A stretch of 64,000 nt of DNA from Arthrobacter citreus (GTDB lineage: Bacteria > Bacillota > Bacilli > Bacillales > Bacillaceae_G). The translations under genes were made by a program, and so were the position numbers. The notes beneath the pieces are model-generated. The model saw only the letters and a program-made list of their open reading frames with translations, did not search any database and had not been told where the DNA came from. Positions 1 to 64,000 of the stretch are shown in pieces (positions within the stretch are counted from its first letter, which is position 1; each line of letters begins with the position of its first letter). The DNA lies in the NCBI GenBank assembly GCA_013200995.1, contig CP053688.1:3596001-3660000 (forward strand), given 5' to 3'.

Positions 1-688
1 CTAATTTTTCAATTGTCGTATCCTCTCTTGGACACTCATCTACTTCAATTTTTGTTACGACACCTTTTTTGCCAACAGACTCAATCGTAACAATCTCTTC
101 TTCAAATCTACCTGTTTTAATCGATTCAACGGCAAGTTGTTGACTACGAAGTGCCCACTCATCTTGTTGCTCACGTGAAATATCTTCTAATTTTGCAACT
201 TCACTTCCATACGTACCCATATGAACTCCAGTGAATGAACAAGTTAAACCATCTACTAGTAATCCGTCTTTTAACTCCGAGTGTCCCATCTTATTTCCCC
301 ATCTTAAATTGGTTTGATAATATGGTGCATTACTCATAGATTCCATTCCACCTGCGACAATACGTTTACTTTCACCAGATCGAATTAATAAGTCAGCAAG
401 CATTACACTTCTCATTCCTGATGCACATACTTTGTTAATTGTTTCGGATCTTGTTTCCCAAGGTAAACCTGCATTACGTAGTGCTTGTCTTGAAGGTAAT
501 TGCCCTTGTCCACCTTGTAAAACGCTTCCCATAATTACATCATCTATTGACTCTAAAGGATGGTTAACACGATTCAATGTTTCTTTAATTGCAATACCAC
601 CTAGCTCAGCAGCACTAAAACCTTTTAACATACCTCCAAAACGTCCAAATGGTGTACGAACTGCACTTACTATAACTGTTTTACTCAT
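1..688 (-). CDS. Acetyl-CoA C-acyltransferase (thiolase), C-terminal part cut by window edge
   Basis: Thiolase that condenses or cleaves acyl-CoA in fatty-acid or short-chain acyl-CoA metabolism. About 229 N-terminal residues are visible out of the roughly 390 usual for the family. The start is ATG at 688 with a G-rich ribosome-binding site just upstream (forward strand caatttcccccttaa). The nucleophile motif NKVCASGMR is present, with the active Cys at about residue 88, followed by the GGMESMSNAPY stretch typical of acetyl-CoA acetyltransferases. The His and second Cys motifs lie outside the window. It sits about 150 bp downstream of fadF on the same strand, so it probably belongs to the same beta-oxidation transcription unit. 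The family is clear; whether it is the mmgA or another paralogue cannot be decided here. Confidence 0.93.
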   Translation of the reverse strand, partial: MSKTVIVSAVRTPFGRFGGMLKGFSAAELGGIAIKETLNRVNHPLESIDDVIMGSVLQGGQGQLPSRQALRNAGLPWETRSETINKVCASGMRSVMLADLLIRSGESKRIVAGGMESMSNAPYYQTNLRWGNKMGHSELKDGLLVDGLTCSFTGVHMGTYGSEVAKLEDISREQQDEWALRSQQLAVESIKTGRFEEEIVTIESVGKKGVVTKIEVDECPREDTTIEKL

Positions 689-775
689 CCCAATTTCCCC
701 CTTAAATTAAGAAACTAATTTCTCTTCTATAAAAAATTCCTTTAATAGCAAATAAAAAGGCGCTCACTACAGTCT

Positions 776-802
776 GAAAGGTGTACAAGTTGCACACCTT
801 TC
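776..802 (-). other. Hairpin between fadF and thiolase gene
   Basis: Near-perfect inverted repeat with arms GAAAGGTGT and ACACCTTTC around a short loop, in the gap between fadF and the thiolase gene. No run of T follows on the minus strand, so it is more likely an RNA-processing or stability hairpin, or a weak attenuator, than a strong terminator. Confidence 0.4.
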
Positions 803-839
803 ATTGTTAATTTATGAAACTTGAAAAGTAATAGAACTC

Positions 840-2948
840 TTATGAAGCCTGGCTCTGCTTATCTCCAAAGATTGAAATTACTAAAAGCTCAGCAATATCG
901 AGTGTTTTAACACTTTCTTCAACTTCTTTTGCTTTTGTTCCATCTGATAACATTGTTAAGCAATAAGGACATCCTGTTCCAATGACATTCGGACTAACTG
1001 CAAGTGCTTGTTCAGTACGTGTAACATTAATACGGTTACCAACATGCTCTTCCATCCACATTAATCCACCACCCGCTCCACAGCACATTCCTGTTTCACG
1101 TTTACGCTCCATTTCAACTAGCTTAACGCCAGGAATTGCACGTAGAATGTCTCTAGGAGCTTCATAAACTTCATTGTATCTACCTAAATAACATGAATCA
1201 TGATAAGTAATAACTTCATCTACACGATGAACTGGCTTTAATCTTCCTTCTTTAACCCATTGCGATAATAATTCTGTATGGTGATAAACTTCAACTGATA
1301 ATCCAAAATCAGGATATTCATTTTTAAATGTGTTATAAGCATGCGGATCAATTGTTACTAATTTGCTTACTTCTGCTTTTTCGATTTCTGCGATATTATT
1401 AGATGCTAATTCCTGGAATAAGAATTCTTGACCTAAACGTCTAGGTGTATCACCAGAGTTTTTCTCCTTATTACCTAAAATTGCAAATTTAATTCCAGCT
1501 TCATTCATAAGTTTTGCAAACGCTAGAGCGATTTTTTGGCTACGGTTATCATATGCACCCATTGAACCAACCCAGAATAAGTATTCAATTTCTTCCCCAG
1601 CTTTTTTAGCTTCTTTTACAGTTGGGATGTGGATACTTTCATCAAGCTCTCTCCAATTTTCACGATCCTTACGATTTAATCCCCAAGGATTTCCTTGGCG
1701 CTCGATATTCGTCATTGCACGTTGAGCATCAGGTTGCATTTTACCTTCCGTTAAAACTAAATAACGACGTAAATCAATAATCTTTTCAACATGCTCATTC
1801 ATTACTGGACATTGGTCTTCACAATTACGACAAGTCGTACATGCCCAAATCTCTTCTTCAGTAATGACATCGCCAATTAAACTTGGACTATATTCTAATG
1901 TTGCTGCTGTTTCTTGATTTCCTTGAGAAGAAAACGCTAATTGATTACCTTTTGTTTTAGAAAAAGCAACAGTTGGAACCCATGGTGCTCGAGATGTTAC
2001 AACAGCTCCAGTTTCAGTTAAATGGTCACGAAGTTTTAAGATTAAATCCATCGGTGACAGCATTTTCCCAGTTGCCGTAGCAGGACAAACATTTGTACAA
2101 CGACCACATTCAACACAAGCATATAAATCAATTAATTGAGACTGACGGAAATCACTAATTTTTCCAACACCAAATGTTTCCTGTGTTTCATCTTCAAAAT
2201 CGATTTTTTCTAATTTTCCTGCTTTCGATAAGCGATTAAAATACACGTTTGCTGGTCCAGCAAGTAAATGTGCGTGCTTTGATTGAGGCACATACACTAA
2301 GAAAGTTAAAAGTGAAATTAAGTGAGTCCACCAAGCAACATAAAAGAATGAAATGGCTAAAGGCTTACTAATTCCACCAAAGATTGTTGCAACTAAAGAT
2401 GCGATTGGCTCATGGAAGCTTGTTCCTTCTCCGCTCCAAATGATTCCCATGCCATTTCCAAAAAGAGTTGATAACATTAATAAACCAATAAAAATTAGAA
2501 CTAAACCGCTTTTCCAACCTCTTTTTAATCGAACTAACTTTTCAATATATCGTCTATGGAAAGCCCAAACAACTGCTACCAGTATTAACAACGCCACGAT
2601 TTCTTCAAAAAATGTAAATGCACCATATAACGGCCCAAGTGGTAAATGCACCCCAGGAACTAGACCTCTTAAAATAAAATCTAAAGCACCTGCTTGAACT
2701 AAAATAAATCCGTAGAAGAATAGCAAATGAATAAATCCGCTTTTCTTATCCTTCAATAGCTTTTTTTGCCCAAAAACATTCACCCAAATTTTTTGAAAAC
2801 GATCTTTAAAATTTCTTTCAAACTCTTCCTTTTTGCCTAGCTTGATGTAGGCTAGTCTTGTTTTAATCAGGTAAATGAATAAATAAATAGCATAAACTGT
2901 AATTGCCACAAACCCCAATGCGTTCAAATACAAAAGTGCATGATCCAT
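840..2948 (-). CDS. fadF: FadF-like membrane iron-sulfur oxidoreductase
   Basis: Predicted membrane-bound electron carrier that passes electrons from fatty-acid beta-oxidation (acyl-CoA dehydrogenase/ETF) toward the quinone pool; homologue of B. subtilis YwjF/FadF. The start is ATG 2948, preceded at good spacing by GGGGGAGG; a TTG 18 bases upstream lies before that site. The product has 702 residues. The first ~235 residues hold several hydrophobic helices like the nitrate-reductase gamma family. Two 4Fe-4S motifs follow (CVECGRCTNVCP with cysteines near 278, 281, 284, 288, and CTTCRNCEDQCP near 370-380). Two CCG-type cysteine regions (YHDSCYLGR and GMCCGAGGG) lie in the last 180 residues, as in heterodisulfide-reductase-like proteins. 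A FadR-type operator lies about 100 bp upstream. The electron-transfer role is inferred from the family. Confidence 0.93.
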   Translation of the reverse strand: MDHALLYLNALGFVAITVYAIYLFIYLIKTRLAYIKLGKKEEFERNFKDRFQKIWVNVFGQKKLLKDKKSGFIHLLFFYGFILVQAGALDFILRGLVPGVHLPLGPLYGAFTFFEEIVALLILVAVVWAFHRRYIEKLVRLKRGWKSGLVLIFIGLLMLSTLFGNGMGIIWSGEGTSFHEPIASLVATIFGGISKPLAISFFYVAWWTHLISLLTFLVYVPQSKHAHLLAGPANVYFNRLSKAGKLEKIDFEDETQETFGVGKISDFRQSQLIDLYACVECGRCTNVCPATATGKMLSPMDLILKLRDHLTETGAVVTSRAPWVPTVAFSKTKGNQLAFSSQGNQETAATLEYSPSLIGDVITEEEIWACTTCRNCEDQCPVMNEHVEKIIDLRRYLVLTEGKMQPDAQRAMTNIERQGNPWGLNRKDRENWRELDESIHIPTVKEAKKAGEEIEYLFWVGSMGAYDNRSQKIALAFAKLMNEAGIKFAILGNKEKNSGDTPRRLGQEFLFQELASNNIAEIEKAEVSKLVTIDPHAYNTFKNEYPDFGLSVEVYHHTELLSQWVKEGRLKPVHRVDEVITYHDSCYLGRYNEVYEAPRDILRAIPGVKLVEMERKRETGMCCGAGGGLMWMEEHVGNRINVTRTEQALAVSPNVIGTGCPYCLTMLSDGTKAKEVEESVKTLDIAELLVISIFGDKQSQAS

Positions 2949-3051
2949 GATGTATTCCTCCCCCAATGTCCCCGGTTATAAATAAAACGCTTACTTTTTA
3001 AAAATTTATAACCATAATAATATTCAGAAAATATATACTTCAATTATATTA

Positions 3052-3069
3052 TGAATGACTATTCAGTCA
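3052..3069. promoter_or_regulatory. FadR-type operator upstream of fadF
   Basis: The sequence TGAATGACTATTCAGTCA matches the B. subtilis FadR palindrome (TGAATGANTANTCATTCA, from memory) at all but one defined position. It lies between divergent fadF (start 2948) and clsB (start 3161), nearer the fadF promoter region. This fits repression of beta-oxidation genes that is relieved by long-chain acyl-CoA. Regulation is inferred from the motif and the gene function. Confidence 0.75.
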
Positions 3070-3160
3070 AATACTTTTTCATATTTAATTAGCCCTTTTT
3101 CATATTCTTCAGTTTAAATGGTCATACTATCAACACGTAAAAGGTAAAGGAGTTAGTTAT

Positions 3161-4354
3161 ATGATTCTTTGTATTTGCTTATTTGCTCTACTCATTCTAA
3201 TACTCCTTGCTAGCTTAGATCTTTATTTTGGTTACAAAGCTTTTCATAAATACGATAAGGCTTGCCCATTTAAAAATAGATATAGTGAAACAATGTTAAT
3301 AACAGACGGTAATGTCCTATACGAAAATCTTCTTAAAGACATAAATGAGGCAAGTTCTAGTATTTCCATGCTTTTTTATATCGTTCGTAATGATGATACT
3401 TCCGAAAAATTTTTGTCGCTACTAGAAAAAAAGGCGCACGAAGGATTACAAGTACGTTTGCTTGTCGATTGGATCGGTAGCTTTGGACTTAAACGGAAAA
3501 GAATCGAAAAACTAAAAAAAAATGGTGTAAAAGTATTATTTAATCGACGTACTGGATTTCCGTATACTCTCTATCGGTTTCAGCACCGTAACCATCGTAA
3601 AATTACAGTGATTGATCAAAAAACCGGTTATTTTGGTGGATTCAATATTGGCAAAGAATATATTGGCTTTGACGAAGACCTAGGTTATTGGAGAGATTAT
3701 CATATTCGTATGACAGGTGAAGGTGTAAAAGATTTACATGTTCAATTTTTAATAGACTGGGTTAGAAGCGGTGGTAAATCCTTCACTTTAACTGATGAAA
3801 AAGACCTAGTTAAGGGAAAAATCGAACATCACTTCTATTCATCTGACTTTATTCGTATTGAGAATCTTTATAAAAAATTAATTGATAAAGCAGAAAAGCA
3901 TATCTTTATTGGCACTCCATATTTTATACCAACTAAAAAGCTTATGGATGCTTTACTAGCAGCACAAAAACGAGGTGTCCGCATCTGTGTTATGGTTCCT
4001 GAAAAAGAAGACCACAGGCTAGTTAAAGAAGCGAGTTTCCCTCACCTCCTTTTAATCCTTGAAGGTGGCGGCGAAGTTTTCCATTATCAGAAAGGATTCT
4101 TTCATGCCAAAGTATTATTAATCGATGATCGCTGCTGTGATGTAGGGTCCGTTAACTTTGATCGTAGAAGCCTTTGTATAAATGATGAATGGAGCTGTAT
4201 TTTTGCAAGTGAATCCTTCATATTGGAAATCAAAAAAATATTTATGAAAGACTTAGAGCGTTCAAAATCCTACCCTATTCAACATTATAAAAAGACAACT
4301 CTCTCATGGAAATGTCGTAAGCTTTTATCCAAGCTTCTTTCTCCATTAATGTAA
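3161..4354 (+). CDS. clsB: Cardiolipin synthase-like phospholipase D family protein
   Basis: Phospholipase D superfamily enzyme, probably making cardiolipin from phosphatidylglycerol at the membrane; homologue of B. subtilis ClsB/YwjE. It has 397 residues, which is standard. An N-terminal hydrophobic anchor spans about residues 3-25. Two HxKxxxxD catalytic motifs are visible, at H145/K147/D152 and H315/K317/D322, each followed by the usual G-G/S-xN segment (GGFNIG, GSVNFDRRS). The ATG is preceded by AAAGGAG. It is followed 40 bp downstream by uvsE in the same direction, matching the ywjE-ywjD order of B. subtilis. Its exact lipid product has not been shown here. Confidence 0.9.
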   Translation: MILCICLFALLILILLASLDLYFGYKAFHKYDKACPFKNRYSETMLITDGNVLYENLLKDINEASSSISMLFYIVRNDDTSEKFLSLLEKKAHEGLQVRLLVDWIGSFGLKRKRIEKLKKNGVKVLFNRRTGFPYTLYRFQHRNHRKITVIDQKTGYFGGFNIGKEYIGFDEDLGYWRDYHIRMTGEGVKDLHVQFLIDWVRSGGKSFTLTDEKDLVKGKIEHHFYSSDFIRIENLYKKLIDKAEKHIFIGTPYFIPTKKLMDALLAAQKRGVRICVMVPEKEDHRLVKEASFPHLLLILEGGGEVFHYQKGFFHAKVLLIDDRCCDVGSVNFDRRSLCINDEWSCIFASESFILEIKKIFMKDLERSKSYPIQHYKKTTLSWKCRKLLSKLLSPLM

Positions 4355-4396
4355 TGTTTTTAAAGTGCCAAAAACAGTAATTGAGGTGAGCACAAT

Positions 4397-5353
4397 ATGA
4401 TTATTCGATTTGGATACGTATCACATGCATTATCTTTATATAATTGTTCACCTGCAAAAACACTAACTTTAACACGTTATAAAACGCTTGATCAAGATGA
4501 ACGTTTAGAGAAGCTAATTTCTGTTACAACACAAAATTTGGAGAATACGTATAGAGCACTTCATTATAATGTAGGACAACAAATTCCCTTATACAGAATG
4601 TCCTCTTCAATGGTCCCTTTGGCGACTCATCCAGATGTAGAATTTGATTATATTAATATTTTTCACAAGCAATTCAAAGAAATAGGCGATTTTATTAAAA
4701 AGCATGAATTAAGAGTTAGTTTTCACCCTAATCAATTCACGCTTTTTACAAGTGAGAAGCCACATATCACTGATAATGCTGTAATTGATATGGAATATCA
4801 CTTTAAAGTACTTGAAGCAATGGGCGTTTCAAACCAAAGTGTGATCAACATCCATATTGGAGGGGCTTATGGTAATAAGGATCTTGCTATTAATCGTTTT
4901 TATGAAAATATAAAAAAACTCCCTTCTCATATTAAAAAACAAATGACACTAGAAAACGACGATAAAACGTACAATACATCGGAAACATTAATGGTATGTA
5001 AAAATGAAGGCATACCACTCGTATTCGATTATCATCACCATATGGCCAATTTATGTGAAGAACCATTGGAGGAATTATTACCACTCATTTTCTCTACTTG
5101 GGATCACACAAATTTGAAACCTAAAATACATATTTCCTCTCCAAAGTCTGAAAAAGAGTTTAGATCTCACTCAGACTTAATTGATCTTGATTTTATTAAA
5201 CCCTTTTTTGACATTGCTCGATCAATTGGAAGTGATATTGATATAATGATTGAGTCAAAAAAGAAGGACATAGCATTATTGCAATTGATGGAAGACCTAT
5301 CGAAATTAAGGGGCTATAAACGAATAAGCGGCGGAATGATTGAAGTGAAATAG
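4397..5353 (+). CDS. uvsE: UV DNA damage endonuclease UvsE
   Basis: UvdE-family endonuclease that nicks DNA 5' of UV photoproducts and starts alternative excision repair. The product has 318 residues and starts [11 protein letters not shown], the usual start for this TIM-barrel family. Metal-binding residues appear in the conserved segments [22 protein letters not shown] and FDYHHH. The start is ATG with GAGGTGA upstream. It lies just downstream of clsB and is closed by a strong terminator at 5354-5388. In Bacillus the orthologue contributes to spore UV resistance. Confidence 0.95.
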
Positions 5354-5388
5354 AAACCACAAGGGACCCTTTACTCCCTTGTGGTTTT
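5354..5388 (+). terminator. Rho-independent terminator after uvsE
   Basis: Stem with arms AAACCACAAGGG and CCCTTGTGGTTT around a 10-base loop, ending in T-rich sequence. Confidence 0.9.
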
Positions 5389-5493
5389 ACATTTTAAGAG
5401 CTTTTTATCTGCTTTGAACTCGTTAGTGATATGATGGTTTATAGATATTAATCTAAAGTCTGACTTCGACTCTAATATAAAGGTGGCTTGGAA

Positions 5494-5862
5494 ATGAACT
5501 ATCAGGATGCTTTACAACAATACATAATAGCAACAAATACGCATGATTTTGACCAAGTAAAAAAATACATACATAAGGATGCTACTTATTGGTTTTCTAA
5601 TAAATCATGTACAAATTTACTTGATATCCAACAGTACTTTGAAAATGCTTGGAATCTGATTCAAGATGAAGTCTATAGAGCTACAAATGTAAACTGGCTA
5701 ACTACTGATGAGAATTCAGCTTCCTGTACTTATCAATATCATTATGAAGGCTATATGAATGGGAAATTTGTAAAAGGTCATGGTAGGGCTACAAATGTGT
5801 TTATGAAGGATGCAGTTGGTGACTGGAAGGTTATTCATGAGCATTTGAGTAGCCATGCATAA
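5494..5862 (+). CDS. SnoaL/NTF2-like small protein
   Basis: Protein of 122 residues with the composition of the NTF2-like/SnoaL (DUF4440) fold. It has an N-terminal helix (YQDALQQYIIATNTHDF), then KYIHKDATYWF, and ends in beta strands finishing GDWKVIHEHLSS, which is typical of this group. I chose ATG 5494 because AAAGGTGG lies 8-9 bases upstream; the TTG at 5488 is too close to that site. It is monocistronic and faces the rsgI gene across a shared terminator. Members are small-molecule-binding or isomerase-like proteins; no specific function can be assigned. Confidence 0.75.
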   Translation: MNYQDALQQYIIATNTHDFDQVKKYIHKDATYWFSNKSCTNLLDIQQYFENAWNLIQDEVYRATNVNWLTTDENSASCTYQYHYEGYMNGKFVKGHGRATNVFMKDAVGDWKVIHEHLSSHA

Positions 5863-5901
5863 GACTCGATTTCTTTCATGGCTCTTTGGCTCTTCGACTG
5901 T

Positions 5902-5935
5902 AAAAAAGCTCAGATAATCAATCTGAGCCTTTTTC
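5902..5935. terminator. Bidirectional terminator between SnoaL-like gene and rsgI
   Basis: Stem AGCTCAGAT / ATCTGAGC flanked by A-run and T-run, so it can work in both directions. The rsgI stop codon lies inside the hairpin. Confidence 0.88.
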
Positions 5936-7009
5936 ATTATTATTATTCCAGCTATTATTGTGCCTGTGATCGTACTCGTTGTTTTTGTTTTCATTGCCCT
6001 TATCACGATTACTGCACCTATGGCATCGATCATTTTGGCCTTTTCTACTTTGGTAATTATTGTTTCTTTTTACTTCCCGTTCGTAATTATACTGATTTTT
6101 TTTTTTATCTTGGTGTTTTTCATATTTATTGTTTTGCTTATTTTGATTTTGTTTCGACGAATCTCGATGCTCTTCTTGATGTCTATTATTCCACTGACTT
6201 TGCTTATTTCCCCAATGCGCTTTTTGTTGTCTATTATTCCTATCTTCTTTTGAATAACGATGATTATTCGCTCTGTTATTCTCTACTTTAGGTGACTTAA
6301 CACTAGGTTTATCTTTGCCATTCTTTTCGCCTCTTGTCACTTTGGCTGAATGAGAATTAAAACTACTTACTTGCTTATTTTGAGTTTGAAGTTGAGTTTT
6401 AATCTTAGGTTGAATTTTAGGTTGATCTAAATCCTTAGAATTTGGAATTTTAATATGGTTATTGGTCTCTTGAATATCCTTCAATTCATTATTTAGTTCA
6501 CTTTGTTTATTTTTAAATTCCTTTTTCATCTCACCAGTTAATTTGATTTGATCATCCGGTTGAATAACTTTAGACTTCTCCATTTCACCAACTAAATCAT
6601 CCATAACTGACTGTAAAGGCTCCTGTTTCCAGTTATCTATTTTATCAATCACTTTTTTACCTTGTTCATTGTGTCCTTTTAATCCAATAACATTTAACTG
6701 TTTATCTAAAATTAATGATACCTTTGCCCCTGAATCAATTGTGACTCTCCCTGCTGCCAATGCTTTTTTGTTATTCCAATTTACGAACAAAAATGACATT
6801 AGAATTAATGCACTGGCAATTACGACAGGTATCAATTTGGGGATATTTATTTTTATTTTATTATTTGAAATAATTGCGCTGCTAGGGAACTGAATTTCTT
6901 CACCAATTGAATAGGATGACAATAACTTTTTACATTTTAAATACTCACCGTTAGCTGTTAATACAACTACGGAAGAATGATTTACTTCCAATACAATACC
7001 ATTGTTCAT
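5918..7009 (-). CDS. rsgI: Anti-sigma-I factor RsgI family protein
   Basis: Transmembrane anti-sigma factor expected to hold SigI inactive at the membrane. It has 363 residues. Residues 1-55 match the RsgI N-terminal domain (GIVLEVNHSSVVVLTANGEY, then KKLLSSYSIGEEI). One membrane helix follows at about 58-80, then a juxtamembrane extracellular domain to about 125. The remainder is low-complexity sequence very rich in Asn, Gln, Lys, His and Arg, with no recognisable enzyme or sugar-binding sensor domain. It is translated from ATG 7009, two bases after the sigI stop, with the ribosome-binding site inside sigI, so the pair is translationally coupled. At the position where clostridial RsgI proteins carry an Asn-Pro pair after the helix, this one reads TIDSGAKVSL (by-eye alignment). 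Confidence 0.88.
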   Translation of the reverse strand: MNNGIVLEVNHSSVVVLTANGEYLKCKKLLSSYSIGEEIQFPSSAIISNNKIKINIPKLIPVVIASALILMSFLFVNWNNKKALAAGRVTIDSGAKVSLILDKQLNVIGLKGHNEQGKKVIDKIDNWKQEPLQSVMDDLVGEMEKSKVIQPDDQIKLTGEMKKEFKNKQSELNNELKDIQETNNHIKIPNSKDLDQPKIQPKIKTQLQTQNKQVSSFNSHSAKVTRGEKNGKDKPSVKSPKVENNRANNHRYSKEDRNNRQQKAHWGNKQSQWNNRHQEEHRDSSKQNQNKQNNKYEKHQDKKKNQYNYEREVKRNNNYQSRKGQNDRCHRCSNRDKGNENKNNEYDHRHNNSWNNNNEKGSD

Positions 7010-7011
7010 CT

Positions 7012-7740
7012 TCAGTTCCCCCTTTTTAAGTAGTTTTGTAAATAAATATAGTCATTGACGCTTATAATACACATGGCAATTATATATTTCCTATGTTTAT
7101 CTAGCGTTTTTCGACTTATATTAACTTTAGTTTCTAGTTTGTTCATCGGTAACTTTTTCTTTTTATATAGAAAGGCTAACATTTCTTCATCAGAAGCAAT
7201 AATATCTACAACTGAAAAAATATGTTCCCTTGTGTCTTCATGTTTAGGGGATACCTCTACTAAAGTTTCTAAAGTAATGCCAAATTGTTTAAGCATCTCA
7301 CTGAAATGAATAATTTCCTCTTTACGATTGATCTCATCAAAGTTTTTAATATACGAGCTATAAACATGGTCATCGTACTGTTTATGTATATTCTCCGACC
7401 CATTTTGTTCTAAAGTCAATAATTGATATTTAGATTCCTTACGAAAATAATCAATCAACTCACGTTTTATGATCAATTTGGCGAAAGTTAAAAATGAAGC
7501 CCCTTTTTTATATGAATATAGTTTAATAGCTTCATGAAATGCACTTAGCCCAATACTATATTCATCTTCTTGATTTGTAATATATCTGCCACAAATAGTA
7601 GAAACAGTTTTGCTTATAAAAGGGGAGTATTGAATGATAAAATCATCAAGTTCCTTTGATGAAGATTGTTGTATTGTTAATACAATATCTTCAATCTTTT
7701 CTTTCCTTTTATAAAGTGTCTGAAAAATTGTAAGTAACAA
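7012..7740 (-). CDS. sigI: RNA polymerase sigma factor SigI
   Basis: Alternative sigma factor of the SigI class, linked in Bacillus to heat shock and cell-wall homeostasis. About 242 residues. The region-2-like segment is clear (SKTVSTICGRYITNQEDEYSIGLSAF is the core area, followed by SFLTFAKLIIKRELIDYFRKES). The C-terminal part carries a helix-turn-helix-like stretch (MNKLETKVNISRKTLDKHRKYI). I prefer the TTG at 7740 because AAAGGAG lies 8-9 bases before it; a TTG at 7758 would place that site inside the gene. It is the first gene of a two-gene operon with rsgI. Confidence 0.88.
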   Translation of the reverse strand: MLLTIFQTLYKRKEKIEDIVLTIQQSSSKELDDFIIQYSPFISKTVSTICGRYITNQEDEYSIGLSAFHEAIKLYSYKKGASFLTFAKLIIKRELIDYFRKESKYQLLTLEQNGSENIHKQYDDHVYSSYIKNFDEINRKEEIIHFSEMLKQFGITLETLVEVSPKHEDTREHIFSVVDIIASDEEMLAFLYKKKKLPMNKLETKVNISRKTLDKHRKYIIAMCIISVNDYIYLQNYLKRGN

Positions 7741-7855
7741 AACCCCATCTCCTTTCAAAAGAGGATTGATTGGCGACTAAAGAAGGCGCCTCCATCATTA
7801 TATAATCAAATGAATGTAAGAGGCACCATTTTAATTACCAATTAAACTTAAGCAT

Positions 7856-7884
7856 ATCGCATCTTATGAAATGTTTCATGCGAT
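7856..7884. other. Nested inverted repeat upstream of sigI
   Basis: Outer arms ATCGCAT and ATGCGAT enclose an inner palindrome ATGAAA-tg-TTTCAT. It lies between the DUF5667 gene (stop at 7917) and sigI. It could end the DUF5667 transcript or act as an operator for sigI; there is no T-run, which favours a protein-binding or attenuator role. Confidence 0.4.
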
Positions 7885-7916
7885 TTTCTTGAAAGGTGAA
7901 TGGTAATAATTACTTA

Positions 7917-9128
7917 TTAATCTTCGTCATGTCCATTTCCGTGGTTTTCACCTTGGTCATTTGAATTTTCATTTTTTTTCCACTCATGCTTTTCATTTCC
8001 CTTATGGTTTCCACGGTTTTCATGTTCACCACGATTTCTATGATTTGTAACTTCGTGCTTTTTCACTTCATGTTTTTTTGCTTCATGCTTTTTCACTTCA
8101 TGTCGTTCAGCTTTTTCTTCTTTTTCAACTTTTACTTTTTTAACTTTAGCTACTTTTACTTTCTTTGATATATGTTGATGGTGCTCTTCCTTATGCTCTA
8201 CTTTTACAGGCTTTGTAGAAACCTCAGCAGCATCATCTTTGTCATCATTTTCACCTTGATCATCTTCATTAACATTTTTTACGTCTGTATCTTTTACATC
8301 TTCGTTAACGTTTTTTACATCTGTATCATTTACATCTTCAATTTTAGTTATAGTTGTAATAACTTCTGGTGTATCTGAATTTTCAGTAGATCCATCTGGG
8401 TATTGAATTGTAATAACTGGTTTTAGTGCAGTTGAATTCTTTTCTTCATGCTTTAAAACTTTCTCTAGTCTTTCAGAAATTTTGTTAAAGCTCTTTTCAA
8501 TATTTTTTGCGATTGCAGCTTTTGCTTTAGGATTTTTCACTTTATCTAAAACGTCTGCTAAAACAAGTAAATTATTATTTAAGTGGTGCTGAATTTTTGC
8601 AATTTCTTTTTGCTCTTTAGTTAATTTTTGTTTTTCATGTTTTTCTGTATCTTCTTTTTCTGTTCCTTGTTTTTCTACTTCAGTTGAAGCTTCAGCTGGT
8701 TTCGTCGTAGCATTATCTTCTGCTGTTGTTTTTTCTGTAGTCGTTGGCTCAGTAATAGTTGGAAGCTTACCTTCAAGCTGTCCTTGAGCATTTTCCATCT
8801 GACCTAAAGCTTCTTTAATTGTTTCTTTTGCTAGATCTTCTTTACCTTCTTTAATTAATTCTCTTGCTTCATGAATACGCTCTTGCGCAAATTCCGCTAA
8901 AAGTTCTGCTTCTTTTACTTTGTCTGTTGTTAATAATAGTTGAATCTTTTCTACAGTTGTTTTTACAAAATAGAAGAAATCGCCTTTAACTAATGCAGGT
9001 GCTTCTTCTTTGTGGTTTAAATCAGTTTTTGAAGCTGACTCATTTTCAGCAGCAAATACTGAACTTGAAAATCCTAATTGAGATAATAATAATGCTGTGG
9101 CAGTTGTATGTACTAAAAGTTTTTTCAT
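7917..9128 (-). CDS. Secreted DUF5667-domain protein with His/Lys-rich tail
   Basis: Exported protein of 403 residues. The start is ATG 9128, with AAAGGGG upstream; the open frame runs 42 bases further but without a ribosome-binding site. It has a signal peptide (MKKLLVHTTATALLLSQLGF, cleavage near VFA-AE). A DUF5667-like helical region at about residues 40-120 carries the typical GDFFYFVKTTVEKIQL segment and then a coiled helical stretch. A Thr/Glu/Lys linker follows, a second helical region at about 170-230, and two copies of a 12-residue repeat (TDVKNVNED type). The basic tail is built from repeated HEVKK and HEAKK units and then HENRG/NHKGNE. The function is unknown; surface or wall binding is a guess. 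It lies upstream of sigI-rsgI on the same strand, which may mean shared physiology. Confidence 0.8.
   Translation of the reverse strand: MKKLLVHTTATALLLSQLGFSSSVFAAENESASKTDLNHKEEAPALVKGDFFYFVKTTVEKIQLLLTTDKVKEAELLAEFAQERIHEARELIKEGKEDLAKETIKEALGQMENAQGQLEGKLPTITEPTTTEKTTAEDNATTKPAEASTEVEKQGTEKEDTEKHEKQKLTKEQKEIAKIQHHLNNNLLVLADVLDKVKNPKAKAAIAKNIEKSFNKISERLEKVLKHEEKNSTALKPVITIQYPDGSTENSDTPEVITTITKIEDVNDTDVKNVNEDVKDTDVKNVNEDDQGENDDKDDAAEVSTKPVKVEHKEEHHQHISKKVKVAKVKKVKVEKEEKAERHEVKKHEAKKHEVKKHEVTNHRNRGEHENRGNHKGNEKHEWKKNENSNDQGENHGNGHDED
8261..8332 (-). repeat. Two tandem 36-bp repeats inside the DUF5667 gene
   Basis: Units 8261-8296 and 8297-8332 differ at only a few positions and encode two 12-residue acidic repeats. 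A partial third copy begins at 8333. Repeats like this can change copy number by slippage. Confidence 0.85.
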
Positions 9129-9342
9129 GTATTTTTTCCCCTTTAAAAAAGTTTCTTTATGTAGTCTCACTATAACTATTCGTAGAGAAGATCATTTTTT
9201 AGGGGGTCGTTTAAATAAAAATTTAAAAAATTAATAAAAAAATGGTGAAACTTGTTCTTTTTCCCGTTCCACCGACAAATTTGTATAAAATATTACCCAA
9301 AAATATTACAAATTAATACTCTTTGAAAATAAAGTTCTAACA

Positions 9343-9383
9343 AAAAAAAGTACCATACCCTAAAAATAAGGCATGGTACTTTT
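9343..9383 (-). terminator. Terminator of the ywiB-argS operon
   Basis: Stem AAAAGTACCAT / ATGGTACTTTT just downstream of argS, with a long T-run on the minus strand. Confidence 0.9.
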
Positions 9384-9396
9384 AACATTTTACTAA

Positions 9397-11067
9397 TTAC
9401 ATTTTTTCAGGTGCAGAAACACCAACTAAAGCTAATGCATTTTGTAATGTAACTTGAGCAGCTTTCATTAAAGCTAGTCTAGCTTTTGATTTTTCAACAT
9501 TTTCCGCATCTAATACTTTTTCAGCATTATAGAAACTGTGGAACGTACCAGCTAAATCAAACACATAGTTTGTAATATGATGTGGTGTACGTTTTGATGC
9601 AGCTAATGAAACTGCAGCTGGGAATTCCCCTAATTTCTTTAATAACTCATATTCTTTTTCAGATGAAACAAGGCTGTAATCAGCTTCTCCGCTGTAAACA
9701 ATCCCCATTTCTTCACCTTGACGAAGAATACTGCATACTCGAGCATGTGCATATTGAGAATAATACACTGGATTTTCATTTGATTTAGAAACAGCAAGAT
9801 CCATATCAAAGTCTAAATGTGAATCACAGCCACGCATTGCAAAGAAGTAACGAGTTGCATCAATTCCTACTTCTTCCATTAAATCACGTAACGTTACAGC
9901 TTTACCCGTACGTTTACTCATTTTAACTTTTTCACCATCTTGATATAACTGAACCATTTGGATAATCTCTACTTCAAGAGTATCTGCATTGTATCCTAAA
10001 GCTTGAATTGCTGCTTTCATTCGCGGAATATAACCATGATGATCAGCTCCAAGAATATCAATTAATTTATCTGCTCCACGACTTAGCTTGTCTCTGTGAT
10101 AAGCGATATCTGGAGTTAAGTAAGTATAAGAGCCGTCACTCTTAATTAGTACACGGTTTTTGTCATCTCCATATGTTGTAGAACGGAACCAAGTTGCTCC
10201 TTCTTCTTCATATGTTTCACCACGTTCATTTAAATCAGCAAGTGCCTCTAACACTTTACCATTTTCATATAATGAAGTTTCTGAATACCATACATCAAAG
10301 TCTACTCTAAAATTACGAAGATCTCTTTGTAGTTTTTCCATTTCTAATTTTAAACCGTACTCACGGAAGAATTTGTAACGATCTTCTTCTGGTTCATTCA
10401 TATAACGGTCACCGAATTCTCCAGCTAAAGTTTTACCAATCTCAATAATGTCCGCACCATGATAGCCATCTGCAGGCATTTCTTTTTCCATGCCAAGAGC
10501 TTGCATATAACGAGCCTCTACTGATAATGCTAAATTGTTAATTTGATTACCTGCATCATTGATATAGTATTCGCGTGTCACTGCATAACCAGCTTTGTTT
10601 AAAACATTACATAATGAATCTCCAAACGCAGCTCCACGTGCGTGACCTAAGTGTAAATCACCTGTAGGATTCGCTGAAACAAACTCAACTAAAATCTTTT
10701 CGCCATTACCAAAGTTAGTTTGGCCATATTCTGTTCCTGATTTAATAATTGAAGGAATTAAATCTGTAAGATAGCTATTATCCATATAGAAATTGATGAA
10801 ACCAGGTCCAGCAATCTCAACTTTTTGAATACTAGCTTTGCTTTGATCAAACGAGTTGATTAGTTCTTCTGCAATCATTCTCGGTGCTTTTTTAGCAACA
10901 CGTGCTAATTGCATTGCCATATTTGTTGAAAAATCACCATGTGTCTTATCTTTTGGAGTTTCTAACACGACCTGTGGTAATTGTTCCTCCGTTGCTAAAC
11001 CTGCTTTTAATACTGCAGCTTCGATTTCATCTTTTAAACGACTCTTTACTTGTTCTAATGTATTCAT
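9397..11067 (-). CDS. argS: Arginine--tRNA ligase
   Basis: Class I aminoacyl-tRNA synthetase that charges tRNA-Arg in the cytoplasm. It has 556 residues, the normal bacterial length. An N-terminal additional domain spans about residues 1-90, with the catalytic HIGH-type motif HLGH at 139-142, a KMSKRTG motif in the second half, and an anticodon-binding helical C-terminus. The ATG at 11067 overlaps the ywiB stop by four bases, and its GGAGG ribosome-binding site lies within ywiB, so translation is coupled. No T-box leader is apparent. Confidence 0.98.
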
Positions 11068-11501
11068 ATCGTTGCCTCCTTAATTGATACTGTAATGTTA
11101 TACGAACCAGCATTTTCATCACCAACGAATAACTTGTACCCTAATTGAAGTACTCCCTTTAAAGGTACCTCTGATACTAGAAATTGTAGCTTTTTTGTAT
11201 ATGCTTTCGTTTGAAATACTCCTAATTCATTTGAGAAAGTACCTTCAGTCGTTTCATTCACTCGATACTGATGACGCATCATAACTCCACCATTACGGAT
11301 GATCGTAACTTCCCCTTTACCAATTTTCATTGTTGCCTTTACTTTTCGATCTTCATGTTTTTCTTCAAATAATAAATATGAAATATCTTCTTTTTTATAG
11401 TATAGGCCATTTGCTTGAAAACTGATTTTATCACGCCCGTGTGGATCTTTAATCAAAGTCTCAAATTCAATTGAGACTGGTATACCTTGTTGTCCTTTCA
11501 C
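11064..11501 (-). CDS. ywiB: YwiB family protein (DUF1934)
   Basis: Protein of 145 residues with the beta-barrel, calycin-like pattern of DUF1934. The expected motifs are visible: [23 protein letters not shown] [10 protein letters not shown], and the closing [19 protein letters not shown]. The start is GTG 11501, with AAGGA nine bases upstream. It is always found next to argS in Bacillaceae, and here the genes overlap by four bases. The function is unknown. Confidence 0.92.
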
Positions 11502-11657
11502 TTTTACACGTCCTTTTCTCCCGATGAACGTAACGAATCACATCCAAAATCATCTTTTCCCATTTTAGCATAATCTAATAAAAAAAATAAAATAGGTAAG
11601 AAAAAAATTGTGAAAAATATTCATTAAAACGAACAAAAAATAGGGGCGTCTCTTTCG

Positions 11658-11776
11658 AAAACGCGAACACATTGTGTATTTTGTTGATAAAGCTGTGAAC
11701 TTTATTGATAAAGTAGTTTGTTTTGTAGATAAAATAATTAGTTTTGTTGATAAAATACCGATTTTTGTTGATAAAA
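11658..11776 (+). repeat. 21-bp-periodic array A (GAACAC leader plus five GATAAA cores)
   Basis: GAACAC at 11665 is followed by cores GATAAA starting at 11686, 11707, 11728, 11749 and 11770, exactly 21 bp apart and in register with the leader. The bases before each core are mostly TTTTGTT. Positions 11658-11718 match the reverse complement of 31828-31888 with one mismatch. The array lies upstream of ywiB and has no plausible start codon or ribosome-binding site, so it is treated as non-coding. Confidence 0.9.
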
Positions 11777-11800
11777 CCGTTTAAGCGGCTTCTTTAGCGT

Positions 11801-11809
11801 TGTGGATAA
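11801..11809 (-). promoter_or_regulatory. Single DnaA-box consensus match
   Basis: TGTGGATAA is the exact complement of the DnaA box TTATCCACA. It lies between the two 21-bp arrays. One isolated box can occur by chance in AT-rich DNA. Confidence 0.35.
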
Positions 11810-11817
11810 TTGATAAG

Positions 11818-12090
11818 CACGAACACTTTTTGTACTTTGTGCATAAATAAGGGATTTTTGTTCATATTGTGCGTGGTTTTGTGCGTAACACAGCGGTTTT
11901 GTTCATGGCGACCTGATTTTGTGCCTAAAGCAGCTGTTTTTGTTCATTACGCACGTGGTTTTGTGCATAACATAGCGTTTTATTCACGGCGACCTGATTT
12001 TGTGCATAACACCAGCGGTTTTTGTTCATGGCTGCGTCTGCGTAAAGCAGCGTTATTCGTTCATACCGACGTGCCTTTGTACACAAATAA
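11818..12090 (+). repeat. 21-bp-periodic array D (GAACAC leader plus alternating TTCAT and GTGCATAA cores)
   Basis: GAACAC at 11821 is followed 21 bp later by a GTGCATAA core (CAT at 11842). Cores follow at 11863, 11884, 11904, 11924, 11945, 11966, 11985, 12005, 12027, 12062 and 12082, mostly 20-21 bp apart. They alternate between TTTGTTCAT and TTTTGTGCATAA types, with common linkers such as GGCGACCTGA. The 19-22 bp slips break any reading frame, so it is not coding. Confidence 0.8.
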
Positions 12091-12136
12091 TAGATTTTTT
12101 TTAAAACATCCCTCTCATGAAATTGTGAGAATATTT

Positions 12137-12152
12137 GTTTTCAATTGAAAAC
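12137..12152. promoter_or_regulatory. 16-bp perfect palindrome upstream of small membrane gene
   Basis: GTTTTCAATTGAAAAC lies about 50 bp before the ribosome-binding site at 12188. It may be an operator of an unknown regulator. Confidence 0.4.
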
Positions 12153-12198
12153 GGTTTGTGAGACAATAAAGAACATATGGTAAATAGAAGGAGACTTT

Positions 12199-12237
12199 AT
12201 GAAAATTTATGAAAACAATCGCACAACAATCATCTAG
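12199..12237 (+). CDS. Possible 12-residue leader peptide
   Basis: The ATG at 12199 lies 5 bases after a strong AAGGAG (12188-12193) and opens a short frame, MKIYENNRTTII, that ends at a TAG. It overlaps the start of the 84-residue membrane gene in another frame. The best-placed ribosome-binding site therefore serves this short frame rather than the longer gene. It may be a true leader, or an artefact of a small indel. Confidence 0.3.
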   Translation: MKIYENNRTTII

Positions 12238-12463
12238 CAAATTATTTTTCATCGGACTAGGCATCGGAATCCTTGCGTTATCGAGCATTTTTCTCATATA
12301 TTTGTACGCCTTTTTAGTGCCGTTCGTTGTGGGAATCGTCTTGTGGTTTTTTATCAAACGAAAAGCGATCATGTTCGGTAGTTTTACAGCAGCACTAATT
12401 GGATTACTTGCACTAATTGGCTTCATCGTTTATATGATGCTTTTTGGTCATTTCGGACCATGA
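12209..12463 (+). CDS. Small hydrophobic protein, function unknown
   Basis: Protein of 84 residues with two or three membrane helices (about 12-35, 36-52 and 56-80) and a short basic loop FFIKRKAIMFG between them. I do not recognise a family. The nearest AAGGAG is 15 bases upstream, longer than usual, and an overlapping 12-codon frame starts closer to it. The gene is monocistronic and is followed by its own hairpin at 12464-12492. Confidence 0.6.
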   Translation: MKTIAQQSSSKLFFIGLGIGILALSSIFLIYLYAFLVPFVVGIVLWFFIKRKAIMFGSFTAALIGLLALIGFIVYMMLFGHFGP

Positions 12464-12492
12464 TAAGCAGCTCGTAAAGGGCTGTTTTTTTG
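12464..12492 (+). terminator. Terminator after small membrane gene
   Basis: Short GC-rich stem (CAGC / GCTG core) followed by seven T residues. Confidence 0.65.
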
Positions 12493-12504
12493 TTTGTAAA
12501 AACA

Positions 12505-12553
12505 CAAAAAAACCCGCTAGGAATTTTTAATTCCAGCGGGCTTTCACTATTTT
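12505..12553. terminator. Terminator of the MFS gene
   Basis: Strong stem CCCGCTaGGAAT / ATTCCaGCGGG at 12513-12540 with an A-run on its left, giving a T-run on the minus strand. It probably works in both directions between the convergent genes. Confidence 0.9.
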
Positions 12554-12570
12554 TTTGAAACAACTTCTAA

Positions 12571-13797
12571 TTAATGTGCAGATTCTGCTTTATCAATATG
12601 AAGTAAGTGCTTTTTATTAATAAATAAGAATAGTACTGATACTAATACAAAACATCCACCTACATAGAAAGGTACATGTGGATTATACCATTCAGCAAGC
12701 TTACCTGCTAAATATGGTGCTATTGCTCCGCCTAAAAAACGTAAAAAGCTATATGCCGCAGATGCTGTTGAGCGCTCAACTGGTGCTGCTTGCATTACTG
12801 CTGTTGTAATTAATGTATTGTTATTACCTAAAAATGCACCAGCTATAATTACACAGACGATAATAACGCTATTTGTATCTGTTCCAACACCCATAATAAT
12901 AAGCGTAATCGCAAATAGAGTTAACATTGCATACATCGATTTAAGCGTACCGAATTTTTTTTGTAGCTTTGGAGCCATAAAAACAGATGTTATTGCTAAT
13001 AGAAGTCCCCAACCTAAAAATACGAATCCTAAACCATGTTCTTTTAATCCCATATAGAATGGTGAAAAAGCCAGTAAAGTAAAGAATCCAAAGTTATATA
13101 AAAATGCTGTAATCCCTAATGTTAATAAAGATCTATGTTTAAGAGCGCGGAATGGATCCAAGAATGACGCTCTTTTTGTATTTTGTGTAATTGGCGTTTT
13201 TGGCATCATAACTGATAGAGATAAAAATGCAATGACCATTAAACAAGCAACACCAAAAAATGGACCTCTCCAAGAGATTGATCCTAATTCTCCACCTAAA
13301 AGTGGCCCAACCGAAATACCAAGACCAATTGCAGTTTCATATAAAATAATCGATTGTGCAACACCTGATCTAGATAATGAAACAATAGCTGATAAAGCTG
13401 TTGCTACGAATAGAGCGTTACCTAATCCCCATCCTCCACGCAACCAAACTAATTGCCATATACCACTTGAATTTCCTCCAAGTCCAGCGAACACTGCAAT
13501 AATTAATATACCTAAAAGTAATGTCCATTTTATTCCGATACGTGAAGATATAAAACCTGTAATTAACATAGCAATTGCCATGACTAAGTTGTAACTTGTG
13601 AAAAGAAGAGTTACATCACTTTTTGAAGCATGCATCTTTTCTGCGATTGCTGGTAAAATCGGGTCAACTAATCCAATTCCCATAAATGCAATAATACATG
13701 CAAACCCAACTGCCCAAATAGCCTTTGGTTGATTTAATAGACTAGGCTTTTGATTTAAATTTGTCTTTTGACTTTTACTATTTGCCAAATTTGACAT
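12571..13797 (-). CDS. MFS drug/proton antiporter-type transporter
   Basis: Major facilitator superfamily efflux protein of 408 residues with 12 predicted membrane helices. The opening IAFMGIGLVDPILPAIAEKM and the loop GFISSRIGIKWTLLLG (motif A area) are typical of DHA1 drug exporters. The start is ATG 13797, with GAGAAGG seven bases upstream; the frame could extend 18 bases further but without support. It lies 27 bp downstream of a MerR-family regulator in the same direction, the usual layout of a drug-induced efflux pair. The substrate is unknown. Confidence 0.88.
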   Translation of the reverse strand: MSNLANSKSQKTNLNQKPSLLNQPKAIWAVGFACIIAFMGIGLVDPILPAIAEKMHASKSDVTLLFTSYNLVMAIAMLITGFISSRIGIKWTLLLGILIIAVFAGLGGNSSGIWQLVWLRGGWGLGNALFVATALSAIVSLSRSGVAQSIILYETAIGLGISVGPLLGGELGSISWRGPFFGVACLMVIAFLSLSVMMPKTPITQNTKRASFLDPFRALKHRSLLTLGITAFLYNFGFFTLLAFSPFYMGLKEHGLGFVFLGWGLLLAITSVFMAPKLQKKFGTLKSMYAMLTLFAITLIIMGVGTDTNSVIIVCVIIAGAFLGNNNTLITTAVMQAAPVERSTASAAYSFLRFLGGAIAPYLAGKLAEWYNPHVPFYVGGCFVLVSVLFLFINKKHLLHIDKAESAH

Positions 13798-13824
13798 ATT
13801 CCATCCTTCTCCCATAATTATTTA

Positions 13825-14244
13825 TTATTCTAATGCACTTCGTACCCTCTGATACATCTCATTCATTTCACTTCTTATGTCGTTCATTTTTTTAAGCTTT
13901 TCATCAATCATATTTAATTGTTGAGAAAGTATTTCCTCTGCCTCTAAAAGCTTTTGCTTTCTTTCATCTTCATTCATCTTTTCCTTGTTTTCTCTATATT
14001 GCAGTCGAAATTCTTCAAAGGCCTCACTAATTGCCATATAATCCTGAACCTCTTGCAAAGAAAAACCAAGAACATCTCGAACATTCATTATTTTCTTTAG
14101 TCGTTCAATATGCTCATCTGAATAAAGTCGAAATCCACCTTCACTTCTTTCAGGTGGAGGGATTAATCCAATTTCCTCGTAATATCGAATCGAACGCTTC
14201 GTTAAATTGCACTCTTTTGCTACTTCATCTATTTTATAAAGCAA
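13825..14244 (-). CDS. MerR family transcriptional regulator
   Basis: MerR-type regulator of 139 residues. The N-terminal winged helix-turn-helix is clear (YKIDEVAKECNLTKRSIRYY, then EEIGLIPPPERSEGGFRLYS), followed by a long coiled coil with no cysteine cluster, which points to an organic ligand or none rather than a metal. The start is TTG 14244 with AAAGGAGG seven bases upstream. It forms an operon with the downstream MFS gene. A perfect dyad at 14321-14338 lies in its promoter region and is the likely operator. Confidence 0.9.
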   Translation of the reverse strand: MLYKIDEVAKECNLTKRSIRYYEEIGLIPPPERSEGGFRLYSDEHIERLKKIMNVRDVLGFSLQEVQDYMAISEAFEEFRLQYRENKEKMNEDERKQKLLEAEEILSQQLNMIDEKLKKMNDIRSEMNEMYQRVRSALE

Positions 14245-14312
14245 ATCATTTCCTCCTTTCGAAAAATATTTAATAGAATTCGTTATTTACATCACTAATA
14301 TATCTTACTCCT

Positions 14313-14338
14313 AATGTATCGTTAACGTCAACGTTAAC
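14313..14338 (-). promoter_or_regulatory. MerR-type operator dyad and promoter region
   Basis: GTTAACGTCAACGTTAAC at 14321-14338 is a perfect inverted repeat. It is followed on the minus strand by TACATT (14313-14318), a possible -10. MerR family members bind dyads inside a long promoter spacer, and GTTAACGT-type arms are common for them. The operator assignment is an inference. Confidence 0.65.
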
Positions 14339-14435
14339 TTTGTACTTTTTTCTATTTTTATCTTTCTTCAAAATCATTGTTTTACTATTAAAAACTATAA
14401 AATTTCTTTTTATCACAGACTGTTTTTCCTATGCA

Positions 14436-14482
14436 AAAAACCCGAAAGATAAATTCTCTTTTAGAGCATTTACCTTTCGGGT
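14436..14482 (-). terminator. Terminator after PepSY gene
   Basis: Stem ACCCGAAAG / CTTTCGGGT with extended pairing, followed on the minus strand by a T-run. Confidence 0.9.
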
Positions 14483-14514
14483 ACCACTTTCTTCTATATT
14501 AAATTTCGTATATT

Positions 14515-15636
14515 TTATGCTGCTTTCTGTAACTTCTTCATTTTTTTAGCTTTGTTTCTACGTTTTAATGCCCACATTGTAATACCAGTTATTCCTAGTC
14601 CAAGTGGCGCAATCCCAACTAAGGCATAAATCGTTTTTACAAATACCCCACCATAAGTACCTCTATGTAAACTTTGTCTCCAAACGAAAAATTTATCATA
14701 GGCAGTTTCATTATTTTTTGAAAAAGATCCTAAATGCTTGCCAGTAAATTGATCGAAGAATTCACTTGTATTCCCTTTACCCTCAGGATCGTAAGTGCCA
14801 TCGCTTAATTGGGCCTCTATAACACCCTCTTTATCAGATGGAAGTCTTAATTTGTATAACTCACCTTCAGGATGTAACTTTTTAATTTCAGCAGTCATAG
14901 CATCCAATCCAATTTTATTTTTGCCATTATCAACTGATTTAAGCTCCTCAGGATAATTCGATGTAAACTTTAATTTCAAAGACTCTTCAATCTTTTCTTG
15001 GAATGGATATAGCATTCCTGTAATTGCTACAACGAGTAAAAATGGTAAAGTAATTACCCCAATAAAATTATGTAATGATAAATTTCGTGCCATCTGGCTT
15101 TTATTCCATTTTATTTTTAGGCTTTTAAACATTCGTTTAATACCTGGATACCATAAATAAATACCTGTAATTAGAATTATAATAAATGCAATTGCAACGA
15201 TCCCTACAATTGTTTCGCCAATATCATCTAACAATAAATGTGTATGTAAATCTTTAACAAAAGATACGAATGATGCTTCTCTATCAAAATTACCTAATAG
15301 CTTACCATTGCTAGGATCTACATAAGCATCAATTTCATTATGTCCTTTTGACATATTTGCATGGTATACATTCGATAACTTTGAAGGAACATCCATCCTC
15401 GAGATTTCAAATCCTCTGTAATGATCAAGAAAAATCTTTTCTGCTTCGTTAATTCCAACATTTCTTTCACTACTTGCAGGCTTAAAATACTGTGGATTTA
15501 AAACATGCTCAATCTGATCCCCAAACACTAAAACACTACCCGTTGCACATACAGCAATAATAAATAGTCCAAAAACTAAACTGCACACGAGGTGTAGTGT
15601 CAAAATAAACTTCCTTACCCCTTTTTTCATTTTCAT
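14515..15636 (-). CDS. PepSY-associated membrane protein, Fur-regulated
   Basis: PepSY-TM family protein of about 373 residues. It has a first membrane helix at about 12-34 (HLVCSLVFGLFIIAVCATGS), PepSY-like extracytoplasmic domains, two central helices, then a final helix and a lysine-rich tail. The family is often tied to iron or siderophore use, including reductases of ferric siderophores; the biochemical role here is not proven. The start is ATG 15636, or ATG 15630, which has a better distance from the AGGGGAG site. A near-perfect Fur box at 15682-15700 points to iron repression. Confidence 0.85.
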   Translation of the reverse strand: MKMKKGVRKFILTLHLVCSLVFGLFIIAVCATGSVLVFGDQIEHVLNPQYFKPASSERNVGINEAEKIFLDHYRGFEISRMDVPSKLSNVYHANMSKGHNEIDAYVDPSNGKLLGNFDREASFVSFVKDLHTHLLLDDIGETIVGIVAIAFIIILITGIYLWYPGIKRMFKSLKIKWNKSQMARNLSLHNFIGVITLPFLLVVAITGMLYPFQEKIEESLKLKFTSNYPEELKSVDNGKNKIGLDAMTAEIKKLHPEGELYKLRLPSDKEGVIEAQLSDGTYDPEGKGNTSEFFDQFTGKHLGSFSKNNETAYDKFFVWRQSLHRGTYGGVFVKTIYALVGIAPLGLGITGITMWALKRRNKAKKMKKLQKAA

Positions 15637-15653
15637 CTTCTCCCCTAAAATTT

Positions 15654-15672
15654 GATAATAATAATCGTTCTC
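15654..15672. promoter_or_regulatory. Second, weaker Fur-box-like site
   Basis: GATAATAATAATCGTTCTC matches 15 of 19 positions of the Fur consensus. It lies just inside the strong box, between it and the PepSY start codon. Confidence 0.5.
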
Positions 15673-15681
15673 AATTATAAG

Positions 15682-15700
15682 GGTAATGATTATCATTATC
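15682..15700. promoter_or_regulatory. Fur box upstream of PepSY gene
   Basis: GGTAATGATTATCATTATC matches the 19-bp Fur consensus GATAATGATTATCATTATC at 18 positions. It lies about 45-60 bp upstream of the likely start codon, in the promoter region. Confidence 0.9.
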
Positions 15701-15756
15701 AATAACATTTTTCATATATTTAGTAAATTTTTTTATTCAAATTCAAAATTCTATAT

Positions 15757-15800
15757 AAAAAAAAGACGATTTCTCGCTCTAATGAACGAAAAATCGCCTT
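15757..15800 (-). terminator. Terminator after speB
   Basis: Stem of CGATTT and AAATCG with extra pairs TCG / CGA, followed by a T-run on the minus strand. Confidence 0.85.
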
Positions 15801-15812
15801 TCACAATTCGTA

Positions 15813-16685
15813 TTATTTTACCCAACCTAATAGGATTTCACGAATAAATTTACTTGCTGCAACTTGAGTTTGCTCAGCATGATCATACACTGGAGCTACT
15901 TCTACTAAGTCTGCCCCAACAACGTTAATATCACTGTTAGCAATTGCTAAGATGCTATCAATCATTTCTTTTGAAGTAATACCACCAGCTTCAAGTGTAC
16001 CCGTTCCTGGTGCATGCGCTGGGTCTAGTACATCGATATCAATCGTTACATATACTGGACGACCCGCAAGTGTTGGAAGTACTTTCTTTAACGGCTCAAG
16101 TACTTCGAATTTAAATAAATTCATTCCAACTTCTTTTGCCCATTCAAATTCTTCCTTCATACCAGAACGAATTCCGAATGAATAAACATTTTTTGGTCCA
16201 ATTAAATCACAAACTTTTTTAATTGGCGTTGAGTGAGATAATGGCTCACCTTCATATGAATCACGTAAATCAGTATGTGCATCAAAATGAATAATTGCTA
16301 AGTCTGGGTATTTCTTATACATAGCTTTCATTACAGGCCAAGATACAAGATGCTCTCCACCCATACCTAGAGGGAATTTTCCTTCCGCTAATAGGCCATC
16401 AATATAGTCTTCAATCATATCAAGGCTTCTTTGAGCGTTACCGAATGGTAATGGGATATCCCCAGCGTCAAAATATTTAACTTCTTCTAGTTCTTTATCT
16501 TGATATGGACTATATTCCTCTAACCCAATTGAAACCTCACGAATACGTGTTGGACCGAAACGAGAACCTGGACGGAAGCTTACAGTCCAATCCATAGGCA
16601 TACCATAAATAACAGCTTTACTTTCTTCAAAGCTTGGATGACTCTTAATAAATACATTTCCAGAATATGCTTCATCAAAACGCAT
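15813..16685 (-). CDS. speB: Agmatinase
   Basis: Ureohydrolase that converts agmatine to putrescine and urea. It has 290 residues. The binuclear Mn site motifs are present: GGEHLVSWP, the FDAHTDLRD segment, and DIDVLDPAHAPGTG. It is 13 bp downstream of speE, the conserved speE-speB order in Bacillus. In this pathway arginine decarboxylase makes agmatine, SpeB makes putrescine and SpeE makes spermidine. Confidence 0.96.
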   Translation of the reverse strand: MRFDEAYSGNVFIKSHPSFEESKAVIYGMPMDWTVSFRPGSRFGPTRIREVSIGLEEYSPYQDKELEEVKYFDAGDIPLPFGNAQRSLDMIEDYIDGLLAEGKFPLGMGGEHLVSWPVMKAMYKKYPDLAIIHFDAHTDLRDSYEGEPLSHSTPIKKVCDLIGPKNVYSFGIRSGMKEEFEWAKEVGMNLFKFEVLEPLKKVLPTLAGRPVYVTIDIDVLDPAHAPGTGTLEAGGITSKEMIDSILAIANSDINVVGADLVEVAPVYDHAEQTQVAASKFIREILLGWVK

Positions 16686-16698
16686 AATTAAGCCCCCC

Positions 16699-17535
16699 TT
16701 ATTTAGTAAGATCAGCTACAAATTTTGGTAATACGAACGCTGCTTTGTGTAGCTCTTTTGTATAATATTTTGTCTCAATATCAAAGAAACGATTCTCTTC
16801 TACTTCAAGTGGATCGTGTTTTTTCGAACCAATTGTAAATGTCCACATACCACTTGGATATGTTGGAATATTTGCAATGTATAAACGAGTGATTGGGAAG
16901 ATTTCTCTTACATCACGTTGAACTTGTGTAATTAACTCTGGTGTAAACCAAGGGTTGTCCGTTTGAGCTACGAAAATGCCGTCTTCTTTTAACGCTTTAG
17001 AAATACCAGCATAGAAGCCTTTTGTAAATAAGTTCACTGCAGGACCAACTGGCTCAGTTGAATCTACCATAATTACATCATATACGTTTTCACTATTTGC
17101 AATATGCATAAATCCATCATCTACTTTTACTTCTACGCGTGGATCTTCTAATTTCCCTGCAATTTCAGGTAAGTATATTTTAGAGTATTCAATTACTTTT
17201 CCATCGATTTCAACAAGAGTTGCTTTCTTTACACTTGGGTGTTTTAATACTTCGCGAATAACACCGCCGTCACCGCCACCTACTACTAATACGTTTTCAG
17301 GATTTGGGTGTGTGAATAAAGGTACATGAGCAACCATCTCATGATATACGAACTCATCTTTTTGAGTTGTCATAACCATACCATCTAAAATAAGCATGTT
17401 ACCGAACTCTTCTGTCTCTACCATGTCAAGCTTTTGAAACTCAGTTTGCTCTGTATGTAAAGTTTTATTAATTTTAGCAGTAATTCCAAAGTTTTTTGTT
17501 TGTTTTTCAGTAAACCATAATTCCATTTGTTGCAT
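16699..17535 (-). CDS. speE: Spermidine synthase
   Basis: Aminopropyltransferase that adds an aminopropyl group from decarboxylated S-adenosylmethionine to putrescine. The body is nearly colinear with B. subtilis Spe[11 protein letters not shown] is the nucleotide-binding loop, and DSTEPVGPA holds the catalytic Asp region. The ORF starts at ATG 17535 ([12 protein letters not shown]); an ATG at 17526 fits the family start MELWFTEKQ equally well. GAAGGG is close to the first and rather far from the second, so the exact start is open. First gene of the speE-speB operon. Confidence 0.96.
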
Positions 17536-17817
17536 CTACCCTTCTTTATCAAGATTTAGTTTGAAACATAACAATGTAGCATTAACTTAGTTGATTATGT
17601 TTCGTATTATCCCCACTCTTCCTAATTCCTATCGGATTTGTGTTGTTACAACAATTTTTTGCCGTACAAAAGAAAAGTATAGAGTAATTTCACTGAAATG
17701 CAAGATTTTTAAAGCTAAATTATTTGATATTTTTTACTACATTAATTTGTATAAAAATTCTCTTAATCTACCATACTAGTATTAAAATACAGAATTATAT
17801 TGAGAGGAGGATACTTT

Positions 17818-19836
17818 TTGTATCATATCAACTACTCTTTTCATTGGCGTACCCTTCAAAAGATTGGCATTTTACTTACTGTTATTTCAATTTTAGGTTC
17901 TCTATTTTTATCATGTGTCTATTTTATGGCTATTACTTCCACAAAACCTTCATTATTTATTGCATCGAATTCAAGCTATTACGATCACGATAATAAAATA
18001 ATTAGTAAAACTCAACTACTTCAAAATCGAAAAACGTTAAAAATTGCAGATGTACCTCCGATTGCAATCAATAGTGTTTTAGTTTCTGAGGACCGGAATT
18101 TTTTTCATCACCATGGTTTCGATTTAAAAAGACTAGGTTCTGCTATTTTAGTTAATTTAACAAAAGGTCAATACGCCCAAGGGGCTAGCACAATCACTCA
18201 ACAACTTGCTAAAAATTTATATCTTTCACAAGAAAAAACGCTTAGTCGTAAAATAAAAGAAGCTTATTTAACGATGAAATTAGAGTCTTCCTATAAAAAA
18301 AGCAAGATTTTAGAAGCTTATTTAAACACCATTTATTTTGGGCACGGTATTTATGGCCTCGAAACCGCAGCGAACACCTTTTTAGGAAAGGAAACGAAAC
18401 AACTGACCGTTGGAGAATCAACTTTTTTATTAAGCATTCCGGCTAATCCGTCAATCTATGACCCTTATATTCATTTTTCGTCTGTAAAAAGGAGACAGCA
18501 GCGTATTTTATCGGCACTTGAAAAGAATAAATTAATTAACTCAAATACCGTTAAAAATGCAATGAATGAGTCTATTAAGTTAAAGCCAATTATTCATACT
18601 TCAAATTCTTCCTTTACATCCTATTTTCAACAAAGTGTTCAAAAAGAAATTACAGAGTCTATTGGTCAGTCCGTCAATAATAATGGCAGTAAAATTTATA
18701 CAACCTTTAATCCAACTATTCAAAATCAAATTGACCAAGCATTTGATCAGTATATTAAGCCTTTTCCTAATCTGCAAGCAAGTGTAATTGTATTGGATAG
18801 TCAAACTGGTAATGTTTTAGGCATGACTGGAGGACGTGAGAAAGGACAATTTTTATTTAATCGCGCAGTTGCATCAAAAAGGCAAGTAGGTAGTACAATA
18901 AAGCCAATTTTGTATTATAGTGCACTTGAAAATGGATATACACCATCCACAATGCTCCAAAGTAAGCCGACAACATTTCATTTTGAGGACGGCGATACAT
19001 ATAGTCCCAAAAATAGTGGCCATCTTTATGCACATGACCAAATTTCTTTAGCTAAAGCTATTGCTGTTTCAGACAATATATTCGCAGTGAAAACTCAACA
19101 GGCTATTGGTGCAGATGAATTTATTAAAGCACAGAAACTATTCTATTTAACCGCACCTAAAAATAAGCTTCCTTCAATGGCACTCGGTACGCAGGATGCT
19201 TCCTTACTTGATATGACAAGAGCGTATGCATTAATCGCCAATAATGGTAAAGATGTGACTCCACACTTTGTAAGTGAGATTAAAACCCAATCTGGAAAAT
19301 CAATCTTTAAAAGAAAGGTTGACCATAAACAAAGATTAGAAAAAGATCAAACGGTTATTCTTAAACAATTAATGAATGGAATGTTCAATACAAATTTCTC
19401 CAGCTACTTACCAGTAACGGGAACAAGCATTATTCCTGAACTTTCAAAGGATTATTATGGAAAAACTGGAACTACGAAAACGGATAGCTGGATGGTAGGA
19501 TTCCATTCCAATCTTGTTGTAGGAGTATGGGTAGGCTATGATCATTCAACAAATTTATCTGCAGAAGAAACTTCATTAGCAAAGAAGGTTTGGGCATCGG
19601 TTATTACAAATCTATCAGATAAGAAAGTAGATTCAAAAATACCTAAAGACATCGTAAAAGTTGCTATAGATGAAAAGACTGGCCTTTTGTATAAGGAAGG
19701 TTGTGGCGAAAAGGTTTCCCTATATTTTCGTAAAGGAACACAACCTACAAAACCTTGTATTAATAAAAAAAAGACAAAGAAACATAAAAAAGAAAAACAG
19801 GATAACACACCTTGGTATAGCCAGTACTTACCTTAA
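17818..19836 (+). CDS. pbpG: Class A penicillin-binding protein (PbpG-like)
   Basis: Bifunctional peptidoglycan glycosyltransferase/transpeptidase, 672 residues, with one N-terminal membrane anchor. The glycosyltransferase motifs are present (SEDRNFFHHHGFD and GASTITQQLAKN). The transpeptidase has the active Ser359 in GSTIKP, then SDN and KTGTT. The tail is lysine-rich. The start is TTG 17818, seven bases after GGAGG; the TTG at 17800 would put that site inside the gene. Position and type match B. subtilis ywhE/pbpG, a forespore-expressed PBP, directly upstream of the ywhD-ywhC-ywhB group. Confidence 0.93.
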   Translation: MYHINYSFHWRTLQKIGILLTVISILGSLFLSCVYFMAITSTKPSLFIASNSSYYDHDNKIISKTQLLQNRKTLKIADVPPIAINSVLVSEDRNFFHHHGFDLKRLGSAILVNLTKGQYAQGASTITQQLAKNLYLSQEKTLSRKIKEAYLTMKLESSYKKSKILEAYLNTIYFGHGIYGLETAANTFLGKETKQLTVGESTFLLSIPANPSIYDPYIHFSSVKRRQQRILSALEKNKLINSNTVKNAMNESIKLKPIIHTSNSSFTSYFQQSVQKEITESIGQSVNNNGSKIYTTFNPTIQNQIDQAFDQYIKPFPNLQASVIVLDSQTGNVLGMTGGREKGQFLFNRAVASKRQVGSTIKPILYYSALENGYTPSTMLQSKPTTFHFEDGDTYSPKNSGHLYAHDQISLAKAIAVSDNIFAVKTQQAIGADEFIKAQKLFYLTAPKNKLPSMALGTQDASLLDMTRAYALIANNGKDVTPHFVSEIKTQSGKSIFKRKVDHKQRLEKDQTVILKQLMNGMFNTNFSSYLPVTGTSIIPELSKDYYGKTGTTKTDSWMVGFHSNLVVGVWVGYDHSTNLSAEETSLAKKVWASVITNLSDKKVDSKIPKDIVKVAIDEKTGLLYKEGCGEKVSLYFRKGTQPTKPCINKKKTKKHKKEKQDNTPWYSQYLP

Positions 19837-19839
19837 AAA

Positions 19840-19876
19840 CAAAAGACCTCACCAAATTGGTAAGGTCTTTTGTTTG
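19840..19876 (+). terminator. Terminator after pbpG
   Basis: Stem AAAAGACCTcACC / GGTaAGGTCTTTT followed by T-rich sequence. Confidence 0.9.
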
Positions 19877-20108
19877 TCCTAGTCCTAGCTTTGTCCAAGC
19901 TAATATTAGTTTACTTTATTTGGTGATAAATGTAAAAAGATTATTCGACGTTTTCTTCATTTTTTTTTTATAATTTTCGCAAAGAAAACTTACCGATTGG
20001 ATCGCTTTTTTAGCTAATGTAAAGACGCAACTTAATTCCTAATATTGGAAGCTACATCAAGTTTTTCTCTGCTACTCATTTACACTCTCTAAATATGCTA
20101 AAAGTTTA

Positions 20109-20621
20109 TTAACCTAAAAGTTCTGTTTTTAATTGGTCAGATGAATTATTCCACATCTCTTCATTGTGTGCCTTAAGAAAATCAGCTAATAATATACGAG
20201 ACTTTTCATCCATATGATCAACCATTAATTTTCGTTTCATCGCTTTATCCATTTTATTTACATGATCAGGAAGAAGTTTATATCCCCTTCTAGCTTCACG
20301 GTCAACTGTCATATAGCAACCAGTTACACCTGCATAATAAGGTCCGCTTTCAGTTCTTTCAGTTGCTACCCATACTAGCCAATATGGTTTTCCATTAGGA
20401 ACCTCTTCCTCTTTTGTTAAGAATTTAATTCCTTTTTCAACTGAACTTCTTGCGTGCATTGCACCGATATCTACAAAAACATCATTCTCTTGTATATCAA
20501 TAAAGACAGGAGAGATATTTTCTAAACTAATCGCCCCAACACCAAAACCGCCATGCCCGCTCGTTGAATCATTTTTTAATATATTGAATCCTAGTGATTT
20601 CTTTTTTGGTTGTTCAGACAT
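20109..20621 (-). CDS. ywhD: YwhD family protein
   Basis: Conserved Bacillaceae protein of 170 residues with family landmarks SLGFNILKNDSTSGHGGFGVG at the start and GPYYAGVTGCYM in the middle. The start is ATG with AGGAGG upstream. It is 21 bp downstream of ywhC on the same strand, as in B. subtilis. No function is known; I see no signal peptide and no membrane helix. Confidence 0.93.
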   Translation of the reverse strand: MSEQPKKKSLGFNILKNDSTSGHGGFGVGAISLENISPVFIDIQENDVFVDIGAMHARSSVEKGIKFLTKEEEVPNGKPYWLVWVATERTESGPYYAGVTGCYMTVDREARRGYKLLPDHVNKMDKAMKRKLMVDHMDEKSRILLADFLKAHNEEMWNNSSDQLKTELLG

Positions 20622-20642
20622 CGTTAGCCTCCTAATAGTAAA

Positions 20643-21311
20643 TTACATAATTAATGTTGTAACAATTGAATTAATCCAGTGGAAAACTGAAGGTATAGCA
20701 ACCTCGAAAATTGGTTGTATTGTATAGTTATCTAAAGGAGTTAATACTAAAACTAAGAACACAAATGCTCCATACTGCTCGTATTGTGACATTTTTGCAC
20801 GAATATCATTAGGTGCTAAATCTTCTATGATCCGATATCCATCTAATGGTGGAAGCGGAATTAAATTGAATACAAATAGCACAATATTCATTTGTATGAA
20901 AATACTAAAGAACGAATTTAAAGTAATCGTTAAAGCTTCTGGGAAAGAATGAAAAAATCCATGCTTTAATAGTAATGCATAAACGATTAATCCAAGTGTT
21001 GCCAATATAAAGTTACTTATTGGACCTGCTGCAGTTGTTAGAATCCCTGCAATTCTTGGTTTTTTAAAGTTATGGCGATTCACCGGAACTGGTCTTGCCC
21101 AACCAAAGCCTAATATAATGATGGCAATAGTTCCGAAAATATCTAAATGTTTAAATGGAGAAAGAGTTAGTCTGCCTTGTTTTTTTGCCGTGTCATCCCC
21201 AAATTTATAAGCTACATATGCGTGTGCAAATTCGTGAACTGATAGAGAAATTGCGACAACTAGTAAAATTAATGGTATATCTTTTAATGGATATTGAAAA
21301 AATGATCCCAT
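20643..21311 (-). CDS. ywhC: Site-2-protease-type membrane metalloprotease (M50)
   Basis: Intramembrane zinc metalloprotease homologue, 222 residues, with about five membrane helices. The zinc motif HEFAH is at residues 26-30 in the first helix, and the second motif LPPLDGYR lies in a later helix and supplies the third ligand Asp. It corresponds to B. subtilis YwhC. The substrates of this short M50 subgroup, which lacks a PDZ domain, are unknown. Probably co-transcribed with ywhD. Confidence 0.93.
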   Translation of the reverse strand: MGSFFQYPLKDIPLILLVVAISLSVHEFAHAYVAYKFGDDTAKKQGRLTLSPFKHLDIFGTIAIIILGFGWARPVPVNRHNFKKPRIAGILTTAAGPISNFILATLGLIVYALLLKHGFFHSFPEALTITLNSFFSIFIQMNIVLFVFNLIPLPPLDGYRIIEDLAPNDIRAKMSQYEQYGAFVFLVLVLTPLDNYTIQPIFEVAIPSVFHWINSIVTTLIM

Positions 21312-21479
21312 TCTTGACTCCTCTCAAGAAATAATTGTTTTTGTGACTGCTAATTATTGAACTGTTTATTATAAAAGTTTAAATTATTGATGATGATTTC
21401 TTCAATGTTAATGATTTAACCGTTATTATTCTGACTTCCTGAGTTATAATAAAAATGACAAAACTAAGGAGGTCATATT

Positions 21480-21665
21480 ATGCCATACGTTACAGTAAAA
21501 ATGCTAGAAGGTCGCTCTGAAGAACAAAAGAAAGCTTTAGTAGAAAAAGTTACTGCTGCTGTGAGTGAAACAACAGGCGCGCCAACTGAGAAGATTGTTG
21601 TTTTCATCGAAGAGATGACAAAAAATCATTATGCAGTTGCAGGCAAACGCCTTAGTGACGAATAG
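21480..21665 (+). CDS. ywhB: 4-oxalocrotonate tautomerase family protein
   Basis: Small tautomerase of 61 residues with the catalytic Pro exposed after Met removal (MPYVTVKMLEG). The conserved KIVVFIEEM segment and the Arg-containing AGKRL end are present. Such proteins assemble as hexamers and catalyse keto-enol shifts; the physiological substrate of YwhB is unknown. AAGGAGG precedes the ATG. Its own promoter and terminator make it monocistronic, divergent from ywhC. Confidence 0.94.
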   Translation: MPYVTVKMLEGRSEEQKKALVEKVTAAVSETTGAPTEKIVVFIEEMTKNHYAVAGKRLSDE

Positions 21666-21682
21666 AAATTCTTACATACATT

Positions 21683-21719
21683 AACAGTAAACGGGACTAA
21701 AATCCGTTTACTGTTTTTA
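21683..21719 (+). terminator. Terminator after ywhB
   Basis: Stem AACAGTAAACGG / CCGTTTACTGTT followed by five T residues. Confidence 0.9.
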
Positions 21720-21772
21720 ATATCGTTTTCCACACTACAAAAAGCAATTTGAGTATCTTCAATCGAATACGC

Positions 21773-23086
21773 TTATCTTCTTTTAGCTCCTGCTATTTCT
21801 TCAATCATTTCAATTACTTTCTTTTTCTTCTCATCAGGGTTTGTATAGATTAAATCGTAAGGGAAAAATAACTTAGAATCGAATAGTTCTTTCCCTGTTA
21901 TTCCATCGACTAGCTCTGATTTACGGGAAATTTCTTTTAAATCACCGTTCGTTTGCAACAATAATATTGGCTTCTTACCATCTTCTTCACCATATCTAAA
22001 ATAATCATAAGCCTCATCTGAGATCGTATCAATGACTAAATAGTATTCTGAATCAATATCTATTTCTAAAAATAGCTTCTTTAGTTCAGCAAATTTTTCA
22101 GTATGAGATTGTGTGTCAAAATCGACATATTTAAATAAATTTCGATTCAAGAAACGTTGACATAGATCGCTCAAGATTTCGTCGGATTCTTCTTGCCACA
22201 CTTGAAAATAATATAGAAGTACAGATTCATCTAATTTAATATATTCGTCTAAATCAATCTTCCCTTCAAAAAGATGATCGAAATGAACAGGTACATAATT
22301 AAAATGATAACCTGCCTCATGTAAATATTTAGCTCTTTGTAATATTTTTAGTAAAATTGCTTCAGCACTTCTAGACACTGGATGAAAATAAACCTGCCAA
22401 TACATTTGGTATCGACTGATTAAATAATGCTCAACGGCATGCATACCTGATTGTTTAATAACGACGCCATCAGGACGAGGACGCATAATTCTCAATATAC
22501 GTTCCATATCGAAATTACCATAGCTTACTCCAGTGTAATATGCATCTCTAAGAAGATAGTCCATACGATCAGCATCAATCTGACTTGAAATCATACTTGT
22601 AACGAGCTTATTTTTCGAAGTTTTCTCAATGATTTCCGAAACCTGCTTAGGAAAGTCATCCCCAACCTTTTTTAAAATTTTATTAATTTCCGTTGAACCC
22701 TCTATAATTTCTCTAGTTAACTCTTCATGGTCTAAATTAAATATCTTCTCAAACGTATGTGAAAAAGGTCCGTGACCAACATCATGCAACAACCCAGCAC
22801 AAAGAGCTAATAAACGATCATCCTCATTCCATTCAGGACGGCCTGAAAATACATCATCTACCATTCGCCTTATAATTTCATAAACGCCAAGCGAATGAGT
22901 AAATCGACTATGCTCAGCTCCATGAAACGTAAGATATGTAGTACCGAGCTGCTTAATTCTTCTTAGTCTCTGAAATTCCTTAGTCCCAATTAAATCCCAG
23001 ATAACTTGATCTCTTACGTGTATATAACGATGTACTGGATCTTTAAATACTTTTTCCTCATATAGCTTTTGGAAACGATATGTCAT
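21773..23086 (-). CDS. ywfO: HD-domain phosphohydrolase YwfO
   Basis: HD-superfamily hydrolase of 437 residues related to dNTP triphosphohydrolases. The opening VFKDPVHRYIHV, the SRFTHSLGVYEI segment with the first His, and the LLHDVGHGPFSHTFE segment with the HD pair are all visible. A conserved ISSQIDADRMDYLLRDAY stretch supplies the last metal ligand. The start is ATG 23086, with a G-rich site (forward TTGGCCCCCTT) upstream. Homologues hydrolyse dNTPs or act on nucleotides; the precise substrate is not determined here. Confidence 0.93.
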   Translation of the reverse strand: MTYRFQKLYEEKVFKDPVHRYIHVRDQVIWDLIGTKEFQRLRRIKQLGTTYLTFHGAEHSRFTHSLGVYEIIRRMVDDVFSGRPEWNEDDRLLALCAGLLHDVGHGPFSHTFEKIFNLDHEELTREIIEGSTEINKILKKVGDDFPKQVSEIIEKTSKNKLVTSMISSQIDADRMDYLLRDAYYTGVSYGNFDMERILRIMRPRPDGVVIKQSGMHAVEHYLISRYQMYWQVYFHPVSRSAEAILLKILQRAKYLHEAGYHFNYVPVHFDHLFEGKIDLDEYIKLDESVLLYYFQVWQEESDEILSDLCQRFLNRNLFKYVDFDTQSHTEKFAELKKLFLEIDIDSEYYLVIDTISDEAYDYFRYGEEDGKKPILLLQTNGDLKEISRKSELVDGITGKELFDSKLFFPYDLIYTNPDEKKKKVIEMIEEIAGAKRR

Positions 23087-23242
23087 ATGTTGGCCCCCTT
23101 TCAATATGTACACTATTTCTTTATATGCTAAATTACTTGTTATCTGAACATGTCTCTTTTATTCCTATGATCTAAAGTAAGCGACACTTTTTATTGTTCT
23201 AATCGTTGCGAAAGATTTCTCCACATTTCAATCTATTATATC

Positions 23243-23274
23243 AAAAAAACGCTCCTAAAGATGAAGGAACGTTT
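23243..23274 (-). terminator. Terminator overlapping the DUF1450 stop
   Basis: Stem AAACG.TCCT / AGGA.CGTTT ending in a T-run on the minus strand. The left arm lies beyond the stop and the right arm reaches the last codons. Confidence 0.65.
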
Positions 23275-23500
23275 AATTCTTACCTAGTTTTGACTTTATC
23301 TTAACAATTAGATCATCTTCGTTTGGAGCAGATAATGGACGGTTATTGACAAAGCAAAACGATTTTTTTCGTCCTGGTCCACAATAAGATTGGCATCCGA
23401 TTTTAACCTCTGCATCTTCATCTATTCGTTTTAAGCGAGGGACTAAAGTCTTAATATTCGTCGCCTGGCAATCATCACATATTCTAAATTCGTTTGACAT
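23273..23500 (-). CDS. DUF1450 family protein
   Basis: Protein of 75 residues with the CxxC motif CDDC near the N-terminus and further cysteines in [18 protein letters not shown]. The pattern is that of DUF1450 (YuzB-like), a small thioredoxin/ferredoxin-like fold. The cysteines suggest metal or iron-sulfur binding, but this is not established. It is a stand-alone gene between ywfO and rsfA. Confidence 0.82.
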
Positions 23501-23715
23501 TTTCTTTTACAATCCTTTCTGTTCTTTATTGAACATACTTAGCAGTAATTTTACTCGTTCCCAAAAAGACATGCAAGTTTTCCTAATAAATCACACTCAA
23601 ATAGTATTCTACTATTTTTTGTATAGTTTTCTATTTTTTTGTCCAAACTTCTATTATTCAGCTAGAAATTAAATGAATTAATAATTGAATAAAAGAAAGT
23701 TGAGGGGAAATTTCT

Positions 23716-24561
23716 ATGATGAAATTAAGACAAGATGCTTGGACTGAAGAGAATGATTTACTTTTAGCGGAAACTGTTTTACGCCACGTGCGCGAAGGAA
23801 GCACACAGTTGAATGCCTTTGAAGAAGTTGGCGATGTTTTAGAACGTACTTCTGCCGCATGCGGTTTTCGTTGGAATGCTGTAGTTCGTTATAATTATGA
23901 AAAAGCACTACAATTAGCAAAAAAATTCCGCAAAGAAAAGCTTCGACACGCTAAAGGCGAGGATGCTAAGAAAAAATTATTATATACACCTTCTGAATCT
24001 AGTTATATACAAACAGATGTATCTAGTAATTTTGATCGTTATTTAAATGATGAGCAAGATTTAGAATATGGTGTTGAACTTGATCAAGAATTTGGATCTT
24101 TTGTGGAAACTAATGATCAATTTGAAACAGACGATGAGGTTTTACATGATGAAGAACCGAAAACTGAAATCTTTTCAAATATTCCTTTAGTACAAAATCA
24201 ATACCAAGCACAGGCTTCATCACCTTCACCAAGTAATACAAGAAAAAGCTCAATTACAATGTTTGATGTCATTCAGTTTTTACAAGGCCTTTCTAGTAAT
24301 CAAATTGGTAGTGATCGCTTAGTCCGTGAGAATGATCAGTTAAAAAGAGAGCTTATGCAATTACAGGAACGAAATTCACAGTTACAGAGACAAGTAGAAA
24401 AACTTGAAAAAGATGCTACTACTGTTCAAGAAGACTATGAAACAATGATGAAAATAATGAATCGCGCTAGAAAATTAGTATTGTTTGAAGAGGAAGAGAA
24501 ACCAGCAGCAACATCCTTTAGAATGGATAAGAACGGAAATTTAGAAAAAATTGCAGAATAA
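23716..24561 (+). CDS. rsfA: RsfA family prespore regulator
   Basis: Sporulation transcription factor of 281 residues. The first ~65 residues form a Myb/SANT-like DNA-binding domain ([20 protein letters not shown], then [13 protein letters not shown]). An acidic linker follows, then a coiled coil at about 210-260 ([20 protein letters not shown]). In B. subtilis, RsfA adjusts the sigma-F regulon in the forespore. Two adjacent ATGs (23716, 23719) are both within reach of GAGGGG. Gene order with ywfO and lipL/pta supports orthology. Confidence 0.9.
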
Positions 24562-24572
24562 CATAATCTGTA

Positions 24573-24622
24573 GAAAAATAGAGAAACGAGTTCTTAAATT
24601 AAAACTCGTTTCTCTATTTTTA
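24573..24622 (+). terminator. Terminator after rsfA
   Basis: Long perfect stem AAAAATAGAGAAACGAGTT with its exact complement, ending in T residues; probably active in both directions. Confidence 0.92.
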
Positions 24623-24659
24623 GTTATAAAATATATTTACGGGTAGTCCCTATAATCTA

Positions 24660-25583
24660 TTAATTTCCTAAAAATGACTTTTTAAAGAATGCTAGCTGTT
24701 TATCGAGTGTTACAGGATCACTAAATGAAGCGCCGTTTCCAGGCATTTCATATACGTGATTATTTTTTACAGCAGGTATCGACTTAAATGTGTCTGTCTT
24801 TTTGAAAGAAATATCTGCATTTGCATACTGACTTATAATAATATAATCTCCCGCATACTGTGGTAGTACTTCTGTGGAAAGCGTATAATATCCGTCCTTT
24901 AATGCTACTTCTTTTACTTTTTCAGGCATTTTTAATTTCATAGCTTGATAAAGTATTTCAGTTCCACGAGCCCAGTTATTGCCGAATACGTAAAGCTGCT
25001 TATCATATGATTCAAATACTGATACTGTAGCGTCTTGACCAATTTTAGCGCGAATATCATCTCCAGTTTTTTCAGCGCGTTGCTTGAAGTCATTAACCCA
25101 GCTTTTCGCTTCTTTCTCTTTGTTTAAAAGCTTACCAATTTCTACATGCTGTGATAAATAGTCTAATTTACCCCATGTGTAAGTCACTGTTGGAGCAATC
25201 TCTTTCAATTTATCAATATTTTTAATATTTGATAATCCAATAATTAAGTCTGGCTTTAATTCAATAATTTTTTCTAGATTATCATCAGATACTTCCGCTA
25301 CGTCTTTTAATTCCTTCTTAAAGGTTGGATTATTCTTTGACCAAACATCTACCCCAACGACATTAACTCCTAGGGAAATAACATTACCAGTAAAACCTGA
25401 TAGTAGAATCACGCGTTTTGGATGTGTAGGTACATCAACAGGTCCTGTTTCAGATTGGTATGTAAATGTTTTTACGTGATCGTTTTTACTTGTCGTACTA
25501 GCCTTCTGATCTGAAGAATTATTGCTACATGCACTTATGATTAATACAAAAACTAAAATAAACGGTAATAATAACTTTTTCAT
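24660..25583 (-). CDS. Iron-siderophore ABC transporter substrate-binding lipoprotein
   Basis: Binding protein of the FecB/FhuD type, 307 residues. The lipoprotein signal peptide ends in the lipobox LIISAC, with the lipidated Cys at residue 19. The periplasmic-binding fold begins at VPTHPKRVILLSGF and contains the repeated LKPDLIIGLS pattern. It would capture a ferric siderophore at the outer face of the membrane for a permease encoded elsewhere, as no permease or ATPase lies next to it. A Fur box at 25627-25645 lies in its promoter region. The ligand is unknown. Confidence 0.92.
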   Translation of the reverse strand: MKKLLLPFILVFVLIISACSNNSSDQKASTTSKNDHVKTFTYQSETGPVDVPTHPKRVILLSGFTGNVISLGVNVVGVDVWSKNNPTFKKELKDVAEVSDDNLEKIIELKPDLIIGLSNIKNIDKLKEIAPTVTYTWGKLDYLSQHVEIGKLLNKEKEAKSWVNDFKQRAEKTGDDIRAKIGQDATVSVFESYDKQLYVFGNNWARGTEILYQAMKLKMPEKVKEVALKDGYYTLSTEVLPQYAGDYIIISQYANADISFKKTDTFKSIPAVKNNHVYEMPGNGASFSDPVTLDKQLAFFKKSFLGN

Positions 25584-25626
25584 TTGTTTCTCCTTTTTAC
25601 GAAAATTTATCCACTTTAAATTAATT

Positions 25627-25645
25627 GATAACGATTATCATTTTC
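25627..25645. promoter_or_regulatory. Fur box upstream of siderophore-binding gene
   Basis: GATAACGATTATCATTTTC matches the Fur consensus at 17 of 19 positions and lies about 45 bp before the start codon. Confidence 0.87.
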
Positions 25646-25783
25646 ATTACTTAATTTACTATAATTTGGATTTTATGTATTGTCAATTAATAGTTAATTT
25701 TTAGAATATGAAGTTTTTTTACTTAGTTAAAAATCATGCTAAAATAAGGAAACAAACGCATAAACTCTAAGGGGCTTTATTTA

Positions 25784-26632
25784 ATGAATCAATATTTAAA
25801 TCGATTACAAAATGATGAAATACGCTTTATAGACGGCTCAACGTTAGGTCCTTCCTTTGAAGCAAAACAATCTTTTGCATTAGATGACACATTATGTACA
25901 AAAATTGGAAGACTGGAGTCTCCACCAACAATCAGAACATGGGTGCACCACAATACTATTGTTCTAGGTATACAAGATACTAGATTACCGAATTTAGTGA
26001 ATGGTGTTAATTATCTTAATAGCCAAGGTTATAAAGCAATTGTACGAAATTCAGGTGGGCTTGCTGTTGTATTAGATGAAGGTGTTTTAAATATTTCAAT
26101 AATCTTTCCTGAGGCTGAGCATAAGCTTCAAATTAATGACGGTTATGAAATGATGTATGCACTAATTCAAGATATGTTTAAAGACTTAACTGATAAAATA
26201 GTCGCAAAAGAAATCGTTGGATCTTATTGTCCCGGAGATTTTGATTTAAGCATCGATGGAAAGAAATTCGCAGGGATTTCTCAACGCCGTATACGTAAAG
26301 GCGTTGCCGTCCAAATATATTTATGTGTTAACGAGAGTGGTTCAAAACGTGCTTCCATTGTCAAAGACTTTTATGAGATAGCGATCAATAACCAAGAAAC
26401 TTCATTTAACTACCCTACCATTATGCCAAATACAATGGCATCACTTAGCGAGCTATTATCAGCTGAAATTACCGTTACAGATACAATGAAGAGACTGTTA
26501 CAATCTCTAATTAAATTAACCCCTAAACTAACTCCTAGCTCTTTATTTGGTGATGAAATAGATTTATATAATTACCATTTGCAGCGAATGATTGACCGTA
26601 ACTCGGAATTGAGTTCGATGCAAGAATGTTAA
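25784..26632 (+). CDS. lipL: Octanoyl-[GcvH]:protein N-octanoyltransferase
   Basis: Lipoate assembly amidotransferase that moves octanoyl from GcvH to E2 subunits of 2-oxoacid dehydrogenases. It has 282 residues of the LplA/LipB fold. The features are [16 protein letters not shown], the catalytic Cys149 in [12 protein letters not shown], and the Lys in [12 protein letters not shown]. It is single, between the siderophore gene and pta, which matches B. subtilis ywfL. Confidence 0.94.
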
Positions 26633-26650
26633 GAGAAGGATAAGAATGTA

Positions 26651-26688
26651 AAAGAACCACAAGATTACTTTTTCTTGTGGTTTTTTGT
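26651..26688 (+). terminator. Terminator after lipL
   Basis: Stem AACCACAAG / CTTGTGGTT followed by T residues. Confidence 0.9.
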
Positions 26689-26724
26689 GTTCAAATTTAG
26701 TTCCTATCTCCATGCCATCAAACT

Positions 26725-26768
26725 AAAAAAGAGTGCTCTAAAGTCCAATGACTCCCGAGCACTCTTTC
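26725..26768 (-). terminator. Terminator after pta
   Basis: Stem AAAGAGTGCTC / GAGCACTCTTT, with a T-run on the minus strand. Confidence 0.9.
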
Positions 26769-26799
26769 TATATATCAAAGAAAAATATCAGGTCTACCC

Positions 26800-27771
26800 T
26801 TACAGTGACTGAGCAGCAGTAATAATTGATAATTTATAAACGTCTTCACTGTTACAACCACGAGATAGGTCATTAACAGGCATATTTAGTCCTTGTAAGA
26901 TTGGTCCGATTGCTTCGAAATTACCTAATCGTTGAGCAATTTTATAACCAATGTTTCCTGCTTCTAAGCTTGGGAATACGAATGTATTAGCATCACCTTT
27001 AATAACTGAATCTGGTGCTTTACTTTTTGCTACAGATGGTACAAACGCAGCATCAAATTGGAACTCACCATCTAAAGTTAATTCAGGTGCAAGTTCTTTT
27101 GCAATTTTAACCGCTTCAGCAACTTTTTCAGTTTCAGGTGATTTTGCTGAACCTTTTGTTGAAAAGCTTAACATTGCAATTTTTGGTTCAATATCAAATA
27201 ATTTTGCTGTTTTTGCACTTTCAATAGCAATTTCAGCTAAGTCTTGGCTATTTGGGGCAATGTTAATCGCACAGTCTGCAAATACGTATTTTTCATCTTC
27301 ACGAACCATAATAAATACACCTGATGTTTTTGTAACACCTGGTTTAGTTTTAATAATTTGAAGTGCTGGACGTACTGTGTCTGCAGTTGAATGTGTTGCA
27401 CCACTAACTAGCCCATTCGCTTTATTTGCATAAACTAGCATTGTTCCGAAGTAGTTCGGATCTAATAGTGCTTTACGTGCTTGCTCTTCTGTTGCTTTTC
27501 CTTTGCGACGCTCAACAAAAGAAGCAACTAGTTCTTCCATTTTTTCATAAGTAGATGGGTCTAAAATTTCTACTCCTTGAAGCTCTAAGCCTAAACTACT
27601 TGCTTTTTCTTTAACGCTTTCTACATTACCTATTAAAATTGGTTTTAGTACTTCTTCTTTTGCTAGTCTATCAGCTGCTGTTAAGATTCTCTCATCTAAA
27701 CCTTCTGGTAAAACAATTGAAATACCTTTACCTGATACTTTTTGCTTAATGCTTTCAAATAGATTACTCAT
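26800..27771 (-). CDS. pta: Phosphate acetyltransferase
   Basis: Converts acetyl-CoA and phosphate to acetyl phosphate in the Pta-AckA overflow pathway. It has 323 residues, the short form without an N-terminal regulatory domain. Conserved segments are SGATHSTADTVRPALQI, GDANTFVFPSLEAGNIGYK and IGPILQGLNMPVNDLSRG. The start is ATG 27771, six bases after GGAGG; the ORF extends 15 bases further upstream without support. It is divergent from hemQ, as in B. subtilis. Confidence 0.97.
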   Translation of the reverse strand: MSNLFESIKQKVSGKGISIVLPEGLDERILTAADRLAKEEVLKPILIGNVESVKEKASSLGLELQGVEILDPSTYEKMEELVASFVERRKGKATEEQARKALLDPNYFGTMLVYANKANGLVSGATHSTADTVRPALQIIKTKPGVTKTSGVFIMVREDEKYVFADCAINIAPNSQDLAEIAIESAKTAKLFDIEPKIAMLSFSTKGSAKSPETEKVAEAVKIAKELAPELTLDGEFQFDAAFVPSVAKSKAPDSVIKGDANTFVFPSLEAGNIGYKIAQRLGNFEAIGPILQGLNMPVNDLSRGCNSEDVYKLSIITAAQSL

Positions 27772-28006
27772 AATAGCCTCCAACATATTTAAAATTATTT
27801 TATTTGTATATAATTAGAATAAAACCTTTTTAGAGTAATGAAAAATATAATATATTTAATAAAGCGCTATCATTTAAAGTAAATTAATTCCTAATTTTCT
27901 AAATAAATTAGGTTACTGTATAATTTTGTATGTTTTTACAAAATACTTTTAATTGTAGTATGCTATATAAATGAAAATCAATACGATAACGTTTGGGGGA
28001 TTTAAA

Positions 28007-28753
28007 ATGAGTGAAGCTGCAAAAACTTTAGATGGTTGGTATTGTTTACATGACTTTAGAAGTATGGATTGGCATGCTTTTAAACAATTAAGCAGTGATG
28101 AGCGTCAATTAGCGATCACAGAATTCCAACAAGTATTCTCAAAATGGAATCAAGTTGCCGATGCTGGTGAAGGTAGCCATGCTATTTACAACATTTTAGG
28201 TCAAAAGGCAGATATGATGTTTATGGTTTTACGACCTACTATGGATGAATTACTACATATTGAAACAGAAATAAACAAAACTACACTGTCTCAATTTATG
28301 ATTCCTACTTATTCATACGTTTCTGTAGTTGAATTAAGTAATTACTTAAGCGAAGAAGATGGTGATCCATATCAAAATCCTCATGTTCGCTCTAGACTTT
28401 ACCCTGCATTACCAAAATCTCAGTATGTATGCTTCTATCCAATGGATAAAAAGCGTGAAGGTGAAGATAACTGGTACATGCTTCCTTCAGGAGCTCGTAA
28501 AGAAATGATGTACAGCCACGGAAAAATTGGACGAGGTTACGCTGGAAAAGTTAAACAAATCATTACTGGTTCAGTTGGATTTGATGATTACGAGTGGGGC
28601 GTTACACTATTTGCTGAAGATGTACTTCAGTTCAAAAAATTAATTTATGAAATGCGCTTTGATGAAGTAAGTGCACGTTATGGTGTATTTGGTTCATTCT
28701 TTGTTGGAACGATCTTAAAAGAAGACGCATTCTCAAAATATCTTTACGTATAA
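28007..28753 (+). CDS. hemQ: Coproheme decarboxylase HemQ
   Basis: Chlorite-dismutase-fold enzyme that turns coproheme into protoheme in the coproporphyrin-dependent heme pathway of Gram-positive bacteria. It has 248 residues. Typical segments are [15 protein letters not shown], the [13 protein letters not shown] region with the reactive Tyr area, and the [15 protein letters not shown] segment with the proximal heme His. The start is ATG 28007 with GGGGGA upstream; the longer frame from 27971 lacks a ribosome-binding site. It could be linked physiologically to the iron-controlled genes nearby. Confidence 0.96.
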
Positions 28754-28802
28754 TTGAATACTTAGGGTATCCTCTATATACGATCAGTCATAGTATATAA
28801 AT

Positions 28803-28833
28803 TAAAAGACTTCTCTTTTTGAGAAGTTTTTTT
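28803..28833 (+). terminator. Terminator after hemQ
   Basis: Stem AAAAGACTTCTC / GAGAAGTTTTT with a T-run. Confidence 0.85.
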
Positions 28834-28973
28834 ATTTCCCTTTTGGAAAAGGTGTCATATGTTTCTTTCAATTTTAATATAGTTACAGTAGTGAACGAAC
28901 TAATTAGTCCTCGCTTTCCGATCACCTTTTGGGATTCGTGCAGAGTATATAATTCGGATGAGGAGGCTTTTTT

Positions 28974-29402
28974 ATGGCTGTAATTCGTTATACCGAAGCT
29001 GAAGTTTCATTGCTTGCAAGATTAATGCGTGCTGAAGCTGAAGGCGAAGGTAAAGAAGGTATGTTAATGGTTGGAAATGTCTGTGTTAACAGGGTTTTAT
29101 GTGACTGCTTAGATTTTAGAGATATTCGGAGTCTAACAGATATGGTTTATCAGAATCCTGGTGGTTTTGAAGCCGTGCAAAAATCATACTTTTATCAACG
29201 TGCACGCGATCAAGATATTGAACTTTCTAGAAAAGTAATAGCAGGACAACGTTTTTGGCCTGCAACTTATGGCCTATGGTTCTTCCGCCCGGCAGGCTCA
29301 TGCCCAGGAACTTGGTTTAACCAAAAACTAGCAGGAAGATATAAGTCACATTGCTTTTACCAACCAACTTCTCAAGATTGTCCGAAAGTTTACAGTGTTT
29401 AA
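28974..29402 (+). CDS. cwlJ: Spore cortex-lytic enzyme CwlJ
   Basis: Cell-wall hydrolase (SleB-like Hydrolase_2 domain) that degrades cortex peptidoglycan during germination. It has 142 residues and no signal peptide, as expected for a coat-assembled protein made in the mother cell. The motif LLARLMRAEAEGEGKEGMLM, with its catalytic Glu, and the NVCVNRV segment are clear. GAGGAGG precedes the ATG. The gerQ gene, whose product CwlJ needs for localisation, follows 28 bp downstream. The pairing is common in the B. cereus group and relatives. Confidence 0.95.
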   Translation: MAVIRYTEAEVSLLARLMRAEAEGEGKEGMLMVGNVCVNRVLCDCLDFRDIRSLTDMVYQNPGGFEAVQKSYFYQRARDQDIELSRKVIAGQRFWPATYGLWFFRPAGSCPGTWFNQKLAGRYKSHCFYQPTSQDCPKVYSV

Positions 29403-29430
29403 AATGATTTAACTAAGGGAGGTTTTTTCT

Positions 29431-29823
29431 TTGAGTAATCCTTTCGAATATTATCAAAATATTTATCGTGCGGCTCAACCTACCCAGGGACAAGGGCAAC
29501 AAACTGGGCAAGGACAAGGGCAAGGGTTTGCAGCTCCATCAGGTGGCATGATCACTCAGCAGGGTCAAGTTACCACCCCGGCTGGTCTTTTTGAACAATC
29601 CTATGTAGAAAATATACTTAGAGCTAATCGTGGGAAAATTGCTACTGTTTATATGACATTCACTGGTCACCAACAACAAGTATTCGTCGGGTATATTATG
29701 GGAGCAGGACGTGATCATATTGTACTCAGAGATGTAAATTCAACGAAAACTTTCGTATTACTGACAATTTACCTAGACTACGTCACATTTGACGAAGAAA
29801 TAGCTCTCCCTTATCAGCTTTAG
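29431..29823 (+). CDS. gerQ: Spore coat protein GerQ
   Basis: Coat protein of 130 residues needed for CwlJ function and cross-linked by a spore transglutaminase. The N-terminal third is Gln/Gly-rich (repeated GQGQ units), offering glutamines and likely disordered; the C-terminal domain (YVENILRANRGKIATVYMTF) is the conserved part. It starts at TTG with AAGGGAGG at ideal spacing. Operon with cwlJ. Confidence 0.95.
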   Translation: MSNPFEYYQNIYRAAQPTQGQGQQTGQGQGQGFAAPSGGMITQQGQVTTPAGLFEQSYVENILRANRGKIATVYMTFTGHQQQVFVGYIMGAGRDHIVLRDVNSTKTFVLLTIYLDYVTFDEEIALPYQL

Positions 29824-29877
29824 AAAAAAAGTGTTCAATACAGTGCAAACTCGCACTACTATTGAACACTTTTTTTA
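29824..29877. terminator. Bidirectional terminator between gerQ and ywdK
   Basis: Long stem AAAAAAGTGTTCAATA / TATTGAACACTTTTTT with an inner TGC/GCA helix; it serves both convergent genes. Confidence 0.93.
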
Positions 29878-30240
29878 TTTCATAACAGTAATTCCTACTA
29901 AGATCCAAGCAACTAAAAATGCTAATCCTCCTAACGGAGTAATTGCACCTAGTATTTTAATGCCAGATACACTTAATATGTATAAGCTTCCAGAGAATAA
30001 GATTATTCCTATTACCGATAACCATCCCGCCCACATTAATTGAGTTGATGATCCATATTTATCAATTAAAAATGCAATAATAAATAATCCACCTGTTTGG
30101 AACATTTGATATTGAACAGCTTTATGCCAAACTTCTAGTGATTTTTCAGAAATTTTCCCCTCAAGTCCATGTGCTCCAAAGGCACCTAATGCGATAGATA
30201 AAAATGCAAAAATACTACCAAACAAGAAAAATAATTTCAC
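29875..30240 (-). CDS. ywdK: DUF423 family membrane protein
   Basis: Small membrane protein of 121 residues with four predicted helices. It contains the DUF423 signature ALGAFGAHGLEGKISEKSLEVW and the closing ITPLGGLAFLVAW. The start is GTG 30240 with GGGGGAGAAG upstream. It is 18 bp downstream of ywdI on the same strand, the B. subtilis order. The function is unknown. Confidence 0.92.
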   Translation of the reverse strand: MKLFFLFGSIFAFLSIALGAFGAHGLEGKISEKSLEVWHKAVQYQMFQTGGLFIIAFLIDKYGSSTQLMWAGWLSVIGIILFSGSLYILSVSGIKILGAITPLGGLAFLVAWILVGITVMK

Positions 30241-30258
30241 TTCTTCTCCCCCTATATC

Positions 30259-30537
30259 TTAAAAATCTAATAATGATCCGCCTTGTTCCGAATCATCCAT
30301 TTTAGGCATAACAGACGGCTGAGACATAAAAGGCTGACTTGGTATTGATTGAATAACATTACTAGTTATTACACTTTTGATAACCTCTACACTACTCTCA
30401 TCTTCAAGAAGTAACTCGCATAAAGAACGAATACTCGCTATTCTTTCTCGAAATTGACCTGGCTTTTGTGTATTTACTTTCGCCTTTTGCAACTCATTTT
30501 CAATTTGCTGGATTACTTTTTCTACACTGATATTCAG
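30259..30537 (-). CDS. ywdI: YwdI family protein, probable CTG start
   Basis: Protein of about 92 residues with an N-terminal helical region (NISVEKVIQQIENELQKAK) and a Ser/Pro/Gln-rich C-terminal half ending in an acidic motif LLDF. Family members start at the NIS position; here that codon is preceded by CTG (30537), with GGTGGTGA five bases before it. The only other starts in frame, TTG 30552 and GTG 30549/30546, have no ribosome-binding site. CTG initiation is therefore my preferred reading. The function is unknown. Confidence 0.78.
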   Translation of the reverse strand: MNISVEKVIQQIENELQKAKVNTQKPGQFRERIASIRSLCELLLEDESSVEVIKSVITSNVIQSIPSQPFMSQPSVMPKMDDSEQGGSLLDF

Positions 30538-30682
30538 ATAAATCACCACCAAACTTTTTTAACACAATCCAATAAACCATATTATACTATGGCTTTTTTA
30601 TGAAAGCGAATAACAACCTAATTAAGCACTATTTTAGTGGAACGGTGGTATACTAAAAAGGTTAATTTTAGGAGGTATTATT

Positions 30683-31495
30683 TTGGACTATAAAATGATT
30701 GTATTAGACATCGATGACACACTTTTGACAGATCATCATGTGATTTCTCCACGAACTAAAGAAGCTTTACTAAAAGCACAAGATATAGGTGTTAAAGTAG
30801 TATTAGCTTCTGGTAGACCAACATTTGCAATGCATAAGTTGGCAGAAGAGCTATTACTTCATGATTATGGTAGTTATGTTTTATCATTTAATGGTGGAAT
30901 TATTACTGACTATCGAACTAAAAATAATGTTTATGAATGCGCATTAACAAAAGACCAAGCCCATGAACTTTACGAAATTAGTAAAAAACATAATGTGTTC
31001 GTTCATACATATATTGAAAATGATATTATTACTGAACAAGGCAATCAATACACTGATATTGAAGGCGAGCTTACAGGTATGCCTATTAAAGAAGTAAGTA
31101 GCTTCACCGGCCATGTGCAAACAGACGTAGTAAAATTATTAATGTTAGAAGACCCAGAAAAACTGGCTCAAGTTGAAAAAATTCTCCAAAAAGAGCTCGA
31201 AGGTAAAATCAGCGTCATGCGTTCGAAACCATTCTTCTTAGAACTAACGAATATTGAAGTAGATAAAGGAAAAAGCCTTAATCATTTAATTCAAATTCTA
31301 GGAATTCGCCAAGATGAAGTCATCTCTGTAGGTGACGGATATAATGACCTTCCGATGATTAAATTCGCAGGACTAGGTGTAGCGATGGGGAATGCTCCTG
31401 AAGAAATTAAGCAACAAGCAGACTATGTAACTGCCACTAATAATGAAGATGGTGTGGCACAAGTTGTTGAGAAGTTTATACTGAATAATCAATAA
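30683..31495 (+). CDS. Cof-type HAD phosphatase
   Basis: Haloacid dehalogenase superfamily hydrolase of the Cof/type IIB cap group, 270 residues. The catalytic motif is LDIDDTLLTD (nucleophile D8, acid D10); motif II lies in VVLASGRPT, and motifs III-IV are in VDKGKSLNHL and GDGYNDLPMI. It probably dephosphorylates sugar phosphates or cofactors; the substrate is not predictable. The start is TTG after GGAGG. Monocistronic, with a terminator at 31519. Confidence 0.92.
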   Translation: MDYKMIVLDIDDTLLTDHHVISPRTKEALLKAQDIGVKVVLASGRPTFAMHKLAEELLLHDYGSYVLSFNGGIITDYRTKNNVYECALTKDQAHELYEISKKHNVFVHTYIENDIITEQGNQYTDIEGELTGMPIKEVSSFTGHVQTDVVKLLMLEDPEKLAQVEKILQKELEGKISVMRSKPFFLELTNIEVDKGKSLNHLIQILGIRQDEVISVGDGYNDLPMIKFAGLGVAMGNAPEEIKQQADYVTATNNEDGVAQVVEKFILNNQ

Positions 31496-31518
31496 TGATG
31501 TGATCATAGTAAACGTAT

Positions 31519-31549
31519 GATAACCCGCAAGAATGATGGGTTATCTTTT
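31519..31549 (+). terminator. Terminator after HAD gene
   Basis: Stem GATAACCC / GGGTTATC followed by seven T residues. Confidence 0.9.
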
Positions 31550-31588
31550 TTTATGTACTGAAATTTTGAGTGTTTATCATCTTGTTAA

Positions 31589-31703
31589 CGCGAACACTAG
31601 GTGAACAATATTGATAAAGTTGTGAACCTCGTTGATATATTGCTAGATCTCGTTGATATAGTGTTTAATCCCGTTGATATATGGTCAAATCTCGTTGATA
31701 TTT
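31589..31703 (+). repeat. 21-bp-periodic array B
   Basis: GAACAC at 31592 is followed by cores GATAAA/GATATA/GATATT at 31613, 31634, 31655, 31676 and 31697, exactly 21 bp apart. The repeated unit is mostly ctCGTTGATAT plus a variable segment. It has the same architecture as array A but a shifted core sequence. Confidence 0.88.
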
Positions 31704-31770
31704 CGGATACTCATGAGATAACCGCTTAATTATTAGAGTGAACATCCCCCTCCTACACAAGTACAAGCAT

Positions 31771-31888
31771 CTTATCAACAAATATTACGGTTTTATCGAT
31801 AAAACTTTTTATTTTATCAACAAAAATAACTACTTTATCAATAAAGTTCACAGCTTTATCAACAAAATACACAAAGTGTTCGCGTTTT
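31771..31888 (-). repeat. 21-bp-periodic array C (inverted relative to A and B)
   Basis: Read on the minus strand, GAACAC starts at 31881 and cores GATAA follow at 31860, 31839, 31818, 31797 and 31776, exactly 21 bp apart. The first 61 bp (31888 back to 31828) match array A at 11658-11718 with one mismatch. It lies between the ung terminator and array B, facing it. Confidence 0.9.
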
Positions 31889-31901
31889 CCATGCGGAATC
31901 A

Positions 31902-31932
31902 AAAGAAGCTGCCTGAATAGACAGCTTCCTTC
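31902..31932 (-). terminator. Terminator after ung
   Basis: Stem GAAGCTG / CAGCTTC with T-rich sequence on the minus strand. Confidence 0.85.
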
Positions 31933-31943
31933 GATATTGAAAT

Positions 31944-32612
31944 CTATTTTACTGCCCAATCAATTGCTTCCATTTGAAACTCTTCTAATTTTTGATTAAT
32001 TTGTGAAAATGGTTTACTTCCAAAGAATCCTCTACTAGCAGATAATGGGCTCGGATGGTGGGCTTTTAATATTGCATGACGGCTACTTGTAATTAATTCT
32101 TCTTTTGCTTGGGCGTGTTTTCCCCATAGAACGAAAATAATCGGACGTTCGTGTTTATTTAGTTCAGATAAGATTGTATTTGTAAATACTTCCCACCCTT
32201 TATTTTTATGCGAGTTGGGTTCACCTTCGCGAACTGTTAGAACTGTATTCAATAACAAGATGCCTTGGTTTGCCCAATTATTTAAATAGCCACTTGTTGG
32301 GATGTCTATGCCTAAATCACTGTTTAGTTCTTTATAAATATTTCTTAAAGAAGGTGGTATTTTTACTCCTGGTAATACAGAAAAGCTTAATCCATGCGCT
32401 TGACCTGGTTGATGGTACGGATCTTGTCCTAAGATGACTACTTTACAATTTTCATATGAACATTCATTTAACGCTTGAAATAAATGATCTTTCTCAGGAT
32501 AAATAGTTTGATTCTTATATTCTTCTTCTAGAAAACGCATTAAATCTTTAAAATATGGTTTGTCAAATTCTAATTTTAATTTTTCTCTCCACTGTGACGA
32601 TAGTTGAAGCAA
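31944..32612 (-). CDS. ung: Uracil-DNA glycosylase
   Basis: Family 1 uracil-DNA glycosylase that removes uracil to start base excision repair. It has 222 residues. The water-activating motif is GQDPYH (Asp64), and the Leu-loop motif HPSPLSA holds the catalytic His. The start is TTG 32612, with AAAGGTGG seven bases before it. It is convergent with the HAD gene across the array region. Confidence 0.97.
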   Translation of the reverse strand: MLQLSSQWREKLKLEFDKPYFKDLMRFLEEEYKNQTIYPEKDHLFQALNECSYENCKVVILGQDPYHQPGQAHGLSFSVLPGVKIPPSLRNIYKELNSDLGIDIPTSGYLNNWANQGILLLNTVLTVREGEPNSHKNKGWEVFTNTILSELNKHERPIIFVLWGKHAQAKEELITSSRHAILKAHHPSPLSASRGFFGSKPFSQINQKLEEFQMEAIDWAVK

Positions 32613-32686
32613 TGAAATACCACCTTTCCTGACGAAATTTCCCGAGAAATAGTCTTTATTTGTTGTTTATTGTCGTTGTCCCCAGC

Positions 32687-33673
32687 TCAATAGAATAGTT
32701 GAATTAATAAAATTGCTAATAGTATTTGAAAGCCTACAATACTCAGTGCGTATAGAGATAGTAATTTCCCTTGTTTAATAATTCGTTTTAGATTTACGTT
32801 CAATCCTATAGCAGCCAGTGCAATAATTTCAAGCAAGTGACTTGTATTATTAGAAATAGTTGCAGCCCAACTTGGTAGCACTCCTAAACTATATAAAACA
32901 CACAGGATCACAAAACCAATTACATACCAAGGAAATTGGATTCTTACTTTTTCGCTTGAGTCCTCAGTAGGTATGTTTCTTCTCTTTATATTTGATAAAC
33001 TGAACACTACAAAAACAAGAAAAACTACACGAATTAATTTAAATAAAGTCGCATAATTTTTTACCTCATCGTTCACCAAACTACCGCTGGCAACAACTTG
33101 TCCAACTGATTGTAAGGTGCTCCCGATTAACGCAGAAGTCGGCAAAGTTTGCGAGTGATATAAAACAGAAGCGATAACAGGCAGGATAAACATCAAGACT
33201 GTTCCCATCATATTTACAAGTGTCACAGCCAAGCCTTTTTCTTCTTGAGTAGCATGAATTGCAGGAGCTGTAGCACCAATTGCTGATGAGCCACATACTG
33301 CATTTCCACTTGCCATTAAATAACTAAAGTTCAATCCAAAACCTAATTTTTCGCCGATCCAAATCGTAAAAATAATCACAAAACACATTTGAGTTACGAT
33401 TAAAATAATGCCTTTTAAACCCAATAAGCTAATCATTTGAACACTTATAGTTGCTCCTAATAAAAAAATTGATATCTCCAATAATTTACTTTCTGCAAAC
33501 TTTCTACCGCCTTCAAAATAAGACTTTAAGTGAACAGTATTACCGATTAAAAGCCCTATTAGAATTGAAAAAGTAGCTGCTCCAATTGGCAATATATAAG
33601 AAAGTGATTGACTAACAAGCGCGATAATAAGACAAATAACTAACCCTGGAATAATCTTCAAAACAATCCCCAT
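32687..33673 (-). CDS. YeiH family putative anion/sulfate exporter
   Basis: Membrane protein of 328 residues with about ten helices, of the UPF0324/YeiH family. The conserved GNAVCGSSAIGATAPAI stretch and the AALGLNV-like ending AAIGLNVNLKRI are present. I chose ATG 33673 because GGAG lies six bases upstream and the first helix then starts at once. The open frame runs to GTG 33790, overlapping the upstream glycosyltransferase stop, but without a good site. Transport substrates are not firmly established for the family. Confidence 0.85.
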   Translation of the reverse strand: MGIVLKIIPGLVICLIIALVSQSLSYILPIGAATFSILIGLLIGNTVHLKSYFEGGRKFAESKLLEISIFLLGATISVQMISLLGLKGIILIVTQMCFVIIFTIWIGEKLGFGLNFSYLMASGNAVCGSSAIGATAPAIHATQEEKGLAVTLVNMMGTVLMFILPVIASVLYHSQTLPTSALIGSTLQSVGQVVASGSLVNDEVKNYATLFKLIRVVFLVFVVFSLSNIKRRNIPTEDSSEKVRIQFPWYVIGFVILCVLYSLGVLPSWAATISNNTSHLLEIIALAAIGLNVNLKRIIKQGKLLSLYALSIVGFQILLAILLIQLFY

Positions 33674-33786
33674 AATAATCTCCAAGTTTTCAATATAATA
33701 TTTAATTCTATCTTTCATTATTATGTAACGAAAAAAGAAATTCGACAATATTCTTGCCGAATTTCCAAATTTATCATATAAAAAAT

Positions 33787-34722
33787 TCACTCTTCATTGT
33801 AGCTTGAAGATTCTACAATGTACTGAGGTCTTCTTTTTGCTTCATAATATGTCTTTCCTAAATATTCGCCTAATACACCAATCATCAATAGTTGGACTCC
33901 ACCAAATAACATAATGAAATTGGAAATTGTATATAAGCCAGGTATTCTAATCCCTACCAAAAGTACTTTAAAACTCATCATAATAAAGATCACAAGACTA
34001 ATGCCAATTAATAGTAAACCAATTTTAGTTAACAATCTCAATGGCCTCGTATTAAAACAAAGAATATACTCAATGGACCTTTTCATAGAATCAAGCTTCT
34101 TTACTTCTGACTCTTTATTAATTATTCTTGACGTGATTTCATACTCGATTTCTTTTATTTTAAATCCAATCCAATTAAACATACCTTTTGAATAACGATT
34201 TGATTCAGGCATACTTAAAATTGCATTAACTACTTTTCTGCTTAACAAACGAAAGTCAGATTCATTTTGCAAAATGTCAGGATCAACAAATTTTCTAATG
34301 AATTTCTCAACAATGCCTTTTTTCGCTTTTTTTAGAACTGAATTCTCTAATTTTTTTGAAGCAAGTACATGGTTATTACCCTTTTGGTATTCATCCATCA
34401 TCTCAAGAATAACGTTTGGTGGATGTATAAAGCTTCCATCCATTAACACGACTACCTCACCTTTCGAGTGTTCAAGACCAGCGTACAGTGCACCTTCTCT
34501 TCCAAAGTGACGAGTAAACGAGATATATTTCAAATGATTGCTATGGTTTGCAACAACTTGAAGTGCTAATAATGTATCATCTTCACTTCCATCGTTTATA
34601 TATATAATTTCATAATCGTCTTTAAGTAATTTTAATGTATTTGATAAGTTAACGTGAAATCTTTCTAAATTTTCTCCACTGTTATAACAATAAACTACAA
34701 CTGATATTTTCAAACTAAACAC
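33787..34722 (-). CDS. Family 2 glycosyltransferase with C-terminal membrane helices
   Basis: Polyisoprenyl-phosphate hexose synthase-like enzyme of 311 residues. The GT2 catalytic domain is N-terminal (VVVYCYNSGENLERF, INDGSEDDT, then LMDGSFIHPP with the metal-binding acid). Two membrane helices near residues 230-295 end in YLGKTYYEAKRRPQYIV. This is the YkoT/GtrB/ArnC architecture, which loads a sugar onto undecaprenyl phosphate for wall or glycolipid modification. The start is GTG 34722 after GGAG. No partner glycosyltransferase or flippase is nearby, so the product is unknown. Confidence 0.88.
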   Translation of the reverse strand: MFSLKISVVVYCYNSGENLERFHVNLSNTLKLLKDDYEIIYINDGSEDDTLLALQVVANHSNHLKYISFTRHFGREGALYAGLEHSKGEVVVLMDGSFIHPPNVILEMMDEYQKGNNHVLASKKLENSVLKKAKKGIVEKFIRKFVDPDILQNESDFRLLSRKVVNAILSMPESNRYSKGMFNWIGFKIKEIEYEITSRIINKESEVKKLDSMKRSIEYILCFNTRPLRLLTKIGLLLIGISLVIFIMMSFKVLLVGIRIPGLYTISNFIMLFGGVQLLMIGVLGEYLGKTYYEAKRRPQYIVESSSYNEE

Positions 34723-34822
34723 CTACTTCTCCTAAAAGCTATGAAATGATAACTTTTATCTATGTTATAGCACTTGGCGAAACAGTTCAATCATTTTCAT
34801 TCCAATTTGTATTTTTTGGAAA

Positions 34823-36970
34823 CTAATGAATGAGTTTACTTTTTTTAGAAAGATCCACTATTTTACTAGCTCTTTTATTAATTGGCGCTTTAAAAACTAC
34901 ACCTATTATAATTGCAATAATGACAAATAGAGATAGTGTCAGAAGATCCCTTTGAACAGTATTCCAAATGATTCCACCGGTAGCCTCTCTTAACAAGCTT
35001 AGTGCATAAGTAAACGGTAAAAATGGGTTGATTTTTTGGAAAAATGGCGGAGTTACTTGAATTGGGTAGACTCCCCCAGCACCAGATATTTGAAGAACTA
35101 GGAAGATTATACCGATGCCTTTCCCAACGTTACCAAAGACCGAAACAAGCGTATAAACAATCAATGTAAATACGATGCTAATCAATAGTGCGAAGAAAAT
35201 AAAATAACCTTTACTTGCTGCATATGTTCCTAAAATTAGGAAATTGCCAGTAGTTACGACTAGTGTTTGAAATATACCAATCGAAATGAAAGTTAATAAT
35301 CTCCCAAAGTAAATTTCTCTACTTTTATAAGATTTCTCTTCATGAACTTCCGTGGTTAATAAAGAAACCATTAATAATGCGCCTACCCATAATGACAAAG
35401 TAGTATAAAATGGTGTCATTCCTGTACCATAATTCGGTATTGGGAACATCCGCTCTTTCTTTATTTCAATTGGACTTGAATAAAAGTCACTTACCTTTTC
35501 GATATCTGTCCGAAGAAAATTTATTAAATCCTCGATACTTCCTTTTTCTTCGGCTTTTCTAATCTCATTAGCTAATTTTTTAATTTTTGTTTCGATCAGA
35601 GGGAATTCATTAATTAATTGCTGTATATCACCCTTTTTTGTCTCTAATAAATGGGATGTATCAACAAGTACCCCTTTAATGGTCGGTATATTTTTTTTAG
35701 CATCAGTCAATATCGTCTGGCTATTTTTAATGGATTCATTCACTAATCTCGATGCCTCATTTAGCTTTGGCACAAAATCTTGGTCAAAATTTGAATTTAA
35801 ACTCGCTAACGTATTATTTATATTATTTGCACGTTCACTCATTTTCTGAAGTAAATCTGTAGGCACATTGCCCCCGTTTTGAATTTCCCTTTTTATTCGA
35901 TCATTTTCACTTTGAATTGTCGCTAGGTCTGCATCCAATTGTTTTAGTGCGTTAATATCTTTATTGAAATTTACTGTAGTATTTAGACTATTAAACGATT
36001 GAAGCACTTGAATTAAAGAAGGGATTATATTTCTTGAATTTGGAATAATTTGTCCCATTTCATCTGATAGCCTTGTTGACTCATCATGATTAATACCCTG
36101 ATTCTGCATTTGTGATAAAGTGCTTTGAATGATAGCTGATTGGCTTTGGAGTAGATTAAGAGTCTGTTTAAAAAATGGAATTGCATTATGTATCGATTGA
36201 TTAACTTGATTAAAAAATCCATTTAAACTACCAGTCAGCTTCTCACCGTTTGAAACGATCTGATTGATCAATTCAATATCTTTATTAGCTGTTTGAATGA
36301 CTCCTTGTACTTTACTGTAATCATTTAATGCCTTATTTACCTCAGATTTTATTTCAGGCAAGTCTTTTTCTAGCTTAAAAACCATTCGCTCAAATTGTTT
36401 TATTTCAGGTAAGTTCGTTTGCAAATCAATTCCTATTATATTAAATTCCTGTAGTACTTCTTTACTGACGGTCTTTTCAAATTTCTTTGTAATCTCGCTC
36501 GCAATACCCGTTGCACCTTTCTCTGTATATTTAGGAGCAATAATATTAAGCTTTTCATTTACTTTATAAATAAGTTCAGGTTTTTTGGGATTGTCTGTTA
36601 ATACCGTACTAATTTTCTCGGAAAAATCTTTCGGAATCATAATGCTAGCATAATATTTTCCTTGCTTGACCCCTTCATTTGCCTTATCCCTGCTTGTAAA
36701 TCGCCAGCCTAGCGTAGGACTTTCTTTTAATGAATTAATTACTTCATTTCCGATATTTATCTTATTATTTAAAACAGTTGCACCACTGTCCTCATTTACG
36801 ACAGCAATCTTTAAGCCCTTCGTATTTCCATACGGATTCCACGAAGACTTTATATTAAACCACGCATACATTGAAGGCATGATAATTAAGCCAGCGATAA
36901 TCATTAAAGCTGCCCAATTAGTCACAATTCGTTTCACATCGCGAAAATAAATTTCAAAAATTGAATTCAT
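34823..36970 (-). CDS. YhgE/Pip domain membrane protein
   Basis: Large membrane protein of 715 residues, with one N-terminal helix (IIAGLIIMPSMYAWFNIKSS), a long extracellular coiled-coil region (about 200-490) and five to six C-terminal helices like an ABC-2 permease. The conserved WNPYGNTKGLKIAVVNED opening and SGAGGVYPIQ segment mark YhgE/Pip. Homologues include the Lactococcus phage infection protein and parts of type VII secretion-linked (EsaA-like) systems, but no secretion genes are here. It may work near the ABC-2 transporter genes 290 bp upstream, though a terminator separates them. Confidence 0.9.
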   Translation of the reverse strand: MNSIFEIYFRDVKRIVTNWAALMIIAGLIIMPSMYAWFNIKSSWNPYGNTKGLKIAVVNEDSGATVLNNKINIGNEVINSLKESPTLGWRFTSRDKANEGVKQGKYYASIMIPKDFSEKISTVLTDNPKKPELIYKVNEKLNIIAPKYTEKGATGIASEITKKFEKTVSKEVLQEFNIIGIDLQTNLPEIKQFERMVFKLEKDLPEIKSEVNKALNDYSKVQGVIQTANKDIELINQIVSNGEKLTGSLNGFFNQVNQSIHNAIPFFKQTLNLLQSQSAIIQSTLSQMQNQGINHDESTRLSDEMGQIIPNSRNIIPSLIQVLQSFNSLNTTVNFNKDINALKQLDADLATIQSENDRIKREIQNGGNVPTDLLQKMSERANNINNTLASLNSNFDQDFVPKLNEASRLVNESIKNSQTILTDAKKNIPTIKGVLVDTSHLLETKKGDIQQLINEFPLIETKIKKLANEIRKAEEKGSIEDLINFLRTDIEKVSDFYSSPIEIKKERMFPIPNYGTGMTPFYTTLSLWVGALLMVSLLTTEVHEEKSYKSREIYFGRLLTFISIGIFQTLVVTTGNFLILGTYAASKGYFIFFALLISIVFTLIVYTLVSVFGNVGKGIGIIFLVLQISGAGGVYPIQVTPPFFQKINPFLPFTYALSLLREATGGIIWNTVQRDLLTLSLFVIIAIIIGVVFKAPINKRASKIVDLSKKSKLIH

Positions 36971-37196
36971 CTATAACTCACCTAATCTTAAATAAAGTTT
37001 TGAAAGTACTTAGAATGAAGGAGTTTGGCTAGGAAAAGATTTTAAAAAAACTAAAACAATCTCCACATTCTTTCCTTATTGTTCTTCTTTTCTTCCTGCC
37101 TTGTTTTAGAAAAAAAATTAATTTCATATAGTATGCAATAAAAAATTCATAACTATTCTAGGAAGCAAGGATAGGAGAAATCAAAAATAGCTTAAT

Positions 37197-37236
37197 AAAA
37201 AAAGACCTTCGCTTTAAATTAGCGAAAGTCTTCTAA
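37197..37236 (-). terminator. Terminator after ABC-2 permease gene
   Basis: Stem AAGAC.TTCGCT / AGCGAA.GTCTT, with a T-run on the minus strand. Confidence 0.88.
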
Positions 37237-37255
37237 ATAGATCCTTATCTTAAGT

Positions 37256-38353
37256 CTACTCCCATCTAAACGTACGAGCAGCGATTAAGAAGCTTACAAC
37301 CATCCAGACGCATAACCAGCCGAAGTCAGGGAGTAGATCTCCAAAGGTTGCTCCGACATTCATAATATCTCGCATCGCTGTTGATAAATGCGTAATCGGA
37401 ATTGTTTTTATAATTGGCTGTAAATATTCCGGCATATTATTGATTGGGAAAAATACTCCACCTAAAAACATAAGCGGGAACGATAAGAAACCTGCAATTG
37501 GCCCAGCACTTTCTGGACTTTTTGCTAGACTTGCAATAATAAAACCAATACTCATAAACGTTAATGTGCCTAATATTACAAACAATACAACTAATAAAAA
37601 TGACCCTCGAATACTGACATCGAACCCAAAATAGCCAATTAATAGCGTTAAAATTGCTTGTAAGCTATTTAATATTAGTCTAGCTGTTATTTGTGCTGCA
37701 ATAAATGTAGAGGCCCTTAATGTAGTGCCTTGCATCCTTCTTAAAACGCCTCGCTCTCTCCACGATGCAATTTGGCCTGCGACACCATTCATATTGTTAT
37801 TCATGATTTGCATTGCAATAATTCCAGGTACTAAAAAATCTAAGTAAGAAAGTGTAATCCCGGCTACACCTTTAAAGTTTGTAACAATTTTTGGCGTGTA
37901 TCCTGCCATTTGTTTACTTGCGGCATCCACATTCGCTGTAATTGTAGCAATTCCCCCTTGGAGCTGGGCCGAATTACTTTCGTTATAAAGTACTTTTAAT
38001 TGTGCAGGTGCAGTTTGTTGTTTAGACTTCACCTGGTCTTGAAAGCCTTTGTTAATGACGATAACAAAGTCTGTTTTTCCATCAGATAATAATTTTTTTG
38101 ATTTTAATTCATTCGTTTTTTTATGAATTTTTAGCGATTTCTGGCTATCCAAAACTGCAGTGATCTGTTTACTTGCTTGAGATTTGTCATAGTCAATTAA
38201 ATTTACTGAATAGCTAGTTGTATTCCCATCGTTAAATATTAGTCCGAAAATAATCATAAAGAAAAATGGAAACAGTAGTGTCCAGACTAAGGCTTGACGA
38301 TTACGCACATAAATTCGAAGTTGTGCTAAAGTCAATTGATAATAAGCCTTCAT
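37256..38353 (-). CDS. ABC-2 type transporter permease
   Basis: Permease of 365 residues with one N-terminal helix, a large extracytoplasmic domain (about 45-165) and five C-terminal helices. The signature QIASWRERGVLRRMQGTTLR of drug/polyketide ABC-2 exporters is present. The ATG overlaps the stop of the upstream ATPase gene by four bases, so the two are made together. Likely exports a lipophilic compound or antibiotic; the substrate is unknown. Confidence 0.92.
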   Translation of the reverse strand: MKAYYQLTLAQLRIYVRNRQALVWTLLFPFFFMIIFGLIFNDGNTTSYSVNLIDYDKSQASKQITAVLDSQKSLKIHKKTNELKSKKLLSDGKTDFVIVINKGFQDQVKSKQQTAPAQLKVLYNESNSAQLQGGIATITANVDAASKQMAGYTPKIVTNFKGVAGITLSYLDFLVPGIIAMQIMNNNMNGVAGQIASWRERGVLRRMQGTTLRASTFIAAQITARLILNSLQAILTLLIGYFGFDVSIRGSFLLVVLFVILGTLTFMSIGFIIASLAKSPESAGPIAGFLSFPLMFLGGVFFPINNMPEYLQPIIKTIPITHLSTAMRDIMNVGATFGDLLPDFGWLCVWMVVSFLIAARTFRWE

Positions 38354-39270
38354 TCTTCACGCAACCCCCTTCCAGTCATATGTAGGAATACATCCTCAAG
38401 AGTAGCGGTTCTTGTTGATAAATCAGAAATCGTCAAATCTTCTTGTTTTGTATACTCTAATAAAGCCATTAAAGTAGCTTGAAGATTACGCGTATACAAT
38501 GTAACGAAATCATGATTTATGACAACATTCATTACACTATCTAAATGTGTAAACTTATCTTCTTGCTCTGGCGATTTAGTTTTAAATTCAATCGCACTTT
38601 CAGCCGAGATTGAACTAACTAAATTATTTGGTGTATCAAGGGCAATTAATTTTCCTTTATCCATAATGCCGATTCGATCGGCTAATACATGAGCCTCATC
38701 CATGTAGTGAGTTGATAATACAACTGTTTTACCGCGTTCTTTTAGCTTTAAAATGATGTCCCATAATGTTCTGCGAGCTTGTGGGTCAAGTCCTGTAGTT
38801 GGCTCATCTAAGAATATAATTTGAGGGTCATGAATCAACGCTAACGCGATCGCTAATCGCTGCTTTTGCCCTCCAGATAGTCCTTTTACTAGACTATTTT
38901 GCTTTTCGGTTAATAGCATTTCATCAATCAATGGTTGAATTGGGATATGACTTGGATAGAAGCTAGCATACATCTCAATGATTTCTTTTACTTTTAACAA
39001 ATCGAATAAAGATGTCGACTGAAGCTGTATACCAATCTCTTGTTTTATTTTATTTGAGTCCTTCCCAATCTTATGCCCTGCAATCGTAGCAGCTCCTTCA
39101 TCTGGCTTTCTTAAGCCTACAAGCATTTCCATTGTTGTAGATTTGCCTGCTCCATTTGGGCCAAGCAATCCAAAAACTTCACCTTTTTCAACTTCAAAAC
39201 TAATTCCATCTACTGCATAAAAATTTCCATAACGCTTTTTAAGGTTTTCAACTTCAATAATTGAACTCAT
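38350..39270 (-). CDS. ABC transporter ATP-binding protein
   Basis: ATPase of 306 residues. Walker A is GPNGAGKST, the signature is LSGGQKQR, and Walker B is IIFLDEPTTGLDP with the catalytic Glu and the H-loop VVLSTHYMDEA. A C-terminal extension with a ferredoxin-like pattern is typical of the drug-resistance (DrrA/NatA-like) subfamily. It pairs with the overlapping permease. The start is ATG with GAGGTGA upstream. Confidence 0.95.
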   Translation of the reverse strand: MSSIIEVENLKKRYGNFYAVDGISFEVEKGEVFGLLGPNGAGKSTTMEMLVGLRKPDEGAATIAGHKIGKDSNKIKQEIGIQLQSTSLFDLLKVKEIIEMYASFYPSHIPIQPLIDEMLLTEKQNSLVKGLSGGQKQRLAIALALIHDPQIIFLDEPTTGLDPQARRTLWDIILKLKERGKTVVLSTHYMDEAHVLADRIGIMDKGKLIALDTPNNLVSSISAESAIEFKTKSPEQEDKFTHLDSVMNVVINHDFVTLYTRNLQATLMALLEYTKQEDLTISDLSTRTATLEDVFLHMTGRGLREE

Positions 39271-39629
39271 TGTTTTATCTTCACCTCGTCTAATTAACTA
39301 TTAAAAAGAATGAAATTTCTTTTTTTAATCAGCCTGCTAAGTATATAATGCAAAATTTAATTTATTTGTCGAAAAAGATAAACATTAATAATTTTTAATG
39401 ATAAAATTACATTTTTTTCCATCTATTCTTATTCCATACTATACAAGACTTCTAAAACAATTAGTACCATTTATGTAATAATCATTTACATTTTATAACT
39501 TTATTGTAACGTCCATGTTGTCACTCTGTAATACTCATCGTTTACAATATGTTGGACATAAAACAAATAAAATGGCTATGTTTTTTGTGTTGGTATCTTT
39601 TACACGGCCATAAAAACAAGGTGATAAAA
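39271..39629. other. Intergenic gap, nothing recognised
   Basis: AT-rich divergent region that must carry promoters for the ABC operon and the acyltransferase gene. An open frame reaches back to 39549 but has no ribosome-binding site. I see no clear repeat, RNA or operator. Confidence 0.5.
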
Positions 39630-40679
39630 ATGAGAATAGAACGTGAAAAATGGTTGGATGTTGCCAAAATGATCGGTATCTTTTTGGTTGTTTATGGTCA
39701 TTCTACAGAAGGTCCGAATTCTATTACTTTTATTTACTGGTTCCATATGCCCCTATTTTTTATTATTAGTGGCTATTTATTTAAACCAGTTAATTCTGTC
39801 AGTGAACTGAAATTTTTTATTAAAAAACTAACTTGTAGATTGCTGGTACCTTATTGTACGTATTTAGTACTATTTAGCTTATATGACATTACAACAGAGG
39901 TGCTTAGAGGTACGATTAGTGCTTCAAACTTATCAAATGAAGTCATTTCATTATTAATCGGTGGTAGATTTATTACAGGAGTGCATGGCGTATTCTGGTA
40001 TGTAACATGTTTATTTATTACACAAATACTGTTTGCGTTAATCTGTTTATATTTTAAAAAGAATATTGTTCGCCTTTCCATTGTGATCGCTTGCTATTTA
40101 ATTGCGCATTTTGAAACAATTAAATTAATTCCACATATCGGTAAAAACACCTTTAATCAAATTTCGATTCCATGGAATATGGATGTGGCTTTACTAGCGA
40201 TATTCTTTTTAGGACTAGGTTTCTTTGCAAAAAAATTTATTGCATCTATTTCTAGCTTCATTGGTATTTCATGTATCTCGCTAAGCATTTTATATATGAC
40301 ATTATATAAAATGAATAAATTAGACTATCATTTAAGTCTTAAATATTTAAGATACGATCATTTATTTTTAGATGCGTTAATTCCAATTACGATGACCATT
40401 GCAGTGTTATTTTTATGCCAAAAGCTCGCGAAGCTACAATTCGTACAACCATGCACAATCTTTGGTAAAGAATCACTAACAATTATGTACATCCATATTT
40501 TTGCGAATGCTGTTATTTCACAGTTTTTCGATTATGGTCCGTTATTGTACACAGTCATTGGTTTAGCCGTTCCTATGTTGACTAAGAAATTTATTATTGA
40601 ATCTCAGCCTACGATAAAGCCGTTCTTTATTGGTTTAAATGTAAAGCGTAAGCAAAATTTAAAAGTAAGAACAGCATAA
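39630..40679 (+). CDS. Membrane acyltransferase (acyltransferase 3 family)
   Basis: Integral membrane acyltransferase of 349 residues with about ten helices, similar to fucose 4-O-acetylase/OatA-type membrane domains. The opening REKWLDVAKMIGIFLVVYGHS has the conserved Arg/Asp and His, and FHMPLFFIISGYLF is the second signature. No extracellular SGNH domain follows. It would acylate a sugar of an envelope polymer or glycolipid. The start is ATG 39630 after AAGGTGAT. Confidence 0.87.
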   Translation: MRIEREKWLDVAKMIGIFLVVYGHSTEGPNSITFIYWFHMPLFFIISGYLFKPVNSVSELKFFIKKLTCRLLVPYCTYLVLFSLYDITTEVLRGTISASNLSNEVISLLIGGRFITGVHGVFWYVTCLFITQILFALICLYFKKNIVRLSIVIACYLIAHFETIKLIPHIGKNTFNQISIPWNMDVALLAIFFLGLGFFAKKFIASISSFIGISCISLSILYMTLYKMNKLDYHLSLKYLRYDHLFLDALIPITMTIAVLFLCQKLAKLQFVQPCTIFGKESLTIMYIHIFANAVISQFFDYGPLLYTVIGLAVPMLTKKFIIESQPTIKPFFIGLNVKRKQNLKVRTA

Positions 40680-40708
40680 AAAAAATAGCCCGAGGGCTAT
40701 TTTTTTTA
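40680..40708 (+). terminator. Terminator between acyltransferase and EIIA genes
   Basis: Stem AAAATAGCCC / GGGCTATTTT with a long T-run; possibly bidirectional, since the EIIA gene ends here from the other side. Confidence 0.9.
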
Positions 40709-41245
40709 TTTTAAAGTAACAACAGCTGCATCAGTACCTTTTTGAACTGAGCCTGAAGCTGTAATATTAATATTTTCTAGTACATCTCCATTTGTAAAGA
40801 TCACCGGAGTAATTGTACTCTTTGCGTTTTCTTTTATGTAATCAATGTTGAATGTTAATAGGTGATCTCCAGCATTAACATTTTGTCCTTCAGTTACATG
40901 TGCGTCGAAACCTTCACCGTTAAGTTTAACTGTCTCTAATCCAACATGAATTAAAATCTCTACGCCATCTTTTGAACGAATTCCAATCGCATGTTTTGTA
41001 TGGAATACTTGTACAATTTCTCCGTCAAAAGGAGCAACAACAACACCTTCTGAAGGTGTAATAGCGAACCCATCACCCATCATTTTTTCAGCAAATACCG
41101 GATCTGGTACATCAGATAGTGGGTGTACTTCTCCAGTTAATGGCGCTTTAATTGCAACTTGTTTAGCTGCAGGAGCAGATGCTTGAGTAGTACCGTCTTG
41201 CTGTTCTTCCTCTAAACCGAACATTTTCTTTAGTTTGTTAAACAT
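40706..41245 (-). CDS. PTS glucose-type EIIA component (Crr-like)
   Basis: Soluble phosphocarrier of 179 residues. The EIIA-Glc domain begins after a ~30-residue linker (IKAPLTGEVHPLSDVPDPVFA). The active-site pair is His85 (FHTKHAIGI) and the phosphorylated His100 (ILIHVGLETVKL). The start is ATG 41245 after AAAGGTGAG; a GTG 9 bases upstream overlaps that site. As a stand-alone EIIA it can serve EIIBC permeases that lack their own, and TreP in this window (53047-54465) is one such candidate. Confidence 0.93.
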   Translation of the reverse strand: MFNKLKKMFGLEEEQQDGTTQASAPAAKQVAIKAPLTGEVHPLSDVPDPVFAEKMMGDGFAITPSEGVVVAPFDGEIVQVFHTKHAIGIRSKDGVEILIHVGLETVKLNGEGFDAHVTEGQNVNAGDHLLTFNIDYIKENAKSTITPVIFTNGDVLENINITASGSVQKGTDAAVVTLK

Positions 41246-41501
41246 AAAACTCACCTTTTCTTTAAAATAGATTCCAATCTTATCATTATCTTTTCATAGA
41301 AAATAATACTAATTATCCTAACAGAAAAAACACTTTTTTGCCTAATAAAAAGTGAAATTTTATTGAAATATTAATAAAATTGTATTTTGTCTTCAATAAA
41401 AGTCATGAAATCCCTTCATTTTCTTACTTTCCAGCTAGTTTCTACAAAATAACAATATTTGATAAAATGACAATGTACAATTACTATTTAGGAGCGATAA
41501 T

Positions 41502-41999
41502 ATGACTGAAATGGTTCCACTATTATTCACTTTAGAAAATAAAAGGGTAAAGATTATCGGTGGAGGGCAAATTGCTTTTCGAAAGGCAAAAGCATTTTTG
41601 AAAAGTGGCGCAACAATTACTATTATAAGTCCTCAAATATGCGAGGAATTAGTAAATTTACCTACTATTAAGCTAATGAATAAGTATTTTGAAAAAGATG
41701 ACATAAAGGACGCTCATATTGTTATTGCAGCGACAAATGATAAAAACACAAATAAATTTATTAAAGATTGTATGACAGACTTCCAATGGTTTAATGATGT
41801 TAGTGATCAAAGTAATAGTGATTTTCATACTCCTGCCGTGGTGCGTAGAGGTGACCTCGTCGTTTCAGTCTCAACATCAGGTAAAAGTCCAGTTCTTTCC
41901 AAAAAGATAAAAAAGGAATTAGAAAATTATTTCGAGGATCATTATAGCGAAATTGTAAACGAATATGCGATCGAGCGAAAAAAACCAGCCATTGATTAA
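41502..41999 (+). CDS. Precorrin-2 dehydrogenase-like NAD(P)-binding protein
   Basis: Protein of 165 residues matching the N-terminal siroheme synthase domain (YlnF/Met8-like). The nucleotide-binding motif KIIGGGQIAFRKA is at about 17-29, followed by HIVIAATND and the VSVSTSGKSPVLSKKI segment. It would oxidise precorrin-2 to sirohydrochlorin and perhaps insert iron. No uroporphyrinogen methyltransferase or chelatase gene is next to it, which is unusual, so it may supplement an operon elsewhere. GGAGCG precedes the ATG. Confidence 0.85.
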   Translation: MTEMVPLLFTLENKRVKIIGGGQIAFRKAKAFLKSGATITIISPQICEELVNLPTIKLMNKYFEKDDIKDAHIVIAATNDKNTNKFIKDCMTDFQWFNDVSDQSNSDFHTPAVVRRGDLVVSVSTSGKSPVLSKKIKKELENYFEDHYSEIVNEYAIERKKPAID

Positions 42000-42071
42000 T
42001 TTCAAATGGCTGGAATAATGAGCAGGACTAAAGCAGTTGAAAGATTTTCCATCTACTTTCCTTACATATTG

Positions 42072-44252
42072 TTACTGTTTTTTAAGCTTTGCTAATGCTT
42101 CTGCAAATGGATTATTAAATGGCTCATCTTCTTGCTTGTTTTGTTTATTTAAATATTTTTGAACATCACGTTTAGAAACTTTACTATTTTTTTCTTTCGA
42201 GCGTCTCTCTTTAAAATTAGTAAGTTTTTCTCTATGCCCACATGAACATGCAAAAATTTGACCTTCTCCCTCGCCTCTAAGCTCTAAGCGCTTGAAGCAT
42301 TTAGGGCATCTAGCATTTGTAGACTGTGAGATTGTTTTACGATGACCACATTCTCTGTCCTGACAAACTAACATTTTTCCTCGTTTACCGTTTACCTCAA
42401 GCATCAGTTTTCCACATTCAGGACATTTAGTACTCGTCATATTATCATGCTTAAACTTTTGTTCAGTTTGTTTTATTTCTCGAACTGCATCTGAAGAAAA
42501 TTTAATCATTTCATTCATAAATGTAGACTTAGCTAAATTCCCTTTAGAAATAGCTTGAAGCTTTTGCTCCCACTTAGCCGTTAAAGCTGGTGATTTCAAA
42601 GCTTCCGGCACAAGGTTTAATAACTGTTTTCCCTTATTTGTTATGAAAATATCTTTTCCCTTTTTTTCAATTAAAAAGCTACTGAAAAGTTTTTCAATGA
42701 TATCCGCTCTTGTCGCAACGGTTCCTAAACCGCCCGTCTCACCAATCGTTTTCTTCAAATCATTACTATTTCCAGACATATACTGTACTGGGTTTTCCAT
42801 CGCACTTAAAAGCGTGGCTTCATTAAAATATGCCGGCGGCTTCGTGTATCCTTTTGTCTCAGTTACTTTTGTAACCTGGAAATTTTCATTTTCATTAATG
42901 ATTGGCAGCCTTTGATCTTCCGTACTATCATTTTCTTCTTCGTCTTTAAAGACTTCTTTCCACCCTAGAGAGATAACCCTTTTTCCTTTAGCAACAAATA
43001 CCTCATTATCAATTTCTGCGACAACCTTTTCTTGTTCGTATACGTAAGGAGGTAGTAGCACTGCTAAAAATCTTCTAACGATTAATTCATATATTTTAAT
43101 TTCTTTTGAAGAAAGTTCACTAATGATTGGTGCCTGTTCTGTCGGTATAATCGCATGGTGATCCGTTACCTTATTATCATCGACAAATGATTTATTAGCT
43201 TTAACCGGTTGATTTGTTAGCTTCATAATGATTTTGCCATAAGGTTTAATGTTACACGCTAATAATCGTTCCTTTAATGTATCAACTAAGTCCGATGATA
43301 AATATCTAGAATCAGTTCGTGGATACGTAACAATTTTATGCTGCTCATAAAGCTTTTGCATAATCGATAAAGTTTCTTTAGGTGAAAAATTGAATCTTTT
43401 ATTAGCCTCTCTTTGAAGCTCTGTTAAATCATAAAGCTGTGGAGCAAATGATTTCTTTTCAGCTGTTGAAACTTCTCTAATCTTCAATCGCTTTCCTTTT
43501 ATAGCTCCAACAATTTTTTGTAATTCTTCGGATGTATTAATTCTTGAAAGATTCGATTTACGATCCTGCCACGTGAAAACTACATTATTTGCTACTACTT
43601 GAAGCCCATAATAAGTTTGTTGTTTAAACTCTCTTATTTCTTTTTCACGCTCTAAAATCATCGACAATGTTGGAGTTTGAACTCTACCACATGAAAGTTG
43701 AGCATTATGCCTACAAGTAAGTGCTCTTGTCGCATTAATTCCCACAATCCAGTCTGCCTCGGCTCTTGCCACAGCAGAAAGATATAAATTTTCATATTCC
43801 TTACCGCTACGTAAGTTTTCAAAGCCTTTTTTTACAGCCTTATCTGTTGCAGAGGAAATCCATAACCTTTTAATAGGTTTGTTCACCTTCGCCATTTGAA
43901 GGATCCATCTAGCAACAAGCTCACCTTCTCTACCTGCATCCGTTGCAATAATAATTTCTGAAACATCTTTTCTTAATAATTGTGTCTTAACAGCTTGGAA
44001 TTGCTTGCCAGTCTTTTTAATAACAACTAGCTTTAATTTATCTGGAATCATCGGTAAATCTTCTAAATTCCATGATTTATACTTATTATCATAACCTTCT
44101 GGATCAGCTAAAGTTACAAGATGTCCTAATGCCCAGGTTACAATATATTTTTTTCCTTCTAAAAAACCGTTACCCTTTTGATTGCAACCCAGCACTTTCG
44201 CTATATCTCTAGCGACTGAAGGTTTTTCTGCTAATACTACAATTTTACTCAT
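42072..44252 (-). CDS. topB: DNA topoisomerase III
   Basis: Type IA topoisomerase of 726 residues that relaxes and decatenates DNA. The Toprim domain (VLAEKPSVARDIAKVL, ATDAGREGE) is N-terminal. The active-site Tyr lies in TYPRTDSRYLS at about residue 313. The TGGLGTVATRADII segment is present. The C-terminus holds two four-Cys zinc motifs (CPECGKL...CQDRECG and CPKCFKRLE...CSCGHR) and a basic tail. It starts at ATG 44252. Confidence 0.96.
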   Translation of the reverse strand: MSKIVVLAEKPSVARDIAKVLGCNQKGNGFLEGKKYIVTWALGHLVTLADPEGYDNKYKSWNLEDLPMIPDKLKLVVIKKTGKQFQAVKTQLLRKDVSEIIIATDAGREGELVARWILQMAKVNKPIKRLWISSATDKAVKKGFENLRSGKEYENLYLSAVARAEADWIVGINATRALTCRHNAQLSCGRVQTPTLSMILEREKEIREFKQQTYYGLQVVANNVVFTWQDRKSNLSRINTSEELQKIVGAIKGKRLKIREVSTAEKKSFAPQLYDLTELQREANKRFNFSPKETLSIMQKLYEQHKIVTYPRTDSRYLSSDLVDTLKERLLACNIKPYGKIIMKLTNQPVKANKSFVDDNKVTDHHAIIPTEQAPIISELSSKEIKIYELIVRRFLAVLLPPYVYEQEKVVAEIDNEVFVAKGKRVISLGWKEVFKDEEENDSTEDQRLPIINENENFQVTKVTETKGYTKPPAYFNEATLLSAMENPVQYMSGNSNDLKKTIGETGGLGTVATRADIIEKLFSSFLIEKKGKDIFITNKGKQLLNLVPEALKSPALTAKWEQKLQAISKGNLAKSTFMNEMIKFSSDAVREIKQTEQKFKHDNMTSTKCPECGKLMLEVNGKRGKMLVCQDRECGHRKTISQSTNARCPKCFKRLELRGEGEGQIFACSCGHREKLTNFKERRSKEKNSKVSKRDVQKYLNKQNKQEDEPFNNPFAEALAKLKKQ

Positions 44253-44401
44253 ATCATACTCCTTAATATTTTTACAATTTCCTTATATCTAACTTTAACA
44301 CTTCTAATTATTTAAACAAAATCTAACTAACTTTGATTTAATGACTCTTTTCATCATCATATTATCTTTCGAAAATTGGTCACATTTGGTAACTAAACTA
44401 C

Positions 44402-44752
44402 ATGTTTCTAGCTTATATAATAAGACAAAATAATGAAAAGTTTTACAAAAAATTCTATTTACTTAATGAGAAAGGAACATTTATTAATATAACTTCCTAT
44501 TTACTGCTTACACTTATTTTAAGTTGTATTCTTATTTTTGTTTCTACTTTTCTAATTAGAAAAAGTCCACACTTTCGATTTACTGTCCCATTGGAATTTC
44601 AATTATTGGTGTGTTTATATTCTTTCTTGGCATTGTAATTGGTGGTTTGTATGGGATTAAGTGCATTTGGATTGTCTCTCTTTTTAGCCTCTCCAATAGC
44701 CTTCATTGCAATTGCACTCATAACTCTCACATGGAATCACAATAATTGATCA
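44402..44752 (+). pseudogene. Possible decayed small membrane-protein gene
   Basis: The first frame (44402-44638) encodes a helix (SYLLLTLILSCILIFVSTF) and then loses hydrophobic pattern. Just after, other frames continue with helix-like segments, GISIIGVFIFFLGIVIGGLYG and then GLSLFLASPIAFIAIALITL, ending at about 44750. Three good helices split over three frames suggest one or two frameshifts in a former membrane gene. No ribosome-binding site precedes 44402. Low certainty; AT-rich DNA can give such patterns by chance. Confidence 0.3.
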
Positions 44753-44870
44753 TTCGACTTAGTTTACTTTTTTGCAGAAAAATGACGTTTTATTTTACTA
44801 AAAAAACAAAGGATTCCATCTCTTATATGGCAAATTTAACTAATTAATTCCATATATAAGGAGAGGTACA

Positions 44871-46454
44871 ATGATTAATAAAATAATATCTGTTATTTTA
44901 GGGGTATCTTTATTCTTTTTACCCACTGCTAACGCGACTTCTTTTTCTCAAGGTTTTAGTGATGATGAGTTATCGAATTATATAGATAATCTAAATTTAA
45001 ATACTACTGAAGCCACTTTCGGACAATCAATTGAAATTGGATTAACGACTAAAAAACATTTCGACAATGTCGCTTTGACTTTTAAAAATGGCTCTAACAT
45101 GACAGAAGTATTACTAAAAAACCTATCTTCATCAGATCTTTATTATTCTGGAAAAATAGGTATTACTAGCTCATTTACTAAAGGAACTTACTCATTAAGT
45201 TCACTTACACTAGATGGTCAAACATTGTCTGTATCTGACCAGAAGGTTAAATTTTTAATTAAAGATTTACCAACCCCAAAAATTAACTCAATTACAAATA
45301 AATCTACTGCTATTTCAGGAACGTTTTTAACTAAAAGTAGCGTCCAAATTTATGTCAATAATAAACAAGTAAGTACTGTTCAAACTGACACAAACGGAAA
45401 CTATCAACTCAAAACAAAACCTCTAAAAGAATTTACTAAAATAAATGTAGTTGGTGTTTCAATTGGATTGAAAAGTAAAACCGCTACATCAACCGTTGCC
45501 GACGTAATCGCACCTTCAGTCACATCAATCCCTTCAATCTCAGATCATTCTCAATATATATCAGGCAAGTCAGAGCCTAATGCTGATATCATCATTTATT
45601 TGAATAAGAAATTACTAGTAAAAGGTAAAGTTAATACTGCAGGAAAGTTTAATATAAAAATGGCTAAGCAAAAAGCGAATTCGGTCCTTCAAGTTGTTGC
45701 GATTGATAAGAGTAAAAATCAAAGTAAACCTGTTTCAATTCGCGTGTTAGATCGCACTGCACCTTCTGCTCCTACCATTCAAACGGTAAAAGAAAACGCT
45801 ACTGTAATTAGTGGAAAAACAGAAGCAAGTGCTTCCGTTAAATTGTATTTGAAGAATAAATACGTAGCTAAAACAACCGCATCTAAGTCCGGTAGTTATA
45901 CATTTAAAGTTAGTAAATTAAAAGCCTTTACTCCTATTAAAGTACAAGCTGTCGATGCAGCTGGAAACCAAAGTAAAACTTCGTATACCGAAGCTAAAAG
46001 CTCTAAACCACTTTCAAGTGGGCAACTAGTTATTGTTAATACAATGACAAATAAACTATCTTATTACAATAAAGGAAAACTAGTAAAAACATTTAGTGTA
46101 GCAACGGGAAAAGCATCCTCCCCTACACCTACTGGAAAGTTTAAAATCTTAAATAAAATTAAAAATAGACCTTGGTATAAGGAAAATATCCCTGGAGGAG
46201 CTCCAAATAATCCGCTAGGTAAAAGATGGATGGGCTTAAGTATGGGAAGCTCCCCTGGGAACTCTTACGGGATTCACGGAAATGCTAACGAGAGTTCAAT
46301 TGGAAAATCAGTTAGTCACGGTTGTATCCGAATGCACAATAGTGAAGTTGAATGGTTATTCGATCAATTAAACGTTGGAACAACTGTTATTATTGCAAAT
46401 ACTTCGAATTCAAATGGGCAAATAGCTCACTCATATGGTATGGCCATCTTTTAA
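44871..46454 (+). CDS. Secreted L,D-transpeptidase with Ig-like repeats
   Basis: YkuD-type L,D-transpeptidase of 527 residues. It has a signal peptide (cleavage near ANA-TSF), a ~100-residue N-terminal domain, and three tandem bacterial Ig-like repeats (about 130-215, 215-300, 300-380). Each repeat contains an ISGxxxxxAxVxxYxxxK pattern. The catalytic domain ends in SHGCIRMHN with the active Cys485. It would cross-link peptidoglycan by 3-3 bonds or modify it outside the membrane; the repeats probably give reach or wall binding. AAGGAGAGG precedes the ATG. Confidence 0.92.
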   Translation: MINKIISVILGVSLFFLPTANATSFSQGFSDDELSNYIDNLNLNTTEATFGQSIEIGLTTKKHFDNVALTFKNGSNMTEVLLKNLSSSDLYYSGKIGITSSFTKGTYSLSSLTLDGQTLSVSDQKVKFLIKDLPTPKINSITNKSTAISGTFLTKSSVQIYVNNKQVSTVQTDTNGNYQLKTKPLKEFTKINVVGVSIGLKSKTATSTVADVIAPSVTSIPSISDHSQYISGKSEPNADIIIYLNKKLLVKGKVNTAGKFNIKMAKQKANSVLQVVAIDKSKNQSKPVSIRVLDRTAPSAPTIQTVKENATVISGKTEASASVKLYLKNKYVAKTTASKSGSYTFKVSKLKAFTPIKVQAVDAAGNQSKTSYTEAKSSKPLSSGQLVIVNTMTNKLSYYNKGKLVKTFSVATGKASSPTPTGKFKILNKIKNRPWYKENIPGGAPNNPLGKRWMGLSMGSSPGNSYGIHGNANESSIGKSVSHGCIRMHNSEVEWLFDQLNVGTTVIIANTSNSNGQIAHSYGMAIF

Positions 46455-46484
46455 AAGCAAACCAATTCTGGTTTGCTTTTTTTA
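46452..46484 (+). terminator. Terminator after L,D-transpeptidase gene
   Basis: Stem AAAGCAAACCA / TGGTTTGCTTT with a T-run. Confidence 0.9.
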
Positions 46485-46586
46485 TAGTTTAATAGATTAA
46501 CCTTTCATATTTCTAATAGCATTCTTTGCATTTTTCACTGATAATATTTAGTAAAAAGGAAATAGTTAGAAAGGGGTAATTTTATT

Positions 46587-47213
46587 TTGAAGAAGTATTT
46601 GCCTATACTGACTTTGCTATTTGGTATTCTTTATATCTTTTTTATACCTTCAGAGCCTGTAAGCATAAAAATCTTATTTAAGTTAATTCCAATGGTGTTG
46701 ATTATTTTCTATGCTTTATCACAAAACCCTCATCACTCATCTAAATATCGTACCCTCATACTTTTAGGACTTATTTTTTGTATGATTGGTGATGGAACGC
46801 TAATATGGTTTGTGATTGGCTTAAGTGCTTTTCTAATTGGACATTTGTTTTATGCAACTGGTTTTATTTCAGGATGGAAATTTTCAATTTACCGTATGTT
46901 ATCGATCATTCCGATTGCAATTTATGCGTTTATTCTATGTTCAAATTTAGTAAATTCATTAAATGACAGCGGACAAGATACGTTAGTTATTCCTGTTATT
47001 GCCTATTCAGTAGCAATTTCAATGATGGTATTTACAGCCATAATGACTGGTAATAAATGGGCTATTTTTGGAAGCTTATTATTCATCATTTCCGATTCGA
47101 TTTTATCGTGGGACTTATTTGTAGAAAGCGTTAAGTATGGTCATGAGTTAATTATGATTACTTATTACACTGCACAGTTTTTAATTGCTAAAAGCATTTT
47201 AAATAGGAAGTGA
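46587..47213 (+). CDS. YhhN family protein (lysoplasmalogenase-like)
   Basis: Integral membrane protein of 208 residues with about eight helices. The family pattern is seen in FCMIGDGTLIW-like and FGSLLFIISDSILSW segments, the latter with the conserved SD..L. Animal and some bacterial relatives (TMEM86/YhhN) hydrolyse lysoplasmalogen; activity in Bacillus is not known. The start is TTG after AAAGGGG. Monocistronic. Confidence 0.85.
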   Translation: MKKYLPILTLLFGILYIFFIPSEPVSIKILFKLIPMVLIIFYALSQNPHHSSKYRTLILLGLIFCMIGDGTLIWFVIGLSAFLIGHLFYATGFISGWKFSIYRMLSIIPIAIYAFILCSNLVNSLNDSGQDTLVIPVIAYSVAISMMVFTAIMTGNKWAIFGSLLFIISDSILSWDLFVESVKYGHELIMITYYTAQFLIAKSILNRK

Positions 47214-47338
47214 ACTGCGTAATATTTTACATTCAAATAATAAACGAACTAAAATATAATTGTGGCCTCTTTTCACTAGAATTTACAAATGAAAGCGTAT
47301 TATCTACAAATTATAAAATGTAAAAAGGAGATTTTCAC

Positions 47339-48577
47339 ATGAAAAATGAGTTAATTAACCGCTTAACTAGTTATGCAAAAATTGATACACAATCGAACGC
47401 TAGTAGTGAAACATGCCCTTCTACACCGGGTCAACTTACATTAGGTCGTATGCTAGTTGAAGAATTAAACAAAGTTGGATTAGTTGACGTAACGATGGAT
47501 GACAACGGATATGTAATGGCTACACTTCCGGCAAATTCCGACAAAGAAATTCCGACAATTGGATTTTTAGCACATTTAGACACAGCGACAGATTTTACAG
47601 GAAAAAATGTAAATCCTCAGCTAGTTGAAAATTATGACGGAAAAGATATTGTTTTAAATGAAAGTTTAAATGTTGTATTATCTCCAAGTCATTCACCAGA
47701 GTTAAGTAAATATATCGGTCATACATTAATGACAACTGATGGAACGACGTTATTAGGTGCAGATAATAAGGCTGGTATTGCTGAAATTATGACTGCAATG
47801 GAATATTTAGTTCAACACCCAGAAATCAAGCACGGTAAGATTAGAGTAGCTTTCACGCCAGATGAAGAGATTGGCAGAGGCCCACATAAATTTGATGTAA
47901 AAGCGTTTGACGCTAAATATGCTTATACAATGGATGGTGGTCCACTTGGCGAACTTCAATATGAGAGCTTTAATGCAGCGGGTGCAATGATTACAGTTAA
48001 AGGTAAAAATGTACACCCAGGTACTGCTAAAAATAAAATGATCAATTCTATGAAAATTGCCATGGAAATAAATAATTTATTACCTGTTGAAGAAGCGCCA
48101 GAATCAACTGAAGGATACGAAGGCTTTTATCATCTAGTATCAATTGAAGGTGATGTAGAATTAACAAAAATGCATTACATAATAAGAGACCACGACAAAG
48201 AAAAATTTGCTAACCGAAAAGAGACATTAACGAATATTGTAAGTCAATTAAAGGAAACGCATGGTGAAAATAGTATTACTTTAGAATTAAAAGACCAGTA
48301 TTATAACATGGGAGAGAAAATCTTACCTGTTAAAGAGGTAGTTGATATCGCATATGAGGCGATGACGAACTTAGAAATTAAACCGATTGTAGAACCCATT
48401 CGCGGCGGTACAGATGGATCACAGCTTTCATATATGGGCTTACCTACTCCGAATATTTTTACAGGAGGAGAAAACTACCACGGTAAATTTGAATACATCT
48501 CAATCGACAATATGATTACAGCAACGAGTGTAATGATCGAAGTGATCAAATTATATGAGCAAAAGGCAAAAAATTAA
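47339..48577 (+). CDS. pepT: Peptidase T (tripeptidase)
   Basis: Zinc-dependent M20B aminotripeptidase of 412 residues. The metal site is seen in [34 protein letters not shown] and [18 protein letters not shown]. The C-terminal part has the [25 protein letters not shown] segment region and a final [12 protein letters not shown]. Cytoplasmic. AAAAGGAG precedes the ATG. A strong terminator follows at 48615. Confidence 0.97.
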
Positions 48578-48614
48578 ATTTTAGACTGATTACACGTATT
48601 TTCCAGGCAATTTG

Positions 48615-48649
48615 AGGGGCCGTCCTAAGTGTCAGCATAGGCGGCCCCT
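48615..48649 (+). terminator. Terminator after pepT
   Basis: GC-rich stem AGGGGCCG / CGGCCCCT followed by a T-poor tail. Confidence 0.8.
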
Positions 48650-48653
48650 ATTG

Positions 48654-48986
48654 ATTGTTAATCTAAAATGAGGGTATCCTAGTATGGTTTTCTATTAGAA
48701 TTGGTTTTGTGTTCACTATTTGTAGATTTTTAGTAGAATTCTTCACAGTTTTAGTCGATTTAGAAAGAATTAGCGTAATTTTGTTAATATTGCATAACTG
48801 TTCATCTACTTTTGACTAATTATGTAGTTATGATACCCCAACCGGTATGGGTATTATCTTATAAATTTGGGACTCTAGCGAATTTAATTGCAGTTTTGTT
48901 AATTTTATTTGCACTTCCAACATTCTACTTTGCACTTCGACCATTATTTCACCTATTCTTCTTTTTAATATTTCCTATATATATAA
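48654..48986. other. Intergenic gap, no confident gene
   Basis: AT-rich. A 63-codon frame from TTG 48812 encodes one long hydrophobic stretch but has no ribosome-binding site. The stretch 48695-48790 has loose repeats of TTxGTAGA-type words, two of them 21 bp apart, which may be a worn-out relative of the 21-bp arrays. Confidence 0.3.
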
Positions 48987-49019
48987 AAGAGGATGCCCCT
49001 TAAAATGGGACATCCTCTC
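48987..49019 (-). terminator. Terminator after rRNA methyltransferase gene
   Basis: Stem AGAGGATG / CATCCTCT with inner pairs, T-rich on the minus strand. Confidence 0.8.
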
Positions 49020-49024
49020 TTCGA

Positions 49025-50233
49025 TTACTTAATTTTACGAATAAATACAACCTTTAAATAGTTGCCTTCTTTAAACTGTTTATTTATTTGAAAATCAGAT
49101 GGAAGGCTGAATTCTTCCATTAATTTATATTGTCCGTCCATTTCTTTAAACGCTGTGTCAATAAAGCCTTTAAATTTTTTCATTCCAAAAGTGCTACAAT
49201 TCGTCGATGCAACAATTACACCGTCAATTTCGGTGATTGCAATTGCTTCTTTCAACAGATTTTTATAATCCTTTTCGGCACTAAATGTGTGTTTTTTAGA
49301 TCTTGCAAAGCTTGGTGGATCTAGTATAACCATGTCGAATAAAAGATTCTTTTTAACTGCGTATTTAAAGTAATGAAAAACATCCTCAACGATTATGCTT
49401 TGGGTAGCAGGATCAATTTTATTAATTTGAAATTGTTCTTTTGTTTTTTCTAAGCTTCGATTTGCTAAGTCAACGCTGGTTGTTTTACTTGCTCCTCCAG
49501 CTGCTGCAAAGACAGAGAATGCGCCAGTATAAGAAAAAGTATTTAAAACTGTTTTCTCGTAAGCATATTTATCGCGAATTAGTTTTCTAACTTCTCGTTG
49601 ATCTAAAAATACACCTACCATCGCTCCGTCATTTAAATAAATTGCAAAATTAACTCCATTTTCCTTTACTAAAATAGGAAATTGACCTCTTTCACCCATT
49701 ACAAAGTCGTCTTCTTCAATGTACTGACCCTTTGTGTCGAAACGCTTTTTCTGATAAATGCCTTTAAATTCGACAGTATTTTTTATTGCTTGTATAACCC
49801 AATCTTTGAACTGAAAGATTCCTTCGCTATACCAACTAATTAAATAATATCCGTCAAAAAAATCAATCGTGAAGCCACCAATTCCATCACCTTCTCCGTT
49901 AAATACCCTAAAGGCTGTTGTATCAGAGCTGTTATAAAATGGTTGGCGTCCATTAATTGCTTGTTTAATTTTATCTTCAAAGAACCTCGGACTGATCTTT
50001 TCATGTTCGTTCAGGCTAAGAATCCAACCGACTCCCTTATTTTGCTTTCCGTAATAGCCCTTTCCAATAAAGCCATTACGTTCATCCACTAGTTTAATAA
50101 GTGCTCCTTCATTTATTAAGTCTTTATTATTCACTATCGATTCTTTTGAAATTAATGGATACCCAGCTTTATAGTCTTTTACAAATTTTTGTTTAATTTT
50201 TATAATCATTTCTCTATCCATAAGTCCATCCAT
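49025..50233 (-). CDS. Class I SAM-dependent rRNA methyltransferase (RlmI-like)
   Basis: Methyltransferase of about 402 residues of the RlmI/YwbD group, with an N-terminal PUA-like region (about 15-85), a central EEHAD-like domain and a Rossmann domain. Motif I is NTFSYTGAFSVFAAAGGA, motif IV is ILDPPSFAR, and the family Cys follows in ASTNCSTFG. It probably methylates a cytosine of 23S rRNA. Several in-frame ATGs (50233, 50221, 50209) crowd the start and none has a strong site, so the N-terminus is uncertain by a few residues. Confidence 0.88.
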   Translation of the reverse strand: MDGLMDREMIIKIKQKFVKDYKAGYPLISKESIVNNKDLINEGALIKLVDERNGFIGKGYYGKQNKGVGWILSLNEHEKISPRFFEDKIKQAINGRQPFYNSSDTTAFRVFNGEGDGIGGFTIDFFDGYYLISWYSEGIFQFKDWVIQAIKNTVEFKGIYQKKRFDTKGQYIEEDDFVMGERGQFPILVKENGVNFAIYLNDGAMVGVFLDQREVRKLIRDKYAYEKTVLNTFSYTGAFSVFAAAGGASKTTSVDLANRSLEKTKEQFQINKIDPATQSIIVEDVFHYFKYAVKKNLLFDMVILDPPSFARSKKHTFSAEKDYKNLLKEAIAITEIDGVIVASTNCSTFGMKKFKGFIDTAFKEMDGQYKLMEEFSLPSDFQINKQFKEGNYLKVVFIRKIK

Positions 50234-50522
50234 TCATTTTGTTTTTTACTCATTATTTCCATAAAGAATTATTATAGTGTAACCTGACAGAAAAAATTGC
50301 CGGTTTTGAGTAAAATTAAACCTTTTCTTAAGGCTTTTCACTCGTCATCTTATATTAATAATGAGTCTTTTAATTTTTCCTTTATTAGCTTGATTAAGCA
50401 TAGTATACACTTAAACTAATAGCAATTTATAACCTAAATCGCCGATTGGAGAAGACACCTAGTACTTAAAATTGGAATCGTCCTCATACTTAAGAATTAA
50501 TACTTTGTTAATGTGTAATACA
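50234..50522. other. Intergenic gap, nothing recognised
   Basis: AT-rich region that must hold the promoter of the rRNA methyltransferase gene. No clear motif seen. Confidence 0.5.
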
Positions 50523-50550
50523 AAAAACCTTATCCAATTGAATAAGGTCT
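50523..50550 (-). terminator. Terminator of the trehalose operon
   Basis: Stem ACCTTAT / ATAAGGT with a run of T on the minus strand, just after the treR stop. Confidence 0.88.
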
Positions 50551-50555
50551 TATAA

Positions 50556-51281
50556 TCATTCATTAACTTGCTGAATTCTTCTTGCAAAATCGACAAATTT
50601 GAATTTATCAGGTCGATGTCTAGATTGACCGTATTGTAATAGTGAACCGTCGTCTAAATATACAAAAGTATTTACTACTGCTACCATGTCGTAGCCATCT
50701 AAGTCTAAATATTTTTGATCGTCTTCAGTACAAGCCTGTACTACAATTTCTTTTTTTGCAAAACCAATATTTAGCTGTAATGTGTTTTCTATATAATCAA
50801 AAATTGATCCTTCGCAGATTGACTTTGAAAGTTTTTCGACATATTTACTATTATAATATTCTTTGTCTAAAATAATTTTCTTTCCATCGATTTTTCTAGC
50901 TCTAACTACTTTCCAAATCGCCGTTTTATCATCGATTTCTAGTTGTTCTCTTATAAATTTACTAGGTCTTTTCTTTTCGAGGATTTCGACAATTGTTTCT
51001 GCTTCTCTGCCAATTTGATTTGACAACTCTTTAAAGCTAATTAAACCGGATACCGGAAAATTTAGTTTTGTTGTGTCTAAAATAAACGAACCTTTACCTT
51101 TGACTTTATTTATATATCCATTTTGTTCAAGCATTTGTAATGATTTTCTAATTGTATCTCTAGAAACGTCGAATTGCTCCATTAAAGACTTTTCTGAAGG
51201 TATTTTACTCCCAACAGAAAAAACACCTTTTTCGATCTGCTCAACTAACTTATGGTAGATCGAAATATACTTTGCGTTCAT
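50556..51281 (-). CDS. treR: Trehalose operon repressor TreR
   Basis: GntR-family regulator of 241 residues. The N-terminal winged helix domain has GVFSVGSKIPSEKSLMEQFD and then the recognition helix VSRDTIRKSLQMLEQNGYI. The C-terminal UTRA ligand domain spans about 85-235 and binds trehalose 6-phosphate in known TreR proteins. The start is ATG 51281 after AGGTGA. It is last in treP-treA-treR, so it controls its own synthesis through the operators at 54515-54557. Confidence 0.94.
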   Translation of the reverse strand: MNAKYISIYHKLVEQIEKGVFSVGSKIPSEKSLMEQFDVSRDTIRKSLQMLEQNGYINKVKGKGSFILDTTKLNFPVSGLISFKELSNQIGREAETIVEILEKKRPSKFIREQLEIDDKTAIWKVVRARKIDGKKIILDKEYYNSKYVEKLSKSICEGSIFDYIENTLQLNIGFAKKEIVVQACTEDDQKYLDLDGYDMVAVVNTFVYLDDGSLLQYGQSRHRPDKFKFVDFARRIQQVNE

Positions 51282-51304
51282 TTTCATCACCTAGAAAAAT
51301 TTTA

Positions 51305-52981
51305 TTATATTCCAACATTTTTCTCAAGATGATAACAAACAGACTCATAAGGTCGCAAAGTAAATTCTTCAATATTCTGACTGGAGTCGCTATAATTGGA
51401 AATTAATATTCTCCTATCATATCCTTTAATATCAAGATTTTCAGGCAACTTAAACACCGTATCCTCGTCATAAAAATTATTTACTACTAATAGCATTTGA
51501 TTATTAAGTGTACGAGTGTATGCAAAGATTTGTTCATGTTCAATTAGTATTGCATCATAAGTTCCAGACGAAATAATTTCGAGTTCTTTTCTTAAATTGA
51601 TTAGTTTTTTATAGTGATGAAACACCGATTCTTCGTCTTTGAGAGCTTTTTCGACATTTATTTGCCCGTAACTCTCCCCTGTCGAAATCCAAGGTGTTCC
51701 CATTGTGAAACCGGCATGCTCTGAGTTATTCCATTGCATTGGAGTACGAGAATTGTCTCGTGATTTACTTTTTAAAATAGCTAGTATTTCGATTTCAGAT
51801 ACTCCAGATTCTTTTAATATTTTATAATAGTTCAAGCTTTCAACATCACGATAGTCTTCAATCTGATCGAAATTAGGGTTAGGCATTCCTATTTCTTCAC
51901 CCTGGTAAATATATGGAGTCCCTCTTAATAAATGCATAGAAGTAGCTAGCATTTTCGCTGATTCCTTATGATACTTCCCGTCATTTCCAATTCGAGAAAC
52001 AATACGAGGTTGGTCATGATTACACCAAAATAATGCATTCCAGCCATTTCCTGATTGCATCCCTTTTTGCCATTGATCCAAAATTGATTTAAGTGCTATA
52101 AAATCAAAATCCATTAAAGACCATTTTTGTCCATCCTTATAGTCAATCTTTAAATGATGGAAACTAAACACCATTGATAACTCTTTCTCGGATGGATTCG
52201 AGTACTGAATACAATGTTCAATTGAAGTTGAAGACATTTCACCAACAGTAATAATATCCTCTCGCTTGCCAAATGTCTCCATATTGAGTTTTTTTAAGTA
52301 TTCATGGATTCTAGGTCCATCTGTGTAGAACTTTCTACCATCGCCCGTCTCATCATCAATAAAGACGTCCGGCTTAGAAATAAGATTAATAACATCTAAA
52401 CGAAATCCTTTCACGCCTTTATCAACCCAGAAATTTACGATATCGAATAGTTCATTTTGTACTTCTACATTCGCCCAGTTCAAATCCGGTTGCGACTTAT
52501 CGAATAAATGAAGATAGTAATCATTAGAGTTCTCTACCTTTTCCCAAGTTGAACCACCAAATTTTGAAATCCAATTTGTCGGTTCCTTTCCATCCTTATC
52601 TTCCTTAAATAGATAATAATTTTTGTATTTTTCATCTCCACTAAGTGCTTTCTTAAACCACTCATGCTCTGATGATGTATGATTAAAAACCATATCTAAC
52701 ATGATTTCAATATCATGACTTTTTGCAGCACTTACTAATTCTTCAAAATCTTCCATCGTTCCATATGTAGGATCTATATTTCGATAATCTGCTACATCGT
52801 AACCATTATCGTTTTGAGGAGATACATAAAACGGGGTTAGCCAAATGTAGTCAACACCTAATTCATTTAGATAATCAAGCTTTTTGGTAACTCCTTTTAA
52901 GTCTCCAATGCCATCACCATTCGAATCATAAAAAGACTTGGGATAAATTTGGTATACGACGCTATTCTTAAAATCCTTCAT
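51305..52981 (-). CDS. treA: Alpha,alpha-phosphotrehalase (TreA/TreC)
   Basis: GH13 glycosidase of 558 residues that splits trehalose 6-phosphate into glucose and glucose 6-phosphate. Conserved regions are DMVFNHTSSEH, the nucleophile Asp in GFRLDVINLIS, the acid Glu in ITVGEMSS, and NHDQPR. Related oligo-1,6-glucosidases share these motifs, but the place between treP and treR settles the function. It starts at ATG 52981, 65 bp after the treP stop, with a hairpin in the gap. Confidence 0.94.
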   Translation of the reverse strand: MKDFKNSVVYQIYPKSFYDSNGDGIGDLKGVTKKLDYLNELGVDYIWLTPFYVSPQNDNGYDVADYRNIDPTYGTMEDFEELVSAAKSHDIEIMLDMVFNHTSSEHEWFKKALSGDEKYKNYYLFKEDKDGKEPTNWISKFGGSTWEKVENSNDYYLHLFDKSQPDLNWANVEVQNELFDIVNFWVDKGVKGFRLDVINLISKPDVFIDDETGDGRKFYTDGPRIHEYLKKLNMETFGKREDIITVGEMSSTSIEHCIQYSNPSEKELSMVFSFHHLKIDYKDGQKWSLMDFDFIALKSILDQWQKGMQSGNGWNALFWCNHDQPRIVSRIGNDGKYHKESAKMLATSMHLLRGTPYIYQGEEIGMPNPNFDQIEDYRDVESLNYYKILKESGVSEIEILAILKSKSRDNSRTPMQWNNSEHAGFTMGTPWISTGESYGQINVEKALKDEESVFHHYKKLINLRKELEIISSGTYDAILIEHEQIFAYTRTLNNQMLLVVNNFYDEDTVFKLPENLDIKGYDRRILISNYSDSSQNIEEFTLRPYESVCYHLEKNVGI

Positions 52982-53009
52982 TTCGATAATCTCCTTGATT
53001 TAAAAAATG

Positions 53010-53040
53010 AAGGAAGGAAAAATGAAATTTCCTTCCTCTT
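53010..53040 (-). terminator. Intercistronic hairpin between treP and treA
   Basis: Stem AGGAAGGAAA / TTTCCTTCCT followed on the minus strand by T-rich sequence. Likely a partial terminator or stability element that lowers treA relative to treP. Confidence 0.65.
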
Positions 53041-53046
53041 AAATAA

Positions 53047-54465
53047 TTATGAGTTTTTCACTAGCAGTTTTTTCTTGTTAAAAATAATCGTTAAAATGAA
53101 TGGAATAATGATTGCAACTAACATAGCAATTGAAAACATTCCGAAGTACTTTGGCTGAATAGATAAGATTGCAGGAAGACCTCCTACTCCAATCGAGTTC
53201 GCCATTACGCCAGAACCAACCGAAACAATAGCGGCAATCCCGGACCCAATCATAGCAGCCAAGAAAGGATAAGCATACTTTAGATTAATCCCAAACATTG
53301 CCGGTTCCGTTACGCCTAAGAAACAAGAGATAGCAGCTGGAATTGAAATTTGCTTTTCTTCTTCATTCTTTCTATTTAAGTAAATAATGGCTAAAACCGC
53401 TGAGCCTTGAGCTATATTCGATAACGCAATCATCGGCCACAGATTTGTACCGTGGAGTTGACTCATTAATTGAAGATCAATCGCGTTCGTCATATGATGC
53501 AATCCAGTTATAACTAATGGGGCATAGAAGAATCCAAATACTAATGCAAACAGCCATCCAAATGAAGATGTTAATCCTGAGTAAACTAAATGTGAGATAA
53601 CTGAGCCAATTTTCCAACCGATTGGACCTAGCACTACATGTGCGATTAACACTGTTGGTACTAACGCAAAGAACGGCACAACTATCATTGAAATTGCATT
53701 TGGAACGATTTTTCGAATATTTATTTCTAAAATAGATAAAGTGAAACCTGCTAAAATAGCTGGAATTACTTGTGCTTGGTAACCAATCATATCAATTTTA
53801 GCAAAACCGAAATCCCAAACTGGAGGTACCGCTCCGCCGGCCACTGAGTATGCATTAAGCAGCTGAGGCGAAACAAGTGTAATCCCTAAAACAATCCCTA
53901 GAATTTGGGTTGTGCCCATCTTCTTCGTAATCGACCACGTAATACCAACTGGTAAGAAATTAAAAATCGCTTCACCGATTAACCATAAAAACGAATGTGT
54001 TCCCGCCCAAAATTGAGAGGTTTCGACAAGTGTTTTCGTACCATCATCCAATAATTTAATATCCCCTATAATGTTACGGAAACCTAAAATAAGACCACCT
54101 ACAACAATCGCCGGAATTAATGGAGAAAAGATTTCTGCTAAGTGAGCAAGCAGTCTTTGAAGCCATGTCATATTTTGCCTTGCAGCTATTTTAGCAGCAT
54201 CTTTTGACGTTTCGTCCACTCCAGCTAGTTTAACGAACTCATTATAAAATGTAGATACCTCATTTCCGATGATGACTTGAAATTGTCCAGCCTGCGTAAA
54301 AGTACCTTTCACAATTTTGATCTCTTGAATCTTTTTTTCATCAGCTTTTTTAACATCCTTTAATACAAAGCGCATGCGAGTCGCGCAGTGTGATACTGTT
54401 GCTATATTTTCTTTACCACCAATATGTTGCAGTAGTTGTTTTGCTTCATCACTAAATCGGCTCAT
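53047..54465 (-). CDS. treP: PTS trehalose EIIBC permease
   Basis: Trehalose uptake and phosphorylation protein of 472 residues. The EIIB domain is N-terminal, with the phosphorylated Cys27 in SHCATRMRF. The EIIC domain (about 110-465) is membrane-embedded, with the FYAPLVITGLHHMTNAIDLQL region. There is no EIIA domain, so phosphate must come from another EIIA such as the one at 40706-41245. It is the first gene of the operon, with ribosome-binding site GAGGAGGG. Confidence 0.95.
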   Translation of the reverse strand: MSRFSDEAKQLLQHIGGKENIATVSHCATRMRFVLKDVKKADEKKIQEIKIVKGTFTQAGQFQVIIGNEVSTFYNEFVKLAGVDETSKDAAKIAARQNMTWLQRLLAHLAEIFSPLIPAIVVGGLILGFRNIIGDIKLLDDGTKTLVETSQFWAGTHSFLWLIGEAIFNFLPVGITWSITKKMGTTQILGIVLGITLVSPQLLNAYSVAGGAVPPVWDFGFAKIDMIGYQAQVIPAILAGFTLSILEINIRKIVPNAISMIVVPFFALVPTVLIAHVVLGPIGWKIGSVISHLVYSGLTSSFGWLFALVFGFFYAPLVITGLHHMTNAIDLQLMSQLHGTNLWPMIALSNIAQGSAVLAIIYLNRKNEEEKQISIPAAISCFLGVTEPAMFGINLKYAYPFLAAMIGSGIAAIVSVGSGVMANSIGVGGLPAILSIQPKYFGMFSIAMLVAIIIPFILTIIFNKKKLLVKNS

Positions 54466-54514
54466 GGTAACCCTCCTCTACCAATCTATTATGTATTTTA
54501 ATATATTTAATTTC

Positions 54515-54532
54515 ATCCTGTACGTACAGGAT
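54515..54532. promoter_or_regulatory. TreR operator 1
   Basis: Perfect 18-bp palindrome ATCCTGTACGTACAGGAT just downstream of the -10 element of the treP promoter. The centre is 25 bp from that of the second operator. Confidence 0.88.
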
Positions 54533-54533
54533 T

Positions 54534-54562
54534 AGTATATTCTTGTACGTACAGGATTGCAA
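54534..54562 (-). promoter_or_regulatory. SigA promoter of the treP operon with TreR operator 2 in its spacer
   Basis: On the minus strand, -35 TTGCAA (54557-54562), a 17-bp spacer and -10 TATACT (54534-54539). The spacer holds the second operator core TTGTAC/GTACAG centred at 54548/54549. A repressor bound here would cover the promoter. Confidence 0.88.
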
Positions 54563-54571
54563 GAGTTTTTT

Positions 54572-54585
54572 TGGAAACGTTCTCA
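54572..54585. promoter_or_regulatory. CcpA cre site upstream of treP
   Basis: TGGAAACGTTCTCA matches the cre consensus TGWAANCGNTNWCA at all but one defined position. It lies just upstream of the -35 element. Catabolite control of trehalose uptake is expected. Confidence 0.75.
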
Positions 54586-54747
54586 CTCCTCTTAATTTCC
54601 GCGGAAATCCTAATACTTACCTGCCATGTAACGATAGGCTTCAATCTGCTCAATTAAATTAACTAAAAATTTACACGGTATTATCACTGACTATATAATC
54701 ACAATCTAAAATCAAAAAAGTAAGCCATTTTAATTTGGAGGAATATT

Positions 54748-56142
54748 ATGAAGCGAACTATTTTGACATTAACTGCTTGTTTATCAATCCTACCTGTTTC
54801 AACTTCTTATGCTGCAGATCAATCATCATCGAGAGAATCATACATCCAATCACAACTAACAACCGTGAATTCATTTATTACCGATTCGACCGTTCGACAA
54901 GAAAAATATATAAGCATGGAGGAGTCTCCTTTTGCTTTTTACCGTGCGACTAATCCACTTTTCTATGCAGACCTAGGAACTGGTGTCATTCCTATACCTA
55001 GCACTTGGAAAACGACTGCAAATATTAAAACGTGGATTCAAGGAGATGCACATACTCAAAATATTGGTTATTTTGATAATAGTAAGGGCGAGGTCGTTTT
55101 TGATTTAAATGATTCAGATGAATCATATGTTGCACCATTTTATTGGGATCTAATTCGTTTTTCTACTAGCGTTTTCCTTATGGCAAATGAAGCCCCAAAT
55201 GTATCTTTATCAATGCAAGATAGACGTGATTTAGTAACAAGCTTTTTAACTACATATCAAGATACTTTAACAGCAGTAAATGGAAATAGCGGTGAAACTA
55301 CAACGCAACTGGATGAAGGAACATTAACAGGTGGATTCGTCCAAGATGAAATGCGAGATATAAAAAGCTCCGATAGTGTAGCTAAGCTATTAAATAAATG
55401 GACCACAACCACATCTGGAACGAGACTATTTAATTTTTCAAATAGTAATTTAAAGGCTGTAACATCTACGGAAAGATCAAACATTGTTAACAATTGGACA
55501 AATTATAAAGCTAGCATTTCTAGTTTTGTTTCTTCAAAGCCAAGTACATACTTTACGATCAAAGATATAGCTCGACGTTTACACTCAGGACTTGGAAGCT
55601 TAGGCGTAGACAAGTTTTATGTATTAATTGAAGGTGATACGACCTCACAAAGTGATGATGTGATCTTGGAAGTAAAAGAGCAACGGAACCCATCCATGTT
55701 TTTAGAAGGCAGCTTGTCGCAAGCTCAGTACAATTCATGGTTCCCAACGCATGCTAACCGGTCAAAAACAGGAGAATTAGCAGATGGAATTAAAGTGGAT
55801 AATCATTTAGGAGAAATCAATTTTAATAATAAGTCTTATCGCGTTCAACGAATTTCACCATGGGATGAAACATTTGATGCGGCTGACTTTAAAAGTAAAT
55901 CAGATGTCCAAGACTTTTTAAAGTACTCCGCAAAAGCTTTAGCATACGCTCATGCAAGAGCTGATAAGGACTATAACACAACATATGTAAACTATAATTT
56001 TGAGCAAGGAGTAATAGATGCAATTAATGCTTGGCCACAATTTAAAACAACCGTCCTTCAATTAAGTGAAAACTACTATAATCAAGTTTTAGCTGACTAT
56101 AGTTTATTTGAGGATTTAAGAAGTACTGGAAAGTTACAATAA
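54748..56142 (+). CDS. Secreted DUF2252 protein
   Basis: Exported protein of 464 residues with a signal peptide (cleavage near SYA-ADQ) followed by a DUF2252 domain, a kinase-like fold family. Characteristic segments are SPFAFYRATNPLFYADL, WIQGDAHTQNIGYFDN, VFDLNDSDESYVAPFYWDL and LEVKEQRNPSMF. The DFD-like and GDxHxxN motifs resemble aminoglycoside-kinase catalytic loops, but an extracellular kinase lacks ATP, so the activity is unknown. GGAGG precedes the ATG. Monocistronic. Confidence 0.88.
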   Translation: MKRTILTLTACLSILPVSTSYAADQSSSRESYIQSQLTTVNSFITDSTVRQEKYISMEESPFAFYRATNPLFYADLGTGVIPIPSTWKTTANIKTWIQGDAHTQNIGYFDNSKGEVVFDLNDSDESYVAPFYWDLIRFSTSVFLMANEAPNVSLSMQDRRDLVTSFLTTYQDTLTAVNGNSGETTTQLDEGTLTGGFVQDEMRDIKSSDSVAKLLNKWTTTTSGTRLFNFSNSNLKAVTSTERSNIVNNWTNYKASISSFVSSKPSTYFTIKDIARRLHSGLGSLGVDKFYVLIEGDTTSQSDDVILEVKEQRNPSMFLEGSLSQAQYNSWFPTHANRSKTGELADGIKVDNHLGEINFNNKSYRVQRISPWDETFDAADFKSKSDVQDFLKYSAKALAYAHARADKDYNTTYVNYNFEQGVIDAINAWPQFKTTVLQLSENYYNQVLADYSLFEDLRSTGKLQ

Positions 56143-56185
56143 TTAACGAAAAGTATAAAATTTCCCCATTGTTTTCAAACCACTA

Positions 56186-56222
56186 AAGGTGCCCCAGTAG
56201 TATAACGGGGCACCTCTTTTTA
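56186..56222 (+). terminator. Terminator after DUF2252 gene
   Basis: Stem AGGTGCCCC / GGGGCACCT followed by T residues. Confidence 0.92.
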
Positions 56223-56637
56223 ACTCTTGTTCAGTAATCTTGTCATCTACCCTAATAAAAAAAACCGACTAATCAGCCGATCAATTTTTTCATCTATCCT
56301 GAAAATTGCTATTTTCATTCATCCTCAAATGATGCACGGATGGCCAACGCGGGTGTTTAGTTATGTAAATTTTATATACACCAATTATAATGAAAATTGA
56401 TAGGAATTTTAAAACAGCAAAATTATTCAACCTCTAAAAATTAACCAACAAATTACTACATTTACCAGCAGCTAATTTTCATTTAATAACCAATCCTTCT
56501 TCAACTATTCCGTTTCTACTACTCTAACTTTACGGACAGTCCTTTTTTTATATTTTGTTAGTAAGTAGTTGCTTCACTGAGAGGATATCGCTGCTTATTA
56601 TTGAACTATATATATATTACTTTTGGAGGTGCACAAA
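56223..56637. other. Intergenic gap, nothing recognised
   Basis: AT-rich region before the DUF899-VOC gene. Apart from the ribosome-binding site GGAGG at its end, I see no gene, RNA or clear repeat. Confidence 0.45.
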
Positions 56638-57543
56638 GTGAAAATTCAAGATTTGCAATTTGAAATCGATTTGCTAGAAAATGAGATTTTAGAAAAAAAG
56701 AGACAGCTAACCGCTTTACGGAAAGCCATACCGGAGCAGAAGGTTGAAAATTATCCGTTCGTTACTTCAAATGGAGAGCCAACAAGTTTACTAAAACTTT
56801 TTGGGGAAAAAGATGAACTAATCGTAATCCATAATATGGGCAGAGGTTGTTCTTACTGCACAATGTGGGCAGACGAGTTTAACGGCGTTTATCACCATAT
56901 TCGTAATAAAGCCGCTTTTGTCCTTTCGACACCAGATGCACCGGGTGTTCAAGAGGATCTTGCAGCAGAACGTGGTTGGGTTTTTCCGATTGTTTCGACG
57001 AAGGATACTACTTTTAAAATAGATATGGGCTTCGAGGTAGATGGTAATTGTCAACCAGGTGTTACAACATTTCGGAAAGACTTAGACGGTTCGATTTATC
57101 AAGTTGCAAAAGCCCGCTTTGGTCCTGGAGACGATTATTGTTCCGTATGGCATCTACTGGATTTGCTACCTACCGGCTCGGTGAATTTTCAACCGGCAAA
57201 AAAACTTAATAACCAAACACCCTATCAGCTTACTAACTATATTGCTTTTGAAGTAGCTCATTATGAAAATGCAATTAAATTTTATGAAAACACAATCGGT
57301 ATGAAACTTGAAAAGAAATACGAGAATGAAACTAAATTCTCCTTAAATGGCACTTATTTTTTTATTGCAAATAATCCGGATAAAAATGTTTATTTTGAGT
57401 TTGCGGTAGATCATTTCGATAATATAATTGGCAAATTAATAGATGCCGGTTGTCATATAACAAAAGTTTATCACGATAAAAGCGTTATGATTTCTGATCC
57501 TTATGGACTTAAATTTCATTTATTTGAAACAAAGAAAAATTAG
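56638..57543 (+). CDS. DUF899-VOC fusion protein
   Basis: Protein of 301 residues. A short coiled coil (about 1-35) precedes a DUF899 thioredoxin-like domain (about 35-185) with MGRGCSYCTMWADEFNGVY, where CxxC-like Cys residues lie. A VOC/glyoxalase-like domain follows (about 195-300; YIAFEVAHYENAIKFYENT, ISDPYGLKFHLFE). The start is GTG 56638, after GGAGG; an upstream TTG 56623 overlaps that site. Both domain families are known separately. The fusion suggests a redox or small-molecule-processing enzyme whose substrate is not known. Confidence 0.85.
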   Translation: MKIQDLQFEIDLLENEILEKKRQLTALRKAIPEQKVENYPFVTSNGEPTSLLKLFGEKDELIVIHNMGRGCSYCTMWADEFNGVYHHIRNKAAFVLSTPDAPGVQEDLAAERGWVFPIVSTKDTTFKIDMGFEVDGNCQPGVTTFRKDLDGSIYQVAKARFGPGDDYCSVWHLLDLLPTGSVNFQPAKKLNNQTPYQLTNYIAFEVAHYENAIKFYENTIGMKLEKKYENETKFSLNGTYFFIANNPDKNVYFEFAVDHFDNIIGKLIDAGCHITKVYHDKSVMISDPYGLKFHLFETKKN

Positions 57544-57559
57544 CATTCATACAATAAAA

Positions 57560-57607
57560 GAAACCGTTAGCCTCTATTTGTTCTCAATAGAGTATTAACG
57601 GTTTTTT
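57560..57607. terminator. Bidirectional terminator between DUF899-VOC and ROK genes
   Basis: Stem AACCGTTA.CTCTATT / AATAGAG.TTAACGGTT with T-run on one side and A-run on the other. Confidence 0.9.
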
Positions 57608-57613
57608 CTACTA

Positions 57614-58834
57614 TTACATCATTTCCTCGGTAAAATAATCAAATACGATACACCCTGCACCTTGAGCAACAATATTATAAGGCGTTGTTGATTTAATAAT
57701 ATTAACAGGACTACTAGAGTATTTTTCCATTTTTTTTTGTGCTACATCGGAAGCTAATTCAAAGAATAATGGTTTTGGTACTAATGTACCTCCACATATT
57801 ACAACATCGGGACGCAATAGATAAATTAGATTGGTTAGTCCAATCCCAAAATAATTAGCAGCCTCTTTGATTACTTCTAAACAAAGTGGATCCTCGTTTT
57901 CTAGTGCTTCAAGAATTTGATGATAGCTTATTTTTTCTACATCCTTTATTGATTCCTTTAAAGAAGTAGTTTCTCCTCGCTTCATCCGTTTAATGACCTC
58001 TTCCCGAATTGCTGGCAAACTACTGTACGCTTGGAGACAACCATATGAGCCACATGAACAGCGTTTTCCATGAATGTCGATAATCATATGACCAAAAGCG
58101 TCATCCATTTCGTTCTTATTATTTATTAATTTGCCTTGCTGAATGATTCCACATCGTATTCCCATATCACTCGAGACAAATACGATATTTTCATTTTCTT
58201 TACGATAGTTTAGTCGGTACTCTGCTAAAGCAGCTAAGTTGGTGCCATTATTTAATAGTACCGGGCAATTATTAGCTTCTTCTAAATAATTAACAATATT
58301 TAGGTTTTCCCATCCATCAGCTAAAAATGAATCTGTATTAATTACATTTTCTTGTTCTATTGGGTCCAAGACTCCCACACCAATTCCTAATAACTGTTCC
58401 CTATCAATATTATTGTGCTCTAATAGTTCATCCACACTTTTCGTCACAAAATTTAGTGTATATTCTCCAGTACTTTCACTGCTCATTTTCAATTTTTTTG
58501 ATTTTATAATTGTTAGGTTTAAGTCAAGCAGAAGTACCGTCGTAAATAAATTCGTAATTTCGACACCAACTAGGTAGTAGGCGGTTGGATTAATCTCATA
58601 CATGGCTGGTCTTCTCCCTCCACTTGAAACCCCTAATCCGGTATCGTAAATAAGTCCCTCTTGTACTAATTCGTCTAATAACCGAACACAAGTAGTGTGC
58701 TTATACCCTGTAGTTTCAGTTAGTGAACTTACTTTTATTGGTCCTAATTTCCGTATTAAGCTATATAAAAGCTTTAAACTTTTTACTTTAGGCGACTGAT
58801 AGCCTACAAATTGCCTGATCATTAGTTCCTCCAA
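57614..58834 (-). CDS. ROK family transcriptional regulator
   Basis: NagC/XylR-type ROK protein of 406 residues. The N-terminal winged helix (KLLYSLIRKLGPIKVSSLTE, then GYKHTTCVRLLDELVQEGLI) is followed by a ROK sugar-kinase-like domain. The zinc motif CSCGSYGCLQAYSS has Gln where many have Glu. The FGHMIIDIHG segment carries the His ligand. It likely represses a sugar-use locus, but no sugar genes are adjacent, so the target is unclear. The start is ATG with GGAGG upstream. Confidence 0.9.
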   Translation of the reverse strand: MEELMIRQFVGYQSPKVKSLKLLYSLIRKLGPIKVSSLTETTGYKHTTCVRLLDELVQEGLIYDTGLGVSSGGRRPAMYEINPTAYYLVGVEITNLFTTVLLLDLNLTIIKSKKLKMSSESTGEYTLNFVTKSVDELLEHNNIDREQLLGIGVGVLDPIEQENVINTDSFLADGWENLNIVNYLEEANNCPVLLNNGTNLAALAEYRLNYRKENENIVFVSSDMGIRCGIIQQGKLINNKNEMDDAFGHMIIDIHGKRCSCGSYGCLQAYSSLPAIREEVIKRMKRGETTSLKESIKDVEKISYHQILEALENEDPLCLEVIKEAANYFGIGLTNLIYLLRPDVVICGGTLVPKPLFFELASDVAQKKMEKYSSSPVNIIKSTTPYNIVAQGAGCIVFDYFTEEMM

Positions 58835-59068
58835 TATTGAAATCTAATTTCAACGTGTTTACTCAACTTTTTATATTTTATGAATTAAGTATAGCTATTT
58901 ATATGCTCTTTTTACAGTCTTTTTCATAAAACCACTAAACTTTTTACCAAAATGAATTTAAGTTTATTTACAAGTAGGTAATTTTCCATTAGACTTAAGT
59001 TGAACGCATGATTATTTTACTAGATTTCTTATTACGAACTTATTGCTCATTTTAGGAGGAAAAAATAA

Positions 59069-59887
59069 ATGCATAAAACTGAACATATTTTAGAAACAAG
59101 AGATTTTATATTAAATAAAACAAGCTACCGTCCAACAGTTGGACTAATTTTAGGTTCTGGTTTAGGTACACTTGCAGATGAAATCGAAAACTCTGTTGTA
59201 ATCCCTTACAGTGATATTCCCCATTTTGCAAAATCTGAAGCAGTAGGACATGCAAATGAATTAGTAATCGGTGAATTAAAAGGACAAGCTGTAGTAGCGA
59301 TGAAAGGTCGCTTTCATTATTATGAAGGCTTTACTTTAGATGAAGTAACATTCCCTGTTCGAGTAATGAAAGCACTTGGTGTAGAAAAGTTAATCGTAAC
59401 AAATGCATGTGGTGCTGTTAATACAAGCTTTAACCCAGGCGATTTAATGCTGATTACTGATCATATTAACTTAGTAGGAACAAATCCTTTAATTGGTCCA
59501 AATAACCCAGAATTAGGAACTCGTTTCCCTGATGTTTCTGAAGTATATAATAAAGAATTACGCAGCCTTGCTCTAAATGTTGCCGCAAAACAAGAGATTA
59601 AATTACAACAAGGTGTATATGCTTGGTGGAGTGGTCCATCATACGAAACACCTGCTGAAATCCGCATGATCCGTACACTTGGTGCAGATTCTGTAGGAAT
59701 GTCAACAGTACCTGAAGCAATCGTTGCTGTTCACGGAAGTATGAAGGTATTAGGGATTTCTTGCCTAACAAACATGGCATGTGGAATTCTAGATCAACCA
59801 TTAAACCATGAGGAAGTAATCGAAGTGGCAAGCATGGTTAGATCGAAATTCGTTAATTTGGTTAAGGGCATTTTAGAAGAAATGTAA
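59069..59887 (+). CDS. punA: Purine-nucleoside phosphorylase
   Basis: Trimeric-type (PunA/PupG) phosphorylase of 272 residues that releases bases from guanosine and inosine. The phosphate-binding segment VGLILGSGLGTLADEIE and the MKGRFHYYEGF segment with the His and Arg of the phosphate site are present. The base-binding Glu region YAWWSGPSYETPAEI and Asn in CLTNMACG follow. AGGAGG precedes the ATG. Monocistronic. Confidence 0.95.
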   Translation: MHKTEHILETRDFILNKTSYRPTVGLILGSGLGTLADEIENSVVIPYSDIPHFAKSEAVGHANELVIGELKGQAVVAMKGRFHYYEGFTLDEVTFPVRVMKALGVEKLIVTNACGAVNTSFNPGDLMLITDHINLVGTNPLIGPNNPELGTRFPDVSEVYNKELRSLALNVAAKQEIKLQQGVYAWWSGPSYETPAEIRMIRTLGADSVGMSTVPEAIVAVHGSMKVLGISCLTNMACGILDQPLNHEEVIEVASMVRSKFVNLVKGILEEM

Positions 59888-59940
59888 TATTACCGGAGAA
59901 ATATCTAGCTTAGCTAGTCCGGAAAATATGAAATATTCGT

Positions 59941-59973
59941 AAGTAAAGAGGTTCATCCTCTTTACTTCTTTTT
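59941..59973 (+). terminator. Terminator after punA
   Basis: Stem AAGTAAAGAG / CTCTTTACTT with a T-run. A second hairpin with CCGGA arms lies just before it. Confidence 0.9.
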
Positions 59974-59996
59974 ATTTAGATAAGTGGGGTGTTATT

Positions 59997-60908
59997 TTGA
60001 AAGGTATGCTTTATATCATTATAGGTTCTGTCAGTTATGGCGTCTTGTCTACCTTTGTAAAATTGGCTTATGGTGATGGTTTTATTGTAAATGATGTAGT
60101 CGGTATACAAATGTTTGTAGGTGCAATATTCCTATGGTCTGTTGTCATATTTAATAAAACTAAGTCATCAAAATTAAAAACACAGCAATATTTAAAGCCT
60201 ACAAAGAAGAATGTATTATCACTTATTGTGCTGGGATCGACTACAGGCTTAACGGGTATGTTTTACTACTTGGCTTTACAATATATCACTGCATCATTAG
60301 CTATTGTCTTGATGTTCCAGTTCACCTGGATCGGTGTGTTATTAGAATCAGTATTCAATCGTAGACTTCCTGAAAAAAGTAAGTTACTCTCATTAATTCC
60401 TCTTGTAATCGGGACACTTTTTGCTACTAATGTTTTAACCGGTGGAATTGGTTCGATGAATTGGATGGGAGTTTTATTCGGGTTATTATCTGCAGTTTCA
60501 TATAGCACCTTTATCCTCCTTAGCGGTAGAGTTGCTTTAAAGACGAATCCGATGACAAAAACTGCGTTAATGATAACTGGTGGCTTTATCATTTGTGCCA
60601 TCTTTTTACCACCTACATTTTTTACAAATGGACGTTTATTCGTGGAGCTCTTAACAAAATATGGTTTAATTCTTGGCTTTCTTGGTCCGTTTTTCTCAAC
60701 TTTAATGTTTTCTAAAGGAGTTCCTTTAACTGGATCAGGTCTAGCTTCTATATTAGGAGCTGCGGAGTTGCCAACTGCTACATTAATGTCAGCAATTGTA
60801 TTAAAGGAAACAATTGGAACGCCACAATATTTTGGTATTATATTAATATTAATTGGTATTATTTTACCTGAATTCCTTAGAAGAAAGTCGTCGGTTCAAT
60901 TTTCATAA
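59997..60908 (+). CDS. EamA/DMT family transporter
   Basis: Drug/metabolite transporter superfamily protein of 303 residues with ten predicted helices in two EamA repeats (GSVSYGVLSTFVKLAYGDGF at the start, MGVLFGLLSAVSYSTFILLSG in the second). The tail is basic. It starts at TTG after GGGG. The substrate is not predictable from the family. Monocistronic with terminator at 60929. Confidence 0.9.
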   Translation: MKGMLYIIIGSVSYGVLSTFVKLAYGDGFIVNDVVGIQMFVGAIFLWSVVIFNKTKSSKLKTQQYLKPTKKNVLSLIVLGSTTGLTGMFYYLALQYITASLAIVLMFQFTWIGVLLESVFNRRLPEKSKLLSLIPLVIGTLFATNVLTGGIGSMNWMGVLFGLLSAVSYSTFILLSGRVALKTNPMTKTALMITGGFIICAIFLPPTFFTNGRLFVELLTKYGLILGFLGPFFSTLMFSKGVPLTGSGLASILGAAELPTATLMSAIVLKETIGTPQYFGIILILIGIILPEFLRRKSSVQFS

Positions 60909-60928
60909 AAAATAATTAGGAAACTAAG

Positions 60929-60961
60929 AAAGGGACCGATCCATAATTTTCGGTCCCTTTT
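60929..60961. terminator. Terminator between EamA gene and partition operon
   Basis: Stem AAAGGGACCGA / TCGGTCCCTTT; serves both convergent units. Confidence 0.9.
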
Positions 60962-60968
60962 CCATTTT

Positions 60969-61550
60969 TCATTTATTCATTTGAGCAAGAAATTCTCCAA
61001 GAAGATCATCCATATCTTCTTCTTTTTCATCGTCATCATTTGTTGTTATTTCATTCTTGCTGGCAGTTGTCCAATCAAAGTTCTCCAGATCAAGGTCATC
61101 ATGATTGACGCTTGTTTCAGCTTCCCTAGTCTGTTCCTTATAATTAGTCTCATCCATTATTTCATTTACGGCCGCAACTTCTTCATTTAAATAAAGTGCC
61201 TCATCAATTTCTAGCGAATTACTATTAATTGAAGTTAGAAGTGATGCGGTTCTAATTGGATTCATTAATAATTGGTAGACAATATTTCCTAATAATGCCT
61301 CCGAATGTTCATGTTTTAACCAATCTTTTTGGGCTTTACTTAAACTTTTAGGAAGTGGAATTGTTATTGTTTGTTTTTGCTTTGATAGAGAATTATTTAC
61401 CCCATCCATTACAAATTCGGCAATCTTACTAGAAAAGTTTCTCCTTTCAGTTTCCTTCAGATGTCGTAATTGTTTAACAATCTGATCAGGCGTATCTGAT
61501 GGGATACGGAAGGTTATGGGTTGCCCTCTCATCAGTTCTTTTTCATTCAT
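60969..61550 (-). CDS. Small partner of the ParM/StbA-like protein (putative ParR-type DNA binder)
   Basis: Protein of 193 residues encoded 9 bp after the actin-like gene. The first ~45 residues (ITFRIPSDTPDQIVKQLRHL, then ETERRNFSSKIAEFV) look like a ribbon-helix-helix domain. A second, similar strand-helix-helix stretch (TITIPLPKSLSKAQKDWLK, then NIVYQLLMNP) lies at about 75-110, hinting at a duplicated fold. The C-terminal half is acidic. This size and position match ParR/StbB-type adaptors that bind a centromere and cap the filament; the identification is by context, not strong sequence. GGTGA precedes the ATG. Confidence 0.7.
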   Translation of the reverse strand: MNEKELMRGQPITFRIPSDTPDQIVKQLRHLKETERRNFSSKIAEFVMDGVNNSLSKQKQTITIPLPKSLSKAQKDWLKHEHSEALLGNIVYQLLMNPIRTASLLTSINSNSLEIDEALYLNEEVAAVNEIMDETNYKEQTREAETSVNHDDLDLENFDWTTASKNEITTNDDDEKEEDMDDLLGEFLAQMNK

Positions 61551-61559
61551 AAAATCACC

Positions 61560-62738
61560 TTATTTTGTTTTAGCTAATTTTTGTTCTTCAGGTTGCTTTT
61601 CCTTTTGAGTTCTTCTATAAAAATCTGCAACTAGTTTGTAATATGCATTAGCCATCATCCAAATGCTTTCTTTTTCATCTTCAAAGAAATCGATATTATA
61701 TCCGTCTAGATTATTATTAAGCGTTTTAATATAATCCTTTAAGATAAGAGATCCTCCACCAATGAAATAGCATATTTCTGTTTGTGAGTTTTTTTGCCAA
61801 ATATTACGCAAATGGCGATATTGTTTTTTTGCTAACTCAAGAAGGATTCGATCAACAATATCATGAACGCTTGTCCTACTTCCTTTTACCATGATATGGT
61901 TACGATCACTTTTCTTAGTAATTATTTCAACTACATCCCTGCGGCTATCTAATTCAATCCCATGTCTTGAACGGATTTCTTCACGAATAGCTTCAAGTGA
62001 TTCTGATACACCTAGGTTGAAGCCTTGTGCTTTATCATCATCAACTTTTCTATTTTTAATAACTGCTACATCAGTAGATAAGCCACCTATATCTTGGATT
62101 AAGATTCTTTTATCAATAAGCGCCTTATTAATAATGTTTAAATCATTATCCATAACAAGATTAATGAATGCGGCAAATCCTTCTGGGTACACTTTAACTT
62201 CTTCAAACTTAATATTTACCTTTACCCCTTGGTATTTAGGTGTTACTAAAAACTCGACTTGGTGCACAGAGCTTAGCAATCTTGAACGATACCCTACATC
62301 CTTACCTTCTTTAACTTCTCTAAGTGGAAGACCTGTCCCTAAAATATATGTAGCATCAATAACATTATTTGAATTCTTATTATGTGTATTTTCCTCTCGT
62401 GCTGCGTCTAATGCTAAAGCGGCAAACAACATAATTAGTGTTTGATCTTCTTCAGATTTATTGCTTCCTGGATCTAATTCTGACGCATTGCTGCTTTTTG
62501 TTGCCAAATGTCCCACACGATAGATTGAATTATTTTCTTTTAAAGTAGGAGAGTGTACTCGAATATGAATACCATCAACCGGCTCTTGGTTGTCTAATTC
62601 CTCTACCCCTATAATTGGACGATCCTCCGTATCCCTAGCAATAATATTAGGAATATTAATTTCATTTTCCATCTTCCCAAAAATCCCTTTGAGTGAATCG
62701 TTTCCTACATCAATTGCCGCAATACGTGCCTTTACCAT
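61560..62738 (-). CDS. ParM/StbA-like actin-fold ATPase
   Basis: Actin-like protein of 392 residues, expected to form ATP-driven filaments that separate DNA copies. The start is ATG 62738, with AAAGGGA at good spacing; the open frame upstream to 62840 lacks support. Phosphate-1 motif DVGNDSLKG is at 10-18, phosphate-2 motif QDIGGLSTD at about 215-223, and adenosine motif FIGGGSLILK at about 325-334. These are the landmarks of the ParM/StbA (Alp7A/AlfA-like) group, normally found on plasmids. Here it sits among chromosomal genes. It is followed by a small partner gene and preceded by a dense hexamer array at 62878-63025. Confidence 0.9.
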   Translation of the reverse strand: MVKARIAAIDVGNDSLKGIFGKMENEINIPNIIARDTEDRPIIGVEELDNQEPVDGIHIRVHSPTLKENNSIYRVGHLATKSSNASELDPGSNKSEEDQTLIMLFAALALDAAREENTHNKNSNNVIDATYILGTGLPLREVKEGKDVGYRSRLLSSVHQVEFLVTPKYQGVKVNIKFEEVKVYPEGFAAFINLVMDNDLNIINKALIDKRILIQDIGGLSTDVAVIKNRKVDDDKAQGFNLGVSESLEAIREEIRSRHGIELDSRRDVVEIITKKSDRNHIMVKGSRTSVHDIVDRILLELAKKQYRHLRNIWQKNSQTEICYFIGGGSLILKDYIKTLNNNLDGYNIDFFEDEKESIWMMANAYYKLVADFYRRTQKEKQPEEQKLAKTK

Positions 62739-62800
62739 CAAAATCATCCCTTTCATTAATAGGTTAAAAAGTTTACGTATTAATAGATAATTCTGATAAT

Positions 62801-62830
62801 AGATTAACTTAAATTTAGCCTTTTGGTCAA
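62801..62830 (-). promoter_or_regulatory. Likely promoter of the partition operon
   Basis: On the minus strand, -35 TTGACC (62825-62830), 18-bp spacer and -10 TAATCT (62801-62806). It lies between the hexamer array and the start codon, so array binding could repress it. Confidence 0.6.
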
Positions 62831-62831
62831 T

Positions 62832-62845
62832 GTTCAGCACTGAAC
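62832..62845. promoter_or_regulatory. 14-bp inverted repeat beside the partition promoter
   Basis: GTTCAGCACTGAAC is a perfect dyad directly upstream of the -35 element. It may be an operator. Confidence 0.45.
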
Positions 62846-62877
62846 TATCATAAAAATGTAATTAAATTGTCATCTTG

Positions 62878-63025
62878 TATACAAAACAGTAAACACATAA
62901 ACATGTGTACAACTTTGTGTACAAGTATACTTTTCCGTATACAAAATGTTTACTTCTTGTAAACTTGTGTACAAATATGTGTACAACTGTTTACAAAACG
63001 TATACTTGTAAACAGAAATGTGTAC
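62878..63025. repeat. Fourteen-copy GTNNAC hexamer array (putative centromere)
   Basis: Copies start at 62878, 62889, 62905, 62917, 62925, 62937, 62948, 62959, 62967, 62979, 62989, 63000, 63008 and 63020. They are GTATAC (4), GTGTAC (5), GTAAAC (3) and GTTTAC (2), usually 8-12 bp apart. From 62917 on, spacings follow 8-12-11-11, 8-12-10-11, 8-12, giving a 41-42 bp higher period. It lies upstream of the actin-like gene, where parC/alfC-type sites occur. Confidence 0.88.
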
Positions 63026-63061
63026 AACTCACTTAAAAACTACAATTATTAAAAATTAATC

Positions 63062-63163
63062 TGTAGATAAATCGCTCCCACCTCTCAACTTGTGGATAGC
63101 TAAAAAAGATAATCAGCTTGTGGATAATTTATAATTGCAAAACCAAAGGCTAAGTTATCAACA
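63062..63163. promoter_or_regulatory. Cluster of four DnaA-box-like 9-mers
   Basis: On the minus-box orientation: TGTAGATAA (63062, one mismatch), TGTGGATAG (63091, one mismatch) and TGTGGATAA (63119, perfect). On the other strand: TTATCAACA (63155, one mismatch). Consensus is TTATCCACA or its complement. Spacing is 28-36 bp. It could bind DnaA. Confidence 0.5.
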
Positions 63164-63520
63164 AAACAAAAAATCTGACTCGTAATTTGTCGTTTGAAAT
63201 AGAACTTTGTTGTTTACTAACAGAAAATGAAATAAATTCTACGCAATTAATCAGAGCTTTCTATTTAAATAAACATCAGGTTTGATCCCTGCTACTCCTA
63301 GTCAGAAATTGCTTGTGAAATACAAACAACCTTTAGTAATAGCCCTTTTTCAGAATATAAATTACTGTGATACTAATTGTTTGATGAATGAATTTAATTA
63401 TTTATTAATAAGTAAAAGATTTACAGATATTCGCAAAATTACTGAGTATCTAATTTATGTTTTCTCGAACTAAAAGGGATTAATAAGGTGCTGTATTCCA
63501 TGATTTTTTATTTTGAAGAA

Positions 63521-63620
63521 GTTGGTTGGAACGGAAGGGTTCTCGACTCCTATGGGAAATGCGGGAAGGCTTAGGTCTCGCCCCATGGAAAGCGAGAATC
63601 CTGTAGTGGAAATCAACCAC
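63521..63620. repeat. Degenerate interspersed repeat element (REP/MITE-like)
   Basis: About 100 bp of higher GC than its surroundings. It has terminal inverted GTTGGTTGGAACGGAA / TGGAAATCAACCA and the inner words GACTCCTATGGGAAATGCGGG and CATGGAAAGCGAGAATCC. This resembles the common Bacillaceae intergenic repeats that begin TTGATTGGAGCGGAAGG and end GGAGCGGAAATCAAC (recalled, not searched). No transposase is visible. Confidence 0.7.
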
Positions 63621-63837
63621 ATACCGCTTCCTTTACATGGAAAAAATTATTGATTAATTGACAAGTTCATTTTCAACAGCGGTTTACTACTCAAATATGA
63701 AAATTTTTACTTTCCTACAAAAGTTTTTGTTCTTTTAAGATGAAACGATTATAATGGGAATTATGATTGTACTTTCCTAGTACAATTAGATAGAAAGAAA
63801 ATTTAATAAAAAAATCCATAAGTTAGATTGCTTATGG

Positions 63838-63873
63838 TAGAGGTCGCAAACCCCCCTCTACAAAAAAATAAGG
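63838..63873 (+). ncRNA. preQ1-I riboswitch controlling queC
   Basis: Stem TAGAGG (63838-63843) / CCTCTA (63855-63860), loop starting TCGCAAACCCC, then an A-rich segment ending AATAAGG. The pattern matches the type of preQ1-I aptamer known from Thermoanaerobacter (TCGCA..AACCCC..AAGG). It senses the queuosine precursor preQ1 and is 80-120 bp before queC. Confidence 0.88.
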
Positions 63874-63909
63874 CAAAAACAATATTGTCATATTGTTTTT
63901 ATTTTTGTT
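63874..63909 (+). terminator. Expression-platform terminator of the preQ1 riboswitch
   Basis: Stem AAAAACAATAT / ATATTGTTTTT followed by T-rich sequence, directly after the aptamer. This fits termination when preQ1 is bound. Confidence 0.82.
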
Positions 63910-63956
63910 ATTCGGGATGCCCTCTTCTTTTTAAACACGTAAAGGAGAGAAGAAAT

Positions 63957-64000
63957 ATGAAAAATGAAAAAGCAATCGTTGTATTTAGCGGTGGCCAAGA
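63957..64000 (+). CDS. queC: 7-cyano-7-deazaguanine synthase QueC, truncated at window edge
   Basis: The first 14 codons of QueC (MKNEKAIVVFSGGQ) are visible, with the PP-loop ATP-binding motif SGGQD starting. ATG 63957 is preceded by AAAGGAG. QueC makes preQ0 from carboxy-deazaguanine, using ATP and ammonia, in queuosine synthesis. The preQ1 riboswitch just upstream supports the call. The rest of the gene is outside the window. Confidence 0.92.
   Translation, partial: MKNEKAIVVFSGGQ

Follow-up and report, generated by a model that had tools for sequence, protein, structure and literature searches.

Plasmids have supplied most of the known actin-type partition systems, and the locus described here raises the question of what such a system is doing in a bacterial chromosome. 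Within the window, a 64,000-nucleotide stretch of the Arthrobacter citreus genome, lies a three-part cassette: an actin-like gene of the Alp7A family, the gene for its partner, and an array of 14 GTNNAC boxes (Table 1). The original prediction placed these parts, as a segregation module, inside the core chromosome between an EamA gene and queC. This is borne out by the Pfam domains, the adjacency of the two genes, and the contig, a chromosome of 5,207,261 bp that carries dnaA; EamA was confirmed by Pfam, and a queC match starts at window position 63972. We consider it probable that the cassette is a mostly vertically inherited, functional ParMRC/Alp7-like chromosomal partition system that acts on its own origin-proximal region, with DNA binding, filaments, and function all predicted.

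Table 1. Parts of the cassette, in window positions
Feature	Position	Strand	Description
Actin-like ATPase gene (Alp7A family; ParM/StbA)	61560-62738	-	392 aa
ParR-type adaptor (partner) gene	60969-61550	-	193 aa; starts 9 bp past the stop of the actin-like gene
Centromere-like array	62877-63025		14 GTNNAC boxes, mostly GTATAC / GTTTAC / GTAAAC / GTGTAC
Candidate sigma-A promoter, lying between the array and the actin-like gene	62801-62830	-	-35 TTGACC, with GTTAAT 16 bp on (by script) or TAATCT 18 bp on (by eye)
Adaptor first conserved block, residues ~10-50	61401-61523	-	QxITFRIPSDTPD...RRNFSSKIAEFV (alignment)
Adaptor second conserved block	61251-61373	-	ITIPLPKxLSKxQRDWLKHEHSEALLGxIVYQLL (alignment)
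Adaptor C-terminal tail LLGEFLAQMNK	60972-61004	-	Putative filament-binding peptide (alignment)

The two proteins

Both domains of the actin-like protein score above their curated Pfam cut-offs (Alp7A_like_C, 1.5e-36 and 126 bits with a cut-off of 22; ALP_N, 1.9e-11 and 44.8 bits with a cut-off of 26.3), which identifies it at the level of sequence as Alp7A-type, with nucleotide-dependent filament formation predicted. PHROG 691, labelled "partition protein", matches it at 6e-44. Its predicted structure is poor (pLDDT 51). A paralogue of the gene, 39% identical, is present on the genome's own 250-kb contig, C2.

The adaptor gene lies 8-43 bp downstream of the actin-like gene in 120/120 fetched loci. 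An adjacent partner gene was present in all of the 81 loci whose surroundings within ~8 kb were compared, and the next commonest neighbour family appeared in 22. Such an adjacent ParR-type gene is characteristic of a type II (ParMRC) system, and its product is a putative DNA-binding protein. The window's adaptor has no Pfam family at E <= 1, and 44 adaptor members gave only weak, scattered Pfam matches (best 0.0059). By inspection, residues ~10-50 appear ribbon-helix-helix-like; the monomer model (pLDDT 66) contains helices at 22-34 and 39-48 (pLDDT ~70-80) and no strand. A fold search with this model returned no PDB match at E <= 0.001, a profile search of PDB sequences yielded nothing further for the adaptor, and a search of a defence-system library gave no match. 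Behind a diverged acidic linker, the adaptor tail is near-invariant, with F187, L188, M191, and N192 conserved in 44/44 members, and by analogy with ParR it may be the peptide that binds the filament.

The phased array and the candidate promoter

The boxes in the window are spaced by 12, 16, 12, 8, 12, 11, 11, 8, 12, 10, 11, 8, and 12 bp. First-order random sequences built from the array stretch contain a mean of 2.5 boxes and a maximum of 9 (5000 sequences) versus the 14 observed; outside the array, no 150-bp stretch of the window holds more than 4 GTNNAC boxes, and the 400 kb around oriC contain no second cluster like the array. In 109 distinct orthologous upstream regions, pair distances peak at 8, 12, 20, 42, 54, 62, and 77-78 bp. 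Because these peaks recur, the superperiod of ~42 bp, first proposed from the window as a 41-42 bp higher period of the 14-copy array, is real and conserved. The same upstream regions carry a median of 11 strict boxes in 380 bp versus 1.8 expected, and in some lineages the box letters shift to GTTTGC/GCAAAC with the register kept. Iterated phased boxes are thus present in cis, putatively as adaptor sites. We note that second arrays are found ~0.9-1.5 kb upstream in L041, L051, L062, L069, L072, and L073.

A promoter candidate by loose criteria is present in 80/81 upstreams. In the window, 46 bp separate the array from the candidate -35 downstream of it; the median gap is 26.5 bp. A generic promoter scan left the window's site unlisted and returned 9 promoter-like sites where 10.2 were expected, so the candidate in the window is weak when taken alone. 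Two other upstream features were discarded as parts of the family: three DnaA-box-like 9-mers adjoin the window array, with a perfect box in 3/77 loci (700 bp upstream), and a G-rich element upstream of the array is present in 5/77 loci.

ParM systems often autoregulate through parC, and the array could accordingly be mainly an autoregulatory operator of a domesticated filament system with a role other than segregation (e.g., cell shape, sporulation, or replication control). Its place within ~345 bp upstream of the actin-like gene in nearly all loci fits this reading, as does a box that overlaps or passes the candidate -35 in 13/80 upstreams, and proximity to the origin could reflect gene dosage. 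However, 11 phased boxes (median), separated from the candidate -35 by a median gap of 26.5 bp, exceed the needs of an operator, the near-invariance of the adaptor tail counts against it, and dosage leaves the constant side of dnaA described below unexplained. We therefore judge the operator reading to be unlikely.

Distribution, ancestry, and position relative to the origin

Orthologues with 74-100% identity occur in 117/249 sampled genomes of the order (129 had matches, of which the 12 with nothing but weak ones were set aside) and in 8 further class-level genomes; within the order the cassette is found in 31/47 sampled families. Since the remaining 132/249 genomes are without an orthologue, the cassette is dispensable. 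The actin-like and partner frames are both open in 120/120 fetched loci, and their median dN/dS values of 0.022 and 0.073, respectively (143 non-independent pairs), indicate that selection on the cassette is strongly purifying. The correlation between the distance matrices of the two proteins is 0.86. Not every genus forms a clade in the tree, so some transfer is possible. The original prediction had named as contrary evidence a locus that occupies the site in every relative but has disrupted motifs; the motifs proved to keep their register, and roughly half of the sampled genomes of the order are without the locus.

The cassette has relatives on plasmids. Related Alp cassettes occur in 63 plasmid records, the actin-like protein is 38-44% identical to its counterparts in the 25 plasmids listed, and profile comparison shows that the partners of plasmid Alp genes are homologous to the adaptor over both conserved blocks. 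Because both proteins are homologous to those of plasmid cassettes, the ultimate origin was probably a plasmid, and such ancient ancestry stays likely. The same homology could suggest that the cassette is what is left of a recently integrated plasmid or phage, an option raised from the window, but open frames in every fetched locus, the dN/dS of 0.022, the spread over 31 families, and a similar position in 32/32 genomes all oppose it, and neither the plasmid nor the phage records searched contained a match of at least 60% identity. Decay, close mobile relatives, and a variable site were not observed; a recent remnant is in effect refuted. A chromosomal filament system, another option raised at the outset, appears to be right, with the filaments themselves predicted.

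We also considered that a chromosomal par locus might act on plasmids in trans, helping residents or destabilising incomers with related centromeres. The plasmid Alp cassettes and the paralogue on C2 make this conceivable, and the available text of Ali et al. 2025 (PMC12270681) leaves open that chromosome-encoded ParMs (cParMs) help plasmids. Nevertheless, neither the cassette on C2 nor any of the four fetched from plasmids has a comparable array close to its gene, and acting on plasmids would not account for a position that is origin-linked and one-sided, which makes action in trans improbable.

The position itself also points to the chromosome. The window's cassette lies 106 kb left of dnaA on the 5.2 Mb chromosome, and in 32/32 genomes tested the cassette is left of dnaA, at -35 to -259 kb, on the strand opposite dnaA. 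As a control, queC was located in 24 of 26 genomes searched, and in 3 of these 24 it lies within 260 kb of dnaA. Origin linkage formed no part of the original prediction; a single window cannot show it. The cassette might instead have been inserted beside the origin in an ancestor and inherited with its neighbourhood, its position unselected. Residual synteny favours this: 44/635 neighbour ORFs from 69 loci of other lineages still match the genome's own 400-kb origin region (31 of the 44 map to 3640-3669 kb, around the cassette), so the position is in part ancestral linkage, and inheritance with little relocation could explain the origin-side position. In contrast, pepT, an ancestral neighbour, is present in 18 of 32 genomes searched and lies beyond the zone in 9 of them, and the cassette is inside in 18/18 (sign test, p 0.004, uncorrected for phylogeny and with zone limits taken from the cassette itself). 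Passive linkage seems to us possible but doubtful; it is compatible with an origin-acting partition system and bears on one strand of the evidence for that.

SpoIVA is present in 117/117 orthologue-bearing genomes of the order and in 8/8 of the class-level ones. It is also present in most cassette-free genomes (241/249 across the order), and all 8 SpoIVA-negative genomes of the order are without the cassette; the association is suggestive only. For another Bacillus, sporulation genes have been screened by Tn-seq (PMC12700454), and a search of that text for terms gave no match to ParM, StbA, or segregation.

A proposed role and comparison with known systems

Taken as a partition system, the cassette would work as follows. 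Adaptor dimers would bind GTA.TAC boxes through an N-terminal ribbon-helix-helix domain. With boxes averaging ~10.5 bp apart (alternating 12/8 and 12/10; four helical turns per 42 bp), the phasing would line the adaptors up on a single face of a nucleoprotein scaffold that is curved. The many C-terminal LLGDFLAQMNK tails of this scaffold would take hold of an actin-like filament by its end. As the filament grows or shrinks, driven by nucleotide, it would then separate sister origin regions or keep the origin segment at one pole; it would work alongside ParABS, with the main use perhaps being to get the origin into the prespore. Three parS-like sites lie 7-23 kb left of dnaA in the genome (1-2 mismatches to the parS consensus), so another segregation system probably exists there. 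The cassette is carried by many spore-forming Bacillus relatives, and its location near the origin wherever this was measured suggests that its filaments may help move or position the origin region. The broader proposal, to which we assign about an even chance, is an actin-based chromosome segregation or origin-anchoring machine across much of Bacillales, found only in SpoIVA-bearing genomes among those tested, in which a phased centromere left of oriC, an adaptor, and a motor act beside ParABS in the zone of B. subtilis RacA anchoring. A fixed centromere geometry and zone, in and beyond the cassette's own order, make a role in chromosome segregation directly testable in non-pathogenic carriers, for instance Bacillus methanolicus PB1, whose cassette is locus L058; if true, origin segregation of the Bacillus type would no longer be attributed to ParABS, SMC, and RacA alone.

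The R1 ParMRC system consists of an actin-like motor, an adaptor, and an upstream centromere in one operon, and the cassette shares this architecture, but the sequence similarity is distant (1mwk, E 0.03), the cassette is chromosomal, and the repeat geometry differs. Closer are Alp7A-Alp7R-alp7C of plasmid pLS20 and Alp cassettes from further Bacillales plasmids such as pBM69, which likewise have Alp7A_like_C and an actin-like gene followed by a small partner gene. These differ in actins at most 44% identical among the matches listed, in partners of 134-151 aa with other tails (four fetched) versus 193 aa for the chromosomal adaptor, and in 0-5 GTNNAC boxes per 450 bp upstream (the same four) versus a median of 11 per 380 bp. 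ParABS (Soj-Spo0J-parS) also has an origin-proximal chromosomal centromere, but its motor and site differ from those of actin-type systems, this cassette included.

In B. subtilis, the ~250 kb to the left of oriC are where RacA acts (PMC4949633), the same zone as the cassette; unlike the cassette, RacA/ram involves multiple chromosomal sites, and its anatomy shows no resemblance. Replacement of RacA by the cassette, under which the two should exclude each other, was rejected: RacA-like matches (E <= 1e-6) occur in 77/117 cassette genomes versus 80/132 others (Fisher p 0.43). The genomes above the RacA model cut-off (G067, G134, G161, G236, and G258, all of one genus) are without the cassette.

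In the literature searched, we found no report of the origin-linked position, the phased array, or the order-wide distribution. Chromosomal ParMs, those of Bacillus included, have already been reported: in its available text, Ali et al. 2025 (PMC12270681) describes cParMs in Desulfitobacterium hafniense and Clostridium botulinum, lists Bt-cParMR-1/-2 of Bacillus tropicus, states that Bt-cParM is conserved on several Bacillus chromosomes, and says that ParCMR is yet to be implicated in chromosome segregation. Neither origin linkage nor a centromere for Bacillus is described in that text, and by these the cassette is set apart in description; like the cParMs, it joins a ParM-type actin gene to an adjacent ParR-like gene on a chromosome, here the 5.2 Mb non-plasmid contig with dnaA.

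Anatomy of the cassette and its replicon

The window corresponds to G000:C1:3596001-3660000 in a 5.47 Mb genome of three contigs. Its contig (5,207,261 bp) carries dnaA and is therefore the chromosome, so the cassette lies inside the chromosome and not on a plasmid or chromid, as the original prediction held. Along the minus strand, the array is followed by the actin-like gene and then by the partner gene. The ParM/StbA-like identity proposed for the actin-like protein was borne out by comparison with the ParM/Alp7A families, with matches to Pfam Alp7A_like_C (1.5e-36) and ALP_N; the phage partition family phrog_691 also matches, and the solved structures closest in sequence are ParMs (best 2e-8). 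The closest named proteins come from Gottfriedia and unclassified Bacillus. Elsewhere in the window, 54748-56142 encodes a DUF2252 protein whose N-terminus resembles a signal peptide by eye.

Features of the cassette, in window positions
Feature	Position	Strand	Basis
Array, 14 GTNNAC boxes	62877-63025	read along minus strand	box count
Actin-like gene, 392 aa	61560-62738	-	Pfam Alp7A_like_C, ALP_N; phrog_691
Partner gene, 193 aa	60969-61550	-	adjoins actin-like gene

The phased array and the partner protein

The GTNNAC array is real. The original prediction of a 14-copy phased array with a period of ∼42 bp stands: the next densest 150 bp in the window holds 4 boxes, no other 150 bp in the 400 kb around this genome's own origin holds more than 4, and the peak distances recur among orthologues. 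In 109 distinct upstream regions, taken from 120 orthologous loci (some being one genome fetched twice), the strict box count has a median of 11 and a minimum of 4, where 1.8 are expected from random sequences with matched dinucleotide make-up; among 300 such sequences per region, the observed count was matched or passed in only 2/109 regions. The 380 bp past the partner gene have a median of 1 box and never more than 7 (120 loci). Inter-box distances peak at 8, 12, 20, 42, 54, 62, and 77-78 bp, and the spacing alternates 12-8-12-10, which is four helical turns per 42 bp. GTATAC (430), GTTTAC/GTAAAC (471), and GTGTAC/GTACAC (286) make up the orthologous boxes and GTTAAC is nearly absent (3), a pattern that would fit a need for one or more GTA half-sites in each box.

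Inspection of loci with few strict boxes (L080, L093, L095, L062, L108) revealed boxes changed to GTTTGC, GCAAAC, GTATGC, and similar. L080 is exceptional, with 4 strict boxes close to the gene; its 12-8-12-10-12-8-12 register is exact despite the changed boxes. Such drift within a fixed geometry suggests that site and protein may be co-evolving. L014/L051 are also exceptional, with the biggest box cluster at -930 and a second, of 10 boxes, at -237. We note that six loci (L041, L051, L062, L069, L072, L073) carry an extra cluster of 5-11 boxes ∼0.9-1.5 kb upstream of the actin-like gene, much as if the centromere had been duplicated.

Loose criteria place a candidate sigma-A promoter between the array and the actin-like gene in 80/81 upstreams, with the array on its upstream side (median 26.5 bp from array end to candidate -35); a box overlaps or passes the candidate -35 in 13/80. 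A generic promoter scan of the window gave no excess of promoter-like sites. Just past the array, at 63088-63165, are three DnaA-box-like 9-mers, one of them perfect (TGTGGATAA); these were rejected as a family feature, a perfect box occurring within 700 bp upstream in only 3/77 orthologous loci.

At all 120 loci the partner begins 9-44 nt downstream, counted from the final base of the actin-like stop codon. Alignment of 44 partners delineates a conserved, ribbon-helix-helix-like N-terminal block (residues ∼10-50), a second conserved block (residues ∼60-100), a long acidic linker that is not conserved, and a near-invariant C-terminal end, LLGDFLAQMNK. The partner profile matches the partners of all four plasmid Alp genes in the set (7e-20 to 1e-31) and those at 9/10 fetched paralogous Alp genes (E ≤ 0.001); these are homologous to the cassette partner, but their tails differ. 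By analogy with ParR, the head would bind DNA and the tail would bind the filament. An AlphaFold monomer model (pLDDT 66) has helices but no ribbon strand, and a fold search with it gave no PDB match at E ≤ 0.001.

Distribution, inheritance, and precedent

An even sample of 249 genomes from the order gave 129 with a match: 117 with orthologues (74-100% identity, in 31/47 sampled families) and 12 with weak matches only. In the class sample of 398 genomes, orthologues occur in 24, of which 8 lie outside the order. Named carriers among the best 80 of 408 relatives, where some record names look wrong (e.g., Pseudomonas sp. ISL-84), include Rossellomorea, Cytobacillus, Priestia abyssalis, Heyndrickxia, Bacillus methanolicus PB1, Peribacillus, Sporosarcina, and Fictibacillus. 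Relatives occur in 63/72,556 plasmid records, every one <60% identical (44% for the closest among the matches listed), and 6/50,697 phage records give weak matches. This genome also has a second actin-like gene, 39% identical and with its own partner, at G000:C2:188000-189079 (L132) on a 250-kb contig that is probably a plasmid; its upstream repeats differ from those of the cassette, being GTRTTAC-like by eye.

The actin-like gene has a median dN/dS of 0.022 and the partner one of 0.073 (143 non-independent pairs, 0.2 < dS < 1.2), and the protein distances of the two correlate at 0.86. Because in the tree some genera fall in supported clades (Fictibacillus; Siminovitchia and Rossellomorea together with unclassified Bacillus) and others do not (Metabacillus, Peribacillus, Lederbergia), mostly vertical inheritance is likely, not proven.

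Chromosomal ParMs are already known as a class, since Ali et al. 2025 (PMC12270681) report them, Bacillus included; this cassette family is perhaps known too. That paper lists two Bacillus tropicus cassettes, describes Bt-cParM as conserved on several Bacillus chromosomes, and states that no role in chromosome segregation has so far been assigned to ParCMR. Literature searches, mostly without subscription papers, yielded no further paper that we recognized on the subject, and none in print on how widely the cassette occurs in the order, on its conserved phased centromere, or on the left-of-origin position.

Position relative to dnaA and possible cargo

With dnaA located by TIGR00362, we placed the cassette in 32 orthologue genomes (12 + 18, plus 2 outside the order) having at most 3 contigs or, for named loci, the cassette on a contig >3 Mb. 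The cassette lies left of dnaA, on the opposite strand, in 32/32, at -35 to -259 kb (median -90 kb; ≤13% of a replichore), 12 of these distances running across contig ends on the assumption of a circle. Six paralogous Alp genes sharing dnaA's contig, among the matches listed, are 479-2340 kb from it. Four paralogues of 29-35% identity (G011:C1:2349378, G137:C1:2497196, G261:C1:2797791, G124:C1:3324354) lie 84-100% of a replichore away, i.e., near the terminus. The class-level check covered eight genomes with a paralogue or orthologue, two being the orthologues outside the order counted above. Of the other six, all but G607 were assigned a place: one paralogue is near the terminus (G430), others are ∼0.4 Mb (G467) and ∼1.3 Mb (G483) from dnaA, one is on a different contig (G420), and one is 131 kb left of dnaA yet on the same strand (G455).

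The sole constant neighbor is the partner gene, the next family occurring at 22/81 loci. queC, which adjoins the cassette in the window's genus, is within 260 kb of dnaA in 3/24 genomes having it (26 searched). A remnant of ancestral synteny survives, in that 44/635 neighbor ORFs (69 loci) match this genome's own 400-kb origin region and 31 of the 44 cluster around the cassette; this counts against a purely selective reading, and inheritance may account for part of the position. The ancestral neighbor pepT was followed to tell linkage from constraint. It occurs in 18/32 genomes and falls within the -260 to -30 kb zone in 9/18, versus 18/18 for the cassette in the same genomes (sign test p 0.004, with no phylogeny correction and a zone defined from the cassette).

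The cassette's zone coincides with a region described for B. subtilis in PMC4949633, where RacA-binding sites mostly fall in a 250 kb stretch to the left of oriC. The first DNA caught in the prespore of that species is centered slightly left of oriC. The coincidence, and SpoIVA in all tested orthologue genomes (117 + 8), make sporulation-linked origin anchoring an attractive sub-hypothesis. It stays at that level because SpoIVA is nearly universal anyway (241/249 order genomes) and many genomes with the cassette have RacA-like proteins too (77/117 with it vs 80/132 without). Genus g46, with a B. subtilis-type RacA, lacks the cassette; g63, of the same family, has it.

Three parS-like sites 7-23 kb left of dnaA in this genome indicate that ParABS is probably present too. 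The most likely cargo is the origin-proximal chromosome, since the sole array found in 400 kb of this genome's chromosome lies beside the origin. Judged from sequence, this is an actin-type partition cassette turned chromosomal, origin-linked locus. By analogy with ParMRC and Alp7, adaptor dimers would coat the phased array, their tails would catch the ends of actin-like filaments, and filament dynamics would move or hold the array.
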